Shown: positions 1 through 64,000 of the stretch, piece by piece
Position numbering within the stretch: position 1 is the first letter of the stretch
Layout of the letters: every line of letters begins with the position of its first letter
Source of the DNA: Streptomyces sp. JHA26
GTDB lineage: Bacteria > Actinomycetota > Actinomycetes > Streptomycetales > Streptomycetaceae
DNA length: 64,000 nt
Direction: 5' to 3'
NCBI RefSeq assembly: GCF_002005565.1
Contig: NZ_BDJC01000005.1
Coordinates: 62,001 to 126,000, forward strand
Notes under the pieces: model-generated
Database searches by the model: none
What the model was told of the DNA's origin: nothing
Seen by the model: the letters and a program-made list of their open reading frames with translations, nothing else
Made by a program: the position numbers and the translations under genes

Positions 1-183
1 GTCGCGGATGGCGCCCTCGATCAGCTTGGAGTCGCGGGCGGCGTCGCCCACACCCATGTTGACCACGATCTTGACGAGGCCCGGAACCTGCATGACGTTC
101 TCGTACGAGAACTCCTCACGCAGCTTGCCGGCGATCTCCTCGCGGTACTTCGTCTTCAGACGCGGAGTGGTGGTGGTCGCCAT
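1..183 (-). CDS. rplE: 50S ribosomal protein L5 (uL5), N-terminal part
   Basis: Binds 5S rRNA and contacts tRNA in the large subunit. Only the first 61 codons lie in the window and the gene continues past position 1. The translation begins [17 protein letters not shown] and continues with the family-typical stretch [21 protein letters not shown]. The ATG (183-181) overlaps the rplX stop as TGATG, so translation is coupled. This is the normal third gene of the spc operon after rplN and rplX. The edge truncation is artificial. Confidence 0.97.
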
Positions 184-506
184 CAGATGTCCTCACCCGT
201 CCGCTTGGCAACGCGGATCTTGTTGCCCTCGTCGTCGAAGCGGTAACCGACGCGCGTGACGACCTTCTTGCCGTCCTTCTCCACGACCAGCTGGACGTTG
301 GAGACGTGGATCGGGGCCTCGGTGGTCACGATGCCGCCGGCCTGCGAACCGCGAGCGGTCGGACCGGCCTTGGTGTGCTTCTTGACCCGGTTGACACCCT
401 CGACCAGGACGCGGTCCTCGCGGGGGAAGGCCGCGATGACCTTGCCCTGCTTGCCCTTGTCCTTACCGGTGATGACCTGGACCAGGTCGCCCTTCTTGAT
501 CTTCAT
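183..506 (-). CDS. rplX: 50S ribosomal protein L24 (uL24)
   Basis: Assembly-initiating large-subunit protein. The 107-residue product starts [19 protein letters not shown], a KOW motif, and ends KRTGEDI. I chose ATG 506 because it gives the family length; a GTG two codons upstream (512) would overlap rplN and add only two residues. It sits 2 nt after the rplN stop and shares a TGATG junction with rplE, consistent with a tightly coupled spc operon. Confidence 0.97.
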
Positions 507-508
507 GC

Positions 509-877
509 TCACAGCACCTCCGGCGCGAGGGAGATGATCTTCATGAACTTCTTCTCGCGCAGCTCACGGCCGACCGGGCCGAAGATACGGGTGCCACGAG
601 GGTCGCCGTCGTTCTTCAGAATGACGGCGGCGTTCTCGTCGAAGCGGATGTACGAGCCGTCCGGACGGCGGCGCTCCTTGACGGTGCGAACGATGACCGC
701 CTTGACGACGTCACCCTTCTTCACGTTGCCACCGGGGATCGCGTCCTTGACGGTGGCGACGATGACGTCACCGATACCCGCGTAGCGGCGACCGGAGCCA
801 CCGAGCACACGGATGCAGAGGATCTCCTTCGCACCCGTGTTGTCGGCGACGCGCAGTCGCGACTCCTGCTGGATCAC
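509..877 (-). CDS. rplN: 50S ribosomal protein L14 (uL14)
   Basis: Large-subunit protein at the 30S interface near the factor-binding site. The 122-residue product begins [18 protein letters not shown] and carries the conserved [12 protein letters not shown] and [16 protein letters not shown] segments. The start is GTG (877-875) preceded by the Shine-Dalgarno AGGAGA. It is the first gene of the spc block, separated from rpsQ by a 95-nt gap containing a strong hairpin. Confidence 0.97.
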
Positions 878-905
878 GTCTATCTCCTGATTGTCTGCCG
901 GTTCC

Positions 906-934
906 CCGGGAGCCGCTCAGCGAGCGGCTCCCGG
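906..934 (-). terminator. Hairpin at the S10/spc operon junction
   Basis: A perfect inverted repeat with 13-nt arms (CCGGGAGCCGCTC / GAGCGGCTCCCGG) around a 3-nt loop lies between rpsQ and rplN. There is no U-run after it on the minus strand. In Streptomyces, U-less hairpins can still terminate or can act as processing or stability elements. Because rplN follows 28 nt later, partial termination or an mRNA processing point is more likely than a complete stop. Confidence 0.6.
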
Positions 935-972
935 AGCCTGGCGGAACTGACCTGCGGGGATTACCGCAGGAA

Positions 973-1281
973 TTACTTGGCCTTCTCGAGGATCTCGACG
1001 ACGCGCCAGCGCTTCGTCGCGGACAGCGGCCGGGTCTCCATGAGGAGGACGCGGTCGCCGACGCCCGCGGCGTTCTGCTCGTCGTGGGCCTTGAGCTTGT
1101 TCGTACGGCGGATGACCTTGCCGTACAGCGCGTGCTTGACGCGGTCCTCGACGGCGACGACGACGGTCTTGTCCATCTTGTCGCTGACGACCAGACCCTC
1201 GCGGGTCTTGCGGAATCCGCGTGCCTCGCCTGCGGCGGAGCCGCCGGTGTTTGCAGTCTCAGTCACGTTGTTCTCGCTCAT
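973..1281 (-). CDS. rpsQ: 30S ribosomal protein S17 (uS17)
   Basis: Primary 16S rRNA-binding protein of the small-subunit body. The 102-residue product has an N-terminal extension ([22 protein letters not shown]) before the core that starts near [20 protein letters not shown]. Such Ser/Gly/Ala-rich extensions are common in actinobacterial S17. The ATG overlaps the rpmC stop (TGATG). It is the last gene of the S10 block before the junction hairpin. Confidence 0.97.
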
Positions 1282-1505
1282 CAGGCGCTCTCCACCGTCT
1301 CGATGCCCAGCTCGCGCTCACGCATCAGGGTGTAGATCCGCGCGATGTCCTTACGGACGGCCTTGAGCCGGCCGTGGTTCTCGAGCTGACCCGTCGCCGC
1401 CTGGAAGCGGAGGTTGAACAGCTCTTCCTTGGCTTCGCGGAGCTTGTTCAGCAGCTCCTCGTCACCCAGTTCGCGCAGCTCGGACGCCTTGGTACCGGCC
1501 GACAT
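1281..1505 (-). CDS. rpmC: 50S ribosomal protein L29 (uL29)
   Basis: Small helical protein at the polypeptide exit site, near the trigger factor and SRP docking area. The 74-residue product starts [19 protein letters not shown] and contains the family signature [16 protein letters not shown] followed by [16 protein letters not shown] 1505 overlaps the rplP stop; a GTG one codon upstream (1508) is also in frame but unnecessary. Coupled on both sides to rplP and rpsQ. Confidence 0.97.
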
Positions 1506-1924
1506 CACGCTTCACCTGCCTCGCGCTTGACGATCCGGCACTTCATCGGCAGCTTGTGGGCCGCACGGGTCAGCGCCTCACGGGCGATCTTCTCGTTGGG
1601 GTACGACAGCTCGAACATGACGCGTCCGGGCTTGACGTTGGCGATCCACCACTCGGGAGAACCCTTACCGGAACCCATGCGGGTCTCGGCCGGCTTCTTG
1701 GTGAGCGGACGGTCCGGGTAGATGTTGATCCAGACCTTGCCGCCACGCTTGATGTGACGGGTCATCGCGATACGAGCCGCCTCGATCTGGCGGTTCGTGA
1801 CGTAGGCCGGGGTCAGCGCCTGGATGCCGTACTCGCCGAACGCAACCTGCGTCCCACCCTTGGACATACCGTTGCGCTTCGGGTGGTGCTGCTTGCGGTG
1901 CTTGACCCTACGGGGGATCAGCAT
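1505..1924 (-). CDS. rplP: 50S ribosomal protein L16 (uL16)
   Basis: Large-subunit protein that helps organise the A site and peptidyl-transferase region. The 139-residue product begins [19 protein letters not shown] and contains [19 protein letters not shown] and the [16 protein letters not shown] signature. It starts 5 nt downstream of the rpsC stop and overlaps the rpmC start. Length and motifs are normal. Confidence 0.98.
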
Positions 1925-1929
1925 GTCGG

Positions 1930-2760
1930 TCAGGCCTCCGTTCCGGTGCTCTCAGCCGGAGCGGCAGCGGCGGGCGCCTCGGCCTTGGGGGCCTCGGCGG
2001 CCGGAGCCGACTGCTGCTGCGGCTTGCGACCGCGCCGCTCGCCACCGCGGCCACCACGGGCCGGGCGGTCGGCACCACCACGGGCCGGGCGGTTACCCGC
2101 ACGGGCCGCAGCGTTCTCGGCGCGGACCTCGGCGATGTTCTTGACGTCGCCCTTGTAGATCCAGACCTTCACGCCGATGCGGCCGAAGGTCGTCTTGGCC
2201 TCGAAGAAGCCGTAGTCCACGTTCGCGCGGAGCGTGTGCAGGGGCACGCGGCCCTCGCGGTAGAACTCCGAGCGGGACATCTCGGCGCCACCGAGGCGGC
2301 CACCGCACTGGATCTTGATGCCCTTGGCGCCGGCCTTCATCGCCGACTGCATGCTCTTGCGCATGGCACGGCGGAAGGAGACGCGGGAGGAGAGCTGCTC
2401 GGCGACGGCCTGGGCCACGAGCTGAGCGTCCGTCTCGGGGTTCTTGACCTCGAGGATGTTCAGCTGGACCTGCTTGCCGGTGAGCTTCTCGAGGTCGCCG
2501 CGGATGCGGTCGGCCTCGGCGCCGCGGCGGCCGATGACGATGCCCGGACGAGCGGTGTGGATGTCCACACGCACGCGGTCACGGGTGCGCTCGATCTCGA
2601 CCTTGGAGATGCCGGCGCGCTCCATGCCGGACGTCATCATCCGACGGATGGCGACGTCTTCCTTGACGTAGTCCTTGTACAGCTTGTCGGCGTACCAACG
2701 CGACTTGAAGTCGGTCGTGACACCGAGCCGGAACCCGTGCGGGTTTACCTTCTGGCCCAT
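1930..2760 (-). CDS. rpsC: 30S ribosomal protein S3 (uS3)
   Basis: Small-subunit head protein at the mRNA entry channel. The 276-residue product starts [15 protein letters not shown]. The KH domain includes [16 protein letters not shown], and the C-terminal S3 domain includes [20 protein letters not shown]. The last ~60 residues form a low-complexity tail, first Arg/Gly-rich then Ala/Pro/Glu-rich, typical of high-GC actinobacteria. The ATG overlaps the rplV stop by 1 nt. Confidence 0.98.
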
Positions 2761-3107
2761 TACCGGGTTCCTTCCTTGCTGCTGACGACCACGGTGATGT
2801 GGCTGGTCCGCTTGCGGATCCGGTAGGCACGGCCCTGGGCGCGCGGCCGGAACCGCTTCAGGGTCGGGCCCTCGTCGACGTAGGCCTCGGAGATGTAGAG
2901 GCTGTCGACATCGGTGTGGTCGTAGTTGTGCGCGGCGTTGGCGATGGCGCTGTCCAGCACCTTGCCGACCGGCACGCTCGCGGCCTGCGGGGCGAAACGC
3001 AGGACCGCCTGAGCCTCCGTGGCATCCATGCCACGGATGAGGTCCACCACGCGGCGGGCCTTCATGGGCGTGACGCGGATGTACCGCGCCTGGGCCCTGG
3101 CTTCCAT
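2760..3107 (-). CDS. rplV: 50S ribosomal protein L22 (uL22)
   Basis: Large-subunit protein whose beta-hairpin lines the exit tunnel near the macrolide site. The 115-residue product begins [21 protein letters not shown] and ends [16 protein letters not shown] chose ATG 3107, preceded by AAGGGA. An in-frame ATG at 3131 would add eight residues (MTNTEGTT) and has a weaker GAAAG ribosome site; either is possible. No deletion is visible in the loop segment between [20 protein letters not shown] and the end. Confidence 0.95.
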
Positions 3108-3151
3108 GGTTGTCCCTTCAGTGTTTGTCATGGTCTTTCACACCCCGCTGA

Positions 3152-3433
3152 CTAGCGGCGCTTCGACTTCCGGTCGTCCTTGACGTGACCCCGGAAGGTG
3201 CGCGTCGGCGAGAACTCGCCGAGCTTGTGGCCGACCATGGACTCGGTGACAAACACCGGGATGTGGGTCTTGCCGTTGTGCACCGCGATCGTGTGGCCGA
3301 GCATCGCCGGGACGATCATCGAGCGACGGGACCAGGTCTTGATGACGTTCTTGGTACCGGCTTCGTTCTGGGCGTCCACCTTCTTGATCAGGTGGTCGTC
3401 GACGAAGGGTCCCTTCTTCAAGCTACGAGGCAT
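3152..3433 (-). CDS. rpsS: 30S ribosomal protein S19 (uS19)
   Basis: Small-subunit head protein contacting 23S rRNA across the intersubunit bridge. The 93-residue product starts [19 protein letters not shown] and has the signature [19 protein letters not shown] and [12 protein letters not shown]. It lies between rplB (12 nt upstream) and rplV. Length is normal for the family. Confidence 0.98.
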
Positions 3434-3445
3434 CTCAACCCGTCC

Positions 3446-4282
3446 TTAGCGCTTCTTGTTCGTCTTGCGGCGGCGGACGATGTACTTGTTCGACGCCTTC
3501 TTGGGCGAACGAGTACGGCCTTCCTTCTTGCCCCACGGGGACACGGGGTGACGACCACCGGAGGTCCGGCCCTCACCACCACCGTGCGGGTGGTCCACCG
3601 GGTTCATGACCACACCACGGACGGTCGGGCGAACGCCCAGCCACCGCTTGCGGCCCGCCTTGCCCCAGTTGATGTTGCTCTGCTCGGCGTTGCCGACCTC
3701 GCCGACCGTGGCGCGGCAGCGCTGGTCGACCAGGCGGATCTCTCCGGACGGCATGCGGAGGTGGGCCATCGTGCCCTCCTTCGCGAGCAGCTGCACGGAG
3801 GCGCCGGCGGAGCGGGCGAACTTGGCGCCGCCACCGGGACGGAGCTCGATCGCGTGGATCGTGGTACCGACCGGGATGTTGCGGAGGGCCAGGTTGTTGC
3901 CCGGCTTGATGTCGGCCCCGGGACCGTTCTCGACGCGGTCACCCTGCTGCAGGTTGCGCGGGGCGAGGATGTAGCGCTTCTCGCCGTCGGCGTAGTGCAG
4001 CAGCGCGATGCGCGCGGTGCGGTTGGGGTCGTACTCGATGTGCGCGACCTTCGCCGGCACGCCGTCCTTGTCGTGACGACGGAAGTCGATCACGCGGTAG
4101 GCGCGCTTGTGTCCGCCACCCTGGTGGCGAACGGTCACACGACCGGCGTTGTTACGGCCGCCCTTGCTGTGCAGCGGGCGGACCAGCGACTTCTCCGGCG
4201 TGGACCGCGTGACCTCGACGAAGTCGGCGACGCTGGAGCCACGACGGCCCGGAGTCGTCGGCTTGTACTTGCGGATACCCAT
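3446..4282 (-). CDS. rplB: 50S ribosomal protein L2 (uL2)
   Basis: Large-subunit protein needed for subunit association and peptidyl transferase assembly. The 278-residue product starts [20 protein letters not shown]. It contains the C-terminal signature [15 protein letters not shown] around residue 225, including the conserved His near the peptidyl transferase centre, and a basic tail ending RRRKTNKKR. It is preceded by a 40-nt gap from rplW, the largest inside this half of the operon. Confidence 0.98.
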
Positions 4283-4322
4283 TTCTCAGTCCTCGTCCGA
4301 TATCGGACGATCCGGACCTCCG

Positions 4323-4742
4323 TCAGGAGGTCGGACCGCCGAAGATGTCGATACGGTCGCCCTCGGCGAGGGTCACGATCGCGCGCTTGCTGTCGGCACG
4401 CTTGCCGAAGCCGGTGCGGGTCCGCTTGCGCTTGCCCTGGCGGTTGATCGTGTTGACCCCGGTGACCTTGACCGAGAAGACCGCCTGGACGGCCTCCTTG
4501 ATCTGGGTCTTGTTGGAGCCCGGCGCGACGATGAACGTGTACTTGTTCTCGTCGAGCAGCGCGTAGCTCTTCTCGGACACGACCGGCTTGAGCAGCACGT
4601 CACGGGGGTCCGTGAAGGCCTTGCTCGCCGGGGTGACGACGGTGTTCTTGCCCTCGGCCTCGTGGCGACGCGCCTTGGCGACGCGCGCGGCCTTGGCCGC
4701 CTTGGCGGCCTTCGAGGCGATGCTCGGGTGACGCGTAGCCAT
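4323..4742 (-). CDS. rplW: 50S ribosomal protein L23 (uL23)
   Basis: Exit-tunnel protein that docks trigger factor and SRP. The 139-residue product has an N-terminal extension ([20 protein letters not shown]...) of about 45 residues before the core that begins [18 protein letters not shown]. An Ala/Lys-rich leader of this sort is usual in Streptomyces L23. The ATG overlaps the rplD stop (TGATG), indicating translational coupling. Confidence 0.97.
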
Positions 4743-5398
4743 CAGGCCTCGCTCCCTTCGGTGTCATTGGCCTTCGGGCCGGACACGAAGGACTCGAAGG
4801 CGGCCTGGGTGAAGACCACGTCGTCCGAGACGAGAACGTCGTACGTGTTCAGCTGGCCCGGCTCCAGAATGTGGATCTGGGGCAGGTTGCGGGCGGACAG
4901 CCACGCGGCCTCGTCGGAGCGGTCGGCGACGAGCAGCAGGTTCTTGCGCTCGCTGATCTTGCCGAACAGGCTCTTGGCGGCCTTGGTGGAGGGGGTCTCG
5001 CCCTCGATCACGCCGGTGACGACGTGGATGCGGTTGTGGCGGGCCCGGTCGGTGAGGGCGTGGCGCAGGGCCGCGGCCTTCATCTTCTTCGGGGTCCGCT
5101 GCGAGTAGTCGCGCGGCACGGGACCGTGCACGACGCCACCGCCGGCGAACTGCGGCGCACGGGTCGAACCCTGGCGCGCGCGGCCGGTGCCCTTCTGGCG
5201 GTACGGCTTCTTGCCGCCACCACGGACTTCACCGCGGGTCTTGGTCTTGTGCGTGCCCTGGCGGGCAGCGGCCAGCTGCGCGACGACGACCTGGTGGATC
5301 AGCGGGACGCTGACCTTCTCAACGCCGAAGATCTCCGCGGGGAGCTCGACGGTACCGGCCTTGTCGCCCGCCGGCGAAAGGATGTCAACAGTGCTCAT
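4742..5398 (-). CDS. rplD: 50S ribosomal protein L4 (uL4)
   Basis: Exit-tunnel protein. In E. coli it is also the translational/transcriptional repressor of the S10 operon; whether it does this in Streptomyces cannot be read here. The 218-residue product starts [19 protein letters not shown] and has the conserved loop [24 protein letters not shown]-type region around residues 53-77. It lies 8 nt after rplC and overlaps rplW. Confidence 0.98.
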
Positions 5399-5406
5399 CG
5401 GTTACC

Positions 5407-6051
5407 TCAGGCCCCCTTGGCCGCGGTGCGGACCAGGACGAGGCCGCCGTTCGGACCGGGAACCGCGCCCTTGATGAGCAGCAGACCCTTCTCCGCGTCA
5501 ACGGCGTGGACGGTCAGGTTCTGGGTGGTGACCCGCTCGTTGCCCATACGGCCGGCCATGCGGAGGCCCTTGAACACGCGACCCGGGGTGGCGCAGCCAC
5601 CGATGGAGCCGGGCGAGCGGTGCTTGCGCTGGGTGCCGTGACCGGCGCCGAGGCCCTTGAAGTTGTGACGCTTCATGACACCGGCGAAGCCCTTGCCCTT
5701 GCTCTTGCCGGTCACGTCGACCTTGACACCGGACTCGAACACCTCAGCGGTGATCTCCTGGCCCAGGGTGTACTCGGCGGCGTCCGCGGTGCGGATCTCG
5801 ACAAGGTGGCGGCGGGGGGTGACGTCGGCCTTGGCGAAGTGGCCCTTGAGGGGCTTGTTCACCTTGCGCGGGTCGATCTCGCCGAAGGCGATCTGGACGG
5901 ACTCGTAGCCGTCGACGTCGTTCGTGCGGACCTGGGTGACGACGTTGGGGCCGGCCTTGACGACGGTGACCGGAACAACGCGGTTGTTCTCGTCCCACAC
6001 CTGCGTCATGCCGAGCTTCTCGCCCAGGATGCCCTTGATCTGCTTGGTCAT
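5407..6051 (-). CDS. rplC: 50S ribosomal protein L3 (uL3)
   Basis: Large-subunit protein near the peptidyl transferase centre. The 214-residue product starts [19 protein letters not shown] and contains [21 protein letters not shown] and [23 protein letters not shown] 6051 is chosen because upstream in-frame sequence (to 6093) is only rpsJ tail read in another frame. It starts 16 nt downstream of the rpsJ stop. Confidence 0.98.
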
Positions 6052-6067
6052 CTTCAGATCACCGGCC

Positions 6068-6376
6068 TCAGAGCTTGATCTCGATGTCGACACCGGCCGG
6101 GAGGTCGAGTCGCATCAGAGAGTCAACGGTCTTGGGGGTCGGGTCGAGGATGTCGATCAGGCGCTTGTGCGTGCGCATCTCGAAGTGCTCGCGCGAGTCC
6201 TTGTACTTGTGCGGCGACTTGATGACGCAGTACACGTTCTTCTCAGTGGGCAGCGGCACCGGGCCCGCGACCGACGCACCAGTACGCGTCACCGTCTCGA
6301 CGATCTTCTTCGCCGAGGAGTCGATGACCTCGTGGTCGTAGGCCTTGAGCCGGATGCGGATCTTCTGTCCCGCCAT
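6068..6376 (-). CDS. rpsJ: 30S ribosomal protein S10 (uS10) / NusE
   Basis: Small-subunit head protein and, as NusE, part of antitermination complexes with NusB and NusG. The 102-residue product starts [19 protein letters not shown] and ends [12 protein letters not shown] 6376 is the conserved start. An open frame runs far upstream to 6808, but that part covers the non-coding leader. It is the first gene of the S10 operon and is preceded by a long leader with a promoter-like pair at 6702-6732. Confidence 0.98.
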
Positions 6377-6759
6377 GGCTACTTCGTAGTCCTGTCTCTC
6401 GAAAACGCTCTGGAACCCGGTGTTCGAACCCCTTCGGCCGACCCACGCGGTCGGGCGTGTCGCACTCCCGCTGACACAGATGTCCTTCTCCAGGACTTCC
6501 CTGCTGGGGGAGCGCGGCCCTTCCGGAACCGCAGGCCGGGGGCGAAAGGCCCACCGAGTGCCTGGCCTGCACCCCGCTGACACTTCCCGGAAGATTCCCA
6601 TACTTCCGCCCCTGATCAGGGGCGACGAGTACTGTGGGACTCGCTTCCGGTCCTCCCGGCGGGAGGCGCGCAGCATCGGCACTCGACCGAGCAACCCCGC
6701 TAGTCTGCCATACGGGACGGGGGCCTGGCCAATCGAGCCGGAGAGAATACCCCGCACGT
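6377..6759 (-). promoter_or_regulatory. S10 operon promoter and leader upstream of rpsJ
   Basis: About 380 nt without a gene. A promoter-like pair reads on the minus strand as TTGGCC (6732-6727), 19 nt, then CAGACT (6707-6702). That would give a transcript leader of over 300 nt. The leader holds the 14-bp palindrome CCCCTGATCAGGGG (6609-6622) and the GGTCGG hairpin at 6438-6454. Most of the segment (6440-6759) recurs, diverged, at 11354-11668. The promoter call is by eye only. Confidence 0.6.
6438..6454 (-). promoter_or_regulatory. Leader hairpin shared by rpsJ and rpsL
   Basis: Plus-strand CCGACC, loop CACGC, GGTCGG forms a perfect small stem-loop 62 nt upstream of the rpsJ start. The same hairpin, followed on the plus strand by GGYGTGTCG, is found 51 nt upstream of rpsL (36442-36458). 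A version with 4-bp arms is at 11354-11366. Conservation upstream of two ribosomal-protein operons suggests a shared regulatory or stability element. Its ligand is unknown. Confidence 0.55.
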
Positions 6760-6834
6760 GACGCGGATCAAACCGCGGCCCGCCGGGCGAGGGCGCGGGG
6801 CGGGACATGCCGGGACATTCGGGAGGGGACGAGC

Positions 6835-7227
6835 ATGACCGAGGCCTGAACGACCGGAACGCCGGAAGCCGAACAGCTCGGCGAGGCGTCGCTCCGGGCG
6901 GCCGATCGCGTGGACAAGTGGTCGATCACCTGGATCCTGCTGTCCCTGGCCCTGTGGGGCTGCTTCGCGATCCTGATGCTCAGCTCCTACGGCGGCGACA
7001 GCGAGCCGCGCTGCGAGGGTCCGCTGCTCGACCCGTTCCAGCGCACCGACGGCGCCTGCGCCAGCGAACTCCGCCAGTGGCCGGCCCTGCTCGGCATCCT
7101 CGCCCTGTCGACCATCGCGACGATCGTGGCAGCGGCGACGACGGTCTACGCGAAGTTGCTGACGCGCCTGGCGAGGACGTCCGGCCGCCCGGGGCCGGAC
7201 GCCGGAACGGGACCGGGCACCGCCTGA
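6835..7227 (+). pseudogene. Small two-TM membrane protein gene with in-frame TGA at codon 5
   Basis: A strong ribosome site (GGGAGGGGAC) precedes ATG 6835, but the fifth codon is TGA (6847-6849). The same frame then stays open to 7227. The remaining readable part starts at GTG 6910 (105 residues, [17 protein letters not shown]) and has two hydrophobic segments, about residues 7-26 and 58-82, separated by a Cys-containing loop (SEPRCEGPLLDPF...DGACASEL). The sequence between the stop and 6910 ([20 protein letters not shown]) looks coding. Either a nonsense mutation has damaged the gene or translation restarts at 6910, which has no clear Shine-Dalgarno. Function unknown. Confidence 0.55.
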
Positions 7228-7317
7228 TCAGACGCGCCCGTCACACAGTGAGGTGCGGGCGGCTCGCGGCCATCCGTGTCAGTGGCTCGGTCTCCTGTTC
7301 TTCGGCGGCGAAGACGG

Positions 7318-7578
7318 AGGCGCCGTATCACCCTGGAGAACATCCCGGAGGAGGCGTACGAGTACCAGCTCGGGTCGCGCTCCGCCATCGAATGGATCAT
7401 CGACCGGTACCAGGTGAGGACCGATCCCAAGTCCGGCATCGTCAACGATCCCAACGACTGGTCCGACGATCCGCGCTACATCGTCGACCTGCTCAGGCGC
7501 ATCATGACGGTCAGTCTCGCCACCATCGAGATCGTCAGGCACCTCCCGCCGCTCGACATCATCGAAGACGCCGGCTGA
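7318..7578 (+). pseudogene. C-terminal remnant of a type ISP restriction-modification/helicase enzyme
   Basis: The translation reads RITLENIPEEAYEYQLGSRS, then AIEWIIDRYQVRTDPKSGIV, NDPNDW and DDPRYIVDLLRRIMTVSL. This matches the extreme C-terminus of large (about 1,600-residue) single-polypeptide type ISP restriction enzymes/DEAD-box helicases, where the IPxEAxxYxLGxRSAxEWxIDxYQ and NDPNDW motifs are conserved. Nothing of the helicase, nuclease or methyltransferase domains is present upstream, so this is a fragment. An Arg-rich run precedes the homologous part and is probably junction sequence. It marks a lost defence gene in this interval. Confidence 0.7.
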
Positions 7579-7596
7579 TCCGCCGCCGACGCGGAA

Positions 7597-7630
7597 CACC
7601 CCACGTGAGGCTCCGGCTTCTCGTGGGGTG
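7597..7630. terminator. Bidirectional hairpin between convergent units
   Basis: Inverted repeat CACCCCACG ... CGTGGGGTG with a 16-nt centre. It lies between the plus-strand ISP remnant (ends 7578) and the minus-strand DUF397 gene (ends 7645), the right place for a shared terminator. No U-run follows. Confidence 0.6.
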
Positions 7631-7644
7631 CGGGCGTCGAGAGG

Positions 7645-7833
7645 TCAGCTCTGCGACGCGTAGGTCACGAAGTCCGCCCACGCCTCGGGTGTGAGCGCGA
7701 GTCGGGGGCCGGACGTGTTCTTGGAGTCGCGGACGTGGACTGTGGCGGGGGTGGGGGCGACTTCAACGCAGTCGTTGCCGTTACTGCTGCTGCTGTAGCT
7801 GCTCTTGAACCAGTGGAGTTCCGGCGTGCTCAT
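7645..7833 (-). CDS. DUF397 domain protein (WhiJ-locus small partner)
   Basis: The 62-residue product [20 protein letters not shown] continues [18 protein letters not shown] and ends [16 protein letters not shown]. The pattern W-KSSYS-----CVEVA, VRDSK, F/W--F is the DUF397 signature. In Streptomyces, DUF397 proteins are paired with XRE regulators of the WhiJ type and are thought to modulate them. The ATG overlaps the stop of the upstream regulator gene (ATGA), so the two are translated together. The biochemical role is not known. Confidence 0.9.
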
Positions 7834-8675
7834 AGCTCTCCCAGCATTTGCTCGATGAAGACCAGAGACTCCTCTGGTGTGAGCGCCTGAGCCCGGATGA
7901 TGCCATAGCGCAGATCGAGAACGCGGAGCTGCCTGGGGTGCGAGACCGGGCGGCCTCCGAAGTCACCTTCGGTACGCCCCATCCCCGTACCGTCCGCGAA
8001 CTTGAGCACCTCGACAAGCCCACCCGTTCCCGGGTGGTTCGCGTGGGCGGTAGGCATCACCTGAAGCTCCACGAACGGCAACTTCGCCACGTCCAGCATG
8101 TGTTCGAGCTGTCGGCGCAGCACCATTGTGCCTCCGACCGGGCGGCGCAGCGTCACCTCTTCCAGGACGAAGCTGAACTCTGGCGCGGGTGAGCGCTCGA
8201 AGACGGACTTCCGGGCCATACGAGCGACCGTCATACGCTCCAGTTCGTCCGGCGAGTAGGCGGGACGCCAGGTACGAAGCAGCGCCCGCGCGTACTCCTC
8301 CGTCTGCAACAACCCGTGGATGTTGTGATTGCTGTACAGCAGCATCTCCACCGACCGTTCCTCCAGCTCGGCCAACTGCCGCACCTTCTTCGGATACCGT
8401 GCCTTGCGCATGTCCTCCATGAAGGCCCTCAGATGCCCCTGCGCCTTCAGGATCTGGTCCGCTCTGTCCAGGTACTCCGGGCGGGGAATGCGGGCCCCTC
8501 GCTCGATTTTGCGGATCATGTCCTCGCCGTATCCGAGGGCGGCCGCCAGCTCGGGCACGCTCATCCCGGCGGCCTCCCGGCATACCTTGAGCAGGCGGCC
8601 CACCGCCTGCACCACCGGCTCGATCTCGTCACCCGGCTCGACATCCCAGCCCGCCTCGTCGACACCCTCGTCCAC
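7830..8675 (-). CDS. XRE-family regulator with DUF5753 domain (WhiJ-like)
   Basis: The product has 281 residues. The N-terminal helix-turn-helix includes [20 protein letters not shown] and [18 protein letters not shown]. The rest fits the DUF5753 effector domain, including [12 protein letters not shown] and [28 protein letters not shown] 8675 is chosen because GGAGGAG lies 5 nt upstream; the frame is open to 8744 without a ribosome site. It forms one operon with the DUF397 gene and is divergent from the ATP-binding protein gene at 8818. WhiJ-type loci (regulator, DUF397, anti-sigma-like ATPase) act in development and antibiotic control; this one's target is unknown. Confidence 0.9.
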
Positions 8676-8738
8676 GGCTGCTCCTCCTTCGGCGCGTACT
8701 CGTACTCCGTACAACGCCTGGGACAGCCGAGACAGCCG

Positions 8739-8822
8739 AGACAAAAGCCGGGACAGTGACGGTACGTGCAGGCGTTGTCACTCATCCACGGAATCAGGTT
8801 CGGCCACGCTGAGTGACGTGAA
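8739..8822. promoter_or_regulatory. Divergent control region of WhiJ-like locus 1
   Basis: Two blocks here recur in locus 2. GGACAGTGACGGTACGT (around 8750-8766) corresponds to GGACAGTCACCGTACGT upstream of 20209. CCACGCTGAGTGACGTGAA (8804-8822) is identical at 20195-20213 and includes the GTG start of the ATP-binding gene. Conserved spacing in two loci points to a shared promoter or operator, possibly bound by the XRE regulators. The binding site itself was not identified. Confidence 0.5.
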
Positions 8823-9276
8823 TCAAGACATGCGTGCCCCTGAAAACCACCTCGCCCGCCCCGTTCGTAACCTCAGCCTCCAGCTGTCCTCCACGCCGCG
8901 CGGCGCCCGTCTCGCTCGGCTGCTCGCCACCGAGCAACTGCGCACGTGGGGGCTGCCGTCGCATCCGGCAGAGCTCATCGTCGGGGAGCTGGCGGCCAAC
9001 GCCGTCACCCACGGCCGCGTCCCCGGCCGGGACTTCCAGCTGCTGCTGTACGTCGTCGGTGACACTCTCCGCATCGAGGTCACCGACACGCGCGGTGACC
9101 GGTTGCCGTGCCCGCAGCACTCCACCGACGACGCCGAGTCCGGCCGCGGCCTGCTGCTCGTGGAGGCCCTCGCCGACCGTTGGGGCGTCGCCCCCGGCCC
9201 GCCCCCACTCAAGACCGTCTGGGCCGAGGTGGGGACCGGGTCCGCCGGACAGTGCCCCGCCCCACCCCGGCGGTAG
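8818..9276 (+). CDS. ATP-binding protein of the HATPase_c / anti-sigma regulatory type
   Basis: The product has 152 residues. It has a GHKL fold with N-box LIVGELAANAVTHGRVPGRD, the G1-type motif IEVTDTRGDRLP, and the G2 motif ESGRGLLLVEALADRWG. There is no dimerisation or phospho-acceptor domain, as in the SpoIIAB/RsbW-like proteins abundant in Streptomyces. GTG 8818 is chosen because the start and the preceding 14 nt are identical to those of the paralogue at 20209; ATG 8830 is an alternative. It is divergent from the XRE regulator, completing a WhiJ-like locus. A direct sigma-factor partner is not visible nearby. Confidence 0.88.
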   Translation: MNQDMRAPENHLARPVRNLSLQLSSTPRGARLARLLATEQLRTWGLPSHPAELIVGELAANAVTHGRVPGRDFQLLLYVVGDTLRIEVTDTRGDRLPCPQHSTDDAESGRGLLLVEALADRWGVAPGPPPLKTVWAEVGTGSAGQCPAPPRR

Positions 9277-9289
9277 CGGACGGCGCGGC

Positions 9290-9796
9290 TCAGGGCAGCT
9301 CGGCCCACGTCCCCATCGTGGTCTCCAGCGTCCAGATGCGGACCTCGGCCCGCGCCCGGGCCGCATACAGGTCCCGCTCGGAGACGATGCTCAGGTCGCC
9401 GGTGCCCAGCTGCTGTCGTACGGCGTGCGTGGCCAGGTCCATGCCGGTGGTACCGCCGTCACAGAGCGAGGTGAGGAAGGCACCGTCCCAGGTCCGCTCG
9501 TGCAGCACCCAGGGCGCCTCCCCGCGCGCGGTCCTGCGCAGCATGCTCATGAAATCCGCAGCACACTTCCGGCGGGCATCACCGTTCTTGATCTGGAAGA
9601 CGTGGTTGCCGGTCTCGATCACGGTCGCGGTCGGCAGCACGAAGCGCACCTTGGATTTCAGCCGGACGTCCATCTCCGACAGGACTTCGTCGCGGTGGGC
9701 GTTCATATGAGGTACGCCGAGGATTTCGACGAAGACGGAGGTGTCCAGGAAGTCGACGACGGGGAGACGCAGCCCGGACTGTTGCTGTCTGCTCAC
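9290..9796 (-). CDS. PIN-like domain protein, predicted ribonuclease
   Basis: The 168-residue product shows a PIN-type acidic set: D18 in FLDTSVFVEIL, E61 in TATVIETGNH, D120 in GMDLATHAV and D142 in SERDLY. These are the positions expected to bind the metal ions of a PIN nuclease. Start is GTG 9796, with GAGGAG overlapping the end of the upstream ATPase gene. The gap is 4 nt, so the two proteins are probably made together. A VapC-type antitoxin gene is absent; the partner is the AAA ATPase. The fold assignment rests on motif spacing and is fairly but not fully secure. Confidence 0.65.
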   Translation of the reverse strand: MSRQQQSGLRLPVVDFLDTSVFVEILGVPHMNAHRDEVLSEMDVRLKSKVRFVLPTATVIETGNHVFQIKNGDARRKCAADFMSMLRRTARGEAPWVLHERTWDGAFLTSLCDGGTTGMDLATHAVRQQLGTGDLSIVSERDLYAARARAEVRIWTLETTMGTWAELP

Positions 9797-9800
9797 GGGC

Positions 9801-11141
9801 TCACAGGCTCCTCAGGAAGTCCTCGACGCTTGTCACGCCCTCTTCCCGGGGGCGCACGGCATCCGGCAGGCGCCCCTTGGTCACCGCGTCGCCGAGGTCT
9901 CCCGCGGCCAGGAGATCGACATAGCCGGGCAGTTCCGTGAGGCGGGTCAGCCGGCTCTCCCCCGACTCCGGGTCCCGGCTGCACACGACGACTCCCGGAT
10001 GGTCCTGTGCGTTCAGAGAGTTGAGCAGGGCCGGGCTGTGGGTGGTGAAGAGCACATCGATGCGTCGCCGCTGGGACTCCTCCTTCATCAGGCGCAGTAC
10101 CCGTGCGGCCTGGGTGGGGTAGAGGCCGTTCTCGATCTCCTCGATCACCAGGTGCCGCTGCGTCAGGAGCGGCTCGTCGCCACCGCCGGAGACGGGCGCA
10201 CTCAGCAAGGCGGTGCCGAAGGCCAGGAATCGCAGCATGCCGTCACTCAGGAGCCGTGCCGGGACGTCGTGCTCCGCTCCGTGATATCCCGCCTCGCGCA
10301 GTACCAGTTGCACATCCCCCAACTTGGTGCCGACACTGCTCACCCCCCGCACCGGGTATTCGGGCATTCCCGCCACCAGCTCCGTAAGCCTGTCGAAAGC
10401 GGCGGGATCGGTCTTGGCCAGGCCCGCGACCGCTGCGCTCAGATTGTCGGCGCTGCGTCTGAGCTCCACGTCGCGCGCGTTGACGTACTGCCTCATGAGA
10501 TGCGGAACCGGATCAAGGAGGAAGACGTCCCGCAGAACGGCGAGCACGTCCTGCGCCGCTCGGTGCACGAGCTTCGTGGCCTCCGTGGTCGCGGGCAGCC
10601 TCACCGGCACCTGCCCGGCCAGCAGCCGGTCGGCGGCGAACGGTACTCCCGGGTCGAGACCACGCCGCCCGTTGAAGTAGCGGACGTTGAGGTCACTGCG
10701 GCGTGCGTCCGGTGCGTCGCTCGCCAGGAGGGAGCGTCCCGCCGCCAGTCGACGGCCTGCGTAGGGCACGCCCTCGACCGCCGTCAGTTCCTCACGGAGG
10801 ATGCGCACCTCAGGCGAGACCGCGATCACCACGTCCAGGTCGAAAACCGCCTCTCCGGACCGCACGCGGCACCCGAGCCCGAAACGGTCCTCCCCCAGCG
10901 GCGCGCACCCCTCGGCGCCACCTCGGATCGGTTCCTCCCCCCCGCTGCGCGGCCCGTCCAGTGCGTCCCGCACCGGCTCTCCCAGTGCCAGCCGGGACAG
11001 CACCATCAGCCCGTCCAGCGCGTTGGACTTTCCGCTGCCGTTGCGCCCGATCAGCACGGTGAGGTCCTGCAAGGGCAGGCGCTGCTCGGTGAAGCTCTTG
11101 AAGGAGGTCAGCCGCACCTCCTCAAGGCGGGGAGTCTCCAC
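9801..11141 (-). CDS. AAA15/AAA_21-type (OLD/RecF-like) ATPase
   Basis: The product has 446 residues with an ABC/SMC-like ATPase core. Walker A is GRNGSGKSN (residues 32-40), preceded by the typical LTSFKSFTEQRLPL. The signature-like stretch is RLLSDGMLRFLAFGTALL, Walker B is HLVIEEIENGLYP, and the switch His is in FTTHSPALLNSL. There is no TOPRIM domain, which sets it apart from OLD proteins. It is followed at once by the PIN-like gene, so ATPase plus nuclease could form a two-gene defence-type module. Start is GTG 11141. A diverged copy of the rpsJ promoter-leader lies 213 nt upstream in the same orientation. Confidence 0.88.
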   Translation of the reverse strand: METPRLEEVRLTSFKSFTEQRLPLQDLTVLIGRNGSGKSNALDGLMVLSRLALGEPVRDALDGPRSGGEEPIRGGAEGCAPLGEDRFGLGCRVRSGEAVFDLDVVIAVSPEVRILREELTAVEGVPYAGRRLAAGRSLLASDAPDARRSDLNVRYFNGRRGLDPGVPFAADRLLAGQVPVRLPATTEATKLVHRAAQDVLAVLRDVFLLDPVPHLMRQYVNARDVELRRSADNLSAAVAGLAKTDPAAFDRLTELVAGMPEYPVRGVSSVGTKLGDVQLVLREAGYHGAEHDVPARLLSDGMLRFLAFGTALLSAPVSGGGDEPLLTQRHLVIEEIENGLYPTQAARVLRLMKEESQRRRIDVLFTTHSPALLNSLNAQDHPGVVVCSRDPESGESRLTRLTELPGYVDLLAAGDLGDAVTKGRLPDAVRPREEGVTSVEDFLRSL

Positions 11142-11353
11142 CGGACACCTCTCTCGTTCGCTGTCGACCTGGCACAGTCCTGACCCCAGCTAAGCAGCAG
11201 CCCTCGTACCCGTCCAACGGCGGCCTACCGGTGTGCCGCACAGTCAACCGGCCACCTGCAGCACGGCGAAGCGCGACAGTTGCTGGAGCTCTGCCGCTGT
11301 TCTGCGTCCAGTTGCGGGCGTGGGCGGTGTCCAGAGCGCCGCCCTTCACCTCT

Positions 11354-11668
11354 GACCCACGCGGTCGGGCATGTCGCGCTCCTGCTGACACAGATGTCCC
11401 TTTGGGGACTTCTCTGCCGGGGGCGTGCGGGCCCTTCCGGAACCGCGGGCGGGGCGAGAAGCCCACCGGGTGCCTGGTCTGCACCCCGGTGACGCTTTCC
11501 GGAAGGTTCCCGTACGTCCGCCCCTGATCAGGGACGACGAGTTGTGGGACTCGCTTCCGGCCCTCCCGGCGAAAGGCGCGCAGCATCGGCGCTCGACCGG
11601 GCGACTCGGCTGGTCTGGTGTACGGGGCGCGGGGCTGGCCAATCGAGGCGGCTGGCTGTACCCCACGT
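11354..11668 (-). repeat. Diverged second copy of the rpsJ promoter-leader
   Basis: Matches 6440-6759 in the same orientation over its whole length, roughly 80-85% identical by eye with small indels. Blocks kept exactly include CTGACACAGATGTCC, CCCTTCCGGAACCGC and CGCCCCTGATCAGG. The promoter-like pair is kept as TTGGCC (11642-11637) and CAGACC (11617-11612), again 19 nt apart. No ribosomal gene follows. The next gene downstream on the minus strand is the AAA ATPase at 11141. The 212 nt between the two (11142-11353) show no gene or recognised element. Confidence 0.85.
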
Positions 11669-11717
11669 CACCAAACCCTACACACGAGCACCCGAGCAAC
11701 CACCTCCGAGGAGAGGC

Positions 11718-12257
11718 TCACCGGCAGTGCAGGGTCTTGACGGTGGCGGGGAAGTAGGCGCGCATGAACTTCTCGATGTCCTTGCGGTGGCTTTCATCCA
11801 TGATGTTCACCTCAGGCATGCGCATTTCGATAATCAAGTCGGTGTTACGACCGACAACGCACGACCCCGATACGATCGCACCATTATTGCCGACGATTGC
11901 CTCGTCCGCGATGTTCACCGACTTCCACTGCGAAATATCCCGGAAGACGGGATCATACTTGGATCGCCCAGCAAATTCAGGGCTCGCAGTGGAGTAATAG
12001 AAGTGAAGCTCCAGAATCCGCTTCCCGCTGGAAAAGAGAGTGCAGGGGGCTGAGATCCCCTCAGATGGGTCCAGCCTGTTGGACTCGGTCAGGTCGCCCG
12101 TGGAGGTGAGAACCGAGCGGAACAGCTCCCGGTCGATCCGGGTACCGCACAGCAGCTCCGGGATCTGGTCGCCATCCGACCGGTCGCAGCCGGTCGTGAC
12201 GAGGACTATCGCCAGCGCGAAAAAAACTGTCACCCCATGCCACTTGAGGGACTTCAC
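11718..12257 (-). CDS. Putative lipoprotein, DUF6571-operon partner
   Basis: The 179-residue product has a signal peptide (basic MKSLKWHG, then a hydrophobic core) ending in a lipobox LVTTGC, with Cys24 as lipidation site. The mature part contains ELLCGTRIDRELFRSVL and ends in a Cys-containing segment (TVKTLHCR). The GTG start overlaps the stop of the upstream DUF6571 gene (GTGA), so expression is coupled. Base composition is clearly less GC-rich than the neighbours. No enzymatic motif is visible; a surface role with the DUF6571 protein is inferred from the coupling. Confidence 0.75.
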   Translation of the reverse strand: MKSLKWHGVTVFFALAIVLVTTGCDRSDGDQIPELLCGTRIDRELFRSVLTSTGDLTESNRLDPSEGISAPCTLFSSGKRILELHFYYSTASPEFAGRSKYDPVFRDISQWKSVNIADEAIVGNNGAIVSGSCVVGRNTDLIIEMRMPEVNIMDESHRKDIEKFMRAYFPATVKTLHCR

Positions 12258-14320
12258 GTCGCCTGCTTTCCCGATACTCCTTGCGCATGCTTAATTCCGT
12301 CCTCGGCGGACTCGTTGATCTGTTTCTGAACATCGTACGGTTCTCGGGGAGGTGACTCGCGAGTTCCTCGCCATTCCTCGGCGAGTGCCATCAACTGTCC
12401 GTTCCGACTGGAATAGTGCGCAATATTATCGGCGGTCTGCTGACCGTCGAGCCTCCGCTGTTCGTCCTCCAGCCACTTTCCCGTAACATAGTCAAATCCT
12501 TGCTGCACCTTGTCACTGACCACAGGGATGTAACTGATCGCTTCGTCGATGAGTGGCTTGGCCTCGAATTCCGCGACCTTGGGATCGCCTTGCGCCTGGA
12601 CGCGCGCCTCTTCGAGGAAGCCGATCGTCCGCCCGGCCCTGTTCAGTGACTCAGTCGACCCCTTGGCTCCGTCGTCATGGATGTCGGCCACCATGGCCTG
12701 ATTCAGTCCGCCGTTCAGCGTGCTGTATGCGTCCGAGTCCTTGGAGACCTGCTTGGTGACCTCGAGGAGGTCGGTCTGATCAATCGGTGAATCGGCCATG
12801 CTGATATTGCTCATCGATCGATGCACCGTGTCCCCGTGGTTGACCATGATGTTCGCCATCGGCTGCCGCAGGGACGGCGGGAAGTCGTCGCCGCTGTCGG
12901 CCAGGGACGTGAGGGCCGACGTGAACACCGCGTCGTTCTGCTTCGTGTGTTCGACGTACCGCGCGTTCTCGTCCGACGGGTCGATGCCGGTCGCCGCGGC
13001 CTGGAGCGCGGCGCCGAAACCGGCACGGTTGTCGCCGTCCACCCCAGGCGTGTACGTGCTGGCCTTGGCGCCCTCGTGCTCGTGCAGGGTGACGTCCCAG
13101 TCCCTGTCCTTCATCAGGTACGTCATCTTCTCGTCGGAACCGAGATACGCCGCCGCCGCGTCGGGGTGGTGGCTCATGAGGCCGAGCATGCCGTCCACCG
13201 GGTCGTTGGCGAACCAGCCGTCCCGCTTGCCGGCGTACTCGTGCTTCAGCTGCCAGATGCCCGGATCCTTCTTCTCCGCCGCGATCATGTCGTCGGTGAG
13301 GTCCCCGAGCATGTCCGGCGAGTATCCGTGTCCCTTCTGCATCAGCGTGACGAGCGACTGGTAGCCGACGGCCTTGTCCAGGCGGGCGCCCTGCGCGTCG
13401 GTGCCGTGCCGCTCCACGCCGGCCTCGCGCATGTCCTCGCGCCAGCCCTCGTACCACGACGACTTGGTGTCCTTCGTCGCGGAGGCCAGGGCGTTGGCCA
13501 GGCCGGTCTCGATCGTCGAGTAGTGGGCCGCGCGGTCGCCGCCCCGTACGTGGATGAGGTCGTTCAGCTCGTTCGTCAGCGTGAGGGTGCCGTCGGCGCC
13601 CAGGCCGTCGAGGAGAGTGCGGGAGAACGCCGGGTCGTCGCTGTTGTCGCGGAACGTCCGCTCGAGCTCGGCGATCTCCCTGTCGGACAGGCGACCGCCG
13701 CCGCGGAGCTTCTCCAGCGCCTCCTCGGCCGCTTCGCCCTCGTACTTCTCGATGTCGTTCTTCGCCTCGCCGTTGAAGCCCTTGCCCCCGGCGATGACGC
13801 TGGAGTCGGTCACGACGGCCTGCAGGGCGATCTGTACGCCCACGTCCGCGTCCGTGACGTCCCGGACCGCCTTGTCGATGCGGTCCTGCCACGACTGGAC
13901 GGCCTCCTGCCACCCCGGATCGTGACGCAGCGTTCTGCGTTCGGCGTCCGACAACCGCTCGATGTCCAGGCTCACATGGCCCTGCTCGGACACCTTCATG
14001 CCCGCGTCCACGGCGTCCTGCCGTGCCGACTTCAGCCGGCCGCGCAGGTCGACGAACTGCGCGTGCGCGTCGCGCAGGAGTCCGGCCACCGCTTTGGCCT
14101 CGGTCTGCGCGTACCCGAACTCCTTGAGGGTGACGTCGAAGCGCCGGTTGGCCGCGTCGGCGCTCAGTCCCACCCAGCCGGTGCCCATGGAGATGCCGTG
14201 CACATCCCGGCCGTAGGCCTTCTCCTGCTCGGCGAACTCGCCCGCCATGCCGTCCCACCGGTCGGCGGCGGTGATGAGCGCGTCGAGGTCGGTGGTCATG
14301 ATCTCGTGGTACGTCGGCAT
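12254..14320 (-). CDS. DUF6571-family protein with WXG100-like N-terminus
   Basis: The 688-residue product begins MPTYHEIMTTDLDALITAAD. Its N-terminal ~130 residues are helical and WXG100-like (MGTGWVGLSADAANRRFDV near residue 46), which suggests export by an ESX/type VII pathway. The centre contains family-type segments such as RTLLDGLGADGTLTLTNELN, and the C-terminal third contains LNRAGRTIGFLEEARVQAQG. The C-terminal ~170 codons are less GC-rich. It lies between a WXG-like small gene upstream and a coupled lipoprotein gene downstream. The function of the family is unknown; no toxin active site was recognised. Confidence 0.7.
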   Translation of the reverse strand: MPTYHEIMTTDLDALITAADRWDGMAGEFAEQEKAYGRDVHGISMGTGWVGLSADAANRRFDVTLKEFGYAQTEAKAVAGLLRDAHAQFVDLRGRLKSARQDAVDAGMKVSEQGHVSLDIERLSDAERRTLRHDPGWQEAVQSWQDRIDKAVRDVTDADVGVQIALQAVVTDSSVIAGGKGFNGEAKNDIEKYEGEAAEEALEKLRGGGRLSDREIAELERTFRDNSDDPAFSRTLLDGLGADGTLTLTNELNDLIHVRGGDRAAHYSTIETGLANALASATKDTKSSWYEGWREDMREAGVERHGTDAQGARLDKAVGYQSLVTLMQKGHGYSPDMLGDLTDDMIAAEKKDPGIWQLKHEYAGKRDGWFANDPVDGMLGLMSHHPDAAAAYLGSDEKMTYLMKDRDWDVTLHEHEGAKASTYTPGVDGDNRAGFGAALQAAATGIDPSDENARYVEHTKQNDAVFTSALTSLADSGDDFPPSLRQPMANIMVNHGDTVHRSMSNISMADSPIDQTDLLEVTKQVSKDSDAYSTLNGGLNQAMVADIHDDGAKGSTESLNRAGRTIGFLEEARVQAQGDPKVAEFEAKPLIDEAISYIPVVSDKVQQGFDYVTGKWLEDEQRRLDGQQTADNIAHYSSRNGQLMALAEEWRGTRESPPREPYDVQKQINESAEDGIKHAQGVSGKQAT

Positions 14321-14360
14321 CCGCCCGTTCCCCTCCCCTGTTCCTTCCCCGCCTCGCGCC

Positions 14361-14741
14361 TCAGAGCCGGTCCAGCGGGGACGGGGGACGGATCTTCAGG
14401 GTCTGGGCCCCCACCCCGTGGTCCGTGCTCTGCAGGATCGTGCCGGCGCCGCGCAGCGCGCCCTTCTCCGCGTCGAGCCGGTCCATCAGGTTCTTCACCT
14501 GCTCGCCCCACGTCTCGTGGGCCTTCTTCAACGCCCCGGAGATGAGCCAGCCGTCCCCGTCCTTGGCCGCGAACGCCTTGACCGCGCTCCCCGTGTCCTC
14601 GTCCGCCCACGCCCCGGCCTTGGCGGTGTCGGGCTGGATGTGCTCCTCGATCGCCTTCACGGCGGCCGCCTTCTCGGCGGGTGTGGAGGCCAGGTCCTTC
14701 CGCCCACCGCCCACCGGCCCCGGCGCGACAGCACCACTCAC
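14361..14741 (-). CDS. Small WXG100/ESAT-6-like protein
   Basis: The product has 126 residues, mostly helical, with PAEKAAAVKAIEEHIQPDT and SGALKKAHETWGEQVKNLMD. It has no signal peptide or membrane segment. Size and position directly upstream of the DUF6571 gene (40-nt gap) resemble ESX-type substrate partners, but the canonical W-x-G turn is not clear. GTG 14741 is preferred because GGGGAGG lies 9 nt upstream; a TTG at 14765 is also in frame. Likely first gene of a three-gene operon with the DUF6571 protein and the lipoprotein. Confidence 0.6.
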   Translation of the reverse strand: MSGAVAPGPVGGGRKDLASTPAEKAAAVKAIEEHIQPDTAKAGAWADEDTGSAVKAFAAKDGDGWLISGALKKAHETWGEQVKNLMDRLDAEKGALRGAGTILQSTDHGVGAQTLKIRPPSPLDRL

Positions 14742-14924
14742 GACGAACCGCCTCCCCGGCGACAAGCGCTCCCGGATCTACTGATCACTCAGGGTCACGG
14801 TACCTCACCCTGGGAACAGGCTCGTCGGCCGGTCGTCCGGCGCGAGGGCGTTCCGTCCGGCTCCGTGGTGTCGGATCCGCCACCGGGTTCTGCCAGGGCG
14901 CGGCCGGTTCGCCCGGCCCGCGGC

Positions 14925-16109
14925 TCACGCCCCGTTCCCCGCGTTGCGCAGGCGGGCGAACGACGTGTCCAGTCCCCGCTTCAGCAGCCGGGACAGGGGG
15001 CGTTCCACGAGGCGGTGGACGAGGTAGCTCAGGAGCAGGAAGCCGGCGATGACCGCGGCCACCAGGAGGCGGGCGTCCATCGTGCCGTGGAGGCGGTTGA
15101 TGAGCGCGGTGCCGGCCGCGTAGTGGACGAGGTAGAGGGGGTACGTCATGGCGCCCGCCGTGACCAGCCACTTCCAGCGGATCCGGTCCGTGTACCCGAG
15201 GGCCACGGCGACCATGAAGAGCAGGAAGGCGGTGAAGATCAGCACGCTCCCCCGCCAGCCGGAGACGTGCTCGATCTCCTCGATGCGGTTGCCGAGCTCC
15301 AGCTGTCCCATGAGCCACGCCATGGCGAGGATGCCCCACAGCAGGAGGTCCTGGCCGAAGCGGTGCATGAGGTAGAGGGCGAGGCCCGCGATGAAGTACC
15401 AGGCGCCGTCCGGGTTGGCGACCAGTTCCAGCAGGGGCAGGCGGGCGATGGGCGCGAGCATCGCCGCCGCGCCCCACAGGCAGCAGAACAGGACCACTCT
15501 GCGGTACGTCAGCCCCATGGCGACCACGACGAGGAAGAGCAGGTAGAAGCGCAGTTCCGACCAGAGGGTCCAGTAGACGCCGTCGACGTTGGGCACGGCC
15601 GAACCGGACTGGAGCATGGTCAGGTTGAGCAGCACCTCGCGCAGGCGCAGGCGCTCCCACACCCCCGGTACGGCGATCAGCACGGCCGTGGTGAAGAGGA
15701 CCGCGAACCAGTACGCCGGGTAGAGCCGGATCACGCGGGAGACGAAGAACTGGCGCGGGGTGCGCCCCCAGCACGACATGCAGATCACGAAGCCGCTGAT
15801 CACGAAGAAGATCTCGACGCCGATCCAGCCGTAGGAGGCGAACCGGAACACCGTCGGCATGATCTCGGAGACCGGCCGGTCCCAGATCGCGTTGCCGGGG
15901 CGGTCGGCCCGCCAGGTCCCGGCGTAGTGGTGCACGGCCACCATCAGGGCGGCGAGCAGCCGGATGCCGTCGATGACGTACAGGCGGCCGCCGGGGCGGG
16001 CGGCGGCCGGTGCCGGGGGTCCGGAGGCGGGGCCCGGAACGGTCACGGCGAGCGGCGGGAGCGGTTGCCTCGACCGCCCCGCGACGCGTCTCGCCGCCCG
16101 CTCGACCAT
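14925..16109 (-). CDS. Acyltransferase family 3 membrane protein (OafA-like)
   Basis: The product has 394 residues. After a Pro/Ala-rich cytoplasmic leader it has about ten hydrophobic segments. The family-3 features are DGIRLLAALMVAVHHYAG near the first helix (conserved His pair), WIGVEIFFVISGFVI, and FFVSRVIRLYPAYWFA with the Arg of the R-x10-H/RxxR type motif. Such enzymes O-acylate surface polysaccharides or other periplasmic acceptors. ATG 16109 (AAGGGA upstream) is used; ATG 16151 is also in frame. No glycan gene cluster adjoins it, so the acceptor is unknown. Confidence 0.85.
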   Translation of the reverse strand: MVERAARRVAGRSRQPLPPLAVTVPGPASGPPAPAAARPGGRLYVIDGIRLLAALMVAVHHYAGTWRADRPGNAIWDRPVSEIMPTVFRFASYGWIGVEIFFVISGFVICMSCWGRTPRQFFVSRVIRLYPAYWFAVLFTTAVLIAVPGVWERLRLREVLLNLTMLQSGSAVPNVDGVYWTLWSELRFYLLFLVVVAMGLTYRRVVLFCCLWGAAAMLAPIARLPLLELVANPDGAWYFIAGLALYLMHRFGQDLLLWGILAMAWLMGQLELGNRIEEIEHVSGWRGSVLIFTAFLLFMVAVALGYTDRIRWKWLVTAGAMTYPLYLVHYAAGTALINRLHGTMDARLLVAAVIAGFLLLSYLVHRLVERPLSRLLKRGLDTSFARLRNAGNGA

Positions 16110-16190
16110 CGGTGTTCCCTTGTCCGCCGCATGCACCATCCGTCCAGACAAGAACAGCCGTCCCGCCTGCGGAAGTGCTTTCGACGACTC

Positions 16191-16220
16191 GCCGCCAACG
16201 CCCCGTCCGGCGTTGGCGGC
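16191..16220 (-). terminator. gdhA terminator
   Basis: Perfect 12-nt inverted repeat GCCGCCAACGCC / GGCGTTGGCGGC with a 6-nt loop, 16 nt downstream of the gdhA stop on the minus strand. No U-run, as is common in Streptomyces. Confidence 0.75.
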
Positions 16221-16235
16221 GCGTTCACCCGTACG

Positions 16236-17736
<1,501 letters not shown>

Positions 17737-17839
17737 CACCCTGGCCAGTGTTCGGTCTGCGCCCCGACCACTATGTGAGACCGGGTCGCCGCGTACCGGC
17801 CACCGGAGGACGTACGGGACGCGGGCGGTCCGGGCCCGG

Positions 17840-18049
17840 TCACGCCTCCCCGTTGAGCATCGCCGCCGTGAGGACGTGCCCGGCGACGCCCCAGCCGCCG
17901 TCGGGGACCTCGTCGACGAGGACGACGGTGGTCGGGCGGGCGCGCTCCCCGTAGATCTCCGCGTAGAGGTCGGTGGTGCGCTCGACGATCTTCTTCTTGT
18001 CCTCCGGCGTGAGCGTGCCCGCGGGGACCTTGAAGTGGGCGAAGGGCAT
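17840..18049 (-). CDS. Tautomerase family protein (4-oxalocrotonate tautomerase-like)
   Basis: The product has 69 residues. MPFAHFKVPAGTLTPEDKKK places Pro as residue 1 after Met removal, the catalytic base of the 4-OT superfamily. The pattern of a short beta strand, then helix KIVERTTDLYAEIYGE, then VVLVDEVPDGGWGVAGHVLT fits a 4-OT subunit. It starts 1 nt after the SDR gene ends, so the two form an operon. The true substrate is unknown; it may process a small keto acid or enol linked to the SDR. Confidence 0.85.
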   Translation of the reverse strand: MPFAHFKVPAGTLTPEDKKKIVERTTDLYAEIYGERARPTTVVLVDEVPDGGWGVAGHVLTAAMLNGEA

Positions 18050-18050
18050 G

Positions 18051-18830
18051 TCAGACCAGCCCTCCGTTGGCGCGCAGGATCTGGCCGTTCACCCAGTGCC
18101 CGGCGGGGCTGCCCAGGAAGGCGACCACGGCGGCGATGTCCTCCGGGGTGCCCAGCCGCTCCAGGGGCGGCGTCTTGGCGAGGCGTTCGACCTGCTCGGG
18201 CGTCTTGCCGTCGAGGAACAGGTCCGTGGCCGTCGGGCCGGGGGCGACCGTGTTCACGGTGATGTCCCGCCCGCGCAGCTCCCGCGCCAGGATCATCGTC
18301 ATGGCCTCCACGGCGCCCTTGCTCGCCGCGTAGCCGCCGTAGGTGGGGAACTGGGCCCCCACCACGGAGGTCGAGAACCCGACGAACGAGCCCCCCGCGC
18401 GCAGTCGTCGCGCCGCCTGCTGGGCGACGACGAAGGTGCCGCGGATGTTGGTGCGGTGCATGGCGTCGAGCGCCGCCAGGTCCAGGTCGGCGATCGGCGA
18501 CAGCGTCATCCGCCCGGCCGCGTTCACGACCAGGTCGACGCCGCCGTACTCCTCCTCCGCCCGGTCGAACAGCGCGGCGACCTCCTTCTCCTCCGCCACG
18601 TCGGCCTGCACGGCGATCGCCCGTCCGCCGGCGGCGGTGATCGCCGCCACCGTCTCGTCGGCGGCCGCGGCGTCGCGGGCGTAGTTCACGACGACGGCCA
18701 GGCCGTCCTCGGCGAGCTTCCGCGCGACCGCCCGGCCGATGCCGCGCGATCCGCCGGTGACGACGGCGACCCGTGTGCCGCCCGCCGGTTCGGGTGTCTG
18801 CTGGTTCGTGTGATGCGTGTGCGTGGTCAT
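18051..18830 (-). CDS. SDR-family NAD(P)-dependent oxidoreductase
   Basis: Classical short-chain dehydrogenase of 259 residues. The cofactor motif is TGGSRGIGRA (about residues 26-35), followed by VNAAGR of the NAG motif type, and the active site is YGGYAASKGA (Tyr and Lys). The end RANGGLV is typical of FabG-like enzymes. It is co-transcribed with the tautomerase and divergent from the MmyB-type regulator at 18917, which is the probable controller of the pair. Confidence 0.93.
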   Translation of the reverse strand: MTTHTHHTNQQTPEPAGGTRVAVVTGGSRGIGRAVARKLAEDGLAVVVNYARDAAAADETVAAITAAGGRAIAVQADVAEEKEVAALFDRAEEEYGGVDLVVNAAGRMTLSPIADLDLAALDAMHRTNIRGTFVVAQQAARRLRAGGSFVGFSTSVVGAQFPTYGGYAASKGAVEAMTMILARELRGRDITVNTVAPGPTATDLFLDGKTPEQVERLAKTPPLERLGTPEDIAAVVAFLGSPAGHWVNGQILRANGGLV

Positions 18831-18916
18831 GACTCCACGATGCGTCCGGTCGACGGGCGCATCCAGGGGATGCCGTCCCCTGGGTCGCCGGCCCCGCCCG
18901 GCGCAGAATGGACGGC

Positions 18917-19807
18917 ATGAGCGCTGTGAAGTACGCCGAGCTGGGAGCGTTCCTGCGGTCGCGGCGCGAGCGCATCCGCCCCGCCGACGTCGGACTCCCG
19001 GCCGGACCGCGCCGCCGGGTGCCGGGGCTGCGCCGCGAGGAGGTCGCCCAGCTCGCCGGGGCGTCGGTGGACTACTACAACGAGCTGGAGCGCGGCGCCG
19101 GGTCCCAGCCGTCCGAGCAGATGATCGCCGCGCTGGCGCGGGCGCTGCGGCTGTCCGGCGACGAGCGGGACTACCTGTACCGGCTCGCCGACCGGCCGGT
19201 GCCCGTCCAGGGCGGGCCCGCCTCGCACGTGCACCCCGGCATGCTGGACCTGCTCGGGCGCATGACGTCCACCCCGGCGCAGGTGATCACCGACCTGCAC
19301 GTCACGCTCGTGCAGAATCCGCTGGCCGTGGCGCTGCTCGGGGACCAGTCCGGTCTCCGCGGGCCCCGCGCCAGCTTCGTGCACCGGTGGTTCACCGAGC
19401 CGGAGGCCCGGCTGCTGTATCCCGAGGCCGACCACGAGACCCAGTCCCGCGCCTTCGTCGCCGACCTGCGGGCCGCGGCGGCCCGGCGGGACGCCAAGGA
19501 CCCCGAGACCGGGTCGATGATCCGTACGCTGCTCGACGTCTCCCCCGAGTTCGCCGCGCTGTGGGCCGACCACGAGGTGGCCTTCCGGCGCGACGACCGC
19601 AAGCGGCTCCTCCACCCGGTGATCGGCCTGATCGAGGTCAACTGCCTCAACCTGTTCAGCGAGGACGGCCGCCAGCGGCTCCTCTGGTTCACCCCGGCGG
19701 TGGGCACGGAGAGCGCGGGGCTGCTGGAGCTGCTGGCGGTCGTCGGGACGCAGGAGGTCAGCGCTGCGACGCGTACGGCAGGAAGGTCGCCCAGGCGGCA
19801 GGGGTGA
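18917..19807 (+). CDS. XRE/MmyB-family transcriptional regulator
   Basis: The product has 296 residues. The N-terminal helix-turn-helix is preceded by the characteristic GPRRRVPGLRREEVAQLAGA, then SVDYYNELERG. The C-terminal MmyB ligand-binding domain ends LLELLAVVGTQE. These regulators usually sit divergent from the SDR or oxidoreductase gene they control, as here. The last ~15 residues (SAATRTAGRSPRRQG) overlap the convergent fused gene at 19758 by 50 bp and look like an accidental extension, suggesting the original stop was lost in the adjoining rearrangement. ATG 18908 is an alternative start. Confidence 0.9.
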   Translation: MSAVKYAELGAFLRSRRERIRPADVGLPAGPRRRVPGLRREEVAQLAGASVDYYNELERGAGSQPSEQMIAALARALRLSGDERDYLYRLADRPVPVQGGPASHVHPGMLDLLGRMTSTPAQVITDLHVTLVQNPLAVALLGDQSGLRGPRASFVHRWFTEPEARLLYPEADHETQSRAFVADLRAAAARRDAKDPETGSMIRTLLDVSPEFAALWADHEVAFRRDDRKRLLHPVIGLIEVNCLNLFSEDGRQRLLWFTPAVGTESAGLLELLAVVGTQEVSAATRTAGRSPRRQG

Positions 19808-20051
19808 GCCCACCGGACCCCAGTACCTCGTCGGCCCTGTCCCGGTACTCCTGGCGCGGGATCCGCTTGCCGCCCTCGACCTTGTAGACGAGGTCCTCCC
19901 CGTACCCGACCGCCACGCCGAACTCGCCGGCGCGCAGGCCCGCCGCCTCCCGACGGGGTTTCAACTGCCGTCCCACCGTGGTGATGACCGCGACGCCCCA
20001 CTCGTCGTCGGGGTCCACCTCCCACCCCGACTCGTCCGTCTCGACCGTCAT
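19758..20051 (-). pseudogene. Deletion fusion of a WhiJ-like regulator N-terminus with a DUF397 C-terminus
   Basis: The product has 97 residues. The first ~75 match the regulator at 7830-8675: TVGRQLKPRREAAGLRAGEF, GYGEDLVYKVEGGKRIPRQE, YRDRADEVL. The last ~20, LTPAAWATFLPYASQR, match the end of the DUF397 protein ([16 protein letters not shown]). Everything between (the DUF5753 domain and most of DUF397) is missing, so an in-frame deletion of about 0.85-0.9 kb in an ancestral regulator-DUF397 operon explains it. A good ribosome site precedes ATG 20051, so a DNA-binding-only protein may still be made. Confidence 0.75.
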
Positions 20052-20130
20052 CCCGCACCCCTTCGTCGCGCTCACCGTGTTGCCCCAGCGCCCTACCCGC
20101 ACGCACCGCGCAGACAGCACCGACACCACT

Positions 20131-20213
20131 GGACAAGCGCCGGACAGTCACCGTACGTACTCACCGAGTCACTTCTCACGGTACGCACACGCCGCCACGC
20201 TGAGTGACGTGAA
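20131..20213. promoter_or_regulatory. Divergent control region of WhiJ-like locus 2
   Basis: Contains GGACAGTCACCGTACGT (about 20142-20158) and CCACGCTGAGTGACGTGAA (20195-20213), both shared with locus 1 (8739-8822). The shared blocks show that the two loci are paralogous including their control DNA. Confidence 0.5.
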
Positions 20214-20640
20214 CCAGAAATCCGCCGAACTCAGCTCGTCCGTCCGCAACTTCAGCGTGCAGCTCTCCCCCACGCCACGCGGAGCCCGGCTGGCCCGTCT
20301 CCTCGCGACCGAGCAGCTCCGCTCCTGGGGCCTGCCCCTGGACCCGGCGCGCCTCCTCGTCGCCGAGCTGGCCAACAACGCGAGCGCCCACGGACGCGTC
20401 CCGGGCCGCGATTTCCGGCTCACGCTCTACGTCGTCGGCGGCATCCTCCGCATCGAGGTCACCGACACCCGCGGCGAGGAACTCCCGCATCCGCAACAAC
20501 CGGCCGTCGACGCGGAATCCGGCCGTGGCCTGCTCCTGGTGGAGGCGCTGGCGAGCCGCTGGGGAGTGACGGAGGGCCGCTTCCCGCGCAAGACGGTCTG
20601 GGCGGAACTGCGCTGCACGCCACCGGAACCCGAGTTCTGA
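20209..20640 (+). CDS. ATP-binding protein, HATPase_c type (WhiJ-like locus 2)
   Basis: The 143-residue product is a paralogue of the protein at 8818-9276. It keeps TPRGARLARLLATEQLR, N-box LLVAELANNASAHGRVPGRD, IEVTDTRGEELPHP and ESGRGLLLVEALASRWGV. GTG 20209 is supported by the 19-nt block identical in both loci. It is divergent from the fused regulator remnant, so its normal regulator partner is damaged. Role by family: anti-sigma-like kinase or regulator; partner unknown. Confidence 0.87.
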   Translation: MNQKSAELSSSVRNFSVQLSPTPRGARLARLLATEQLRSWGLPLDPARLLVAELANNASAHGRVPGRDFRLTLYVVGGILRIEVTDTRGEELPHPQQPAVDAESGRGLLLVEALASRWGVTEGRFPRKTVWAELRCTPPEPEF

Positions 20641-20896
20641 GGTTGCGGTGCCGTCGGTGCCCTACCAAGAGAAAGAACTCGGGGAGAAATGACCCCCACC
20701 AAGCCCCACCCCTCCCGCCCGCGGCGCGTCATCACCCGGGCGGGTGAACATCACCGGCTCAGCTGGATTTTCGGGTCCTCAACTCCCCTACTCTCAGCGC
20801 AAGCAGGCACAGCCGAAAAGACATCGGCCCCCGCTGGGACTGGCATCCCGGTGCGAGGGCCTACCACCAAGGAAGCAGAACAAGAGGAACTTCCCG

Positions 20897-21766
20897 ATGG
20901 GTACCCAAAACCCTAGCGCGCCCTCGCGCGCCCAGTCAGCAGCAGACGGCAATCCGCCCCGCCCCCGTCACCACCGCGGCGGCATCGTCCACGACAACAC
21001 CCGCCACACCACCCGCTTCGTGGTGATCGGCAACCACCTGGTCCAGCACGAGGAGCTGTCGCTGCTGGCGATCGGCCTCGGCTGCCACCTCCAGTCGCTC
21101 CCCACCGGAGCCAGCGCCGACATCAAGTCGCTCGCCGCCCGCTTCCCCGAGGGACCCACCCGCATCGCCGCCGCCCTGCGCGAGCTGGAGACCCACGGCT
21201 ACCTGCGCCGCGAACGCCACCGCACCGAGACCGGCCGCATCGTCACCCGCACCGTTTCCTGCAACCAGCCCCGGCACCGGCGCGAGCCGGTCGACACGGG
21301 GTGTCCGCCCGCGAAGCGAACGCCTGCGCCGCCGCGCCGTACGGGGCGCAAAGCCCTCCCCGCCGTCCCGCAGCCGAGCTGCACGGCCCCCGCCCTCCTC
21401 CAGACGGCGGTCGACCTCCTCGCCGGCCTGCGCCGCCACGACCCCCGCCTGCTGCTCTCCGCGACCGACACCACCCACCTGGCCCCCGGCGTCGCCGCCT
21501 GGCTGGAACGCGACGTCGCCCCCACCGCCGTACGCCACGCCCTGACCCACGACCTGCCCGACGAACCCCTGCACCGCCCGGCCGCGTTCCTCGCCCACCG
21601 CCTCACCGCCCAACTGCCGCCCCCGCCCCCGTTCCGCGCACCGGCGCCCGCCCCGCCGCCGCCCCGCCACCGGATGCGCACCTGCGACGGCTGCGACCGG
21701 GCCTTCCGCGCCCCCGAGACCCAAACCCACTGCCGCGACTGCCGAGCAGCCACCGCGCACTCCTGA
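20897..21766 (+). CDS. Winged helix-turn-helix protein with C-terminal zinc-ribbon motif
   Basis: The product has 289 residues. After a basic leader, the segment LLAIGLGCHLQSLPTGASAD, IKSLAARFPEGPTRIAAALRELETHGYL resembles a replication/MarR-type wHTH seen in many Streptomyces helix-turn-helix-domain proteins. A Pro-rich linker follows, then CDGCDRAF...THCRDC near the end, a four-Cys zinc knuckle. ATG 20897 is preceded by AAGAGGAA. The 256 nt upstream (20641-20896) hold no gene; several short GC stems are present but I recognise no known RNA. Function unknown beyond likely DNA binding. Confidence 0.7.
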   Translation: MGTQNPSAPSRAQSAADGNPPRPRHHRGGIVHDNTRHTTRFVVIGNHLVQHEELSLLAIGLGCHLQSLPTGASADIKSLAARFPEGPTRIAAALRELETHGYLRRERHRTETGRIVTRTVSCNQPRHRREPVDTGCPPAKRTPAPPRRTGRKALPAVPQPSCTAPALLQTAVDLLAGLRRHDPRLLLSATDTTHLAPGVAAWLERDVAPTAVRHALTHDLPDEPLHRPAAFLAHRLTAQLPPPPPFRAPAPAPPPPRHRMRTCDGCDRAFRAPETQTHCRDCRAATAHS

Positions 21767-21782
21767 ACCAACAAGGAAACCC

Positions 21783-22151
21783 ATGGACAGCCCGCCCCAC
21801 GAGGCGATGCACCGCGTCTTCCAGCGGGACACGCCGGAAGACGTCGCGGGTCCCCTCGTCGAATTCACCGCACAGGGCCTGGGCAACCGCCCGGCCAAGC
21901 ACCTCTGGAGGAACCTGGTGGCCGTGGACCTCTCCTTCCACACGTCCTACATCTCCGAGGAAATCCGCGACGAGGGCCGGGCCGAACGCGGCGCACAGGA
22001 CGTTCTGCTGGTCCTCGAGCAGCGCGGCCTCGACGTCTCCGACGACGTCCGTGCGCGCATCACGGAGTGCGGGGACCCCGAGGTTCTCCGCCACTGGCTC
22101 GCCCGCGCCGTCACCGCGCCGACCGCCGAGGCCGCCTTCGAGGACGAGTAG
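21783..22151 (+). pseudogene. Internally deleted remnant of an Rpn/PD-(D/E)XK-type (DUF4351-like) protein
   Basis: The product has 122 residues. The start (PPHEAMHRVFQRD) looks like the N-terminus of a ~290-residue Streptomyces family related to Rpn/transposase-type nucleases. The next part (VEFTAQGLGNRPAKHLWRNL) and the end (LLVLEQRGLDVSDDVRARIT ... LRHWLARAVTAPTAEAAF) look like its C-terminus. The nuclease core between them is absent. This reading comes from family memory. The alternative is a genuine short protein of unknown function. It lies 16 nt after the preceding gene. Confidence 0.5.
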
Positions 22152-22161
22152 CCCTGTCGGC

Positions 22162-22563
22162 TCACGCCATCGTGGACACGCAGAACGGGTGCCCCGCCGG
22201 ATCCAGCAGCACCCTCCAGCGGTCCGGGGACGGCTGGAAGTCGGGCTTCGTGGCGCCCAGGGCGAGCAGGCGGGCCTCGCCCTCGTCCAGGTCGTCGGCG
22301 CCGACGTCGATGTGGGCCTGCTTCTCCTGGTCGGTCCCCGGCCAGGTCGGCGGACGGTAGTCGGGGAGGCGGTTGAAGCCGAGGCCGGGCCCGCCGTCCT
22401 TGCCGCCGAGGAAGTAGAAGTCGTCGGTGTGGAAGGCGACGGAAAGGCCGAGGGCCTCGCCCCAGAAGCGGGCCATCTCCACGGGGTCGGAGCAGTCGAA
22501 GGTGACGGCCGCGTAGCGGAAGGCCGGGGACGTGGTCGCGGGGGTGTTCTCCGTTGTCGTCAT
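22162..22563 (-). CDS. VOC family protein (glyoxalase/bleomycin-resistance-like)
   Basis: The product has 133 residues. The pattern YAAVTFDCSDPVEMARFWGE, then AFHTDDFYFLGG, KQAHIDVGADDLDEGEARLL and LLDPAGHPFCVS matches VOC proteins with paired beta-alpha-beta-beta-beta units. The His of AHIDV and the terminal Glu/Asp region would be the metal or substrate site. It is divergent from the WYL regulator at 22638, with 74 nt between start codons, which is probably its regulator. Substrate unknown. Confidence 0.9.
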   Translation of the reverse strand: MTTTENTPATTSPAFRYAAVTFDCSDPVEMARFWGEALGLSVAFHTDDFYFLGGKDGGPGLGFNRLPDYRPPTWPGTDQEKQAHIDVGADDLDEGEARLLALGATKPDFQPSPDRWRVLLDPAGHPFCVSTMA

Positions 22564-22637
22564 GGGAGAGACCGTAGGACGTGACCAGGACAGGTTCGGT
22601 CCTGGTCGGCGGCGGGGGCGTGGAAGACTTCTGGACC

Positions 22638-23603
22638 GTGCTCAGTACTTCCGCCCGGCTGCTGCGACTGGTCTCCCTGCTCGCCGTCCGTCCCGCCTGG
22701 ACCTGCGGTGAGCTGGCCGAGCGGATGGAGGTCACGGAGCGGACGGTGCGGCGGGACGTCGCGCGGCTGCGGGAGCTCGGGTACGCCGTGGACTCCGACC
22801 CGGGGCCGTGGGGCGGGTACCGGCTGCGGCCGGGGACGCGTACGCCGCCGTTGATCCTCGACGACGAGGAGGCCCTCGCCGTGGCCGTCGGGCTGCGGGA
22901 GGCGGCGTTGAGCGGGGCGCTCGGTGGGGACCAGGCGGCGCTGTCGGCACTGCTGAAGCTGCGGCAGGTGCTGCCCGAGCGGGTCGCGGACCGGCTCGGG
23001 GAGATGGACGCCGCGTTCGTGCAGACGCCGAGGGCCGGGGAGCCGCAGGTCCCGGCGGGGATGCTGCTGGAGCTGGCGGCCGCGTGCCGGCGGGGCGAGC
23101 GGGCCCGGATGGCGTACCGGGACTGGGAGGGGCGGGCCAGTGTGCGCGACGTGGATCCGTACCGGCTCGTGCACACCGGGCGGCGCTGGTACTTCGTGGC
23201 GCTCGACGTCGCGCGGGGTGAGTGGCGGACCTTCCGGGCCGACCGGGTGGAGCGGATGCAGCCGACCGGGCGGCCCGTCGAGTTCACCGAACCGCTGCCC
23301 GATCCGGCGCTGCTCGTGTCCCGCGCGAGCGCGACCGGGCCGTACGCGCTGCTGGCCACCGTCCGCCTGCCGGTGTCCGAGGAGCAGGCGCTGCGGTTGA
23401 TCCCCGCGACGGTCGGGCTGCACCGGGCCGAGGGTCCGGACGCCACCGTCGTGGAGATCGGCGGGTCCAGCGCGGAGGGGCTGGCCGGGTACCTGCTCAG
23501 CCTCGGCACGCCGTTGCGCGTGCTGGCGCCCGATGCGGTGAGGGAGGCGCTGGTGCGCCGGACGCGGGAGCTGCTCGCCGCGAACGAGGGGGCGGAGGCC
23601 TGA
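22638..23603 (+). CDS. YafY-type WYL-domain transcriptional regulator
   Basis: The product has 321 residues. The N-terminal HTH_11 domain reads LSTSARLLRLVSLLAVRPAW, then ERTVRRDVARLRELGYAVDS. The WYL domain has VDPYRLVHTGRRWYFVALDV and ends with the WCX-type extension. GTG 22638 is chosen because the family nearly always begins directly before LSTSARLLRL; the frame is open from 22581. WYL regulators sense a small ligand or nucleic acid. The divergent VOC gene is the likely target. Confidence 0.9.
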   Translation: MLSTSARLLRLVSLLAVRPAWTCGELAERMEVTERTVRRDVARLRELGYAVDSDPGPWGGYRLRPGTRTPPLILDDEEALAVAVGLREAALSGALGGDQAALSALLKLRQVLPERVADRLGEMDAAFVQTPRAGEPQVPAGMLLELAAACRRGERARMAYRDWEGRASVRDVDPYRLVHTGRRWYFVALDVARGEWRTFRADRVERMQPTGRPVEFTEPLPDPALLVSRASATGPYALLATVRLPVSEEQALRLIPATVGLHRAEGPDATVVEIGGSSAEGLAGYLLSLGTPLRVLAPDAVREALVRRTRELLAANEGAEA

Positions 23604-23645
23604 CGTCTCCTCCCCCAGGCCCGTGCCGGTCGGCAGCGCGGCGGA

Positions 23646-25214
23646 TCAGCCCGGCGTCACCGCGCCCTCCGGGACTCCGAACCACTCCTCCAGTGCCTCC
23701 GCCAGCCCTGCCGTCGGCGCCTGCTCCCCCGTGTCGGCCGCCCACGCCGTGAAGCCGTCCGGACGGACGAGGACCGCCGCCAGTTCCGGGCGGGACGGGC
23801 AGCCGGCCGTCAGGGTGTCGACGCGGTCGGCGTACCCCGCGGCCAGGGCCCTGAGCTCCGGGTCGTCGGTGAGGTCGAGCAGGAGTGCCCGGCCGCCGTG
23901 GAGGTGGTCCGCGAGGCGGCCGGCGTCGGCCAGTTCGAGGTCCGGGGTGCTGCGGCCGGTCAGCGGGTGCTCGCCCGGCAGCTCGTACCGCACGGCGGCG
24001 CCGTTGAGCCGCGCGGTGAGGTACGTGGTGCCCGCGACCGTCTCCGCCAGGTCGCTGACGATCGCGCGCAGGGCCCGGGACCGCGGGTCCGGGCGCATGA
24101 CCGCGACCTGGGACCGGGTCCAGTCCAGGACCCGTGCGCCGACCGGGTGCCGCTCGGAGGTGTACGTGTCCAGCAGCCCTTCCGGCGCCCGCCCGGCGAT
24201 CACCGCGGCGAGCTTCCAGCCGAGGTTCATCGCGTCCCCGATCCCCAGGCTCAGCCCCTGGCTGCCGAACGCGGAGTGCACGTGCGCCGCGTCGCCCGCC
24301 AGCAGCACCCGGCCCCTGCGGTACTCGGTGACCTGGCGGGCGTGGTCGGTGAAGCGGGTCGCGGTCCGCACCCCGGTGACCGTGACGTCCACGCCGGAGA
24401 CGCGGCGCAGTCGAGCCTGGAGGTCCTCGGCGGTGACCGGCGCGTCCCGGTCGGCCGGCGGGCCGTCGAACTCGACGGTGACGACGCGGCCCGGCATCGG
24501 CCCGTAGGCGTACACCCCGGTGTCCGTGGCGGTCCAGCCGACCTTCAGGTCCTCGGCGCCGGTCATCTCCACCACCGCCTGGTGACAGGTGACCTCCGGG
24601 TCCGTACCGGGGAACGCGAACCCGGCGAGCTTGCGGACCGTGCTGCGGCCGCCGTCGCAGCCCACGAGCCAGCCGGCGCGGATCGCCCCGCGGCCGGTCC
24701 GCACGGTGACGCCCTCGTCGTCGGCGTCGAAGCCGGTCAGCTCCACGCCCCGGCGCACGTCGACGCCGAGCTCGTCCGCGCGCCTGCCGAGCAGCCGCTC
24801 GACGTCCTGCTGCGTCACGAAGGCGATGTCGGCGGCGGGTCCGGCGTCGCCGAGGCCCGGCTCGGTACGGTCGACCAGGGCGGCGCGCAGCAGGATTCCG
24901 CCGAAGTGCCCGACGGTCCCCAGCCCTTGGCCCGCGGCCTCGTCTCCGTCACCGTCCCCGCCCTCACCGTTCCGCTCGCGCAGGAACGCCTGGAAGCGGT
25001 CCAGCGCCCGCCGTTGCACCTCGGCCAGGGCGGGCAGCATGCCCCGGCGGTAGAGCGCCTCGGCGCTGGGCGTGGTGATCGCCCCGCCCTTGATCACCGG
25101 GTTCACTCCGGTCAGGCGCTCCAGTACGGCCACCCGCGCGCCCCCGAGCCGGAGCTCGCAGGCCAGCATCAGACCGACCGGGCCGCCCCCGGCCACCACT
25201 ACGTCACAGTCCAT
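23646..25214 (-). CDS. FAD-dependent aromatic hydroxylase (PheA/TfdB/OxyS-like)
   Basis: The product has 522 residues. The FAD dinucleotide motif is VVVAGGGPVGLMLACELRLG, the DG motif is LVGCDGGRSTVRKLAG, and the GD motif is RGRVLLAGDAAHVHSAFGSQGLSLGIGDA. The C-terminal thioredoxin-like domain (from about residue 400) fits the class A flavin monooxygenases that hydroxylate phenols and polyketide intermediates. ATG 25214 gives the standard MDCDVVV start; upstream codons to 25229 are open. No biosynthetic cluster adjoins it, so the substrate is unknown. Alternative role: antibiotic inactivation (Rox-type enzymes look similar). Confidence 0.88.
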   Translation of the reverse strand: MDCDVVVAGGGPVGLMLACELRLGGARVAVLERLTGVNPVIKGGAITTPSAEALYRRGMLPALAEVQRRALDRFQAFLRERNGEGGDGDGDEAAGQGLGTVGHFGGILLRAALVDRTEPGLGDAGPAADIAFVTQQDVERLLGRRADELGVDVRRGVELTGFDADDEGVTVRTGRGAIRAGWLVGCDGGRSTVRKLAGFAFPGTDPEVTCHQAVVEMTGAEDLKVGWTATDTGVYAYGPMPGRVVTVEFDGPPADRDAPVTAEDLQARLRRVSGVDVTVTGVRTATRFTDHARQVTEYRRGRVLLAGDAAHVHSAFGSQGLSLGIGDAMNLGWKLAAVIAGRAPEGLLDTYTSERHPVGARVLDWTRSQVAVMRPDPRSRALRAIVSDLAETVAGTTYLTARLNGAAVRYELPGEHPLTGRSTPDLELADAGRLADHLHGGRALLLDLTDDPELRALAAGYADRVDTLTAGCPSRPELAAVLVRPDGFTAWAADTGEQAPTAGLAEALEEWFGVPEGAVTPG

Positions 25215-25281
25215 GGCGCCCACTGTCACCGAAGGCCGGGAAAGCCAGGAAACGCCCGCGGAGTCAAGGAACGCGCCCGCT

Positions 25282-26424
25282 TCAGGTGCGGGTGACCCGG
25301 CCGCAGCCTTCCGACCCGGAGCCGGTGAGGGGGCGGCTGCGGTCGTAGGGGTCGGTCAGGGGCCCGGTGGGCCGTGCGCCGCCGGGACCGTCGTCGTCGG
25401 GGAAGCCCGGGTGCAGGTAGCCGTCGTGGACGTCGCAGCTGGTGTTGCCGTACTCGGAGAAGTACTTCTCCACCAGGAGCTTGCCCTCGGTCACGTTCCA
25501 CCGGGCCGGGTCGTTCAGGGTCAGGGTGAGCTCGCGGCGGATGATGGTGCGGGCGACCGGTCCGTCCGGGTCGTCGACCCGCACCAGCGGGTAGACGAAG
25601 GTGTAGTCCGCGTTGACCTTCACCACGCCCGGTTCCCCGGCGGCGAGCGTCATGCGGCCACGGACCTTGACGACGTCGCCGACCAGGCGGGTCTCGTCCG
25701 GGTCGAAGCGGGTGAAGAGCCGCAGCGGATCGTGGTCCGCGTCCGGGTCGCTCAGGGAGCGGCGCAGCTTCGGGAGCAGTTCGGGCTGCTTCGGGTCGAG
25801 GACGGCCAGCGCCTCGTCGGGCCGTTCGCCGCGCAGGACGGCGGGGTCCAGGTTGGCGGCGACCAGGAGGTCCTTGGTGCGGCGCAGCGCGAAGGCCACG
25901 TCCTCCTCGCTCCGGCCTGACAGCGCCTTCGCCGGCGGCACCACGATGGCGTCGGCACCCTCGGCCCACCCCTCGGCGGGCGAGCCGCGGAACGGGTGCT
26001 CGGGGGTGGCCTGTTCCGCCCCGGCCGCCGGTCCGGGAGCGCCGGTCGGCCGTGCCGTCTCGGCCGCCATCGTGGGCGGTGCGGAGGCGTCGTCCCCGCC
26101 GGGCAGCCGGTCCAGGAGCAGGGAGGGCCGTACGGCGACCACCGCGAGCGCCGCCAGCGCCACGACGCCGACGACCGCGCCGACCAGGCGCCGGCGCGGG
26201 CGTCCGGCACCCTTGGACGCGCCCTGCGGTGCGGCACGCCACGGCGTCGGCTCCCCCTCCTCGCGCAACCGCCGGGCCACCATCCGCGCCCGCGCCGACG
26301 GCTCCTTGGGCGCGGAGCCGCCCCCGCCTTCGGCGGCCTCCCGCAGGAACGCCTCCCACTGCTCGTCGGAGATCGAGGGGGCCGGTTCGTCGCCGGAACG
26401 GTCGGGGGGCGGGACGGAACTCAC
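25282..26424 (-). CDS. Single-pass membrane protein of unknown function
   Basis: The product has 380 residues. A charged cytoplasmic N-terminus of about 80 residues, rich in Pro, Glu and Arg, includes SDEQWEAFLREAAE and PSARARMVARRLREEGEPTPW. One transmembrane helix, LVGAVVGVVALAALAVVAV, is followed by a long extracellular domain with EDVAFALRRTKDLLVAANLD and KYFSEYGNTSCDVHDGYL. GTG 26424 is preceded by AGGAAAG. This layout is common among Streptomyces membrane proteins without known function. It is a single gene between the monooxygenase and the two-component system. Confidence 0.8.
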   Translation of the reverse strand: MSSVPPPDRSGDEPAPSISDEQWEAFLREAAEGGGGSAPKEPSARARMVARRLREEGEPTPWRAAPQGASKGAGRPRRRLVGAVVGVVALAALAVVAVRPSLLLDRLPGGDDASAPPTMAAETARPTGAPGPAAGAEQATPEHPFRGSPAEGWAEGADAIVVPPAKALSGRSEEDVAFALRRTKDLLVAANLDPAVLRGERPDEALAVLDPKQPELLPKLRRSLSDPDADHDPLRLFTRFDPDETRLVGDVVKVRGRMTLAAGEPGVVKVNADYTFVYPLVRVDDPDGPVARTIIRRELTLTLNDPARWNVTEGKLLVEKYFSEYGNTSCDVHDGYLHPGFPDDDGPGGARPTGPLTDPYDRSRPLTGSGSEGCGRVTRT

Positions 26425-26586
26425 GGGCTCACTTTCCTGGTGACGGCGCCCAGTCGGTGGGGGCCGGGGCGAGGCTTGCGGTGATCAATCGTGCCGTCGG
26501 GTGGAGGGGAAGTGCCGCCTCATGCGGATTTCGTGACCGAACCTGTACGCCTTCGCCTCTGCCGGCCTCCGCGCCGCCGTTCCGCG

Positions 26587-27246
26587 TCAGCCCCGCAGAT
26601 ACGTCAGCACCGCCAGCACCCTGCGGTGGGTGCCTGCCGCCGGGGGCAGGTCGAGCTTGGTGAGGATGCTGCCGATGTGCTTGCCCACGGCCGCCTCGGA
26701 GACGACGAGTTCGCGGGCGATCGCCGCGTTGGACCTGCCCTCCGCCATCAGGGCGAGCACCTCGCGCTCGCGCGGGCTGAGGCGCTCCAGCGGGTCCCGG
26801 CGGCGGCGCAGCAACTGGCGTACCACCTCCGGGTCGACGACCGTGCCGCCGTCGGCGACCCCGGCCAGCGCGTCGACGAACTCCTCGACCTGGCCGACCC
26901 GGTCCTTGAGCAGGTAGCCGACGCCGGTGCCGTCGCCGGAGTCCAGCAGCTCGGCGGCGTAGGCCCGTTGCACGTACTGGCTGAGGACGAGGACGGGCAG
27001 CGTGGGCCGCTCCTCGCGCAGGCGTACGGCCGCGTGCAGGCCCTCGTCCTGGAAGCCGGGCGGCATGCGCACGTCGGTGACGACGATGTCCGGGGCGTGC
27101 TCCGTCACGGCCGCGACGAGGGCCTCCGCGTCGCCGACGGCCGCGACGACCTCGTGGCCGAAGCGGGCGAGCAGGCCGGTCAGGCCGTCGCGCAGCAGCA
27201 CGCTGTCCTCGGCCAGTACTACGCGCAGCGGTCGGTCCACTCGCAC
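26587..27246 (-). CDS. NarL/LuxR-type response regulator
   Basis: The product has 219 residues. The receiver domain has LRVVLAEDSVLLRDGL (acidic pocket), the phospho-acceptor Asp in DIVVTDVRMPPG (about residue 57) and the Lys in GVGYLLKDRVG. The C-terminal LuxR helix-turn-helix is LSPREREVLALMAEGRSNAA...VSEAAVGKHIGSIL. GTG 27246 (GGAGA five nt upstream) overlaps the histidine kinase stop by 28 nt; GTG 27240 is also possible. It is the partner of the kinase at 27219 and probably controls the divergent ABC transporter. Confidence 0.95.
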   Translation of the reverse strand: MRVDRPLRVVLAEDSVLLRDGLTGLLARFGHEVVAAVGDAEALVAAVTEHAPDIVVTDVRMPPGFQDEGLHAAVRLREERPTLPVLVLSQYVQRAYAAELLDSGDGTGVGYLLKDRVGQVEEFVDALAGVADGGTVVDPEVVRQLLRRRRDPLERLSPREREVLALMAEGRSNAAIARELVVSEAAVGKHIGSILTKLDLPPAAGTHRRVLAVLTYLRG

Positions 27247-28514
27247 GGTATCTCCACGCTCAGCAGGGTCGGTCCGCCCGGCGGGCTGGACAGGGCGAGT
27301 CTGCCATCCAGCACCGACACCCGGTCGGCGAGTCCGGTCAGCCCGCTGCCCGCCGCGGCGTCGGCCCCGCCCCGGCCGTCGTCGCGGACGCGCAGCACGA
27401 GCCGTCCGTCGCGGTGGCCGCCGGTCACCTCCGCGCGGGTGGCGCCGCTGTGCCTGCCGACGTTGGCGAGGGCCTCGCGGACCACGAAGTACGCGGCGGC
27501 CTCGACCGCCCGGGGCAGCCGTCCGGGCAGTTCCAGGTCGACGTCGACGGGGACGGCGGAGCGGTCGGCGGCGTCGGCGACGGCCGCGGGCAGGCCGTAG
27601 TCGGCGAGGACCTTGGGGTGGATGCCGTGGATGAGTTCGCGCAGTTCCTCCAGGGCCCTGCCCGCCTCGCCGTGCGCCTTGGCGAGCTGGTCGGCCAGCG
27701 GTCCCGGCGGGGCGTCCAGACGGGCCAGGCCGAGGGCCATGGTCAGGGCGACGAGGCGCTGCTGGGCGCCGTCGTGCAGGTCGCGTTCGATGCGGCGCCG
27801 CTCGGCCTCGAAGGCGTCCACCAACCGCACCCGGGAGCGGGTCAGTTCGACGACCCTGGCCTCGGGGTCGCCCTCGCGCGGGGCGGCGACGAGGACACGC
27901 GCCAGCTCGGCCCGCGCGCCCGCCGCCAGGCCCAGTGCGTAGCCGCCGAGGGCGAGGAGCAGCAGTCCGAGCACCGCGACGCCGGACGCGGCCGGCCAGG
28001 TGGTGACCGTCCACAGCTTGAGGACCTTCGCCTCCTCGCCGTCGCCGTACGCGGCCATCACCAGCGGGGTGGCGGCCAGGTGGAGGGGCAGCGCCAGGGC
28101 GAACACGACGACCAGGGCGTCCAGCGGCCACAGCAGGAGGGCGAACAGCAGGGCGTGGCCCAGCTCCCGCCAGGTCGCCCGCTCCCGCAGCCGGGTGATC
28201 AGCCACGGCCAGGGTCCGGTGGCGTACGGCTGCCGTACCGGCCGGGGCGGTGCGGGGGCGCGGTCGACCAGGCGCAGCCGGTGCCGTTCCAGGCGGGCCA
28301 CGGGGATGCCGACGAGGGCGGTGAGCACCAGCAGCGGCAGACCCACCAGGACGACGGCGAGCGCTCCCGCGAGGACGACCGCGACCGTGATCACCGCCAG
28401 GGTGAGGGCGCCGGCCACCGCCCCGGTCATCAGGTAGGCGAGGGCACGCCAGGGCCAGGCAGAGAGCAGGTAACCGCGGGCGGGCAGGGCCTGCCAGGCG
28501 TTTCGTGGGTGCAT
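27219..28514 (-). CDS. Sensor histidine kinase (HisKA_3 / NarX-DesK type)
   Basis: The product has 431 residues. The N-terminal sensor part has two hydrophobic hairpins plus further helices (about residues 25-75 and 115-205). The HisKA_3 dimerisation segment is ERRRIERDLHDGAQQRLVAL, with the phospho-His in DLHDG, and the HATPase domain includes VREALANVGRHSG and DDGRGG...GSGLTGLADRV. It overlaps the response regulator gene and is divergent from the ABC transporter genes. Sensor kinases of this class next to FtsX transporters often respond to cell-envelope antibiotics or membrane stress. Confidence 0.95.
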   Translation of the reverse strand: MHPRNAWQALPARGYLLSAWPWRALAYLMTGAVAGALTLAVITVAVVLAGALAVVLVGLPLLVLTALVGIPVARLERHRLRLVDRAPAPPRPVRQPYATGPWPWLITRLRERATWRELGHALLFALLLWPLDALVVVFALALPLHLAATPLVMAAYGDGEEAKVLKLWTVTTWPAASGVAVLGLLLLALGGYALGLAAGARAELARVLVAAPREGDPEARVVELTRSRVRLVDAFEAERRRIERDLHDGAQQRLVALTMALGLARLDAPPGPLADQLAKAHGEAGRALEELRELIHGIHPKVLADYGLPAAVADAADRSAVPVDVDLELPGRLPRAVEAAAYFVVREALANVGRHSGATRAEVTGGHRDGRLVLRVRDDGRGGADAAAGSGLTGLADRVSVLDGRLALSSPPGGPTLLSVEIPCEWTDRCA

Positions 28515-28687
28515 GCGGATCACCGTAGGACTCCCCCGTGCGGCGGGGCCATCGGCCCAGTGGGCGTCCCGGGGGTATGGCCTGCCCTACCCCGGTTCTC
28601 GCCCCTGCCGCACTGCGCCGGGGTGATCGCGGACGGTTTCGTGGAGCCGGACAGCGAGGCGACCGGCACCCGAGGAGTGGGGACGAC

Positions 28688-29425
28688 ATGGACGACGACG
28701 CGATCAGGCTGCGCTCCGTCAGCCGACGGTACGGGGCGGGCGACGGCGCCGTGGCGGCCCTCGACGAGGTCTCCGTCGGCTTCCCCCGGGGCACCTTCAC
28801 GGCCGTGATGGGCCCCTCCGGGTCGGGCAAGTCGACCCTTCTGCAGTGCGCCGCCGGCCTGGACCGGCCCACGTCGGGGTCGGTGGTCGTCGGCGGTACC
28901 GAGCTGACCGGGCTGAGCGAGCGGCGGTTGACGCTGCTGCGCCGTGAGCGCGTGGGGTTCGTCTTCCAGGCGTTCAACCTGCTGCCCTCGCTGACCGCCG
29001 AGCAGAACGTGGCCCTTCCCCTGCGCCTGGCAGGGCGCCGCCCTCCCCACGGCCGGGTGCGCGAGGTGCTGCGGCAGGTCGGCCTCGGTGACCGCGCCCG
29101 GCACCGGCCCCCGCAGCTGTCCGGCGGCCAGCAGCAGCGCGTCGCCCTGGCCCGCGCGTTGGTCACCCGCCCCGAGGTGCTCTTCGCCGACGAACCGACC
29201 GGTGCGCTGGATACGCGCACCGGCCGCGAGGTACTGAGCCTGCTGCGCGGCATGGTCGACCGCGAGGGCCGGACGGTCGTCATGGTCACGCACGATCCGG
29301 TGGCCGCCTCCTACGCCGACCGCGTGGTGTTCCTCGTCGACGGCCGCGTGGGCGGCGACCTGGCCGGGGCGGGCGCCGACGCCATCGCCGCCCACCTGAC
29401 CGGTCTGGAGGGCAGGCCGTGCTGA
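28688..29425 (+). CDS. ABC transporter ATP-binding protein (LolD/MacB type)
   Basis: The product has 245 residues. Walker A is GPSGSGKST (about residues 41-49), the Q-loop is VFQAFNLLP, the signature is LSGGQQQRVALARAL, Walker B is VLFADEPTGALD and the switch His is in MVTHDP. The E-P-T-G-A-L-D form is typical of ATPases paired with FtsX-like permeases that do not transport conventionally but extrude or release envelope-active molecules. The stop overlaps the permease GTG start by 7 nt. It is divergent from the histidine kinase and likely controlled by it. Confidence 0.97.
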   Translation: MDDDAIRLRSVSRRYGAGDGAVAALDEVSVGFPRGTFTAVMGPSGSGKSTLLQCAAGLDRPTSGSVVVGGTELTGLSERRLTLLRRERVGFVFQAFNLLPSLTAEQNVALPLRLAGRRPPHGRVREVLRQVGLGDRARHRPPQLSGGQQQRVALARALVTRPEVLFADEPTGALDTRTGREVLSLLRGMVDREGRTVVMVTHDPVAASYADRVVFLVDGRVGGDLAGAGADAIAAHLTGLEGRPC

Positions 29426-31917
29426 CCACCGCCCTGCACACCCTGCGCGTCCGTTGGGTCACCTTCGTCGGCAGTTTCGTGGCTCTGACGCTGGGGGTCG
29501 CGCTGCTCGCGGTGACGGGGCCGGCGCTCGCCTCCTCGCTGGACGCGCCCGGCCGCGCGCCGGAGCGGTTCGCCGCCGCGCCGGTGGTGGTCCGGGGGCA
29601 GGACACCCTGCGGGTGCCGACGCCCGCCGGGCAGGACACGGCGGAGCTGGCGCGGCCGCGTGCCGTGCCCGCCGCGGTCGTGGCCCGGCTGGAGCGGCTC
29701 GGCACGGTCGTGGAGGACCGGTCCTTCCCGGTACGCGTCCACGGTCGGCGCGCCCCGAGCGGCCTCGTGGGCCACCCCTGGTCCACCGCCGCGTTCGCCC
29801 CGTACCGGATCGACGCGGGCCGCGCGCCCCGTACTGCCGACGAGGTCGTCGTCACCGGCGGCTGGGCCGTGCCGGGCGAGCGGGTGCGCACGGACCGGGG
29901 CGCCCTGCGCGTCGTGGGCACCGTGCCCGGCCTCGGCTTCGAGGACGCCGTCTTCTTCACCGACGCACGGGCCGCCCAGCTCGCGCCGGTGAGCGTGCAG
30001 GTGGCGGTCGACGCGGAGGCGTCCGCCGTACGGGAGGCGGTGCGGGGCGCCGTACGGGACGCGGTGCCGGGCAGCGCGGACGTCCGGGTGCTCACCGGGG
30101 ACGCCCGGCGGTACGCGGACGCCGACCCCGACCGGGACGAGGAGGCGCTGACCGCGATGAACGCCCTGTTCGGCACGGCCGGCGGCGTCACCGCGTTCGT
30201 GTCGGTGTTCGTCGTGGCGTCCACCTTCGCCTTCGCGGTGGCCCAGCGGCGCCGGGAGTTCGGGCTGCTGCGCACGGCCGGTGCGACGCCGGGGCAACTG
30301 CGCCGGACGGTGCTGGCCGAGGCCCTCGGCGTCGGCGTGCTCGCCTCCGCGACCGGCTGCCTGCTCGGCGCGTACGGCGCCCCGCACCTGGCGGCCTGGG
30401 TGGTCGACGGCGGCCTGGCACCGGCCTGGTTCCGCATCGGCGACCACGCCTGGCCGTACCACACGGCCTTCTGGACCGGGCTGGTCGTCGCCCTGTGCGG
30501 TGCGGTCGCGGCGTCGTGGCGGGCGGGGAGCACCGGTCCCGTCGAGGCGCTGCGCGAAGCCTCCGTCGACGCCGGTGCGATGACCCGGGGCCGGTGGCTG
30601 GCGGGCTCGGCGCTGCTGCTGACCGCGCTGGTGACGCTCGGCGTCTCCCTGGCCGGCGACCCCGGTGACCTGCTGCACCGCAAGACGTACGTGAGCCGGC
30701 CGATGCTGTCGATCACCGCGGCCGCCCTGCTCGCGCCGGTCGTGGTGCGTCCACTGGTCCGGGCGCTGACCTGGCTCCCGGCGCGGCTGCCGGGCGCCGC
30801 GGGGATGCTGGTGCGGGAGCACGCGGCCGCCGGTGTCCGCCGCACCGCGGCCGTCGCCGCGCCCGTGCTGGTCACGGTCGCGCTCGCGGGCTCGCTGCTC
30901 GGCGCCACCGCGACCCTGAACGAGGCGGAGGCGTCCGAGACGCGCGGGCGGACCGTCGCCGACTTCGTGATCGCCGCACCCGGCGGCGCCGGCCCGGGCT
31001 TCGACCGCCGGACCCTGGACCGGCTGCGCGCGATCCCCGGAACGGAGATCTCGCCGTCCGCGTCGAGCGCGGTGTACGTCCTGGAGGAGGGCGTGGCCCT
31101 CGTCAGGTCCGACGCCCGTGCCGTCGCCGGCCCCGAGGCGCTCACGGCCACGACAAGGCTGCCTCTGGCTGCCGGGAGGGCGGGCGACCTGGACGACCGG
31201 TCGATCATCGTGAACGAGGAGTGGGAAGAGCACACGGTCGGCCGGGACGTGCGGGTGTGGCTCGGAGACGGCACGGAGAAGACCCTGCGCATCGCCGCGG
31301 TGATGCACACCGGCACCGGCGGCAACGGCGTCTACGTCACCGCGGCCAACGCCCCCGGCGCCCCCGTCGACCGGGTGGAGGTCGCCCTCACGGACGGCGC
31401 CGACGCCGATGCGGTGGCGGGTGAACTGCGGGCGGCGGTGGGGCCGGCCGGCGGTCGGGTGTCGACCAGGGACGAGTGGGTCGAGGCCACGTACCCGCAG
31501 ACCGACGGCACGACCCGGCTGGGTCTCTTCCTGGTCCTCGGCATCGCCCTGCTCTACACGGCCGTCTCCCTGGCCAACACCATGGTGATGGCCACCTCCG
31601 ACCGGGTCCGTGACCTCGCGGCACTGCGCCTGGCCGGGGCCACCGACGGCCAGGTGCTCCGCCTGGTCGGCGCCGAGTCCCTGACGGTCGTAGCGGTCGG
31701 CGCGCTGCTGGGGCTGGCCGTCGCCGGCCTCAACCTGGCCGGCATGGGGGCGGCCCTGGGCCTGCTCTCGGTGCCCGCCGCGCCGGTGGTGCCGTGGACG
31801 GCCGTCGGCGCGACCGCGGGTGCCTGCGCCGTCCTCGCGGTCGTCGCCTCGGTGGTCCCGGCGGGGCTGGCCCTGCGCCGCCACCGGGCGGTGGAGGCCG
31901 CCGGCGTCCGGGAGTAG
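29419..31917 (+). CDS. FtsX-like ABC transporter permease
   Basis: The product has 832 residues. One N-terminal helix ([20 protein letters not shown]) is followed by an extracellular domain of about 190 residues. Then come two FtsX domains with family segments [20 protein letters not shown] and [20 protein letters not shown]. Total ~10 transmembrane helices with a second extracellular domain at about residues 500-690. This duplicated-FtsX layout is usual for actinobacterial efflux-type permeases paired with a 245-residue ATPase. A strong bidirectional terminator follows at 31933. Confidence 0.95.
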
Positions 31918-31932
31918 AGGCCGTGGAACGAC

Positions 31933-31970
31933 GAAAGGGCCCGTACGACCGAAGTCGTACGGGCCCTTTC
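31933..31970. terminator. Bidirectional terminator between ABC permease and tuf
   Basis: Perfect inverted repeat with 17-nt arms (GAAAGGGCCCGTACGAC / GTCGTACGGGCCCTTTC) and loop CGAA. It serves the plus-strand permease (ends 31917) and the minus-strand tuf (ends 32018). Both arms end in an A/T-containing tract, making it one of the clearest terminators in the window. Confidence 0.92.
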
Positions 31971-32017
31971 AGGCATCAGCCCATGTCAGGTCGGGTCGAC
32001 CGACAAGCAAGCGGAGC

Positions 32018-33211
<1,194 letters not shown>

Positions 33212-33288
33212 TGGGGTCCTCCTGTGGAGTGGTTCTGTACGCCTTACTCATCGGCGCCAGGTGATCTTTGCTGGGAAACCCGGGCCAG

Positions 33289-33322
33289 GGGGCATTCCAC
33301 CGGGTTGGTGGCGGAATGCCCC
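33289..33322 (-). terminator. Hairpin in the fusA-tuf intergenic region
   Basis: GGGGCATTCCACC, loop GGGTT, then GGTGG-C-GGAATGCCCC gives a 13-bp stem with one bulged base, 59 nt downstream of the fusA stop on the minus strand. It can reduce read-through from fusA. In several Streptomyces, tuf1 also has its own promoter in this interval, which would fit. Confidence 0.65.
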
Positions 33323-33380
33323 TTGCAGGCTCCGGGGTCAAGCCTAAAGCGTGTGCGGGGGGTCCGTTAAACGGAGTCCC

Positions 33381-35507
33381 TTACTCGCCCTTGGCCTTCG
33401 CGATGATCTCCTCGGCGACGTTCCGGGGAACCTCGGCGTAGGAGTCGAACTGCATCGAGTAGCTTGCGCGACCCGACGTCTTGCTGCGGAGGTCGCCGAC
33501 GTAGCCGAACATCTCCGACAGGGGCACGAGGCCCTTCACGACGCGGGCACCCGCCCGCTCCTCCATGGCCTGGATCTGGCCACGGCGGGAGTTGATGTCG
33601 CCGATGACCTCACCCATGTAGTCCTCGGGCGTGGTGACCTCGACGGCCATCATCGGCTCCAGGAGCACGGGCGAAGCCTTGCGCGCGGCCTCCTTGAAGG
33701 CCTGCGAACCGGCGATCTTGAACGCGAGTTCGGAGGAGTCGACCTCGTGGTAGCCACCGTCGATGAGCGTGACGCGGACGCCCGTCATCTCGTAGCCGGC
33801 CAGGATGCCGAACTGCATGGCCTCCTGCGCACCGGCGTCCACCGAAGGGATGTACTCCTTCGGGATGCGGCCACCGGTGACCTTGTTCACGAACTCGTAC
33901 GAGGCGTCGCCGCCCTCGATCGGCTCGATCGCGATCTGCACCTTGGCGAACTGACCGGTACCACCGGTCTGCTTCTTGTGGGTGTAGTCCACGCGCTCGA
34001 CGGCCTTGCGGATCGTCTCACGGTAGGCGACCTGCGGCTTGCCGACGTTGGCCTCGACCTTGAACTCACGGCGCATACGGTCGACCAGCACCTCGAGGTG
34101 CAGCTCGCCCATACCACCGATGATGGTCTGGCCCGTCTCCTCGTTCGTGTGAACCTGGAAGGACGGGTCCTCCTCGGCCAGGCGCTGGATCGCGACGCCG
34201 AGCTTCTCCTGGTCGCCCTTCGACTTGGGCTCGATGGCGACCTGGATGACCGGCGCCGGGAAGTCCATGGACTCCAGGATCACCGGGTTCTTGTCGTCGG
34301 ACAGCGTCTCACCGGTGGTGGTCTGCTTCAGGCCCATGACGGCGACGATGTCGCCGGCGCCCACCGACTCGATCTCCTCACGCTTGTTGGCGTGCATGCG
34401 GTAGATCTTGCCGATGCGCTCCTTCTTGCCCTTGACGGAGTTCAGCACCGCGGTGCCGGACTCCAGGCGGCCCGAGTAGACCCGGACGAAGGTGAGCTTG
34501 CCGAGGTGCGGGTCGCTCATGATCTTGAACGCGAGCGCGGCCAGCGGCTCGTCCTCGGACGGCTTGCGCTTGATGACGACCTCGGGGTCCTTGACGTCCT
34601 GGCCCTCGATGGCCTCGACGTCGAGCGGGGTCGGCAGGTAGCGCACGACCGCGTCGAGCAGGGGCTGGACGCCCTTGTTCTTGAACGCGGTGCCGCAGAA
34701 CACCGGGGTGACCGTGGTGTCGCTGGACTTGCCGGAGGCGATGGTGATGCGACGGATCGCGGCGTACAGCTGCTCCTCGGTGGGCTCCTGGCCCTCCAGG
34801 AACAGCTCCATGATCTCTTCGTCGTTCTCCGCGACGGCCTCGACCAGCTTGCCGCGCCACTCCTCGGCGGCCTCGGTGTGCGTGTCGGGGATGTCGACGA
34901 CGTCGTACATCTCGCCCTTGGCGGCCTCGGCGGACCACACGAGCGCCTTCATGCGGACCAGGTCCACGACGCCCTTGAAGTCGGCCTCGGCACCGATCGG
35001 GAGCTGCATGACCAGCGGCTGGGCGCCCAGGCGGTCCGAGATCATCTCCACGCAGCGGTGGAACTCGGCGCCGGTACGGTCCAGCTTGTTCACGAAGCAG
35101 ATGCGCGGAACGCCGTAACGGTCGGCCTGACGCCACACCGTCTCGGACTGCGGCTCGACACCGGCGACACCGTCGAACACGGTCACGGCACCGTCGAGCA
35201 CACGCAGGGAACGCTCCACCTCGACGGTGAAGTCGACGTGCCCCGGGGTGTCGATGATGTTGATCGTGTAGTCGTTGTCCTCGAGCGGCCAGTGGCAGGT
35301 GGTCGCAGCAGACGTGATCGTGATGCCACGCTCCTGCTCCTGCTCCATCCAGTCCATGGTGGCAGCGCCGTCGTGGACCTCACCGATCTTGTACGACACA
35401 CCGGTGTAGAACAGAATCCGCTCGGTGGTGGTCGTCTTGCCCGCGTCGATGTGGGCCATGATCCCGATGTTGCGGACCTTGGCCAGGTCAAGTGAAGTGG
35501 TAGCCAT
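33381..35507 (-). CDS. fusA: Elongation factor G
   Basis: Translocase GTPase and, with RRF, ribosome recycling factor. The product has 708 residues. G1 is [15 protein letters not shown], the switch region contains [21 protein letters not shown]3 is DTPGHVDF and G4 is NKLDRTG. Domain IV has the conserved [20 protein letters not shown] segment. It lies 39 nt downstream of rpsG. Length and order (rpsL-rpsG-fusA-tuf, the str operon) are standard. Confidence 0.98.
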
Positions 35508-35546
35508 AAGGCTTCAGTCTTCTCTCGGTCTCGATGTGGGTAGCGA

Positions 35547-36017
35547 CTACCAGCGGTAGTGCGCGAAGGCCTTGTTGGACTCGGCCATCTTGTGCGTGTC
35601 CTCGCGCTTCTTCACAGCGGCGCCGAGGCCGTTGGAGGCGTCGAGGAGCTCGTTGAGCAGACGCTCGGTCATGGTCTTCTCGCGACGGGCGCGGGAGTAA
35701 CCGACGAGCCAGCGCAGCGCGAGGGTGTTGGCGCGACCGGGCTTGACCTCGATCGGCACCTGGTACGTCGCACCACCGACGCGGCGGGACTTGACCTCGA
35801 GGGTCGGCTTGATGTTCTCGAGAGCGCGCTTGAGCGTGATGACCGGGTCGTTGCCGGTCTTCTCGCGCAGGCCCTCCATGGCACCGTAGACGATGCGCTC
35901 GGCGGTGGAGCGCTTGCCGTTCAGCAGCACCTTGTTGATCAGGGAGGTCACCAGAGGAGAACCGTAGACCGGGTCGATGATGACCGGGCGCTTCGGGGCG
36001 GGGCCCTTACGAGGCAT
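35547..36017 (-). CDS. rpsG: 30S ribosomal protein S7 (uS7)
   Basis: Primary assembly protein of the 30S head, contacting the E-site tRNA. The 156-residue product starts [20 protein letters not shown] and contains [20 protein letters not shown]. It begins 2 nt after the rpsL stop, so translation is coupled. In E. coli S7 is the autogenous regulator of the str operon; no matching site was identified here. Confidence 0.98.
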
Positions 36018-36019
36018 TC

Positions 36020-36391
36020 TTACTTCTCCTTCTTGGCGCCGTAGCGGCTGCGGGCCTGCTTGCGGTTCTTGACACCCTGGGTGTCGAGCGAGCCACGGAT
36101 GATCTTGTAGCGAACACCCGGCAGGTCCTTCACACGGCCGCCGCGCACGAGCACGATGGAGTGCTCCTGCAGGTTGTGTCCCTCACCCGGAATGTAAGCA
36201 GTGACCTCGATACCGCTGGTCAGACGCACACGCGCGACCTTACGCAGGGCCGAGTTCGGCTTCTTCGGGGTGGTCGTGAACACACGCGTGCAGACGCCGC
36301 GACGCTGGGGCGAACCCTCGAGTGCGGGCGTCTTGTTCTTCTCGACCTTGTCCTGCCGGCCCTTGCGGACCAGCTGCTGGATCGTAGGCAC
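36020..36391 (-). CDS. rpsL: 30S ribosomal protein S12 (uS12)
   Basis: Decoding-centre protein. The 123-residue product starts from GTG 36391 as [19 protein letters not shown]. The streptomycin-sensitive residues are wild type: Lys43 in [13 protein letters not shown] and Lys88 in [13 protein letters not shown]. An open frame continues upstream to 36577 but covers the leader. It is the first gene of the str operon and has the shared leader hairpin 51 nt upstream. Confidence 0.98.
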
Positions 36392-36806
36392 TACTTCTCC
36401 GGTTTCTGTGTGCCGAATGGTGAAGCTAACCTGGGACGTCACCGACCCACGCGGTCGGGTGTGTCGAACCCGCGGACTCTCGCCGCGAGGACGGAAAGAG
36501 GCGCGGATCGCGGTGGCCACGCACGGCCCCCGGTGCGGTTGAAGGCACGCACGAAGGCCAGGGCACACCCCAGGCACAAGGTCTGAGCGTACCTATCGCA
36601 TTCGCTGCGGTCAAAACAAATGGGCGAGACCGGCGCCGCCACCCGGCTTGCCCGGCTTTCACCCGATCCCGGTGCGCCTCCGCACGGACGTCCTGGACGC
36701 TCGCTCACGGGGGCGCGCCGCGGTGGAGGGCGCCCCGCCCCACCCCCTGGGTCCGCGGGGCGCCCACGCCGCGCCTCAGCCCCCGTCCAGGGCCGGCGCA
36801 GCACGC
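36392..36806. promoter_or_regulatory. str operon leader and intergenic region
   Basis: Over 400 nt without a gene between the rpoC terminator and rpsL. The rpsL-proximal 60 nt carry CCGACC-CACGC-GGTCGG (36442-36458) followed on the plus strand by GTGTGTCG, the same hairpin as in the rpsJ leader. The rest is GC-rich and holds the str promoter somewhere upstream; I could not assign -35/-10 boxes with confidence. Open frames on both strands here lack ribosome sites and family resemblance. Confidence 0.55.
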
Positions 36807-36844
36807 CGAAGGGCGGCCACCCCTCGCGGGGTGACCGCCCTTCG
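36807..36844 (-). terminator. rpoC terminator
   Basis: Inverted repeat CGAAGGGCGG-CACCCC ... GGGGTG-CCGCCCTTCG with loop TCGCG and one mismatch, 20 nt downstream of the rpoC stop on the minus strand. The stem is about 16 bp. Confidence 0.9.
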
Positions 36845-36863
36845 GTCGTATCAGGCGACTCGC

Positions 36864-40763
<3,900 letters not shown>

Positions 40764-40861
40764 TATGCGTCAATCCCTCTCAGGGTTGTAAGTCTTGGGG
40801 TCTGAATCGGGGGTCCTGGGGCCGGCGGGCCTTGATCGCTCAAGGCCCGCCGAAACTCCCG

Positions 40862-43800
40862 TCAGACCTCTTCGACGCTGCTCGGCTCGCGCCGGGACAG
40901 GTCGATGCCGAGCTCCTCCGCAGCGCGGAAGACGTCCTCGTCGGTGTCGCGCATCTCGATGGACATGCCGTCCGAGGACAGCACCTCCACGTTGAGGCAC
41001 AGGGACTGCATCTCCTTGATGAGCACCTTGAAGGACTCGGGGATGCCGGGCTCAGGGATGTTCTCGCCCTTGACGATGGCCTCGTAGACCTTCACGCGGC
41101 CGGTCACGTCGTCGGACTTGATGGTCAGCAGCTCCTGGAGGGCGTACGCGGCGCCGTAAGCCTCCAGCGCCCACACCTCCATCTCACCGAAGCGCTGGCC
41201 ACCGAACTGGGCCTTACCACCCAGCGGCTGCTGGGTGATCATCGAGTACGGGCCGGTCGAGCGGGCGTGCAGCTTGTCGTCGACCAGGTGGTGCAGCTTG
41301 AGGATGTACATGTAGCCGACCGAGATCGGGTCCGGGAACGGCTCACCGCTGCGGCCGTCGAACAGCCGCGCCTTGCCGGACGGGAGCACCATGCGCTCGC
41401 CGTCGCGGTTCGGGATGGTGTGCTGCAGCAGACCCGCGAGCTCGTCCTCACGCGCACCGTCGAAGACCGGGGTGGCGACGTTGGTGCCGGGCTCGACCTT
41501 GTCGGCGCCGATGGCCTGGAGGCGCTGTGCCCACTCGTCCGCGAGGCCGGAGACGTCCCAGCCGCGGCTGGCGAGCCAGCCGAGGTGGATCTCCAGGACC
41601 TGTCCCGGGTTCATTCGGGACGGGACGCCCAGCGGGTTGAGGATGATGTCGACCGGGGTGCCGTCCTCCAGGAACGGCATGTCCTCGATCGGCAGGATCT
41701 TCGAGATGACACCCTTGTTGCCGTGACGGCCGGCGAGCTTGTCACCGTCGGTGATCTTGCGCTTCTGCGCGACGTAGACGCGCACCAGCTGGTTCACACC
41801 GGGGGGAAGCTCGTCGCCCTCCTCGCGGTCGAAGACGCGGACGCCGATGACCTTGCCGATCTCGCCGTGCGGCACCTTCAGCGAGGTGTCACGGACCTCA
41901 CGGGCCTTCTCACCGAAGATCGCGCGCAGCAGGCGCTCCTCGGGCGTCAGCTCGGTCTCGCCCTTGGGCGTGACCTTGCCGACGAGGATGTCGCCGGCGA
42001 CGACGTCGGCGCCGATGCGGATGATGCCGCGCTCGTCGAGGTCGGCGAGGACCTCCTCGGAGACGTTCGGGATGTCCCGGGTGATCTCCTCGGGGCCGAG
42101 CTTGGTGTCACGGGCGTCGACCTCGTGCTCCTCGATGTGGATCGAGGAGAGGACGTCGTCCTGCACGAGGCGCTGCGACAGGATGATCGCGTCCTCGTAG
42201 TTGTGACCCTCCCACGGCATGAAGGCGACCAGCAGGTTCTTGCCGAGCGCCATCTCGCCGTTCTCGGTGGCCGGACCGTCGGCGAGGACCTGGCCCTCGA
42301 CGACCCGGTCGCCCTCGTTGACGATGACCTTCTGGTTGACCGAGGTGCCCTGGTTGGAACGGGCGAACTTGGCCAGGCGGTACGTGATGTACGTGCCGTC
42401 GTCGTTGGTGGTGGTGATGTAGTCCGCGGAGACCTCCTGGACCACACCCGCCTTCTCGGCCTTGACCACGTCGCCGGCGTCGACCGCGGAGCGGTACTCC
42501 ATGCCGGTGCCGACGAGCGGCGACTCGCTCTTGATGAGCGGGACGGCCTGACGCATCATGTTCGCGCCCATGAGGGCACGGTTGGCGTCGTCGTGCTCGA
42601 GGAACGGGATCATGGCGGTCGCGACCGACACCATCTGGCGCGGCGAGACGTCCATGTAGTCGACGTCGTCACCGGGGACGTAGTCGACCTCGCCGCCACG
42701 GCGGCGGACCAGCACGCGGTTCTCGGCGAAGCGGAACTCGTCGGTCAGCGGCGCGTTGGCCTGCGCGATGACGAAGCGGTCCTCCTCGTCGGCGGTCAGG
42801 TAGTCGACCTCGTCGGTGACCCGGCCGTCGACGACCTTGCGGTACGGCGTCTCGATGAAGCCGAACGGGTTGATCCGGCCGTACGAGGCGAGCGAGCCGA
42901 TCAGACCGATGTTCGGGCCTTCCGGCGTCTCGATCGGGCACATGCGGCCGTAGTGCGACGGGTGCACGTCGCGGACCTCGAAGCCGGCCCGCTCACGGGA
43001 GAGACCACCCGGGCCGAGCGCGTTGAGACGACGCTTGTGCGTCAGACCCGACAGCGGGTTGTTCTGGTCCATGAACTGGGACAGCTGGCTGGTGCCGAAG
43101 AACTCCTTGATGGAGGCGACGACCGGCCGGATGTTGATCAGGGTCTGCGGCGTGATCGCCTCGACGTCCTGGGTGGTCATGCGCTCGCGCACGACGCGCT
43201 CCATACGGGCGAGACCCGTACGGACCTGGTTCTGGATCAGCTCGCCGACGTTGCGGATGCGGCGGTTGCCGAAGTGGTCGATGTCGTCGGTCTCGACGAT
43301 GATCGAACGGCCCGACTCGCCGACCGTCTCGGTCTCACCGGCGTGCAGCTTCACCAGGTACTTGATGGTGGCGATGATGTCGTCGGTGGTGAGCACGCCG
43401 GCGTCCAGCGGCTCGTCCGCGCCGAGCTTCTTGTTCACCTTGTAGCGGCCGACCTTGGCGAGGTCGTAGCGCTTGGGGTTGAAGTAGAGGTTCTCGAGCA
43501 GCGTCTGCGCGGCCTCGCGCGTGGGGGGCTCGCCCGGACGCAGCTTGCGGTAGATGTCGAGCAGCGCGTCGTCCTGGCCCTGGGTGTGGTCCTTCTCCAG
43601 GGTGGCGCGCATGGACTCGTACTCGCCGAACTCCTCGAGGATCTGCTCGGTGGTCCAGCCGAGGGCCTTGAGGAGGACGGTCACGGACTGCTTGCGCTTG
43701 CGGTCGATGCGCACACCGACCATGTCGCGCTTGTCGATCTCCATCTCCAGCCAGGCACCCCGGGACGGGATGATCTTGGCGGAGAAGATGTCCTTGTCGG

Positions 43801-44347
43801 ACGTCTTGTCGATGGAGGAGTCGAAGTAGACACCCGGCGAGCGGACCAGCTGGGACACCACGACACGCTCGGTGCCGTTGATGACGAAGGTGCCCTTGTT
43901 CGTCATGAGCGGGAAGTCGCCCATGAAGACGGTCTGGGACTTGATCTCGCCGGTCTCGTTGTTGGTGAACTCGGCGGTGACGAAGAGCGGGGCGGCATAC
44001 GTGAAGTCGCGCTCCTTGCACTCGTCGATGCTGTTCTTCGGGGGCTCGAAACGGTGGTCGCGGAACGTCAGCGACATCGACCCGGAGAAGTCCTCGATCG
44101 GGGAGATCTCCTCGAAGATCTCTTCCAGACCGGACTTGGTGGGGACGTCGTGACCGGACTCCAGAGCCGACTCGACGCGAGCCTTCCACGCGTCGTTGCC
44201 GAGCAGCCAGTCGAAGCTCTCGGTTTGCAGCGCGAGGAGGTTCGGAACCTCGAGGGGCTCCTGGATCTTTGCAAAGGAGATGCGCAGCGGGGCGGTGCTG
44301 GCAGCGTTGTTCGTATTCGCGGTCGAGGCATTGCGCGAGGCGGCCAA
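40862..44347 (-). CDS. rpoB: RNA polymerase beta subunit (Asn442 variant)
   Basis: The product has 1,161 residues. TTG 44347 is chosen because GGAAGGA lies 8 nt upstream and it gives the S. coelicolor length; GTG 44377 is also in frame. The rifampicin region reads [20 protein letters not shown] then [18 protein letters not shown]. The residue after KRRL is Asn442 (codon AAC, 43024-43022), where nearly all bacteria have Ser (E. coli Ser531, M. tuberculosis Ser450). Other site residues (Gln, Asp, His437, Arg440) are unchanged. This site is a major target of rifamycin-resistance mutations. It is the first gene of the rpoBC unit. Confidence 0.99.
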
Positions 44348-44851
44348 GAGGGGGTCCTTCCGAGGGCTCGGACTCACTACGCGCGTACCGGCCCCTCTTC
44401 CTCACACGGAGACAAAGGGTGTCTGATGTGGCTGAAGAGCCAGGTCAGACATGCTCTGGTCGTCAGTGCTCGGGCGAGGGTAGACCCCTGGTGACGGGCA
44501 GGGGGCAGCTAACAGGCAGCGCAAAGGGACAGTGTAGCCACTTGGCACACTGATGTCCAGTGCGGGTTTCCCGAACCGTGTTCGCTCCTCGTTGTACTCA
44601 CCACCTGCGGCAAGGTCTCGCCCTCAACGCACCGTGATACTGCCCTGTTCGCCGTGGATCCATGCCTCGGATTCGGATCCTTGTGACGACGCGTCCTGAG
44701 AATTGCGCGCTGCGTGCGGTTCGTCAAGGCCCCCCTTGTCCAAACCGGCTGCCGTCCAGGGACTCTCAGGGTCCCGGAGACGGCACGACGAAGATCACCA
44801 TACTCGTCGTCGTCACCCGTGCAAGGCAGCCGCTGCCGGACCCCCGGAACG
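44348..44851 (-). promoter_or_regulatory. rpoB upstream region
   Basis: About 500 nt between the rplL terminator and rpoB with no gene on either strand. It must hold the rpoBC promoter and leader. The segment 44520-44720 is less GC-rich than the surroundings, as expected of promoter DNA, but I could not assign unique -35/-10 boxes. No known riboswitch or leader RNA was recognised. Confidence 0.5.
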
Positions 44852-44889
44852 CCGAAGAGCGACCACCCGGATGGATGATCGCTCTTCGG
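44852..44889 (-). terminator. rplJL terminator
   Basis: CCGAAGAGCGA ... TCGCTCTTCGG inverted repeat (stem 11-15 bp with inner mismatches, CACCC/GGATG centre), 38 nt downstream of the rplL stop on the minus strand. It separates rplJL from rpoBC, though partial read-through is likely. Confidence 0.85.
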
Positions 44890-44927
44890 TGCTTGCGCGT
44901 TACAGGTCCTGAGGAACCCGTGAGGTC

Positions 44928-45311
44928 TTACTTGACCTCGACCGACGCGCCGGCGCCCTTGAGGGACTCGGCGGCCTTGTCGGCGGTCTCCTTGTTGACC
45001 TTCTCGAGGACCGGCTTCGGGGTGCCGTCGACGAGGTCCTTGGCCTCCTTCAGACCCAGGGAGGTCAGCTCACGCACGACCTTGATGACCTGGATCTTCT
45101 TGTCGCCGGCGCCGGTGAGGATGACGTCGAACTCGTCCTTCTCCTCGGCGGCCTCGGCCGGGGCGGCCGGACCGGCCGGACCCGCGACGGCCACGGCGGC
45201 GGCGGCGGTGACGTCGAACTTCTCCTCGAAGGCCTTCACGAACTCGGAGAGCTCGATGAGGGTCATCTCCTCGAACTGGGCGAGCAGGTCTTCCTGGCTG
45301 AGCTTCGCCAT
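44928..45311 (-). CDS. rplL: 50S ribosomal protein L7/L12 (bL12)
   Basis: Stalk protein that recruits translational GTPases. The product has 127 residues. The N-terminal dimerisation part is [20 protein letters not shown], followed by an Ala/Pro-rich hinge ([20 protein letters not shown]). The C-terminal domain is [20 protein letters not shown] with [15 protein letters not shown]. It lies 114 nt downstream of rplJ. ATG 45311 is the conserved start. Confidence 0.98.
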
Positions 45312-45425
45312 GATGGCGGTCCTTCCACTAATTCGGCAGGTGCCGGATGTACGGGGTGAGGCGGGCGTACGTCGGGCCCGCATCGGCTCTCGCCTCAGGC
45401 GGCGAGAGCCGTCAAGCGAGCCGAG

Positions 45426-45956
45426 TTACTCGGCACCGCCCTGCTCGTCCTGCTTGGCACGGAGCGCGTCCACGGTGCGGACGAGCTTCGAGGGGAGCGC
45501 CTGGAAGAGCTGAGCAGCCTGGGACTGCTTGCCCTTGAAGGCACCCGCCAGCTTGGAGAGCAGAACCTCGCGGGACTCGAGGTCCGCGAGCTTCTTGATC
45601 TCGTCGGCGGACATCGCCTTGCCGTCAAGGACACCGCCCTTGATGACGAGGTTCGGGTTGTCCTTGGCGAAGTCGCGCAGACCCTTCGCCGACTCCACCG
45701 GGTCACCGGTGACGAAGGCGACGGCCGTCGGACCAGCGAAGAGCTGGTCGTCGAGCGTGATCCCGGCCTCGTTGGCCGCAATCTTGGTCAGCGTGTTCTT
45801 CACCACGGCGTACTGGGCGTTCTCACCGAGCGACCGGCGCAGCGTCTTGAGCTGCGCCACGGTGAGACCGCGGTACTCGGTCAGCACGGCGGCGTTGGAG
45901 CTGCGGAACTTGTCCGTCAGCTCGGCAACCGCGGCAGCCTTTTCGGGCGTCGCCAT
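45426..45956 (-). CDS. rplJ: 50S ribosomal protein L10 (uL10)
   Basis: Base of the L7/L12 stalk. The 176-residue product starts [20 protein letters not shown], with [20 protein letters not shown] and the C-terminal helix that binds L12 dimers ([20 protein letters not shown] onward). A 300-nt leader with a terminator-like hairpin precedes it, fitting autogenous control of rplJL by L10 as known in other bacteria. Confidence 0.98.
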
Positions 45957-46256
45957 AGAGCCTCGGCCTCCTTCCGGGTGATTCGGACCGCGCGGACCCG
46001 AAGGAGGACTGGGGAAAACGAAACGCCCCGGCGCAGGCGCACGGGGCGTGGCTCGACCGGACGCACACGCTCGAGGCGTGCCGTGCGGGAGCTCATCCAC
46101 AGTCACCTGCGCGGGTCGTCCGCAGTTCAGCGGATCCTTCGGCCACCGTGACTCTCACGAGCACACGGCAACGACCAGCGGTCTTTGGCTTCTGTGGGAG
46201 CGTACGTGAACGGGGCAGTGTCAAGCAAATCCGCCCGTACGGCGACCCGGCCGGTC
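45957..46256 (-). promoter_or_regulatory. rplJL leader with attenuator-like hairpin
   Basis: Within this 300-nt gene-free stretch, ACGCCCC ... GGGGCGT (46023-46049) forms a stem. On the minus strand it is followed by TTTCGTTTTCCCC, so it resembles an intrinsic terminator 67 nt before the rplJ start. Other stems include the segment around 46065-46090. Regulation by L10 binding to the leader is established in E. coli and other bacteria; here it is inferred. Confidence 0.55.
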
Positions 46257-47108
46257 TCAGCCCGCCTGGCCCTCCTGCATCATCTCGGCCAGGTCCGTCG
46301 TCTCCCCGGCCGGCGGGGCGGTGACCTTCACGGGCTCGTTGAAGCCGAGGAAGGTGACGGTCATGTCCAGCGGGCCCTTGGCGGCGTCGCCGCGCATGCG
46401 GAACTGCTTGGCCCGGTCGTCGCCGTCGATCCACATGTCCATCGTGAGCTTGTCGACGCCCATCTTCTCGTACTGCTCGATGCTCTTGCGGCGCTGGTCC
46501 CGGGTGGCCTTGTCCTCGTCGGCGAGGGACTTCTCCAGGGCGTCGAGGGTGACGGTGCCCTTGTAGTGGGTGGTCTTCACCCCGTCGACGTCCTCGGTGC
46601 CGACCTTCTCGACGTCCTCGGCACTGGTGAGGAAGGTGGACTCGGCCGCCGGGTTCTTGTCGGCCTGGGAGACGCTGCCGAGCTGGTTGAGCTCCTTGTC
46701 GGCGCCCATCGCGGCCAGGTCGAACTTGAGCCAGCTCTTGCCGTCCATCTCCTTGGCCGCCTCGGCGCCGCCGTTGAGGTAGAGGGCCTTGTCGACGAGG
46801 CGGATCTCGGCGGTCGCGTCGGCGCCCCGGTCGGGCGCCTTCATCTTCATGGCCATCGCGACCGTCGGCTTGAGCTGCATCTGGGCCTCGGCCTCGATGC
46901 GGCCCTCCTCGGGAGCCCTTCCGGTCATGCGGTAGTGGAGGGAGCTGATGCCCTCCGTGTTCTTCGCCGCCTCGGCGACGGCCGCCGCCGGCGTCATCCC
47001 GGGGGACTTGTCCGCCCCCTCGTCCTTCGAACAGCCCACCGCGCCGGCGGCGAGCAGCAGCGCGGCCAGGCCCGCGCCCACGGGCACGCGTACAGAAGTC
47101 TTCGTCAT
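46257..47108 (-). CDS. LppX/LprG-like lipoprotein
   Basis: The product has 283 residues. The signal peptide ([20 protein letters not shown]) ends in lipobox AGAVGC with Cys26 lipidated. The mature part has [40 protein letters not shown] and [20 protein letters not shown]. These are the features of the LolA/LppX-type convex-sheet lipid carriers (DUF1396-like). ATG 47108 is chosen because upstream codons to 47168 lack a signal sequence. It is a tandem paralogue of the next gene. The ligand is probably a lipid or envelope component. Confidence 0.85.
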
Positions 47109-47203
47109 GGATTCCCCCCAGGGACACGGGAAGTGGACAGCTGTCACACAGTCAGGACGCGGAAGCATCCGAAACGGTTCGAATGATTTTGCGATTTTTT
47201 GAA

Positions 47204-47992
47204 TCAGGTGCCGTCGTCCGGTGTCGTCAGCAGCTCCTTGAAGTCCGCCGTGTCGGCGGCCGGGGGCCGCTCGACGGGGACGGGGACGCCGTAGTCGCTG
47301 TAGTAGGCGGTCTGGGACAGCTCACCCGTCTCCGTACGTCCCCGCTCGGTCTTCTTCACCAGCAGGTCCTGTGCGTCGACCCAGATGTCGACGGTCCGTC
47401 CGGTGCCGCCCGCCACCGTGCCGGACCAGTGCGTGGTGTACCGCCCGCGCGTCGTCTCCTTGCCGACCTCGTGCACGTCGTCGGAGGTGAGCAGCAGTCT
47501 CACCGCCTCGTCCGGGGCGGTGTCGCGCATCCGGTCCGCGAAGCCGGCGTCGGCGCCGTCGCCGAGGTTCTCCAGGTCGGCGTACACGTACTTGATCCAG
47601 TGCCGGCCGCCCGCCCGGGCGGCGAAGGCGTCGCCCATCTTCGCGTAGTAGGCGTCGGGCAGGTAGCGGGCCTCCATGGAGGTGGTGCCTAGCCGGCGCA
47701 TCGCGTCGGCGGTCGTCCCTCCGGTGTAGGTGAGCGTCAGGGTGCCGGTGAGGCCGTCGCCCCAGCGGAGGGCGCCTTCGGCCTTCAGGGACAGTTCGTC
47801 GCCCACGACGGTCGTGGAGTGGACCCACGCCGAGCCGGCCCTGCTCGTGGCACGCTCCACGGTACGCAGCGGCTCCGCCCACGGGACGGGATCGTCCTCG
47901 GTGGGGCCGGAGGGGACGCAGGCGGCCAGACACGCCAGCACCGCCGTCACCGCGATCGAGAAGGCCGTGCGGCGTCCCGCCGTGCTCGTCAT
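47204..47992 (-). CDS. LppX/LprG-like lipoprotein, paralogue
   Basis: The product has 262 residues with a signal peptide ending in lipobox LAACVPS (lipidated Cys25). The mature part keeps the family plan: [59 protein letters not shown]. It lies upstream of the paralogue at 46257 on the same strand with a 95-nt gap, which suggests an old tandem duplication. It sits between rplA and rplJ, the place where many Streptomyces carry these lipoproteins. Confidence 0.85.
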
Positions 47993-48065
47993 GTCGTCCC
48001 ACCCCTGTGCGCGTCGCCTGCCCGCACGCTAGCCCAGGCGCCCGGCTCCCGTACCGGGAAAGGGG

Positions 48066-48099
48066 ACGGGCCCCGCACCTCGGAAGGTGCGGGGCCCGT
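48066..48099 (-). terminator. rplKA terminator
   Basis: Perfect inverted repeat ACGGGCCCCGCACCT / AGGTGCGGGGCCCGT with loop CGGA, 25 nt downstream of the rplA stop. The 15-bp GC-rich stem ends the secE-nusG-rplK-rplA transcription unit. Confidence 0.92.
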
Positions 48100-48123
48100 G
48101 AACCGGTGGGGCGAGCCGTCGGC

Positions 48124-48849
48124 TCAGACCGCGGCCGGGTCCTCCTCGACGAGGAGGTTGCGGGTGCGGTTGGAGTCGACCGGAATGCCGGGGCCCATCG
48201 TGGTGCTGATGGCGGCCTTCTTGATGTAGCGACCCTTGGCGGCGGACGGCTTCAGACGGAGGATCTCCTCCAGGGCCGCGCCGTAGTTCTCCACCAGCTT
48301 GGTGTCGTCGAACGACGTCTTGCCGATGATGAAGTGCAGGTTCGAGTGCTTGTCGACGCGGAACTCGATCTTGCCGCCCTTGATGTCGTTGACAGCCTTG
48401 GCGACGTCCGGGGTCACGGTGCCGGTCTTGGGGTTCGGCATGAGACCACGGGGACCGAGCACGCGGCCGAGGCGGCCGACCTTGCCCATGAGGTCCGGGG
48501 TGGCGACGACGGCGTCGAAGTCCAGACGGCCCTTCGACACCTCGTCGATCAGTTCGTCGGCGCCGACGATGTCGGCGCCCGCGGCACGCGCGGCCTCGGC
48601 ACGGTCGCCGGTCGCGAAGACCAGGACCCGGGCGGTCTTACCGGTGCCGTGCGGGAGGTTCACGGTGCCACGGACCATCTGGTCGGCCTTGCGCGGGTCG
48701 ACACCCAGGCGGAAGGCGACCTCGACGGTGCCGTCGAACTTGGTCGTGGAGGTCTCCTTGGCGAGACGGACGGCCTCGAGCGGGGCGTAGAGCTTGTCCC
48801 GGTCGACCTTGGCGTCCGCAGCGCGGAGAGACTTGCTGCGCTTGCTCAC
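48124..48849 (-). CDS. rplA: 50S ribosomal protein L1 (uL1)
   Basis: L1-stalk protein that moves with E-site tRNA; in other bacteria it also represses the rplKA mRNA. The product has 241 residues and includes [20 protein letters not shown], the [21 protein letters not shown] signature region and [23 protein letters not shown] 48849 lies 81 nt after the rplK stop. Length is normal. Confidence 0.98.
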
Positions 48850-48930
48850 TACTGCTCCTGTTGGCTTCTTAGGAGTCGTGGTCCGGGCCGAGCAGGCCCT
48901 GCCACTTCTGCTTGCTTACGGGGGTGGAGG

Positions 48931-49365
48931 TCAGCCCTCGACCGTGACGCCCATGGAACGCGCGGTGCCGGCGATGATCTTCTCGGCGGCGTCCAGGTCG
49001 TTGGCGTTGAGGTCGGGCATCTTGGTGGTGGCGATCTCGCGGACCTGGTCACGCGTGATCTTCGCGACCTTGGTCTTGTGCGGCTCGCCGGAGCCCTTCT
49101 CCACGCCCGCGGCCTTGAGGATCATCTTGGCGGCCGGCGGCGTCTTGGTGATGAAGGTGAAGGAGCGGTCCTCGTAGACCGTGATCTCCACCGGGATGAC
49201 CCAGCCACGCTGCGACTCGGTCGCGGCGTTGTAGGCCTTGCAGAACTCCATGATGTTGACGCCGTGCTGACCCAGCGCGGGGCCGACCGGCGGGGCCGGG
49301 TTCGCGGCACCGGCCTGGATCTGGAGCTTGATGAGCCCCGTGACCTTCTTCTTCTTGGGAGGCAT
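48931..49365 (-). CDS. rplK: 50S ribosomal protein L11 (uL11)
   Basis: GTPase-centre protein; binding partner of thiostrepton-type peptides and required for RelA activation. The 144-residue product starts [20 protein letters not shown] with the Pro-rich [20 protein letters not shown] segment intact, including the prolines often changed in thiopeptide resistance. ATG 49365 is the conserved start. It lies between nusG and rplA. Confidence 0.98.
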
Positions 49366-49533
49366 AGCTCTCCGGGTCCTTTCGATTCGGGTCCTGCCCG
49401 CATCCGGAGCGACCCGGAGACAGGCATACCGCACAACGATAACGGGTATGGATGCGCGGCCAAAAACCGAGCAGGTCAGACGACGCGCGAGCGTTCGCCT
49501 GACCTGGTCGGAAGCGGTACGTCCAGAGAGCTG

Positions 49534-50355
49534 CTAGTTCTTCTGGATCTGGTCGAAGCTCAGCTCGACCGGGGTCTCGCGGCCGAAGATCTCGACGAGG
49601 CCCTTGACCTTCTTCGAGTCGGCGTTGATCTCGTTGATCGTGGCCTGCAGCGTGGCGAACGGGCCGTCGGTGACGGTGACCGAGTCGCCGACCTCGAAGT
49701 CCAGGACCTGGACCTCGACCTTGCGCTGCGGAGCCGGCTTGCCCTCGGCCTCGGCGGCCTCGCGGGCGGCCTTCTCCTCGGCCTCGGGAGCGAGCATCTT
49801 GACGATCTCGTCCAGCGTCAGCGGGTACGGGTCGTAGGCGTTGCCCACGAAGCCGGTGACGCCGGGGGTGTTGCGGACGACGCCCCAGGACTCGTTCGTC
49901 AGGTCCATGCGGACCAGGACGTAACCCGGCAGCTTGTTCTGGCGGATCGTCTTGCGGTCGCCGTTCTTGATCTGGACGACCTCTTCCTGCGGCACCTCGG
50001 CCTGGAAGATGTAGTCCTCGACGTTGAGCGAGACGGCGCGCTGCTCGAGGTTGGTCTTCACGCGGTTCTCGTAACCGGCGTAGGTGTGGATGACGTACCA
50101 CTCGCCGGGCAGGACGCGCAGCTCCTGGCGGAGCTTCTCGACCGGGTCGAGCTCGGGCTCGGCGTCCTCGTCCTCCGCAGCCTCGTCCCCGGCGTCGGTG
50201 ACGGCAGCCTCGTCCTCGGCGTCGGCAGCCTCGACCTCGGCGGAGGTCTCGGTGTCCTCGTTGTCCGCGCCCTCGACAGTGCCGAGCTCGTCCTCGACGG
50301 ACTCGACAGCCTCCCCACGAGGCTCAACGGCGTCGTTCACGTTCGGATCAGACAC
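49534..50355 (-). CDS. nusG: Transcription termination/antitermination factor NusG
   Basis: Binds RNA polymerase and links it to Rho or to ribosomes. The product has 273 residues. The first ~75 are an acidic Glu/Asp/Ala-rich extension absent from E. coli NusG but usual in Streptomyces. The NGN domain begins [20 protein letters not shown] and the KOW domain contains [23 protein letters not shown] 50355 keeps the acidic leader in full. It is co-directional with secE (80-nt gap). Confidence 0.97.
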
Positions 50356-50435
50356 GGTGGCTGCTTCTTCCTGGATACATAGGGGTGGAACACGCGAAAG
50401 GGGCGCCGGGTACCTCGGCGCCCTTCGCTCTCGGC

Positions 50436-50723
50436 TCAGCCGAAGACGTACTTGGCGGCGTGGCTGAAGCCATAGTCAATCAGAGTCACCAGGCCGATCA
50501 TGATGACCACGAACATGATCACCACGGCGGTGTACGTCGTCAGCTGGTTACGGCTGGGCCAGACGACCTTGCGCAACTCCGCGACGATCTGGCGGTAGAA
50601 GAGCGCAAGACGCTTCAGCGGACCCTTCTTGGCCCGCTTGCCGCCCTTGCGGGGCTTCTTGTCGGAGTTCGGCGCCTCGTCCTGGGCATCAGGCATGTCG
50701 ATGGAGCCCACGGCGTCCGTCAC
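50436..50723 (-). CDS. secE: Preprotein translocase subunit SecE
   Basis: Essential membrane subunit that clamps SecY. The product has 95 residues. A hydrophilic basic leader ([20 protein letters not shown]) is followed by the conserved amphipathic [20 protein letters not shown] and one transmembrane helix [20 protein letters not shown]. The single-helix form is normal in actinobacteria. Start is GTG 50723. tRNA-Trp lies 109 nt upstream on the same strand. Confidence 0.97.
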
Positions 50724-50831
50724 TCGTCCTCACCTGATTCCGGGTCGTGGCCGTGCCGCGCCCGGTCTGAGCCGCACGGCGTTGCATTGCTGTACGTACA
50801 TGCGCACACATCCTGGCGAAGGTGTGTGTAG

Positions 50832-50904
50832 CAGGGCCGGAGGGACTTGAACCCCCAACCGCTGGTTTTGGAGACCAGTGCTCTACCAATTGAGCTACGA
50901 CCCT
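50832..50904 (-). tRNA. trnW: tRNA-Trp (CCA)
   Basis: 73 nt on the minus strand. The acceptor stem is AGGGTCG/CGGCCCT, and the anticodon stem CTGGT/ACCAG holds loop CTCCAAA, giving anticodon CCA. The T-arm GGTTCAAGTCC-type loop is present. The 3' CCA is not encoded. It sits directly upstream of secE, as in many actinobacteria. Confidence 0.97.
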
Positions 50905-51174
50905 TTGTGTGTCCCCCAACGTACCGCATCCGCCCGGGTGCTCGTGGGCACCGAGTGTGTGCGGCCCGCTGAAGGCCAACGAGGTGAGAGTGTACGTGCT
51001 CGAGGGCCGGGCGTCGAACAGAAAGAGTCCACGGGCCGCTCCGTCGGCGATCACCGGCCGGAGATCGCCCGTTCCGCGCCGTGGATCCGGACTGGTGTTC
51101 AGGCGTGTGCCCGGTCCTGTTCAGTCCGTGAAACCCGTGTGCCGGGGAGGTTTCCGGTCTGGAACGATGGGTCC

Positions 51175-52401
51175 ATGAGCGCTGCAATCCCTCCCACCGA
51201 GCGCCGGGTCTCCGCCCGAGTCGGCGCGATCTCCGAGTCCGCCACCCTCGCCGTGGACGCCAAGGCCAAGGCCCTCAAGGCCGCCGGGCGACCGGTGATC
51301 GGCTTCGGCGCCGGTGAACCCGACTTCCCGACTCCGGACTACATCGTCGAGGCCGCGATCGAGGCCTGCAAGAACCCGAAGTTCCACCGCTACACGCCGG
51401 CCGGCGGACTGCCCGAGCTGAAGGCCGCGATCGCCGCGAAGACGCTGCGCGACTCGGGCTACGAGGTCGACCCGTCGCAGATCCTGGTCACCAACGGCGG
51501 CAAGCAGGCCATCTACGAGGCGTTCGCCGCGATCCTCGACCCGGGCGACGAGGTCATCGTCCCGGCGCCGTACTGGACGACGTACCCGGAGTCGATCCGG
51601 CTGGCCGGCGGTGTGCCGGTCGAGGTGGTCGCCGACGAGACGACCGGCTACCGGGTGAGCGTGGAGCAGCTGGAGGCCGCGCGCACGGAGAAGACCAAGG
51701 TCGTCCTCTTCGTCTCGCCCTCCAACCCGACCGGCGCCGTGTACACGGAGGCCGAGACCGAGGCGATCGGCCGCTGGGCCGTCGAGCACGGGCTGTGGGT
51801 GCTGACCGACGAGATCTACGAGCACCTGGTCTACGGGGACGCCTCCTCCGTGTCCATGCCGGCGATCCTGCCCGAGCTGCGCGACAAGTGCATCGTGGTC
51901 AACGGCGTCGCCAAGACGTACGCCATGACCGGCTGGCGGGTCGGCTGGGTCATCGGCCCGAAGGACGTCGTCAAGGCCGCGACGAACCTCCAGTCGCACG
52001 CCACGTCCAACGTGTCCAACGTCGCCCAGGCGGCGGCGCTCGCCGCGGTCTCCGGTGACCTGGACGCCGTGGCGAAGATGCGGGAGGCGTTCGACCGGCG
52101 CCGCCGGACCATCGTGCGGATGCTCAACGAGATCGACGGCGTGCTGTGCCCGGAGCCGGAGGGCGCGTTCTACGCCTACCCGTCGGTGAAGGACCTGCTC
52201 GGCAAGGAGATCCGCGGCAAGCGTCCGCAGGACACCGTCGAGCTGGCCGCGCTGATCCTGGAGGAGGCCGAGGTCGCGGTGGTGCCCGGCGAGGCCTTCG
52301 GCACGCCCGGTTACCTGCGGCTGTCGTACGCGCTCGGCGACGAGGACCTCGTCGAGGGCGTGAGCCGGATCCAGAAGCTGCTGGCGGAGGCCAGGGCCTG
52401 A
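51175..52401 (+). CDS. aspC: Pyridoxal-phosphate-dependent aspartate aminotransferase
   Basis: Transfers the amino group between aspartate and 2-oxoglutarate. The product has 408 residues, a class I fold. It has [19 protein letters not shown], the ring-stacking region [38 protein letters not shown] and the PLP-Lys motif [21 protein letters not shown] 51175 is chosen because upstream codons (open to 50878) overlap the tRNA-Trp gene. It is followed by a perfect terminator, so it is monocistronic. Possible broader substrate range (prephenate aminotransferase activity is known in this subgroup). Confidence 0.93.
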
Positions 52402-52414
52402 GGGGCGCTTCTCG

Positions 52415-52450
52415 GCAGGCCCTCACCGGAACGTTCCGGTGAGGGCCTGC
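52415..52450 (+). terminator. aspC terminator
   Basis: Perfect 36-nt palindrome with 18-nt arms (GCAGGCCCTCACCGGAAC and its complement) beginning 14 nt after the aspC stop, followed by TGTGTTTG. A strong intrinsic terminator. Confidence 0.93.
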
Positions 52451-52524
52451 TGTGTTTGTACGAGCAAGACCACGTACGGGGAAAGTGCTGTCGGACCGGG
52501 CGTGTCGTGCGGCAGGATCACGGA

Positions 52525-53565
52525 ATGGAGCGTGTACGTGATCTCTCTGAGCTGCCGAAGGCCCATCTGCACCTGCACTTCACCGGGTCGATGCGGCCCG
52601 CCACCCTGCTGGAACTGGCCGACAAGCACGGTGTGCGGCTGCCCGAGTCCCTGACCGAGGCGCTGGGCGCCGGGGAGTCGCCGAAGCTGCGGGCGACGGA
52701 CGAGCGGGGCTGGTTCCGCTTCCAGCGGCTGTACGACGCGGCGCGGTCGTGTCTGCAGGAGCCGGAGGACATCCGGCGGCTGGTCCGGGAGGCCGCGGAG
52801 GAGGACCTGCGGGACGGCTCGGGCTGGCTGGAGATCCAGGTGGACCCGACGTCGTACGCGCCGCGGCTGGGTGGGCTGATCCCGGCGTTGGAGGTCATCC
52901 TGGACGCGGTGGAGACGACGGTGCGGGACACCGGGATCGGGATGCGGGTGCTGGTGGCCGCGAACCGGATGAAGCATCCGCTGGACGCGCGCACGCTGGC
53001 CCGGCTGGCCGTGCGGTACGCGGACCGGGGCGTGGTCGGTTTCGGGCTGTCGAACGACGAGCGGCGCGGCATGGCCCGGGACTTCGACCGGGCGTTCGCG
53101 ATCGCGCGCGAGGGCGGGCTGCTGTCGGCGCCGCACGGCGGCGAGCTGACCGGCCCGGCGTCGGTGCGGGACTGCCTGGACGACCTGGAGGCGGACCGGA
53201 TCGGGCACGGCGTGCGGGCGGCGGAGGACCCGCGGTTGCTGAAGCGGCTCGCGGACCGGCAGGTGACCTGCGAGGTGTGTCCGGCCTCGAACGTGGCCCT
53301 CGGCGTGTACGAGAAGCCGGAGGACGTGCCGCTGCGGACCCTGTTCGAGGCGGGGGTGCCGATGGCGCTCGGCGCGGACGACCCGTTGCTGTTCGGCTCG
53401 CGGCTCGCGGCGCAGTACGAGATCGCGCGGGAGCACCACGGCTTCACGGACGCGGAGCTGGCGGAACTGGCCCGGCAGTCGGTGCGGGGCTCGGCGGCGC
53501 CCGAGGACGTGAAGAACGGGCTGCTGGCGGGGATCGACGCCTGGCTCAGCGCCCCGGCCGCCTGA
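52525..53565 (+). CDS. Adenosine deaminase-like metal-dependent hydrolase
   Basis: The product has 346 residues. The adenosine/AMP deaminase fold has LPKAHLHLHFTGSMRP (first two metal His), SAPHGGELTGPASVRDCLDD (third His and catalytic Glu), DRIGHGVRAAEDP (His), CEVCPASNVALGVY and ALGADDPLLFGS (catalytic Asp pair). The usual Ala of HAGE is Gly here. The first loop FTGSM differs from the classical LDGAL. It therefore probably belongs to an adenosine deaminase-like subgroup, and the true substrate may be adenosine or another purine. ATG 52525 fits MERVRDLSELPKAHLHLH. Confidence 0.85.
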   Translation: MERVRDLSELPKAHLHLHFTGSMRPATLLELADKHGVRLPESLTEALGAGESPKLRATDERGWFRFQRLYDAARSCLQEPEDIRRLVREAAEEDLRDGSGWLEIQVDPTSYAPRLGGLIPALEVILDAVETTVRDTGIGMRVLVAANRMKHPLDARTLARLAVRYADRGVVGFGLSNDERRGMARDFDRAFAIAREGGLLSAPHGGELTGPASVRDCLDDLEADRIGHGVRAAEDPRLLKRLADRQVTCEVCPASNVALGVYEKPEDVPLRTLFEAGVPMALGADDPLLFGSRLAAQYEIAREHHGFTDAELAELARQSVRGSAAPEDVKNGLLAGIDAWLSAPAA

Positions 53566-53873
53566 AGCGGGCGTACGGCGGGTACGCCGCGGAGGCGGTC
53601 ACGGTCTGCGGGTGTCGCCACGGGCCGGGGCCCGGGGCCGGGCGTCGCGGGCCGTGCGCGTCTCGTCGGTCCGGACGGTGAGCGGTGTGCCGTGTCCCGG
53701 CCCGCGGCGCGGATCGGGGCCGTCCGGTGGGACGCAGGCCGGTCTCCGGGGGCGTCGGCACCAGGTCGACCGGTTCTCGCCCCGCCCCTGGTCGGGCGGT
53801 ACGCCGTCGCGCGGCGGGCCGTGCACGGTCGTGCGGCGTGAGCACGCGGTGGAGAACGGCCCGGCGCTCCGGT
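53566..53873. other. Intergenic region without recognised gene
   Basis: A 308-nt, very GC-rich stretch between the convergent deaminase and TetR genes. All six frames have open stretches, but none has a ribosome site or looks like a protein. No long perfect hairpin was found. Confidence 0.6.
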
Positions 53874-54485
53874 TCAGGCCGTCGTGGTGACGGCGATTCC
53901 GTCCAGCAGCGTGGCCACGAGCCGGCGCGCGAACGCGTCCGCCGGGGGCCGACCGCCGTCCGGGACGGCGTCGTAGGCGAAGGCGCGCTGTGCGCAGGCG
54001 CCGAGGAGGAGGGAGGCGGCGGCGAAGGTGTCGGCGTCCGCGCGGATCCGGCCGGCGTCCCGTTCGGCGCGGAGGTAGGCGTCGAGGCCCTGGATCGGCA
54101 CGTGCGGCCCGGATCCCCTCTGCCGCATCGCGTCGTCGTGCCGCCGCTTGAGCTGCGTCTCGGCGTACAGGGAGGCGGCGATCGGGAAGCTCTGCTCGTA
54201 GAAGAGGGCGGCCTGGTGGACGATCTCGGTGAGGTTCTCCCGGAGGGTGCCGCGGCCGGGCTCGGCGGCGAGGGAGTCGAGCAGCGGGGTGAGCCGGGGC
54301 AGCCGCTCGGTGAGCACCCGGACGAAGAGCTCCTCCTTGCCGGAGAAGTGCTTGTAGAGCGCGGCCTCGGAGCAGTCGGCCGCCCTGGCGATCTCCTTGG
54401 TGGTGACGCGGGCGAGGCCGAGGGTGAGCATCAGCTCGTGCGCGGCGTCCAGGATGCGCTCGCGGGTCGGCGTGCCGGACGGCAT
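53874..54485 (-). CDS. TetR-family transcriptional repressor
   Basis: The product has 203 residues. The N-terminal helix-turn-helix is MPSGTPTRERILDAAHELM, then LARVTTKEIARAADCSEAALYKHFSGKEELF. The C-terminal ligand domain is helical with a Cys pair region. It is divergent from the NAD(P)-binding protein gene at 54590. Two palindromic operators lie between the start codons, so it probably represses both itself and that gene. Confidence 0.93.
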   Translation of the reverse strand: MPSGTPTRERILDAAHELMLTLGLARVTTKEIARAADCSEAALYKHFSGKEELFVRVLTERLPRLTPLLDSLAAEPGRGTLRENLTEIVHQAALFYEQSFPIAASLYAETQLKRRHDDAMRQRGSGPHVPIQGLDAYLRAERDAGRIRADADTFAAASLLLGACAQRAFAYDAVPDGGRPPADAFARRLVATLLDGIAVTTTA

Positions 54486-54511
54486 GGCGGCTCCAACCGG
54501 GCTTGACGAGT

Positions 54512-54563
54512 GGGTGAGTGTTTACTCACCCTAGAGGAAGCCGGGGTGAGTAAACACTCACCC
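54512..54563. promoter_or_regulatory. Paired TetR operators
   Basis: GGGTGAGTGTTTACTCACCC (54512-54531) and its exact reverse complement (54544-54563) are separated by 12 nt. Each is an 8-bp inverted repeat GGGTGAGT/ACTCACCC around a 4-nt centre (GTTT/AAAC). The pair lies in the 104-nt region between the divergent TetR and NAD(P)-binding genes. Size and symmetry fit a TetR dimer site. Confidence 0.88.
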
Positions 54564-54589
54564 ACCGTCCAGGAGATGCGGGGTACGTC

Positions 54590-55222
54590 ATGAGGCTGAC
54601 GGTTTTCGGAGCCACGGGCGGGATCGGACGGGAGGTGGTCCGGCAGGCGCTGGACGCGGGGCACCAGGTCACGGCGGTCGTCCGGGATCCCGCGCGGCTG
54701 CCGGTCACCGGCGAGGGTCTGGAGGTGGTCCGCGCCGATCTGAGGGACCCGGCGGCGGTGCGGCCCGCGGTGGCCGGCCGGGACGCCGTGCTGTCCGGGC
54801 TCGGCGCGCGCAGCCGGAAGGACGCCGGCGTCGCCACCCGGCTGACGCGCACGGTGCTCGGTGCGATGGAGGCGGAGGGCGTGCGCCGGCTGCTGGTGGT
54901 GAGCGCCGCCCCGGTCGGACCGGAGCCGGAGGGCGCGGGACTGCTGGACCGCGGGGTGCTCGGCATCGTGTCGACGGTCCTCAAGGACGTCTACGCCGAC
55001 CTGCGGGAGATGGAGGCCGAGCTGGCCCGCAGCGCCACGGACTGGACGGTCGTACGGCCGCCGCGCCTGCGCGACAAGCCGGTCACCGGCCGGTACCGGA
55101 CCGTCGTGGGCGGCTTCCCCGCCAAGGGCCGGTTCATCGGACGGGCCGACGTGGCCCACGCGATGCTGGCCCTGATCGCGGACACGGGGACGGTGAAGCA
55201 GGGCGTGGGCGTGGCCTACTGA
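54590..55222 (+). CDS. NAD(P)H-binding protein (NmrA/atypical SDR)
   Basis: The product has 210 residues. The Rossmann motif is LTVFGATGGIGREVVRQALD (GxxGxxG form), then TAVVRDPARL, VLSGLGARSRKDAG and RLLVVSAAPVGPEP. The active-site Tyr-x3-Lys of classical SDRs is replaced by a DWTVVRPPRL-type strand, as in NAD(P)-binding NmrA-like proteins, flavin or quinone reductases. Controlled by the divergent TetR through the palindromes at 54512-54563. Probable role in redox or quinone detoxification. Confidence 0.88.
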   Translation: MRLTVFGATGGIGREVVRQALDAGHQVTAVVRDPARLPVTGEGLEVVRADLRDPAAVRPAVAGRDAVLSGLGARSRKDAGVATRLTRTVLGAMEAEGVRRLLVVSAAPVGPEPEGAGLLDRGVLGIVSTVLKDVYADLREMEAELARSATDWTVVRPPRLRDKPVTGRYRTVVGGFPAKGRFIGRADVAHAMLALIADTGTVKQGVGVAY

Positions 55223-55326
55223 GCCGCTGCGGGCCCCCGCGGCCCGGCTCGGCGCGGCGCGTGGGGGCACCCCCCCCGGGGAGCGTGCCCGGCGCCGCGG
55301 GGCGGGCGGGGGCCCGACGACAGGGG

Positions 55327-56382
55327 TCAGAGGCTGACGCCCACCGTCACCGGCTCGTTGACCAGCGTGACGCCGAACGCCTCGTGGACGCCGGCGACGA
55401 CCTCGCGGGCCAGGGCGAGCAGGTCCTCCGTGGTCGCCTCGCCGCGGTTGGTGAGGGCGAGGGTGTGCTTGGTGGAGATGCGCGCGGGGCCGGCGCCGTA
55501 GCCCTTGGTGAAGCCGGCCTTGTCGATCAGCCAGGCCGCGGAGGTCTTGACGCGGCCCTCCCCCGCCGGGAAGGCGGGCGGCTCGACGTCCGCACCGAGC
55601 CGCTCGTCCACGCGGGCGCGGAAGGCGGCGAACTCCTCGTCGGTGAGGATCGGGTTGGTGAAGAAGGACCCGGCCGACCAGGTGTCGTGGTCCTCGGGGT
55701 CCAGGACCATGCCCTTGCCGGCGCGCAGTTTCAGCACGGTCTCGCGGGCGACGGACAGCGGCACCCGGTCGCCGGGCTCGACGCCGAGCGCGCGGGCCGT
55801 CTCGGCGTAGCGCAGGGGGGCGGAGAGTCCGCCGGCGTCCTCCAGCGCGAAGCGGACGCGCAGGACGACGTACCGCTCGGGTTCGGCCTTGAAGCGGCTG
55901 TGGCGGTAGGCGAAGGCGCAGTCGGCGTTGGCGAGGGTGACCGTCTCGCGGTTCCTGCGGTCGTAGGCGACCACCTCGGCGATCGTGGCGGAGACCTCCT
56001 GGCCGTACGCCCCCACGTTCTGGATGGGGGTGGCGCCCGCCGAGCCGGGGATGCCGGCCAGGCACTCGACACCGGCGAGTCCGGCCTCGACGGTGCGGGC
56101 GACGGCGTCGCTCCACACCTCGCCGGCCGCGAGTTCCAGCGTCGTGCCGTCCAGTGAGAAGCCGCGCGTGGCGATGTGCAGGGCCGTGCCGTCGAAGCCC
56201 TTGTCGCCGATGACCAGGTTGGATCCGCCGCCGATCAGCAGCAGGGGGGTGCCGGTGTCGTCGGCCTCGCGGACGGCGGCGATCACCTCGGCGTCGGTGG
56301 TGGCCGTGATCAGCCGGGTCGCGGGGCCGCCGAGCCGGAAGGTGGTCAGCGGGGCGAGGGGCGCGTCGTGGATTTCCTGCAC
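55327..56382 (-). CDS. murB: UDP-N-acetylenolpyruvoylglucosamine reductase
   Basis: Reduces UDP-GlcNAc-enolpyruvate to UDP-MurNAc with NADPH in peptidoglycan synthesis. The product has 351 residues. The FAD domain has LTTFRLGGPATRLITAT and LIGGGSNLVIGD, then GIPGSAGATPIQNVGAYGQE. The type I catalytic site includes SAGSFFTNPIL (catalytic Ser) and KTSAAWLIDKAGFTKGYGAG. GTG 56382 gives VQEIHDAPLAPLTTFRLGG; an open frame continues far upstream but crosses the pump gene. A terminator at 56425 isolates it from the MFS gene. Confidence 0.96.
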   Translation of the reverse strand: MQEIHDAPLAPLTTFRLGGPATRLITATTDAEVIAAVREADDTGTPLLLIGGGSNLVIGDKGFDGTALHIATRGFSLDGTTLELAAGEVWSDAVARTVEAGLAGVECLAGIPGSAGATPIQNVGAYGQEVSATIAEVVAYDRRNRETVTLANADCAFAYRHSRFKAEPERYVVLRVRFALEDAGGLSAPLRYAETARALGVEPGDRVPLSVARETVLKLRAGKGMVLDPEDHDTWSAGSFFTNPILTDEEFAAFRARVDERLGADVEPPAFPAGEGRVKTSAAWLIDKAGFTKGYGAGPARISTKHTLALTNRGEATTEDLLALAREVVAGVHEAFGVTLVNEPVTVGVSL

Positions 56383-56424
56383 GGGCCCAAGACTACGAGA
56401 CGGCACCGGCGGCTCGGGGCGACG

Positions 56425-56458
56425 GGAAGCGCCCCGGCCGGCCGGCCGGGGCGCTTCC
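56425..56458 (-). terminator. MFS gene terminator upstream of murB
   Basis: Perfect 34-nt palindrome with 17-nt arms (GGAAGCGCCCCGGCCGG and complement), 55 nt after the MFS gene stop and before murB on the minus strand. It separates the pump from murB. Confidence 0.85.
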
Positions 56459-56513
56459 TCCGGGGTGGGGTCCCGTAGCGGGGCGGGAGCGCGGGGCTCC
56501 CTGTGCGGGCCGG

Positions 56514-57977
56514 TCAGCGCGCGGCCGGGTCCCCCGACGCGGCGAGCACCGGTGCGGTGGCGGGCGCCGTCGCGGGCCCGTCCGTGAGCGCGTGGTCGTC
56601 CCGGTGGCGGGCCGGGACCAGCAGGGCCGCGACACCGCCGAGGGCCACCACCGCGGCGCCCACCGCGACCGCGGGCCGCAGCCCGTCGACGAAGGACTGC
56701 CCGGACTCGTAACCGCCCTGGGCCGCGAAGATCGAGGACATGACCGCGATGCCGAGCGCGCCGCCCACCTCGCGCAGGGCGTTGTTGGTGCCGGAGGCGA
56801 TGCCCTGCTCCTTCGGGGCGACGCTGGACATCACCAGGGCGGAGGCCGGGGCGAAGTAGAGGGCCATGCCGATCCCGCTGATGATCAGACCGGGCAGCTG
56901 GATCGCGTAGGTGGCGTCGGCCGTGATCACGGAGGCGAGGTAGCCGAGACCGAGCGCCTGCAGCAGGAGCCCGGTGGCGACGACCGGGCGTCCGCCGATC
57001 CGGTCCGAGAGGATGCCGGCGATCGGCGCGACCAGCATGGGCATGCCGGTCCAGGGCAGCATGCGCAGGCCCGCCTCGGTGGGCGAGTAGCCGAGCACGC
57101 CCTGCATGTACTGGCTGAGCAGGAAGATCGAGCCGAACATCCCCAGGAACATCAGCAGGCTCGCCGCGTTGATGCCGGAGAAGGCCCGGGAACGGAACAG
57201 CCGCATGGGGAGCATGGGGTTCCTGGCGCGGGTGCTGTAGAGGACGAAGCCGGCGAGCAGCGCGGCACCGACGAGCAGGGCGATCAGCACCACGGTGCCG
57301 GTCCAGCCGTCCACCGGGCCGCGGATCAGGCCGTAGACGATGCCGAAGAGACCGCCGCTGGCGAGCAGCGTGCCGGGGAGGTCGAGCGGCGCGCCGGTGC
57401 CGTGCGACTCGGCGAGGCGGAGGCGGGCGAGCGGCAGCAGGGCGAGCCCCAGGGGGACGTTCAGCCAGAAGATCCACTGCCAGGAGATGTGCTCGGTGAG
57501 GCTGCCGCCGACCAGCGGGCCGGAGGCCACGGCGAGCCCGTTGACGGCGCCCCAGATGCCGTACGCCATTCCGCGCCGTTCGGCGGGCACGGCGGCCGTC
57601 AGCAGGGTCAGCGTGAGCGGCATCATGATCGCCGCGCCGACGCCCTGGACCGCCCGGGCGGCGATGAGGGAGTCGATGCCGGACGCCATGGCCGCGGCGG
57701 CGGAGGCACCGGTGAAGACGGTGAGGCCGACCAGGAAGAGCCTGCGGCGGCCGAAGCGGTCGCCGAGGGCCGCGCCGAACATCAGCAGCACCGCGAAGGT
57801 GAGCGTGTAGGCGCTGACGGTCCATTCCAGGTCGTGCAGCCCCCCGCCCAGGTCCTCCCGGATGGAGGGCAGTGCGGTGGTGACGACGAGGTTGTCCAGG
57901 GCCGCCATGAAACCGGCGACGCTGGTGACGACGAGGGCCCAGCCTGCTCCCCCGCGGCGTGCGCTGTGCTGTGACAT
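56514..57977 (-). CDS. MFS efflux transporter, DHA2 family (EmrB/QacA type)
   Basis: The product has 487 residues with 14 predicted hydrophobic segments. The first helix has WALVVTSVAGFMAALDNLVV (the D-x-T/N motif D1 region), then LGDRFGRRRLFLVGL (motif A) and GVGAAIMMPLTLTLLTAAVP (motif B/C region). DHA2 pumps expel drugs by proton antiport. The TetR gene at 58102 lies directly upstream on the same strand. The TTAGT-N8-ACTAA operator between them (58017-58034) makes this a self-contained drug-responsive pump unit. Confidence 0.95.
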   Translation of the reverse strand: MSQHSARRGGAGWALVVTSVAGFMAALDNLVVTTALPSIREDLGGGLHDLEWTVSAYTLTFAVLLMFGAALGDRFGRRRLFLVGLTVFTGASAAAAMASGIDSLIAARAVQGVGAAIMMPLTLTLLTAAVPAERRGMAYGIWGAVNGLAVASGPLVGGSLTEHISWQWIFWLNVPLGLALLPLARLRLAESHGTGAPLDLPGTLLASGGLFGIVYGLIRGPVDGWTGTVVLIALLVGAALLAGFVLYSTRARNPMLPMRLFRSRAFSGINAASLLMFLGMFGSIFLLSQYMQGVLGYSPTEAGLRMLPWTGMPMLVAPIAGILSDRIGGRPVVATGLLLQALGLGYLASVITADATYAIQLPGLIISGIGMALYFAPASALVMSSVAPKEQGIASGTNNALREVGGALGIAVMSSIFAAQGGYESGQSFVDGLRPAVAVGAAVVALGGVAALLVPARHRDDHALTDGPATAPATAPVLAASGDPAAR

Positions 57978-58016
57978 CTCTCCCCCAGAGGGTGTTCACT
58001 GCCTGCGGTGATTGAA

Positions 58017-58034
58017 TTAGTGATTGATGACTAA
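58017..58034 (-). promoter_or_regulatory. TetR operator upstream of the MFS gene
   Basis: TTAGT-GATTGATG-ACTAA, 40 nt upstream of the MFS start. The same TTAGT-N8-ACTAA arrangement lies upstream of the TetR gene (58700-58717). Confidence 0.78.
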
Positions 58035-58101
58035 CTTTTGAGGGTGTACAGAGGGTGCGCAGAGGTGTGCGGAAGGGCCCGTGACGGCGCCGCCGCACCC
58101 C

Positions 58102-58689
58102 CTACGCGGTCTCCTGCCCCTGCCGGCCCTGCGCACCGGTGCGGTGCGGCTTGGTGTGGAAGCCGCCCCAGACCCGGTGCTCCGGCGGGAAGCCCATGCC
58201 GGCCAGGGTGTTGATGAGCATGCCGTACGCCATGAAGTCCGCCGTCCTCTCGACGTCGCCGCCGAGGGGCAGGTGAACGGCGTCCCAGAGCTCCATCCAG
58301 CCGCTGCGGACCATCTCGCCGAACTCGTGGTCGCCCTCCGCCTCGGCCGCCGCGACCGTGACGTACACCTGCAACTGCATCTGGAGCCTCTCGGGCTGCT
58401 CGCTGATCAGGCGGGTGTAGGCCTCGGCCATGGACGCGAGGGCCTCTTCGCCGTGCAGACCCTCGGACGCCGACTCGAAGACCCGGCGCATGTCCTGGAG
58501 GCAGCGTTCGGCCACCGCCAGGAAGATCGCCTTCTTGCTCGGGAAGAGCCGGAAGAGGTACGGCTGGGAGACGCCCACCCGCTTGGCGATGGCCTCGGTG
58601 GACGTGCCGTAGTAGCCGCCCCGGGCGAACTCGCTCATCGCCGCACGGATGACGCTCTCGCGCCGTTCCTCTGCGCTCATCCTGACCAT
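58102..58689 (-). CDS. TetR-family regulator of the MFS pump
   Basis: The product has 195 residues. The helix-turn-helix reads ESVIRAAMSEFARGGYYGTS, TEAIAKRVGVSQPYLFRLFP, SKKAIFLAVAE. The C-terminal domain includes ERLQMQLQVYVTVAAAEAEG. Two starts are possible: ATG 58689 (used) or ATG 58680. It has a perfect 9-bp inverted repeat upstream (58697-58720) and a matching site before the MFS gene, so it likely represses both. Confidence 0.93.
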   Translation of the reverse strand: MVRMSAEERRESVIRAAMSEFARGGYYGTSTEAIAKRVGVSQPYLFRLFPSKKAIFLAVAERCLQDMRRVFESASEGLHGEEALASMAEAYTRLISEQPERLQMQLQVYVTVAAAEAEGDHEFGEMVRSGWMELWDAVHLPLGGDVERTADFMAYGMLINTLAGMGFPPEHRVWGGFHTKPHRTGAQGRQGQETA

Positions 58690-58696
58690 GGGGAGT

Positions 58697-58720
58697 AAGT
58701 TAGTGCTCAATCACTAACTT
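58697..58720. promoter_or_regulatory. Autoregulatory TetR operator
   Basis: AAGTTAGTG-CTCAAT-CACTAACTT, a perfect 9-bp inverted repeat with a 6-nt centre, 8 nt upstream of the TetR start. Core TTAGT-N8-ACTAA is shared with 58017-58034. Confidence 0.88.
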
Positions 58721-58787
58721 CGTCAAGTCCCGTGCGGTGCCCGGCGAGGGGCGAGGGGGTGGGGGGCGAAGGGCAAGAGGTGAGAGC

Positions 58788-58817
58788 GAGGGGCACCCTC
58801 CGGGGAGGGTGCCCCTC
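58788..58817 (-). terminator. Terminator after the MaoC dehydratase gene
   Basis: Perfect inverted repeat GAGGGGCACCCTC / GAGGGTGCCCCTC with loop CGGG, 34 nt after the stop at 58852. Ends the rpmG-HadA-HadB-like unit. Confidence 0.88.
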
Positions 58818-58851
58818 ACCGAGCACGCGGCGGGCCGCCGCGCGGGGGCCG

Positions 58852-59304
58852 TCAGGCGAGTCGCACGACCGCGCGGGACATGCCGAGGACCTTCTGGCCG
58901 CCGCTGGTGGCCGTGAGGTCGACGCGGACGGTGTTGCCGTCGAGCTTGGCCGCGACCTTGCCGCTGACCTCGATCACGGCGCCCCGGTCGTCGTCCGGGA
59001 CGACGACCGGCCGGGTGAAGCGGACGCCGTACTCGACGACCGAGCCCGGGTCGCCGGTCCAGTCGGTCACCACGCGGATCGCCTCGGCCATGGTGAACAT
59101 GCCGTGCGCGATGACGTCCGGCAGGCCGACCTCCTTGGCGAACCTCTCGTTCCAGTGGATCGGGTTGAAGTCGCCGGAGGCGCCGGCGTAGCGCACGAGT
59201 GCGGCGCGGTCCACGGGGAAGCTCTGCGCGGGCAGCTCGGTACCGACCTCGACGTCGTCGTACGCGACCTTCGCGGTCGCGGGATGCGTGTGGGGCTGCG
59301 TCAT
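58852..59304 (-). CDS. MaoC-family dehydratase, HadB-like subunit
   Basis: The product has 150 residues with a hot-dog fold and the hydratase 2 motif: YAGASGDFNPIHWNERFAKE (catalytic Asp and His), then VIAHGMFTMAEAI. In mycobacteria, HadB with HadA forms the (3R)-hydroxyacyl-ACP dehydratase of FAS-II, encoded next to rpmG as here. ATG 59304 is preceded by AGGAGG at 7-12 nt. It begins 7 nt after the HadA-like stop. Its natural acyl substrate in Streptomyces is less clear. Confidence 0.9.
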   Translation of the reverse strand: MTQPHTHPATAKVAYDDVEVGTELPAQSFPVDRAALVRYAGASGDFNPIHWNERFAKEVGLPDVIAHGMFTMAEAIRVVTDWTGDPGSVVEYGVRFTRPVVVPDDDRGAVIEVSGKVAAKLDGNTVRVDLTATSGGQKVLGMSRAVVRLA

Positions 59305-59311
59305 GGGGTGC

Positions 59312-59764
59312 TCACGCCTCCTCGGCCGCACGGGCCACGAGCTTGGTCCAGGCGGTCACGACGTGCTCACCGGCCTCGTCGTGGACCTCGCCGCGGACGT
59401 CCAGTATGTCGTTGCCGGCCATCGACTTGATCGCCTCGATGGTGGAGGTGACCGTGAGCCGGTCACCGGCCCGCACCGGACGGACGTAGGCGAACTTCTG
59501 GTCCCCGTGCACCACCCGGCTGTAGTCCAGACCGAGCTGCGGGTCCTCGATGACCTGCCCCGCCGCCTTGAAGGTGATGGAGAACACGAAGGTCGGCGGA
59601 GCGATCACATCCGGATACCCGAGCGCCTTGGCCGCCTCCGTGTCCGTGTACGCCGGATTGGCGTCACCCACCGCCTCCGCGAACTCGCGGATCTTCTCCC
59701 GGCCCACCTCGTAGGGCGCGGTGGGCGGATAGGTCCGCCCCACGAACGACTGGTCGAGCGCCAT
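59312..59764 (-). CDS. FAS1-like/MaoC N-terminal dehydratase domain protein, HadA-like
   Basis: The product has 150 residues. It starts MALDQSFVGRTYPPTAPYEV and has FAEAVGDANPAYTDTEAAKA and VIAPPTFVFSITFKAAGQVI, the UPF0336/HadA pattern in which the catalytic Asp/His of the partner is replaced. It forms a heterodimer with the HadB-like subunit in mycobacteria. It is located between rpmG and the HadB-like gene, the conserved rpmG-hadA-hadB arrangement of actinobacteria. Confidence 0.92.
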   Translation of the reverse strand: MALDQSFVGRTYPPTAPYEVGREKIREFAEAVGDANPAYTDTEAAKALGYPDVIAPPTFVFSITFKAAGQVIEDPQLGLDYSRVVHGDQKFAYVRPVRAGDRLTVTSTIEAIKSMAGNDILDVRGEVHDEAGEHVVTAWTKLVARAAEEA

Positions 59765-59836
59765 GGGCTCGCAACCTCCTGCTGCTGTCTGCGACTACTG
59801 CTGCTGTCCGGACGGCCACCGCCGGACACAACGACG

Positions 59837-59869
59837 CGAGGCCGCCCCCAAAGTACGGGGACGGCCTCG
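59837..59869 (-). terminator. Hairpin after rpmG
   Basis: CGAGGCCG-CCCC ... GGGG-CGGCCTCG with a 7-nt loop and one mismatch, 14 nt after the rpmG stop. It may partly separate rpmG from the dehydratase genes. Confidence 0.82.
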
Positions 59870-59883
59870 TGTACGAGCCTGAT

Positions 59884-60048
59884 TTATCGCGTTTCGCGGT
59901 GCGCGGTGTGCGCGTTGCAACGCGGGCAGTGCTTCTTCATCTCCAGTCGGTCCGGGTTGTTACGCCGGTTCTTCTTGGTGATGTAGTTCCGCTCCTTGCA
60001 CTCCACGCAGGCCAGCGTGATCTTCGGGCGGACGTCGGTGGCAGCCAC
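59884..60048 (-). CDS. rpmG: 50S ribosomal protein L33 (bL33), zinc-binding form
   Basis: The 54-residue product starts [20 protein letters not shown] and ends [15 protein letters not shown]. The four cysteines in CVEC and CPRC make this the zinc-containing (C+) form. Start is GTG 60048. tRNA-Met and tRNA-Thr lie just upstream on the same strand, so all may share a transcript. Confidence 0.96.
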
Positions 60049-60137
60049 GTGAGTGCTCCTTGACGAACGGATTGATGGTATTAACGCAGGAAAGAGTAGC
60101 CGATTGAAGGACCGACCCCGCAATCGGCTACCAGAAG

Positions 60138-60210
60138 TAGCGGTGACCGGACTTGAACCGGTGACACAGCGATTATGAGCCGCTTGCTCTACCGACTGAG
60201 CTACACCGCT
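60138..60210 (-). tRNA. trnM: tRNA-Met (CAT), elongator
   Basis: 73 nt on the minus strand. The acceptor stem is AGCGGTG/CACCGCT. The anticodon stem AGCGG/TCGCT has loop CTCATAA, anticodon CAT. It lacks the three G-C pairs of an initiator anticodon stem and its first acceptor pair is matched, so it is the elongator. CCA is not encoded. Confidence 0.95.
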
Positions 60211-60256
60211 GCGATGCGATCGGGCCCCGCCTCGCGGCGGGAACCTCTCACATCAG

Positions 60257-60329
60257 AGCCCCAAAACGGAATCGAACCGTTGACCTTCTCCTTACCATGG
60301 AGACGCTCTGCCGACTGAGCTATTGGGGC
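60257..60329 (-). tRNA. trnT: tRNA-Thr (GGT)
   Basis: 73 nt on the minus strand. The acceptor stem is GCCCCAA/TTGGGGC. The anticodon stem TCTCC/GGAGA has loop ATGGTAA, anticodon GGT. T-arm GGTTCGATTCC is present. Located 46 nt upstream of tRNA-Met. Confidence 0.96.
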
Positions 60330-60581
60330 GAGCGATGAAGACATTACACGGTCGCCCGCCGTTCGCCCAAATCCGTTTCGTCGACCCTGCCCCGTCCCGT
60401 TCCCGAGCCCCCCGGACACCCCGGACACCCCGCCCCGCACACCGGCCCCCGCGGCGCGCGGCGGGTGCCGGTACGACTTTTGCGCTCCTCCGCGCCACGG
60501 GCAGATCACCGTCCTAGGCTCGACCGCACTCTGCGTGATCTTGCGTTCGCCACTGCGCAGTCCCGAGCCCAGAGGAGTGCG

Positions 60582-61856
60582 ATGCCCGACAGCCAGCCGC
60601 AGCCGCCCCACTCGTCCTTCCCCTCGGACCCGGCCGGCCACGGCTCGCTGCTGCTGTCGGGGGCGCGGCTCGCCGACGGCCGGATCGTGGACGTACGGCT
60701 GTGCGGCGGGCGCATCGAGGCGGTCGGCACGGCCGGCAGCCTGGCGGTGGCCCACCCGTCCGGGCCCGGCACGCGGGTCGACCTCACCGGGTACCTGCTC
60801 CTGCCCGCCCCCGCCGAACCCCACGCCCACGGCGACACCGCGCTCACGGCCGACGTCCCCGGCCCGGTCTCCCACGAGCCCGAGGACGTCCAGCGCCGGG
60901 TCACGGAGGCCGCCCTGCTCCAGCTGGGGCACGGGGCGACCGCGCTGCGGGCTCATGTGCGGGTGGGCGACGTCCCGGGGCTGGGCGCCCTGCTCGCCGT
61001 GCTGCGGGCGCGGCGCGCGCTGCGCGGACTGGCCGAGCTGACGGCGGTGGCCATGCCGAGGGTGCTGACCGGGGTGGCCGGGGCCGACGGGCTGGCGATG
61101 CTGCGGGACGCGGTCAAGATGGGCGCGGACGTGGTGGGCGGGTGCCCGGACCTGGATCCCGATCCGGCGGGGTACGTGGAGGCGGTCCTGGAGGTCGCCG
61201 CCGAGCACGGCCGTCCCGTCGACCTGCACACGGACGCCGCCGACCCGGCGCGGCTGGCCCGGCTCGCGGCCATGGCGGGCGGACTGCGTCCCGGGGTGAC
61301 CGTCGGGCCCTGCGACGGCCTGGGCCGCCTGCCCGCCGACGTGGCCTCCCGGGCCGCGGACCGGCTGGCGGCCGCCGGGATCGCCGTGCTGTGCCTGCCG
61401 CAGGGCCCCTGCGGCCAGGGCGGCGACGGGGGTGCCGCCCACCGCGAGGGCACCGCCCCGGTACGGCTGTTGCGGGCCGCGGGGGTACGGGTCGCCGCCG
61501 GGAGCGGGGCGCTGCGGGACGTGTCCAACCCGGTCGGCCGCGGCGACCCGCTGGAGGCGGCGTACCTGCTGGCCTCGCGCCACGGACTGCGGCCCGAGGA
61601 GGCGTACGACGCCGTGAGCGGAGCGGCACGGGCCACGCTGGGCCTGCCCGAGGTGCGGGTCGAGGCCGGCTTCCCGGCCGAGCTCCTCGCGGTACGCGGG
61701 GACCGGCTCGCGGGCGCGCTGTCGTTGGCCTACGGCCGGATCGTGGTGCACCGGGGGCGGGTGGTGGCCCGGACGAGCGCGGTGCGGGAGTACGGCGACT
61801 CGACGACCTCGGCGGAGCTGGGACTGCCGCGGCAGGGGCGCGGGGAACGGCCCTGA
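60582..61856 (+). CDS. Amidohydrolase family protein (cytosine deaminase-like)
   Basis: The product has 424 residues. The amidohydrolase plan includes the strand GSLLLSGARLADGRIVDVRL, the metal motif AEPHAHGDTAL (HxH), a later His in VDLHTDAADPARL, and SGALRDVSNPVGRGDPLEAA carrying the catalytic Asp. Overall layout resembles bacterial cytosine deaminase and related cyclic-amide hydrolases. The ATG is preceded by AGAGGAG. It is not adjacent to purine or pyrimidine genes, so the substrate is uncertain. Confidence 0.83.
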   Translation: MPDSQPQPPHSSFPSDPAGHGSLLLSGARLADGRIVDVRLCGGRIEAVGTAGSLAVAHPSGPGTRVDLTGYLLLPAPAEPHAHGDTALTADVPGPVSHEPEDVQRRVTEAALLQLGHGATALRAHVRVGDVPGLGALLAVLRARRALRGLAELTAVAMPRVLTGVAGADGLAMLRDAVKMGADVVGGCPDLDPDPAGYVEAVLEVAAEHGRPVDLHTDAADPARLARLAAMAGGLRPGVTVGPCDGLGRLPADVASRAADRLAAAGIAVLCLPQGPCGQGGDGGAAHREGTAPVRLLRAAGVRVAAGSGALRDVSNPVGRGDPLEAAYLLASRHGLRPEEAYDAVSGAARATLGLPEVRVEAGFPAELLAVRGDRLAGALSLAYGRIVVHRGRVVARTSAVREYGDSTTSAELGLPRQGRGERP

Positions 61857-62055
61857 GGGGCGGGGGCGGGACCGCGCGGGCGTACGGGAGGTCCGGCGCG
61901 CGGGGTCGGGGCCGGATGGAACGGAGGCGGGTGTACGCCGGAGTGAGACCCGCGAGGCGTGCCGGGGGTGGCAGGGGCGCCGGGGGCACCGAGGGCGCCG
62001 GGGCGTGGTCGAAGTCGTGCGGCGCGGGCGGCCGTCGGGGCGTACGGTCGAAGAC

Positions 62056-62712
62056 ATGCGCATTGTCATCGCTGGTGGTCATGGTCAGATCGCGCTGCGG
62101 CTGGAGCGGTTGCTCGCCGCGCGCGGCGACGAGGTGGCGGGCATCATCCGCAAGGCCGAGCAGGCCGATGATCTGCGTGCGGCGGGTGCCGAACCGGTCG
62201 TGCTGGACCTCGAGTCGGCCTCGGTCGAGGAGGTCGCGGAGCGGCTGCGGGACGCGGACGCGGCGGTGTTCGCGGCGGGCGCGGGCCCGGGCAGCGGGGC
62301 GGCCCGCAAGGAGACGGTGGACAAGGCGGCTGCGGTCCTCCTCGCTGACGCGGCCGTCCGGGCGGGTGTACGACGCCTCGTGATCGTGTCGTCCATGGGC
62401 GCGGACCCGGAGCACGCCGGGGACGAGATCTTCGACGCGTACCTGCGCGCCAAGGGCGAGGCCGACGCGTACGTGCGCGCGCAGGACGCGCTGGACTGGA
62501 CGATCCTGCGGCCCGGCCAGCTGACGGACGACGCCGGCACGGGCCTCGTGCGCCTGGAGGCGCACACCGGCCGCGGCCCGATCCCGCGGGACGACGTGGC
62601 GGCCGTACTGGCGGAACTCGTCGACACCCCGGCGACGGCCGGTCTGACCCTCGAACTGATCAGCGGCTCGGCGCCGGTGTCGGTCGCGGTGAAGTCGGTG
62701 GCCGGTAACTGA
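62056..62712 (+). CDS. NAD(P)H-binding protein (atypical SDR, YhfK/HscARG-like)
   Basis: The product has 218 residues. The start MRIVIAGGHGQIALRLERLL is a GxxGxxA-type Rossmann motif. Then come AGIIRKAEQADDLRAAGAEP, VLDLESASVEEVAERLRDAD and the conserved LVIVSSMGADPE and DWTILRPGQLTDD segments. These are typical of the YwnB/YhfK-like NAD(P)-binding proteins with no proven reaction. The 199 nt upstream (61857-62055) holds no gene. Not recognisably co-transcribed with neighbours. Confidence 0.88.
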   Translation: MRIVIAGGHGQIALRLERLLAARGDEVAGIIRKAEQADDLRAAGAEPVVLDLESASVEEVAERLRDADAAVFAAGAGPGSGAARKETVDKAAAVLLADAAVRAGVRRLVIVSSMGADPEHAGDEIFDAYLRAKGEADAYVRAQDALDWTILRPGQLTDDAGTGLVRLEAHTGRGPIPRDDVAAVLAELVDTPATAGLTLELISGSAPVSVAVKSVAGN

Positions 62713-62742
62713 CGCCCGCTCAGGACCGGAACCGACTCCCGT

Positions 62743-62955
62743 TCAGAACAGGGGCAGCTGCCCGGGGAACTCCGGAACGGCGTAACCGTCCAGCGTGGGC
62801 TGGGCGGCGTCCGCCCCGGCGAACCGCCGGGAGCCGGGGCAGGACACGAGCTCCCCGACGGCCCGCGCCCCGGGCGGATCGTGCCGCGCGAAGCGCCCGG
62901 CGACGACGGCGATCTCCCGACGGCACTCGGGGCAGGTCCTGCGGCGCGACGACAT
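62743..62955 (-). CDS. Small zinc-ribbon-like hypothetical protein
   Basis: The 70-residue product starts MSSRRRTCPECRREIAVVAG, where CPEC gives two zinc ligands. It contains RHDPPGARAVGELVSCPGSR and ends VPEFPGQLPLF. A third Cys (CPGS) may complete a metal site. It is common in Streptomyces but unassigned. It is convergent with the NAD(P)-binding gene, 30 nt away. Confidence 0.72.
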   Translation of the reverse strand: MSSRRRTCPECRREIAVVAGRFARHDPPGARAVGELVSCPGSRRFAGADAAQPTLDGYAVPEFPGQLPLF

Positions 62956-63090
62956 GGCCCCAGCGTAGGGCGCACGAGGGCGAGGGCCGAGGGGTGCGCG
63001 GGGAGGGACGACGGGACGGCCGGGCAACCGCGGACCACGCGGGTCCACGACCGCCCGGCAGGTCGAGCGGGTTTCCCCTCCGGACGGGCG

Positions 63091-63804
63091 TCACGTCCCC
63101 GGGCCGGATCGGCCGCGAGCCTCGTCCACGGTGTCCTGCCCCGCCTCCCGCAGCCCCTGAACGGTGTCCTGACCGGCGGACTGCGCCTGGTCCCTGGTGG
63201 TCTGCGCGGCGTCCTTCGCGGTCGACTTGACCGTCTCCACCGCTTCGGTGGCGGGTTCGCGCAGTTCCTCCTTGACGTCCTTCGCGGCCTGCGTGGCCTG
63301 GCGTTGGACCGGTTCGAGCAACTCCTCCGAGTGGTCACGCAGTTGCCGACCCGCGCGCTCCTCCGTCGCCGTGGTCGGCAGCAGCGCGGCGGCCAGCATG
63401 CCGGCGCCGAACGCGATGAGGCCGGCCGCCAGCGGACTGCCCTGCGTCTGCCGCCTGACCTGATCCGGCGTCTGCTGGAGGGCGTCACCGACCTGCTCAG
63501 CGGTCTCCTTGGCGGTGCCTGCGGCCTGCCCGACCGCACGCCCGGTGGTGTCCGACAGGCTGTGGACGGCCTGACCTGTGCTCTCCGTCACGTCCCGTGC
63601 CGTCTCCGACACGTTTCCGACGGCGTTCTGCGCGGTCCCCATCACGGTCTCCTTGATGCCGGTCAGCCTGTTGCGTGCGGCGCCGGCCTTGCGTCTGGCC
63701 ACCTTCCGGGGCGTCACCCTCTCGGCGAGAAGGTCGACGTTGCGGGACAGGTGGGCGCGTCGGCGTTCGACGTCGGTCCTCAGCTCGTCGGGTGTCGTGC
63801 CCAT
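63091..63804 (-). CDS. DUF3618 domain protein
   Basis: The product has 237 residues. The N-terminal DUF3618 signature is PDELRTDVERRRAHLSRNVD, LLAERVTPRKVARRKAGA. A long Gln/Thr/Ala-rich helical region follows with many TV-x-DVT-ES-type repeats, one hydrophobic stretch (SPLAAGLIAFGAGMLAAALL) and a charged tail. Such proteins are stress-associated in actinobacteria and are usually found with a holin-like or phage-type membrane protein, as here. ATG 63804 overlaps the holin-like gene by 25 nt. Confidence 0.87.
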   Translation of the reverse strand: MGTTPDELRTDVERRRAHLSRNVDLLAERVTPRKVARRKAGAARNRLTGIKETVMGTAQNAVGNVSETARDVTESTGQAVHSLSDTTGRAVGQAAGTAKETAEQVGDALQQTPDQVRRQTQGSPLAAGLIAFGAGMLAAALLPTTATEERAGRQLRDHSEELLEPVQRQATQAAKDVKEELREPATEAVETVKSTAKDAAQTTRDQAQSAGQDTVQGLREAGQDTVDEARGRSGPGT

Positions 63805-64000
63805 CGGGCGTCCTCCTTGAGGGTTTCCACGGTCTGTTCGGGCTTGACGTTGACCGTCTTCAGCCGTTTGCGTCCGATGACGTAGAGCACCGCGCCGGCC
63901 ACCGCCCACAGCGCCGTGACGATGAGCGCCGCCCAGGCGGGGTCCATCACGTTGGCGAGGGCGAAGACGACGGCGAGGCTGCCGAAGAGCATGACGACGT
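63780..64000 (-). CDS. Holin-like (Phage_holin_3_6) membrane protein, C-terminal part
   Basis: The visible residues include MLFGSLAVVFALANVMDPAW, AALIVTALWAVAGAVLYVIG and RKRLKTVNVKPEQTVETLKE, ending ARWARHPTS. Two hydrophobic helices and the KPEQTVETLKEDxxWARH tail match the actinobacterial family called phage-holin III, which in Streptomyces is a chromosomal membrane protein next to DUF3618. No stop is seen upstream to the window end, so the N-terminus lies outside; ATG 63992 is probably internal. Confidence 0.75.
   Translation of the reverse strand, partial: VVMLFGSLAVVFALANVMDPAWAALIVTALWAVAGAVLYVIGRKRLKTVNVKPEQTVETLKEDARWARHPTS

Follow-up and report, generated by a model that had tools for sequence, protein, structure and literature searches.

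A Streptomyces ATPase and PIN-like nuclease gene pair assigned by family models to the phage defence candidate PDC-M07

We analyzed a stretch of 64,000 nt from Streptomyces sp. JHA26 (NZ_BDJC01000005.1, positions 62001 to 126000), referred to here as the window, and found that two adjacent genes on its minus strand are, as assigned by PADLOC family models, a Streptomyces member of the catalogued phage defence candidate PDC-M07. The pair is real and conserved, it had been read rightly in outline by the initial annotation, and it is already catalogued as a candidate. An apparently unnamed pair thus receives a name, and its likely catalytic residues are corrected for mutagenesis. Support is also added for PDC-M07 as a defence system, namely, nesting within type I restriction-modification (RM) operons, carriage on plasmids, and a position upstream of rpsJ that recurs in Streptomyces. 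The two genes, in window coordinates, are as follows.

9801 to 11141, minus strand: PDC-M07A, ABC/OLD-type ATPase, 446 aa (PADLOC PDLC04389; Pfam AAA_21/AAA_15)
9290 to 9796, minus strand: PDC-M07B, predicted PIN-like nuclease, 168 aa (PADLOC PDLC04394)

When compared to PADLOC-DB v2, the ATPase matched PDC-M07A (PDLC04389) best, with an E value of 1.4e-181 over residues 2 to 444 (profile positions 2 to 441 of 443), and the PIN protein matched PDC-M07B (PDLC04394) best, with an E value of 1.4e-51 over residues 13 to 165 (profile positions 3 to 149 of 154). The next named families for the ATPase were HEC-01A (1.7e-32) and AriA (1.9e-30), with AbiLi further down (3.7e-17), while the matches of the PIN protein listed at E values up to 10 comprised seven families, six of them PDC-M07B models and the last RmrT at 0.012. 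PDC-M07A was matched by all 18 aligned ATPases and PDC-M07B in all seven plasmid records searched. It had been suggested that this ATPase/PIN pair is unnamed, which does not hold, since both proteins match PADLOC's PDC-M07A and PDC-M07B models. PMC12839542 places OLD-ABC ATPases paired with PIN endoRNases in BREX neighborhoods and, taking this together with the PADLOC matches, the pair is neither unnamed nor unprecedented. The string PDC-M07 did not occur in any of the papers searched, and we found no functional test of PDC-M07 in print.

The open reading frames (ORFs) themselves stood as initially reported. Both lie on the minus strand, the stop of the ATPase ORF ending at 9801 and the PIN ORF beginning with GTG at 9796, which leaves a gap of 4 nt. 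Compared with six relatives, substitutions in the ATPase and PIN genes alike were commonest at codon position 3; against locus L003, for example, changes at codon positions 1, 2, and 3 numbered 5, 8, and 72 in the ATPase gene and 7, 5, and 14 in the PIN gene. As homologues are also present in Cyanobacteria, Gammaproteobacteria, and Lactococcus, we conclude from this codon bias and this distribution that both ORFs are genuine genes rather than chance ORFs. No promoter or terminator patterns were found between 9000 and 11750, and an Rfam scan of positions 6000 to 12500 (E up to 1) gave a single match, far under its gathering score.

The ATPase matched the Pfam families AAA_21 (2e-30) and AAA_15 (9.3e-13), and neither Pfam nor NCBIfam placed a TOPRIM domain on its 446 residues, unlike in classical OLD nucleases, in which TOPRIM is fused. 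This supports the initial description of an ABC/OLD-type ATPase devoid of TOPRIM. Residues G32, G37, K38, S299-D300-G301, E335, and H368 were kept in 18 of 18 aligned sequences; we take them to be Walker A (G32, G37, and K38), a signature-like motif (S299-D300-G301), the catalytic glutamate of Walker B, and the H-loop (H368), respectively. Walker B is formed by E334-E335, and all listed motif residues were found in 17 or 18 of the 18 sequences. The choice of K38 as the Walker A lysine was thus right. An AlphaFold2 model built from 11 sequences was of low confidence (pLDDT 47.5, pTM 0.41). When PDB sequences were searched with the ATPase, PtuA chains came first, by matches that were weak and local (E value of 1.2e-4, query residues 290 to 377).

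We then examined the acidic residues of the partner in an alignment of 22 homologues, of which the other 21 are 25 to 95% identical to the window protein. Four positions stood out: D18 (21/22), E61 (22/22), D134 (22/22), and position 158, which is acidic in 22/22 (E in 12 and D in 10). E140 was conserved in 21/22. The invariant core comprises ETGNH around E61, G133-D134 (within GDLSI), and W155, with E158 lying in WTLE. The initial annotation had proposed an acidic tetrad of D18, E61, D120, and D142; the first two residues are borne out, while D120 is an aspartate in only 11 and D142 in only 16 of the 22 homologues, the conserved positions being D134 and 158 instead. The conserved acids fit the order D, E, D, D/E, which we take to be that of the PIN superfamily active site.

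The PIN-like nature of the partner is supported by these acids and by weak Pfam PIN matches among homologues, with a fold model that gave no decisive score. Pfam PIN (PF01850) was weakly matched by 10 of the 22 homologues at E values up to 1 (best, 0.0014), PIN_12 by 3 of the 22 (best, 0.0008), and PIN_4 by two; four non-PIN Pfam families also matched one or two of the 22 (best, 0.0081). The window protein itself had no Pfam match at E values up to 1 and no NCBIfam match, and a PDB sequence search with this protein and with the 22-row profile found no PIN protein. The AlphaFold2 model, obtained from 11 close sequences, was of middling confidence (pLDDT 63, pTM 0.62), since the input sequences were all close relatives. 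When this model was submitted to Foldseek, 14 of the best 20 rows were titled VapC/VapBC or PIN domain, the best row being 5x3t_B (VapBC) with an E value of 0.029, and none of the matches reached 0.001. In VIA-align, VapBC entries led (Z 8.2, rmsd 5.3, 105 aligned residues), with entries not titled PIN close behind (RohQ, 6.6 to 6.7; a CbCas9-PcrIIC1 chain, 6.3). Each of these lines is weak alone; taken together, the sequence and model lines make a PIN protein the clear reading of the predicted partner.

The tight association of the two genes was likewise upheld. A search of genome contigs gave 12 Streptomyces loci encoding the PIN protein, and ATPase sequence lay directly upstream in 11 of them, being truncated in L008 because the contig stops there; the sole exception, L014, is a PIN fragment. 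In the family survey, PIN matches were obtained in 14 of 297 genomes at 15 places, some of them remnants, and ATPase sequence adjoined the PIN sequence at 13 of these, the other two being short remnants (L027 and L028). All 11 places at which at least 150 PIN residues aligned had adjacent ATPase sequence, covering about 420 residues or more in nine. Decay is frequent (L014, L016 to L018, L026 to L028, and G044). L016, L017, and L018 are broken copies, in three genera, whose ATPases have lost the Walker A region wholly or partly. In L016, the PIN gene is full length and retains its acids, and the adjacent ATPase is matched only at residues 174 to 446. In L017, the ATPase is represented by residues 1 to 37 and 177 to 446 and the PIN frame departs after about residue 150, so that E158 is missing, while in L018 the PIN gene is broken. 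L026, in turn, combines a full-length ATPase with a PIN fragment.

In a sample of 396 genomes of the phylum, 3 were matched by the PIN profile, one of them by a fragment. Among 72,556 plasmid records, the PIN protein was matched in nine, and in all nine an annotated ATPase or ATP-binding protein was encoded immediately upstream, so that the only misses in the three sets (11/12, 13/15, and 9/9) are PIN fragments. Seven of the nine plasmid records are predicted to be conjugative or mobilizable. Three, one from Vibrio campbellii and two from Photobacterium damselae, show the order type I M - S - ATPase - PIN - R; the PIN proteins of these Vibrionaceae plasmids are 99 to 100% alike and represent one lineage. 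This nesting within a type I RM operon in 3/9 plasmids, together with the PDC-M02A/B and DrmMI-like genes near the pair in L006 described below, supports the link to defence suggested by the initial annotation. No match was found in 50,697 phage records with the window and Vibrio PIN proteins as queries, nor in E. coli genomes by blastn with the Vibrio pair, and viral contigs searched for PIN relatives contained none. In the PIN copy of an Anabaena cylindrica plasmid (L034, 4983 to 5456), a tyrosine replaces the first catalytic aspartate, and this protein may therefore be inactive.

The pair stands between tuf and rpsJ (gene names from sequence), in a region that we take to be flanked by rpsJ, rplC, and rplD at one end and by tuf, fusA, and rpoC at the opposite end. 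The features of this site that bear on the pair are listed here.

6071 to 6373, minus strand: ORF presumed from its sequence to be rpsJ (ribosomal protein S10)
6440 to 6741, minus strand: rpsJ upstream leader (S10 operon), copy 1, from sequence comparison
7276 to 7578, plus strand: type ISP restriction enzyme remnant (C-terminal specificity domain; PF18135, 1.8e-19, profile positions 285 to 342 of 342)
11354 to 11651, minus strand: rpsJ upstream leader, copy 2, preceding the start of the ATPase gene by about 210 nt

We searched with rpsJ the 12 genomes of the Streptomyces loci and the 7 family-survey genomes with the closer PIN matches, more distant PIN proteins (about 40% identity) being left out, and obtained one rpsJ match in each of these 19 genomes. 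In 14 of them, the PIN gene or its remnant precedes rpsJ by 0.46 to 18.4 kb on the same strand and contig. The exceptions are G304, G305, and G069, where PIN and rpsJ are on different contigs, and G073 and G269 (a remnant), where they are about 150 and 90 kb apart, respectively.

The initial annotation had described the interval as a site of turnover marked by a type ISP remnant and a leader duplication, and both signs proved to be real. The remnant matched PF18135, and no relatives of it were found in loci L003 to L036 at 1e-8. The two leader copies are 85% identical over 303 nt, are 4.9 kb apart from start to start, and flank a 4.6-kb block containing the pair. Copy 2 is 86 to 87% identical to leaders of three other species and 85% identical to copy 1, and a tree does not resolve a foreign origin. 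We also considered that a duplicated S10 leader might drive the pair in general and rejected this, because the nine other loci containing the rpsJ leader hold one full copy each, at rpsJ. Two or three leader matches in about 30 of the 150 genomes searched with the leader caution against reading too much into these single copies.

Relatives of the ATPase were found at a threshold of 1e-30 in 107 of the 297 family genomes, and we read the loci of 30 of the best 31 places. They divided according to the partner gene. In L043 to L055, a PIN match (1e-6) lay beside the ATPase in 12/13, some of these being fragments, and a MazG-like match in 0/13. In L056 to L072, whose ATPases are about 37 to 42% identical to that of the window, a MazG-like match started 29 to 87 nt after the ATPase ORF in 17/17 and a PIN match was found in 0/17. 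Since 16 of the 17 come from one genus (g14), in which this ATPase group is widespread, they do not represent 17 independent events. The one MazG-like partner scanned matched Pfam MazG-like (PF12643) at 2.2e-12 and had no PADLOC match at 1e-5, while the three ATPases scanned (L061, L062, and L071) still matched PDC-M07A best, at 5e-82 to 1e-85. The passage of PMC7824862 on MazG does not describe a pairing of an ATPase with a MazG-like protein. The PDC-M07A ATPase might be a modular sensor of infection with interchangeable effectors, a PIN RNase in PDC-M07 and a MazG-like nucleotide pyrophosphohydrolase in the related ATPase group, a proposal that we hold tentatively and regard as rather doubtful at present. 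If true, the ATPase and MazG-like pair would constitute a defence system that depletes nucleotides and that PADLOC-DB does not list under this description. Of the present findings, the MazG-like partner most deserves to be pursued, and it offers a case in which the exchange of effectors on a single sensor can be put to the test.

We next compared the pair with known systems. In family models and gene order we found no difference from PDC-M07 itself, both proteins being matched by its models almost from end to end and encoded by adjacent genes on the same strand. PARIS resembles the pair in combining an ABC/OLD ATPase devoid of a nuclease domain with a separate nuclease gene; moreover, PARIS senses anti-restriction proteins (PMC11455837), and relatives of the present pair are nested within type I RM operons. 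However, the effector is a TOPRIM protein in PARIS and PIN-like here, and AriB was not among the PADLOC matches of the PIN protein, nor did Pfam or NCBIfam give any match. The pair does not belong to PARIS because it has no TOPRIM partner, and since the match to AriA (1.9e-30, behind both PDC-M07A and HEC-01A) is far weaker than that to PDC-M07A (1.4e-181), PARIS serves as an analogy only. The dyads of OLD-ABC ATPases and PIN endoRNases near BREX, proposed in PMC12839542 as backup suicidal effectors, represent the same kind of pairing, but the neighborhoods there are those of BREX. AbiL (AbiLi and AbiLii) also joins an ATPase to a second protein, and the ATPase matches the AbiLi model (3.7e-17), whereas AbiLii is not among the seven PADLOC families matched by the PIN protein at E values up to 10. 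In contrast to VapBC, no small DNA-binding VapB antitoxin was found beside the PIN gene, its neighbors being the 446-aa ATPase and, on the other side, a HATPase_c_2 protein encoded on the opposite strand.

By analogy with PARIS (AriA and AriB; PMC11455837), we consider it somewhat probable that PDC-M07 is a defence pair in which a sensor ATPase controls a PIN RNase that halts translation on infection. The ATPase would assemble into an oligomer able to detect infection, with aberrant DNA or an anti-restriction protein as examples of the cue, and would restrain the PIN protein until triggered. The trigger would alter the ATPase, so that the PIN protein is freed or activated and may then cleave cellular RNA, most likely tRNA or rRNA; translation would stop and the infection would be aborted, as with AriA and AriB. 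This reading is favored by the matches to both families, the conserved residues of the ATPase and of the PIN protein, the pairing across phyla, the carriage on mobile plasmids, the nesting in RM operons, and the recurrent position at rpsJ. According to PMC13092281, the effectors of the defence systems DS-3 and DS-5 are PIN nucleases. Against this stands the report in PMC12409345 that two other PDC candidates, PDC-M63AB and PDC-S04, gave no defence when tested. L016, with its full-length PIN gene beside a truncated ATPase, fits mildly poorly with a lethal free PIN protein restrained by the ATPase.

The same locus is more easily accommodated by a defence pair that acts directly on the invading nucleic acid, the ATPase binding foreign DNA and switching on the PIN protein within a stable complex, as in Septu PtuAB, with no release of a toxin. 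The best PDB matches of the ATPase, to PtuA chains (1.2e-4, residues 290 to 377), point in this direction, and the release step is one that we only infer for PDC-M07. These matches are weak and local, however, DNA binding by the ATPase would be a supposition here, and PIN proteins are mostly RNases, so that we regard such direct action as unlikely. The pair could instead act outside defence as a housekeeping quality-control module for RNA or nucleotides, linked to the S10 operon, in which members of the ATPase family work with PIN or MazG-like enzymes. The MazG-like partner in 17/17 related-ATPase loci read, 16 of them from one genus, and the position upstream of rpsJ in 14/19 genomes would agree with this, yet the PIN version is rare (14/297 family genomes, some with remnants), is often decayed, and occurs elsewhere on plasmids or within RM operons, which makes a housekeeping function improbable. 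A toxin-antitoxin-like module that mainly stabilizes its locus or plasmid, with anti-phage effects being secondary, appears slightly more improbable still. While 7/9 plasmid records are predicted to be conjugative or mobilizable and the modeled PIN protein resembles VapC toxins, the partner is a 446-aa ATPase rather than a small DNA-binding antitoxin. Also against it are the PIN gene kept beside a truncated ATPase, in L016 only, and the presence of the pair or its remnant on the rpsJ contig, within 18.4 kb, in 14/19 genomes. A PARIS-like defence pair is thus the reading that we prefer.

Finally, we looked at the genes around the pair. In the window, these are mostly not defence genes, a point against the defence reading. 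Positions 7645 to 9276, beside the pair, hold a DUF397 gene, an HTH_31/DUF5753 regulator, and the HATPase_c_2 gene, and relatives of the regulator occur in 6 of the 11 loci L003 to L013 (L004 to L008 and L013). In S. iakyrus (L006; 2660 to 4554 and 11327 to 12466), the surroundings of the pair include PDC-M02A/B and a gene with a match to the C-terminal part of DrmMI. Defence matches near the pairs of relatives were otherwise few among the matches listed: for 71 of 120 predicted neighbor genes, the matches listed (25 of 58 families) included mad3 (3), mad8 (2), CARF_ADA (2), and WYL (1). In L010, a gene near the pair (8059 to 9426) matched PADLOC CARF5--CARF_ADA at 7.5e-38, and adenosine deaminase, like CARF_ADA, was matched in 2 of the 71 neighbor genes scanned.
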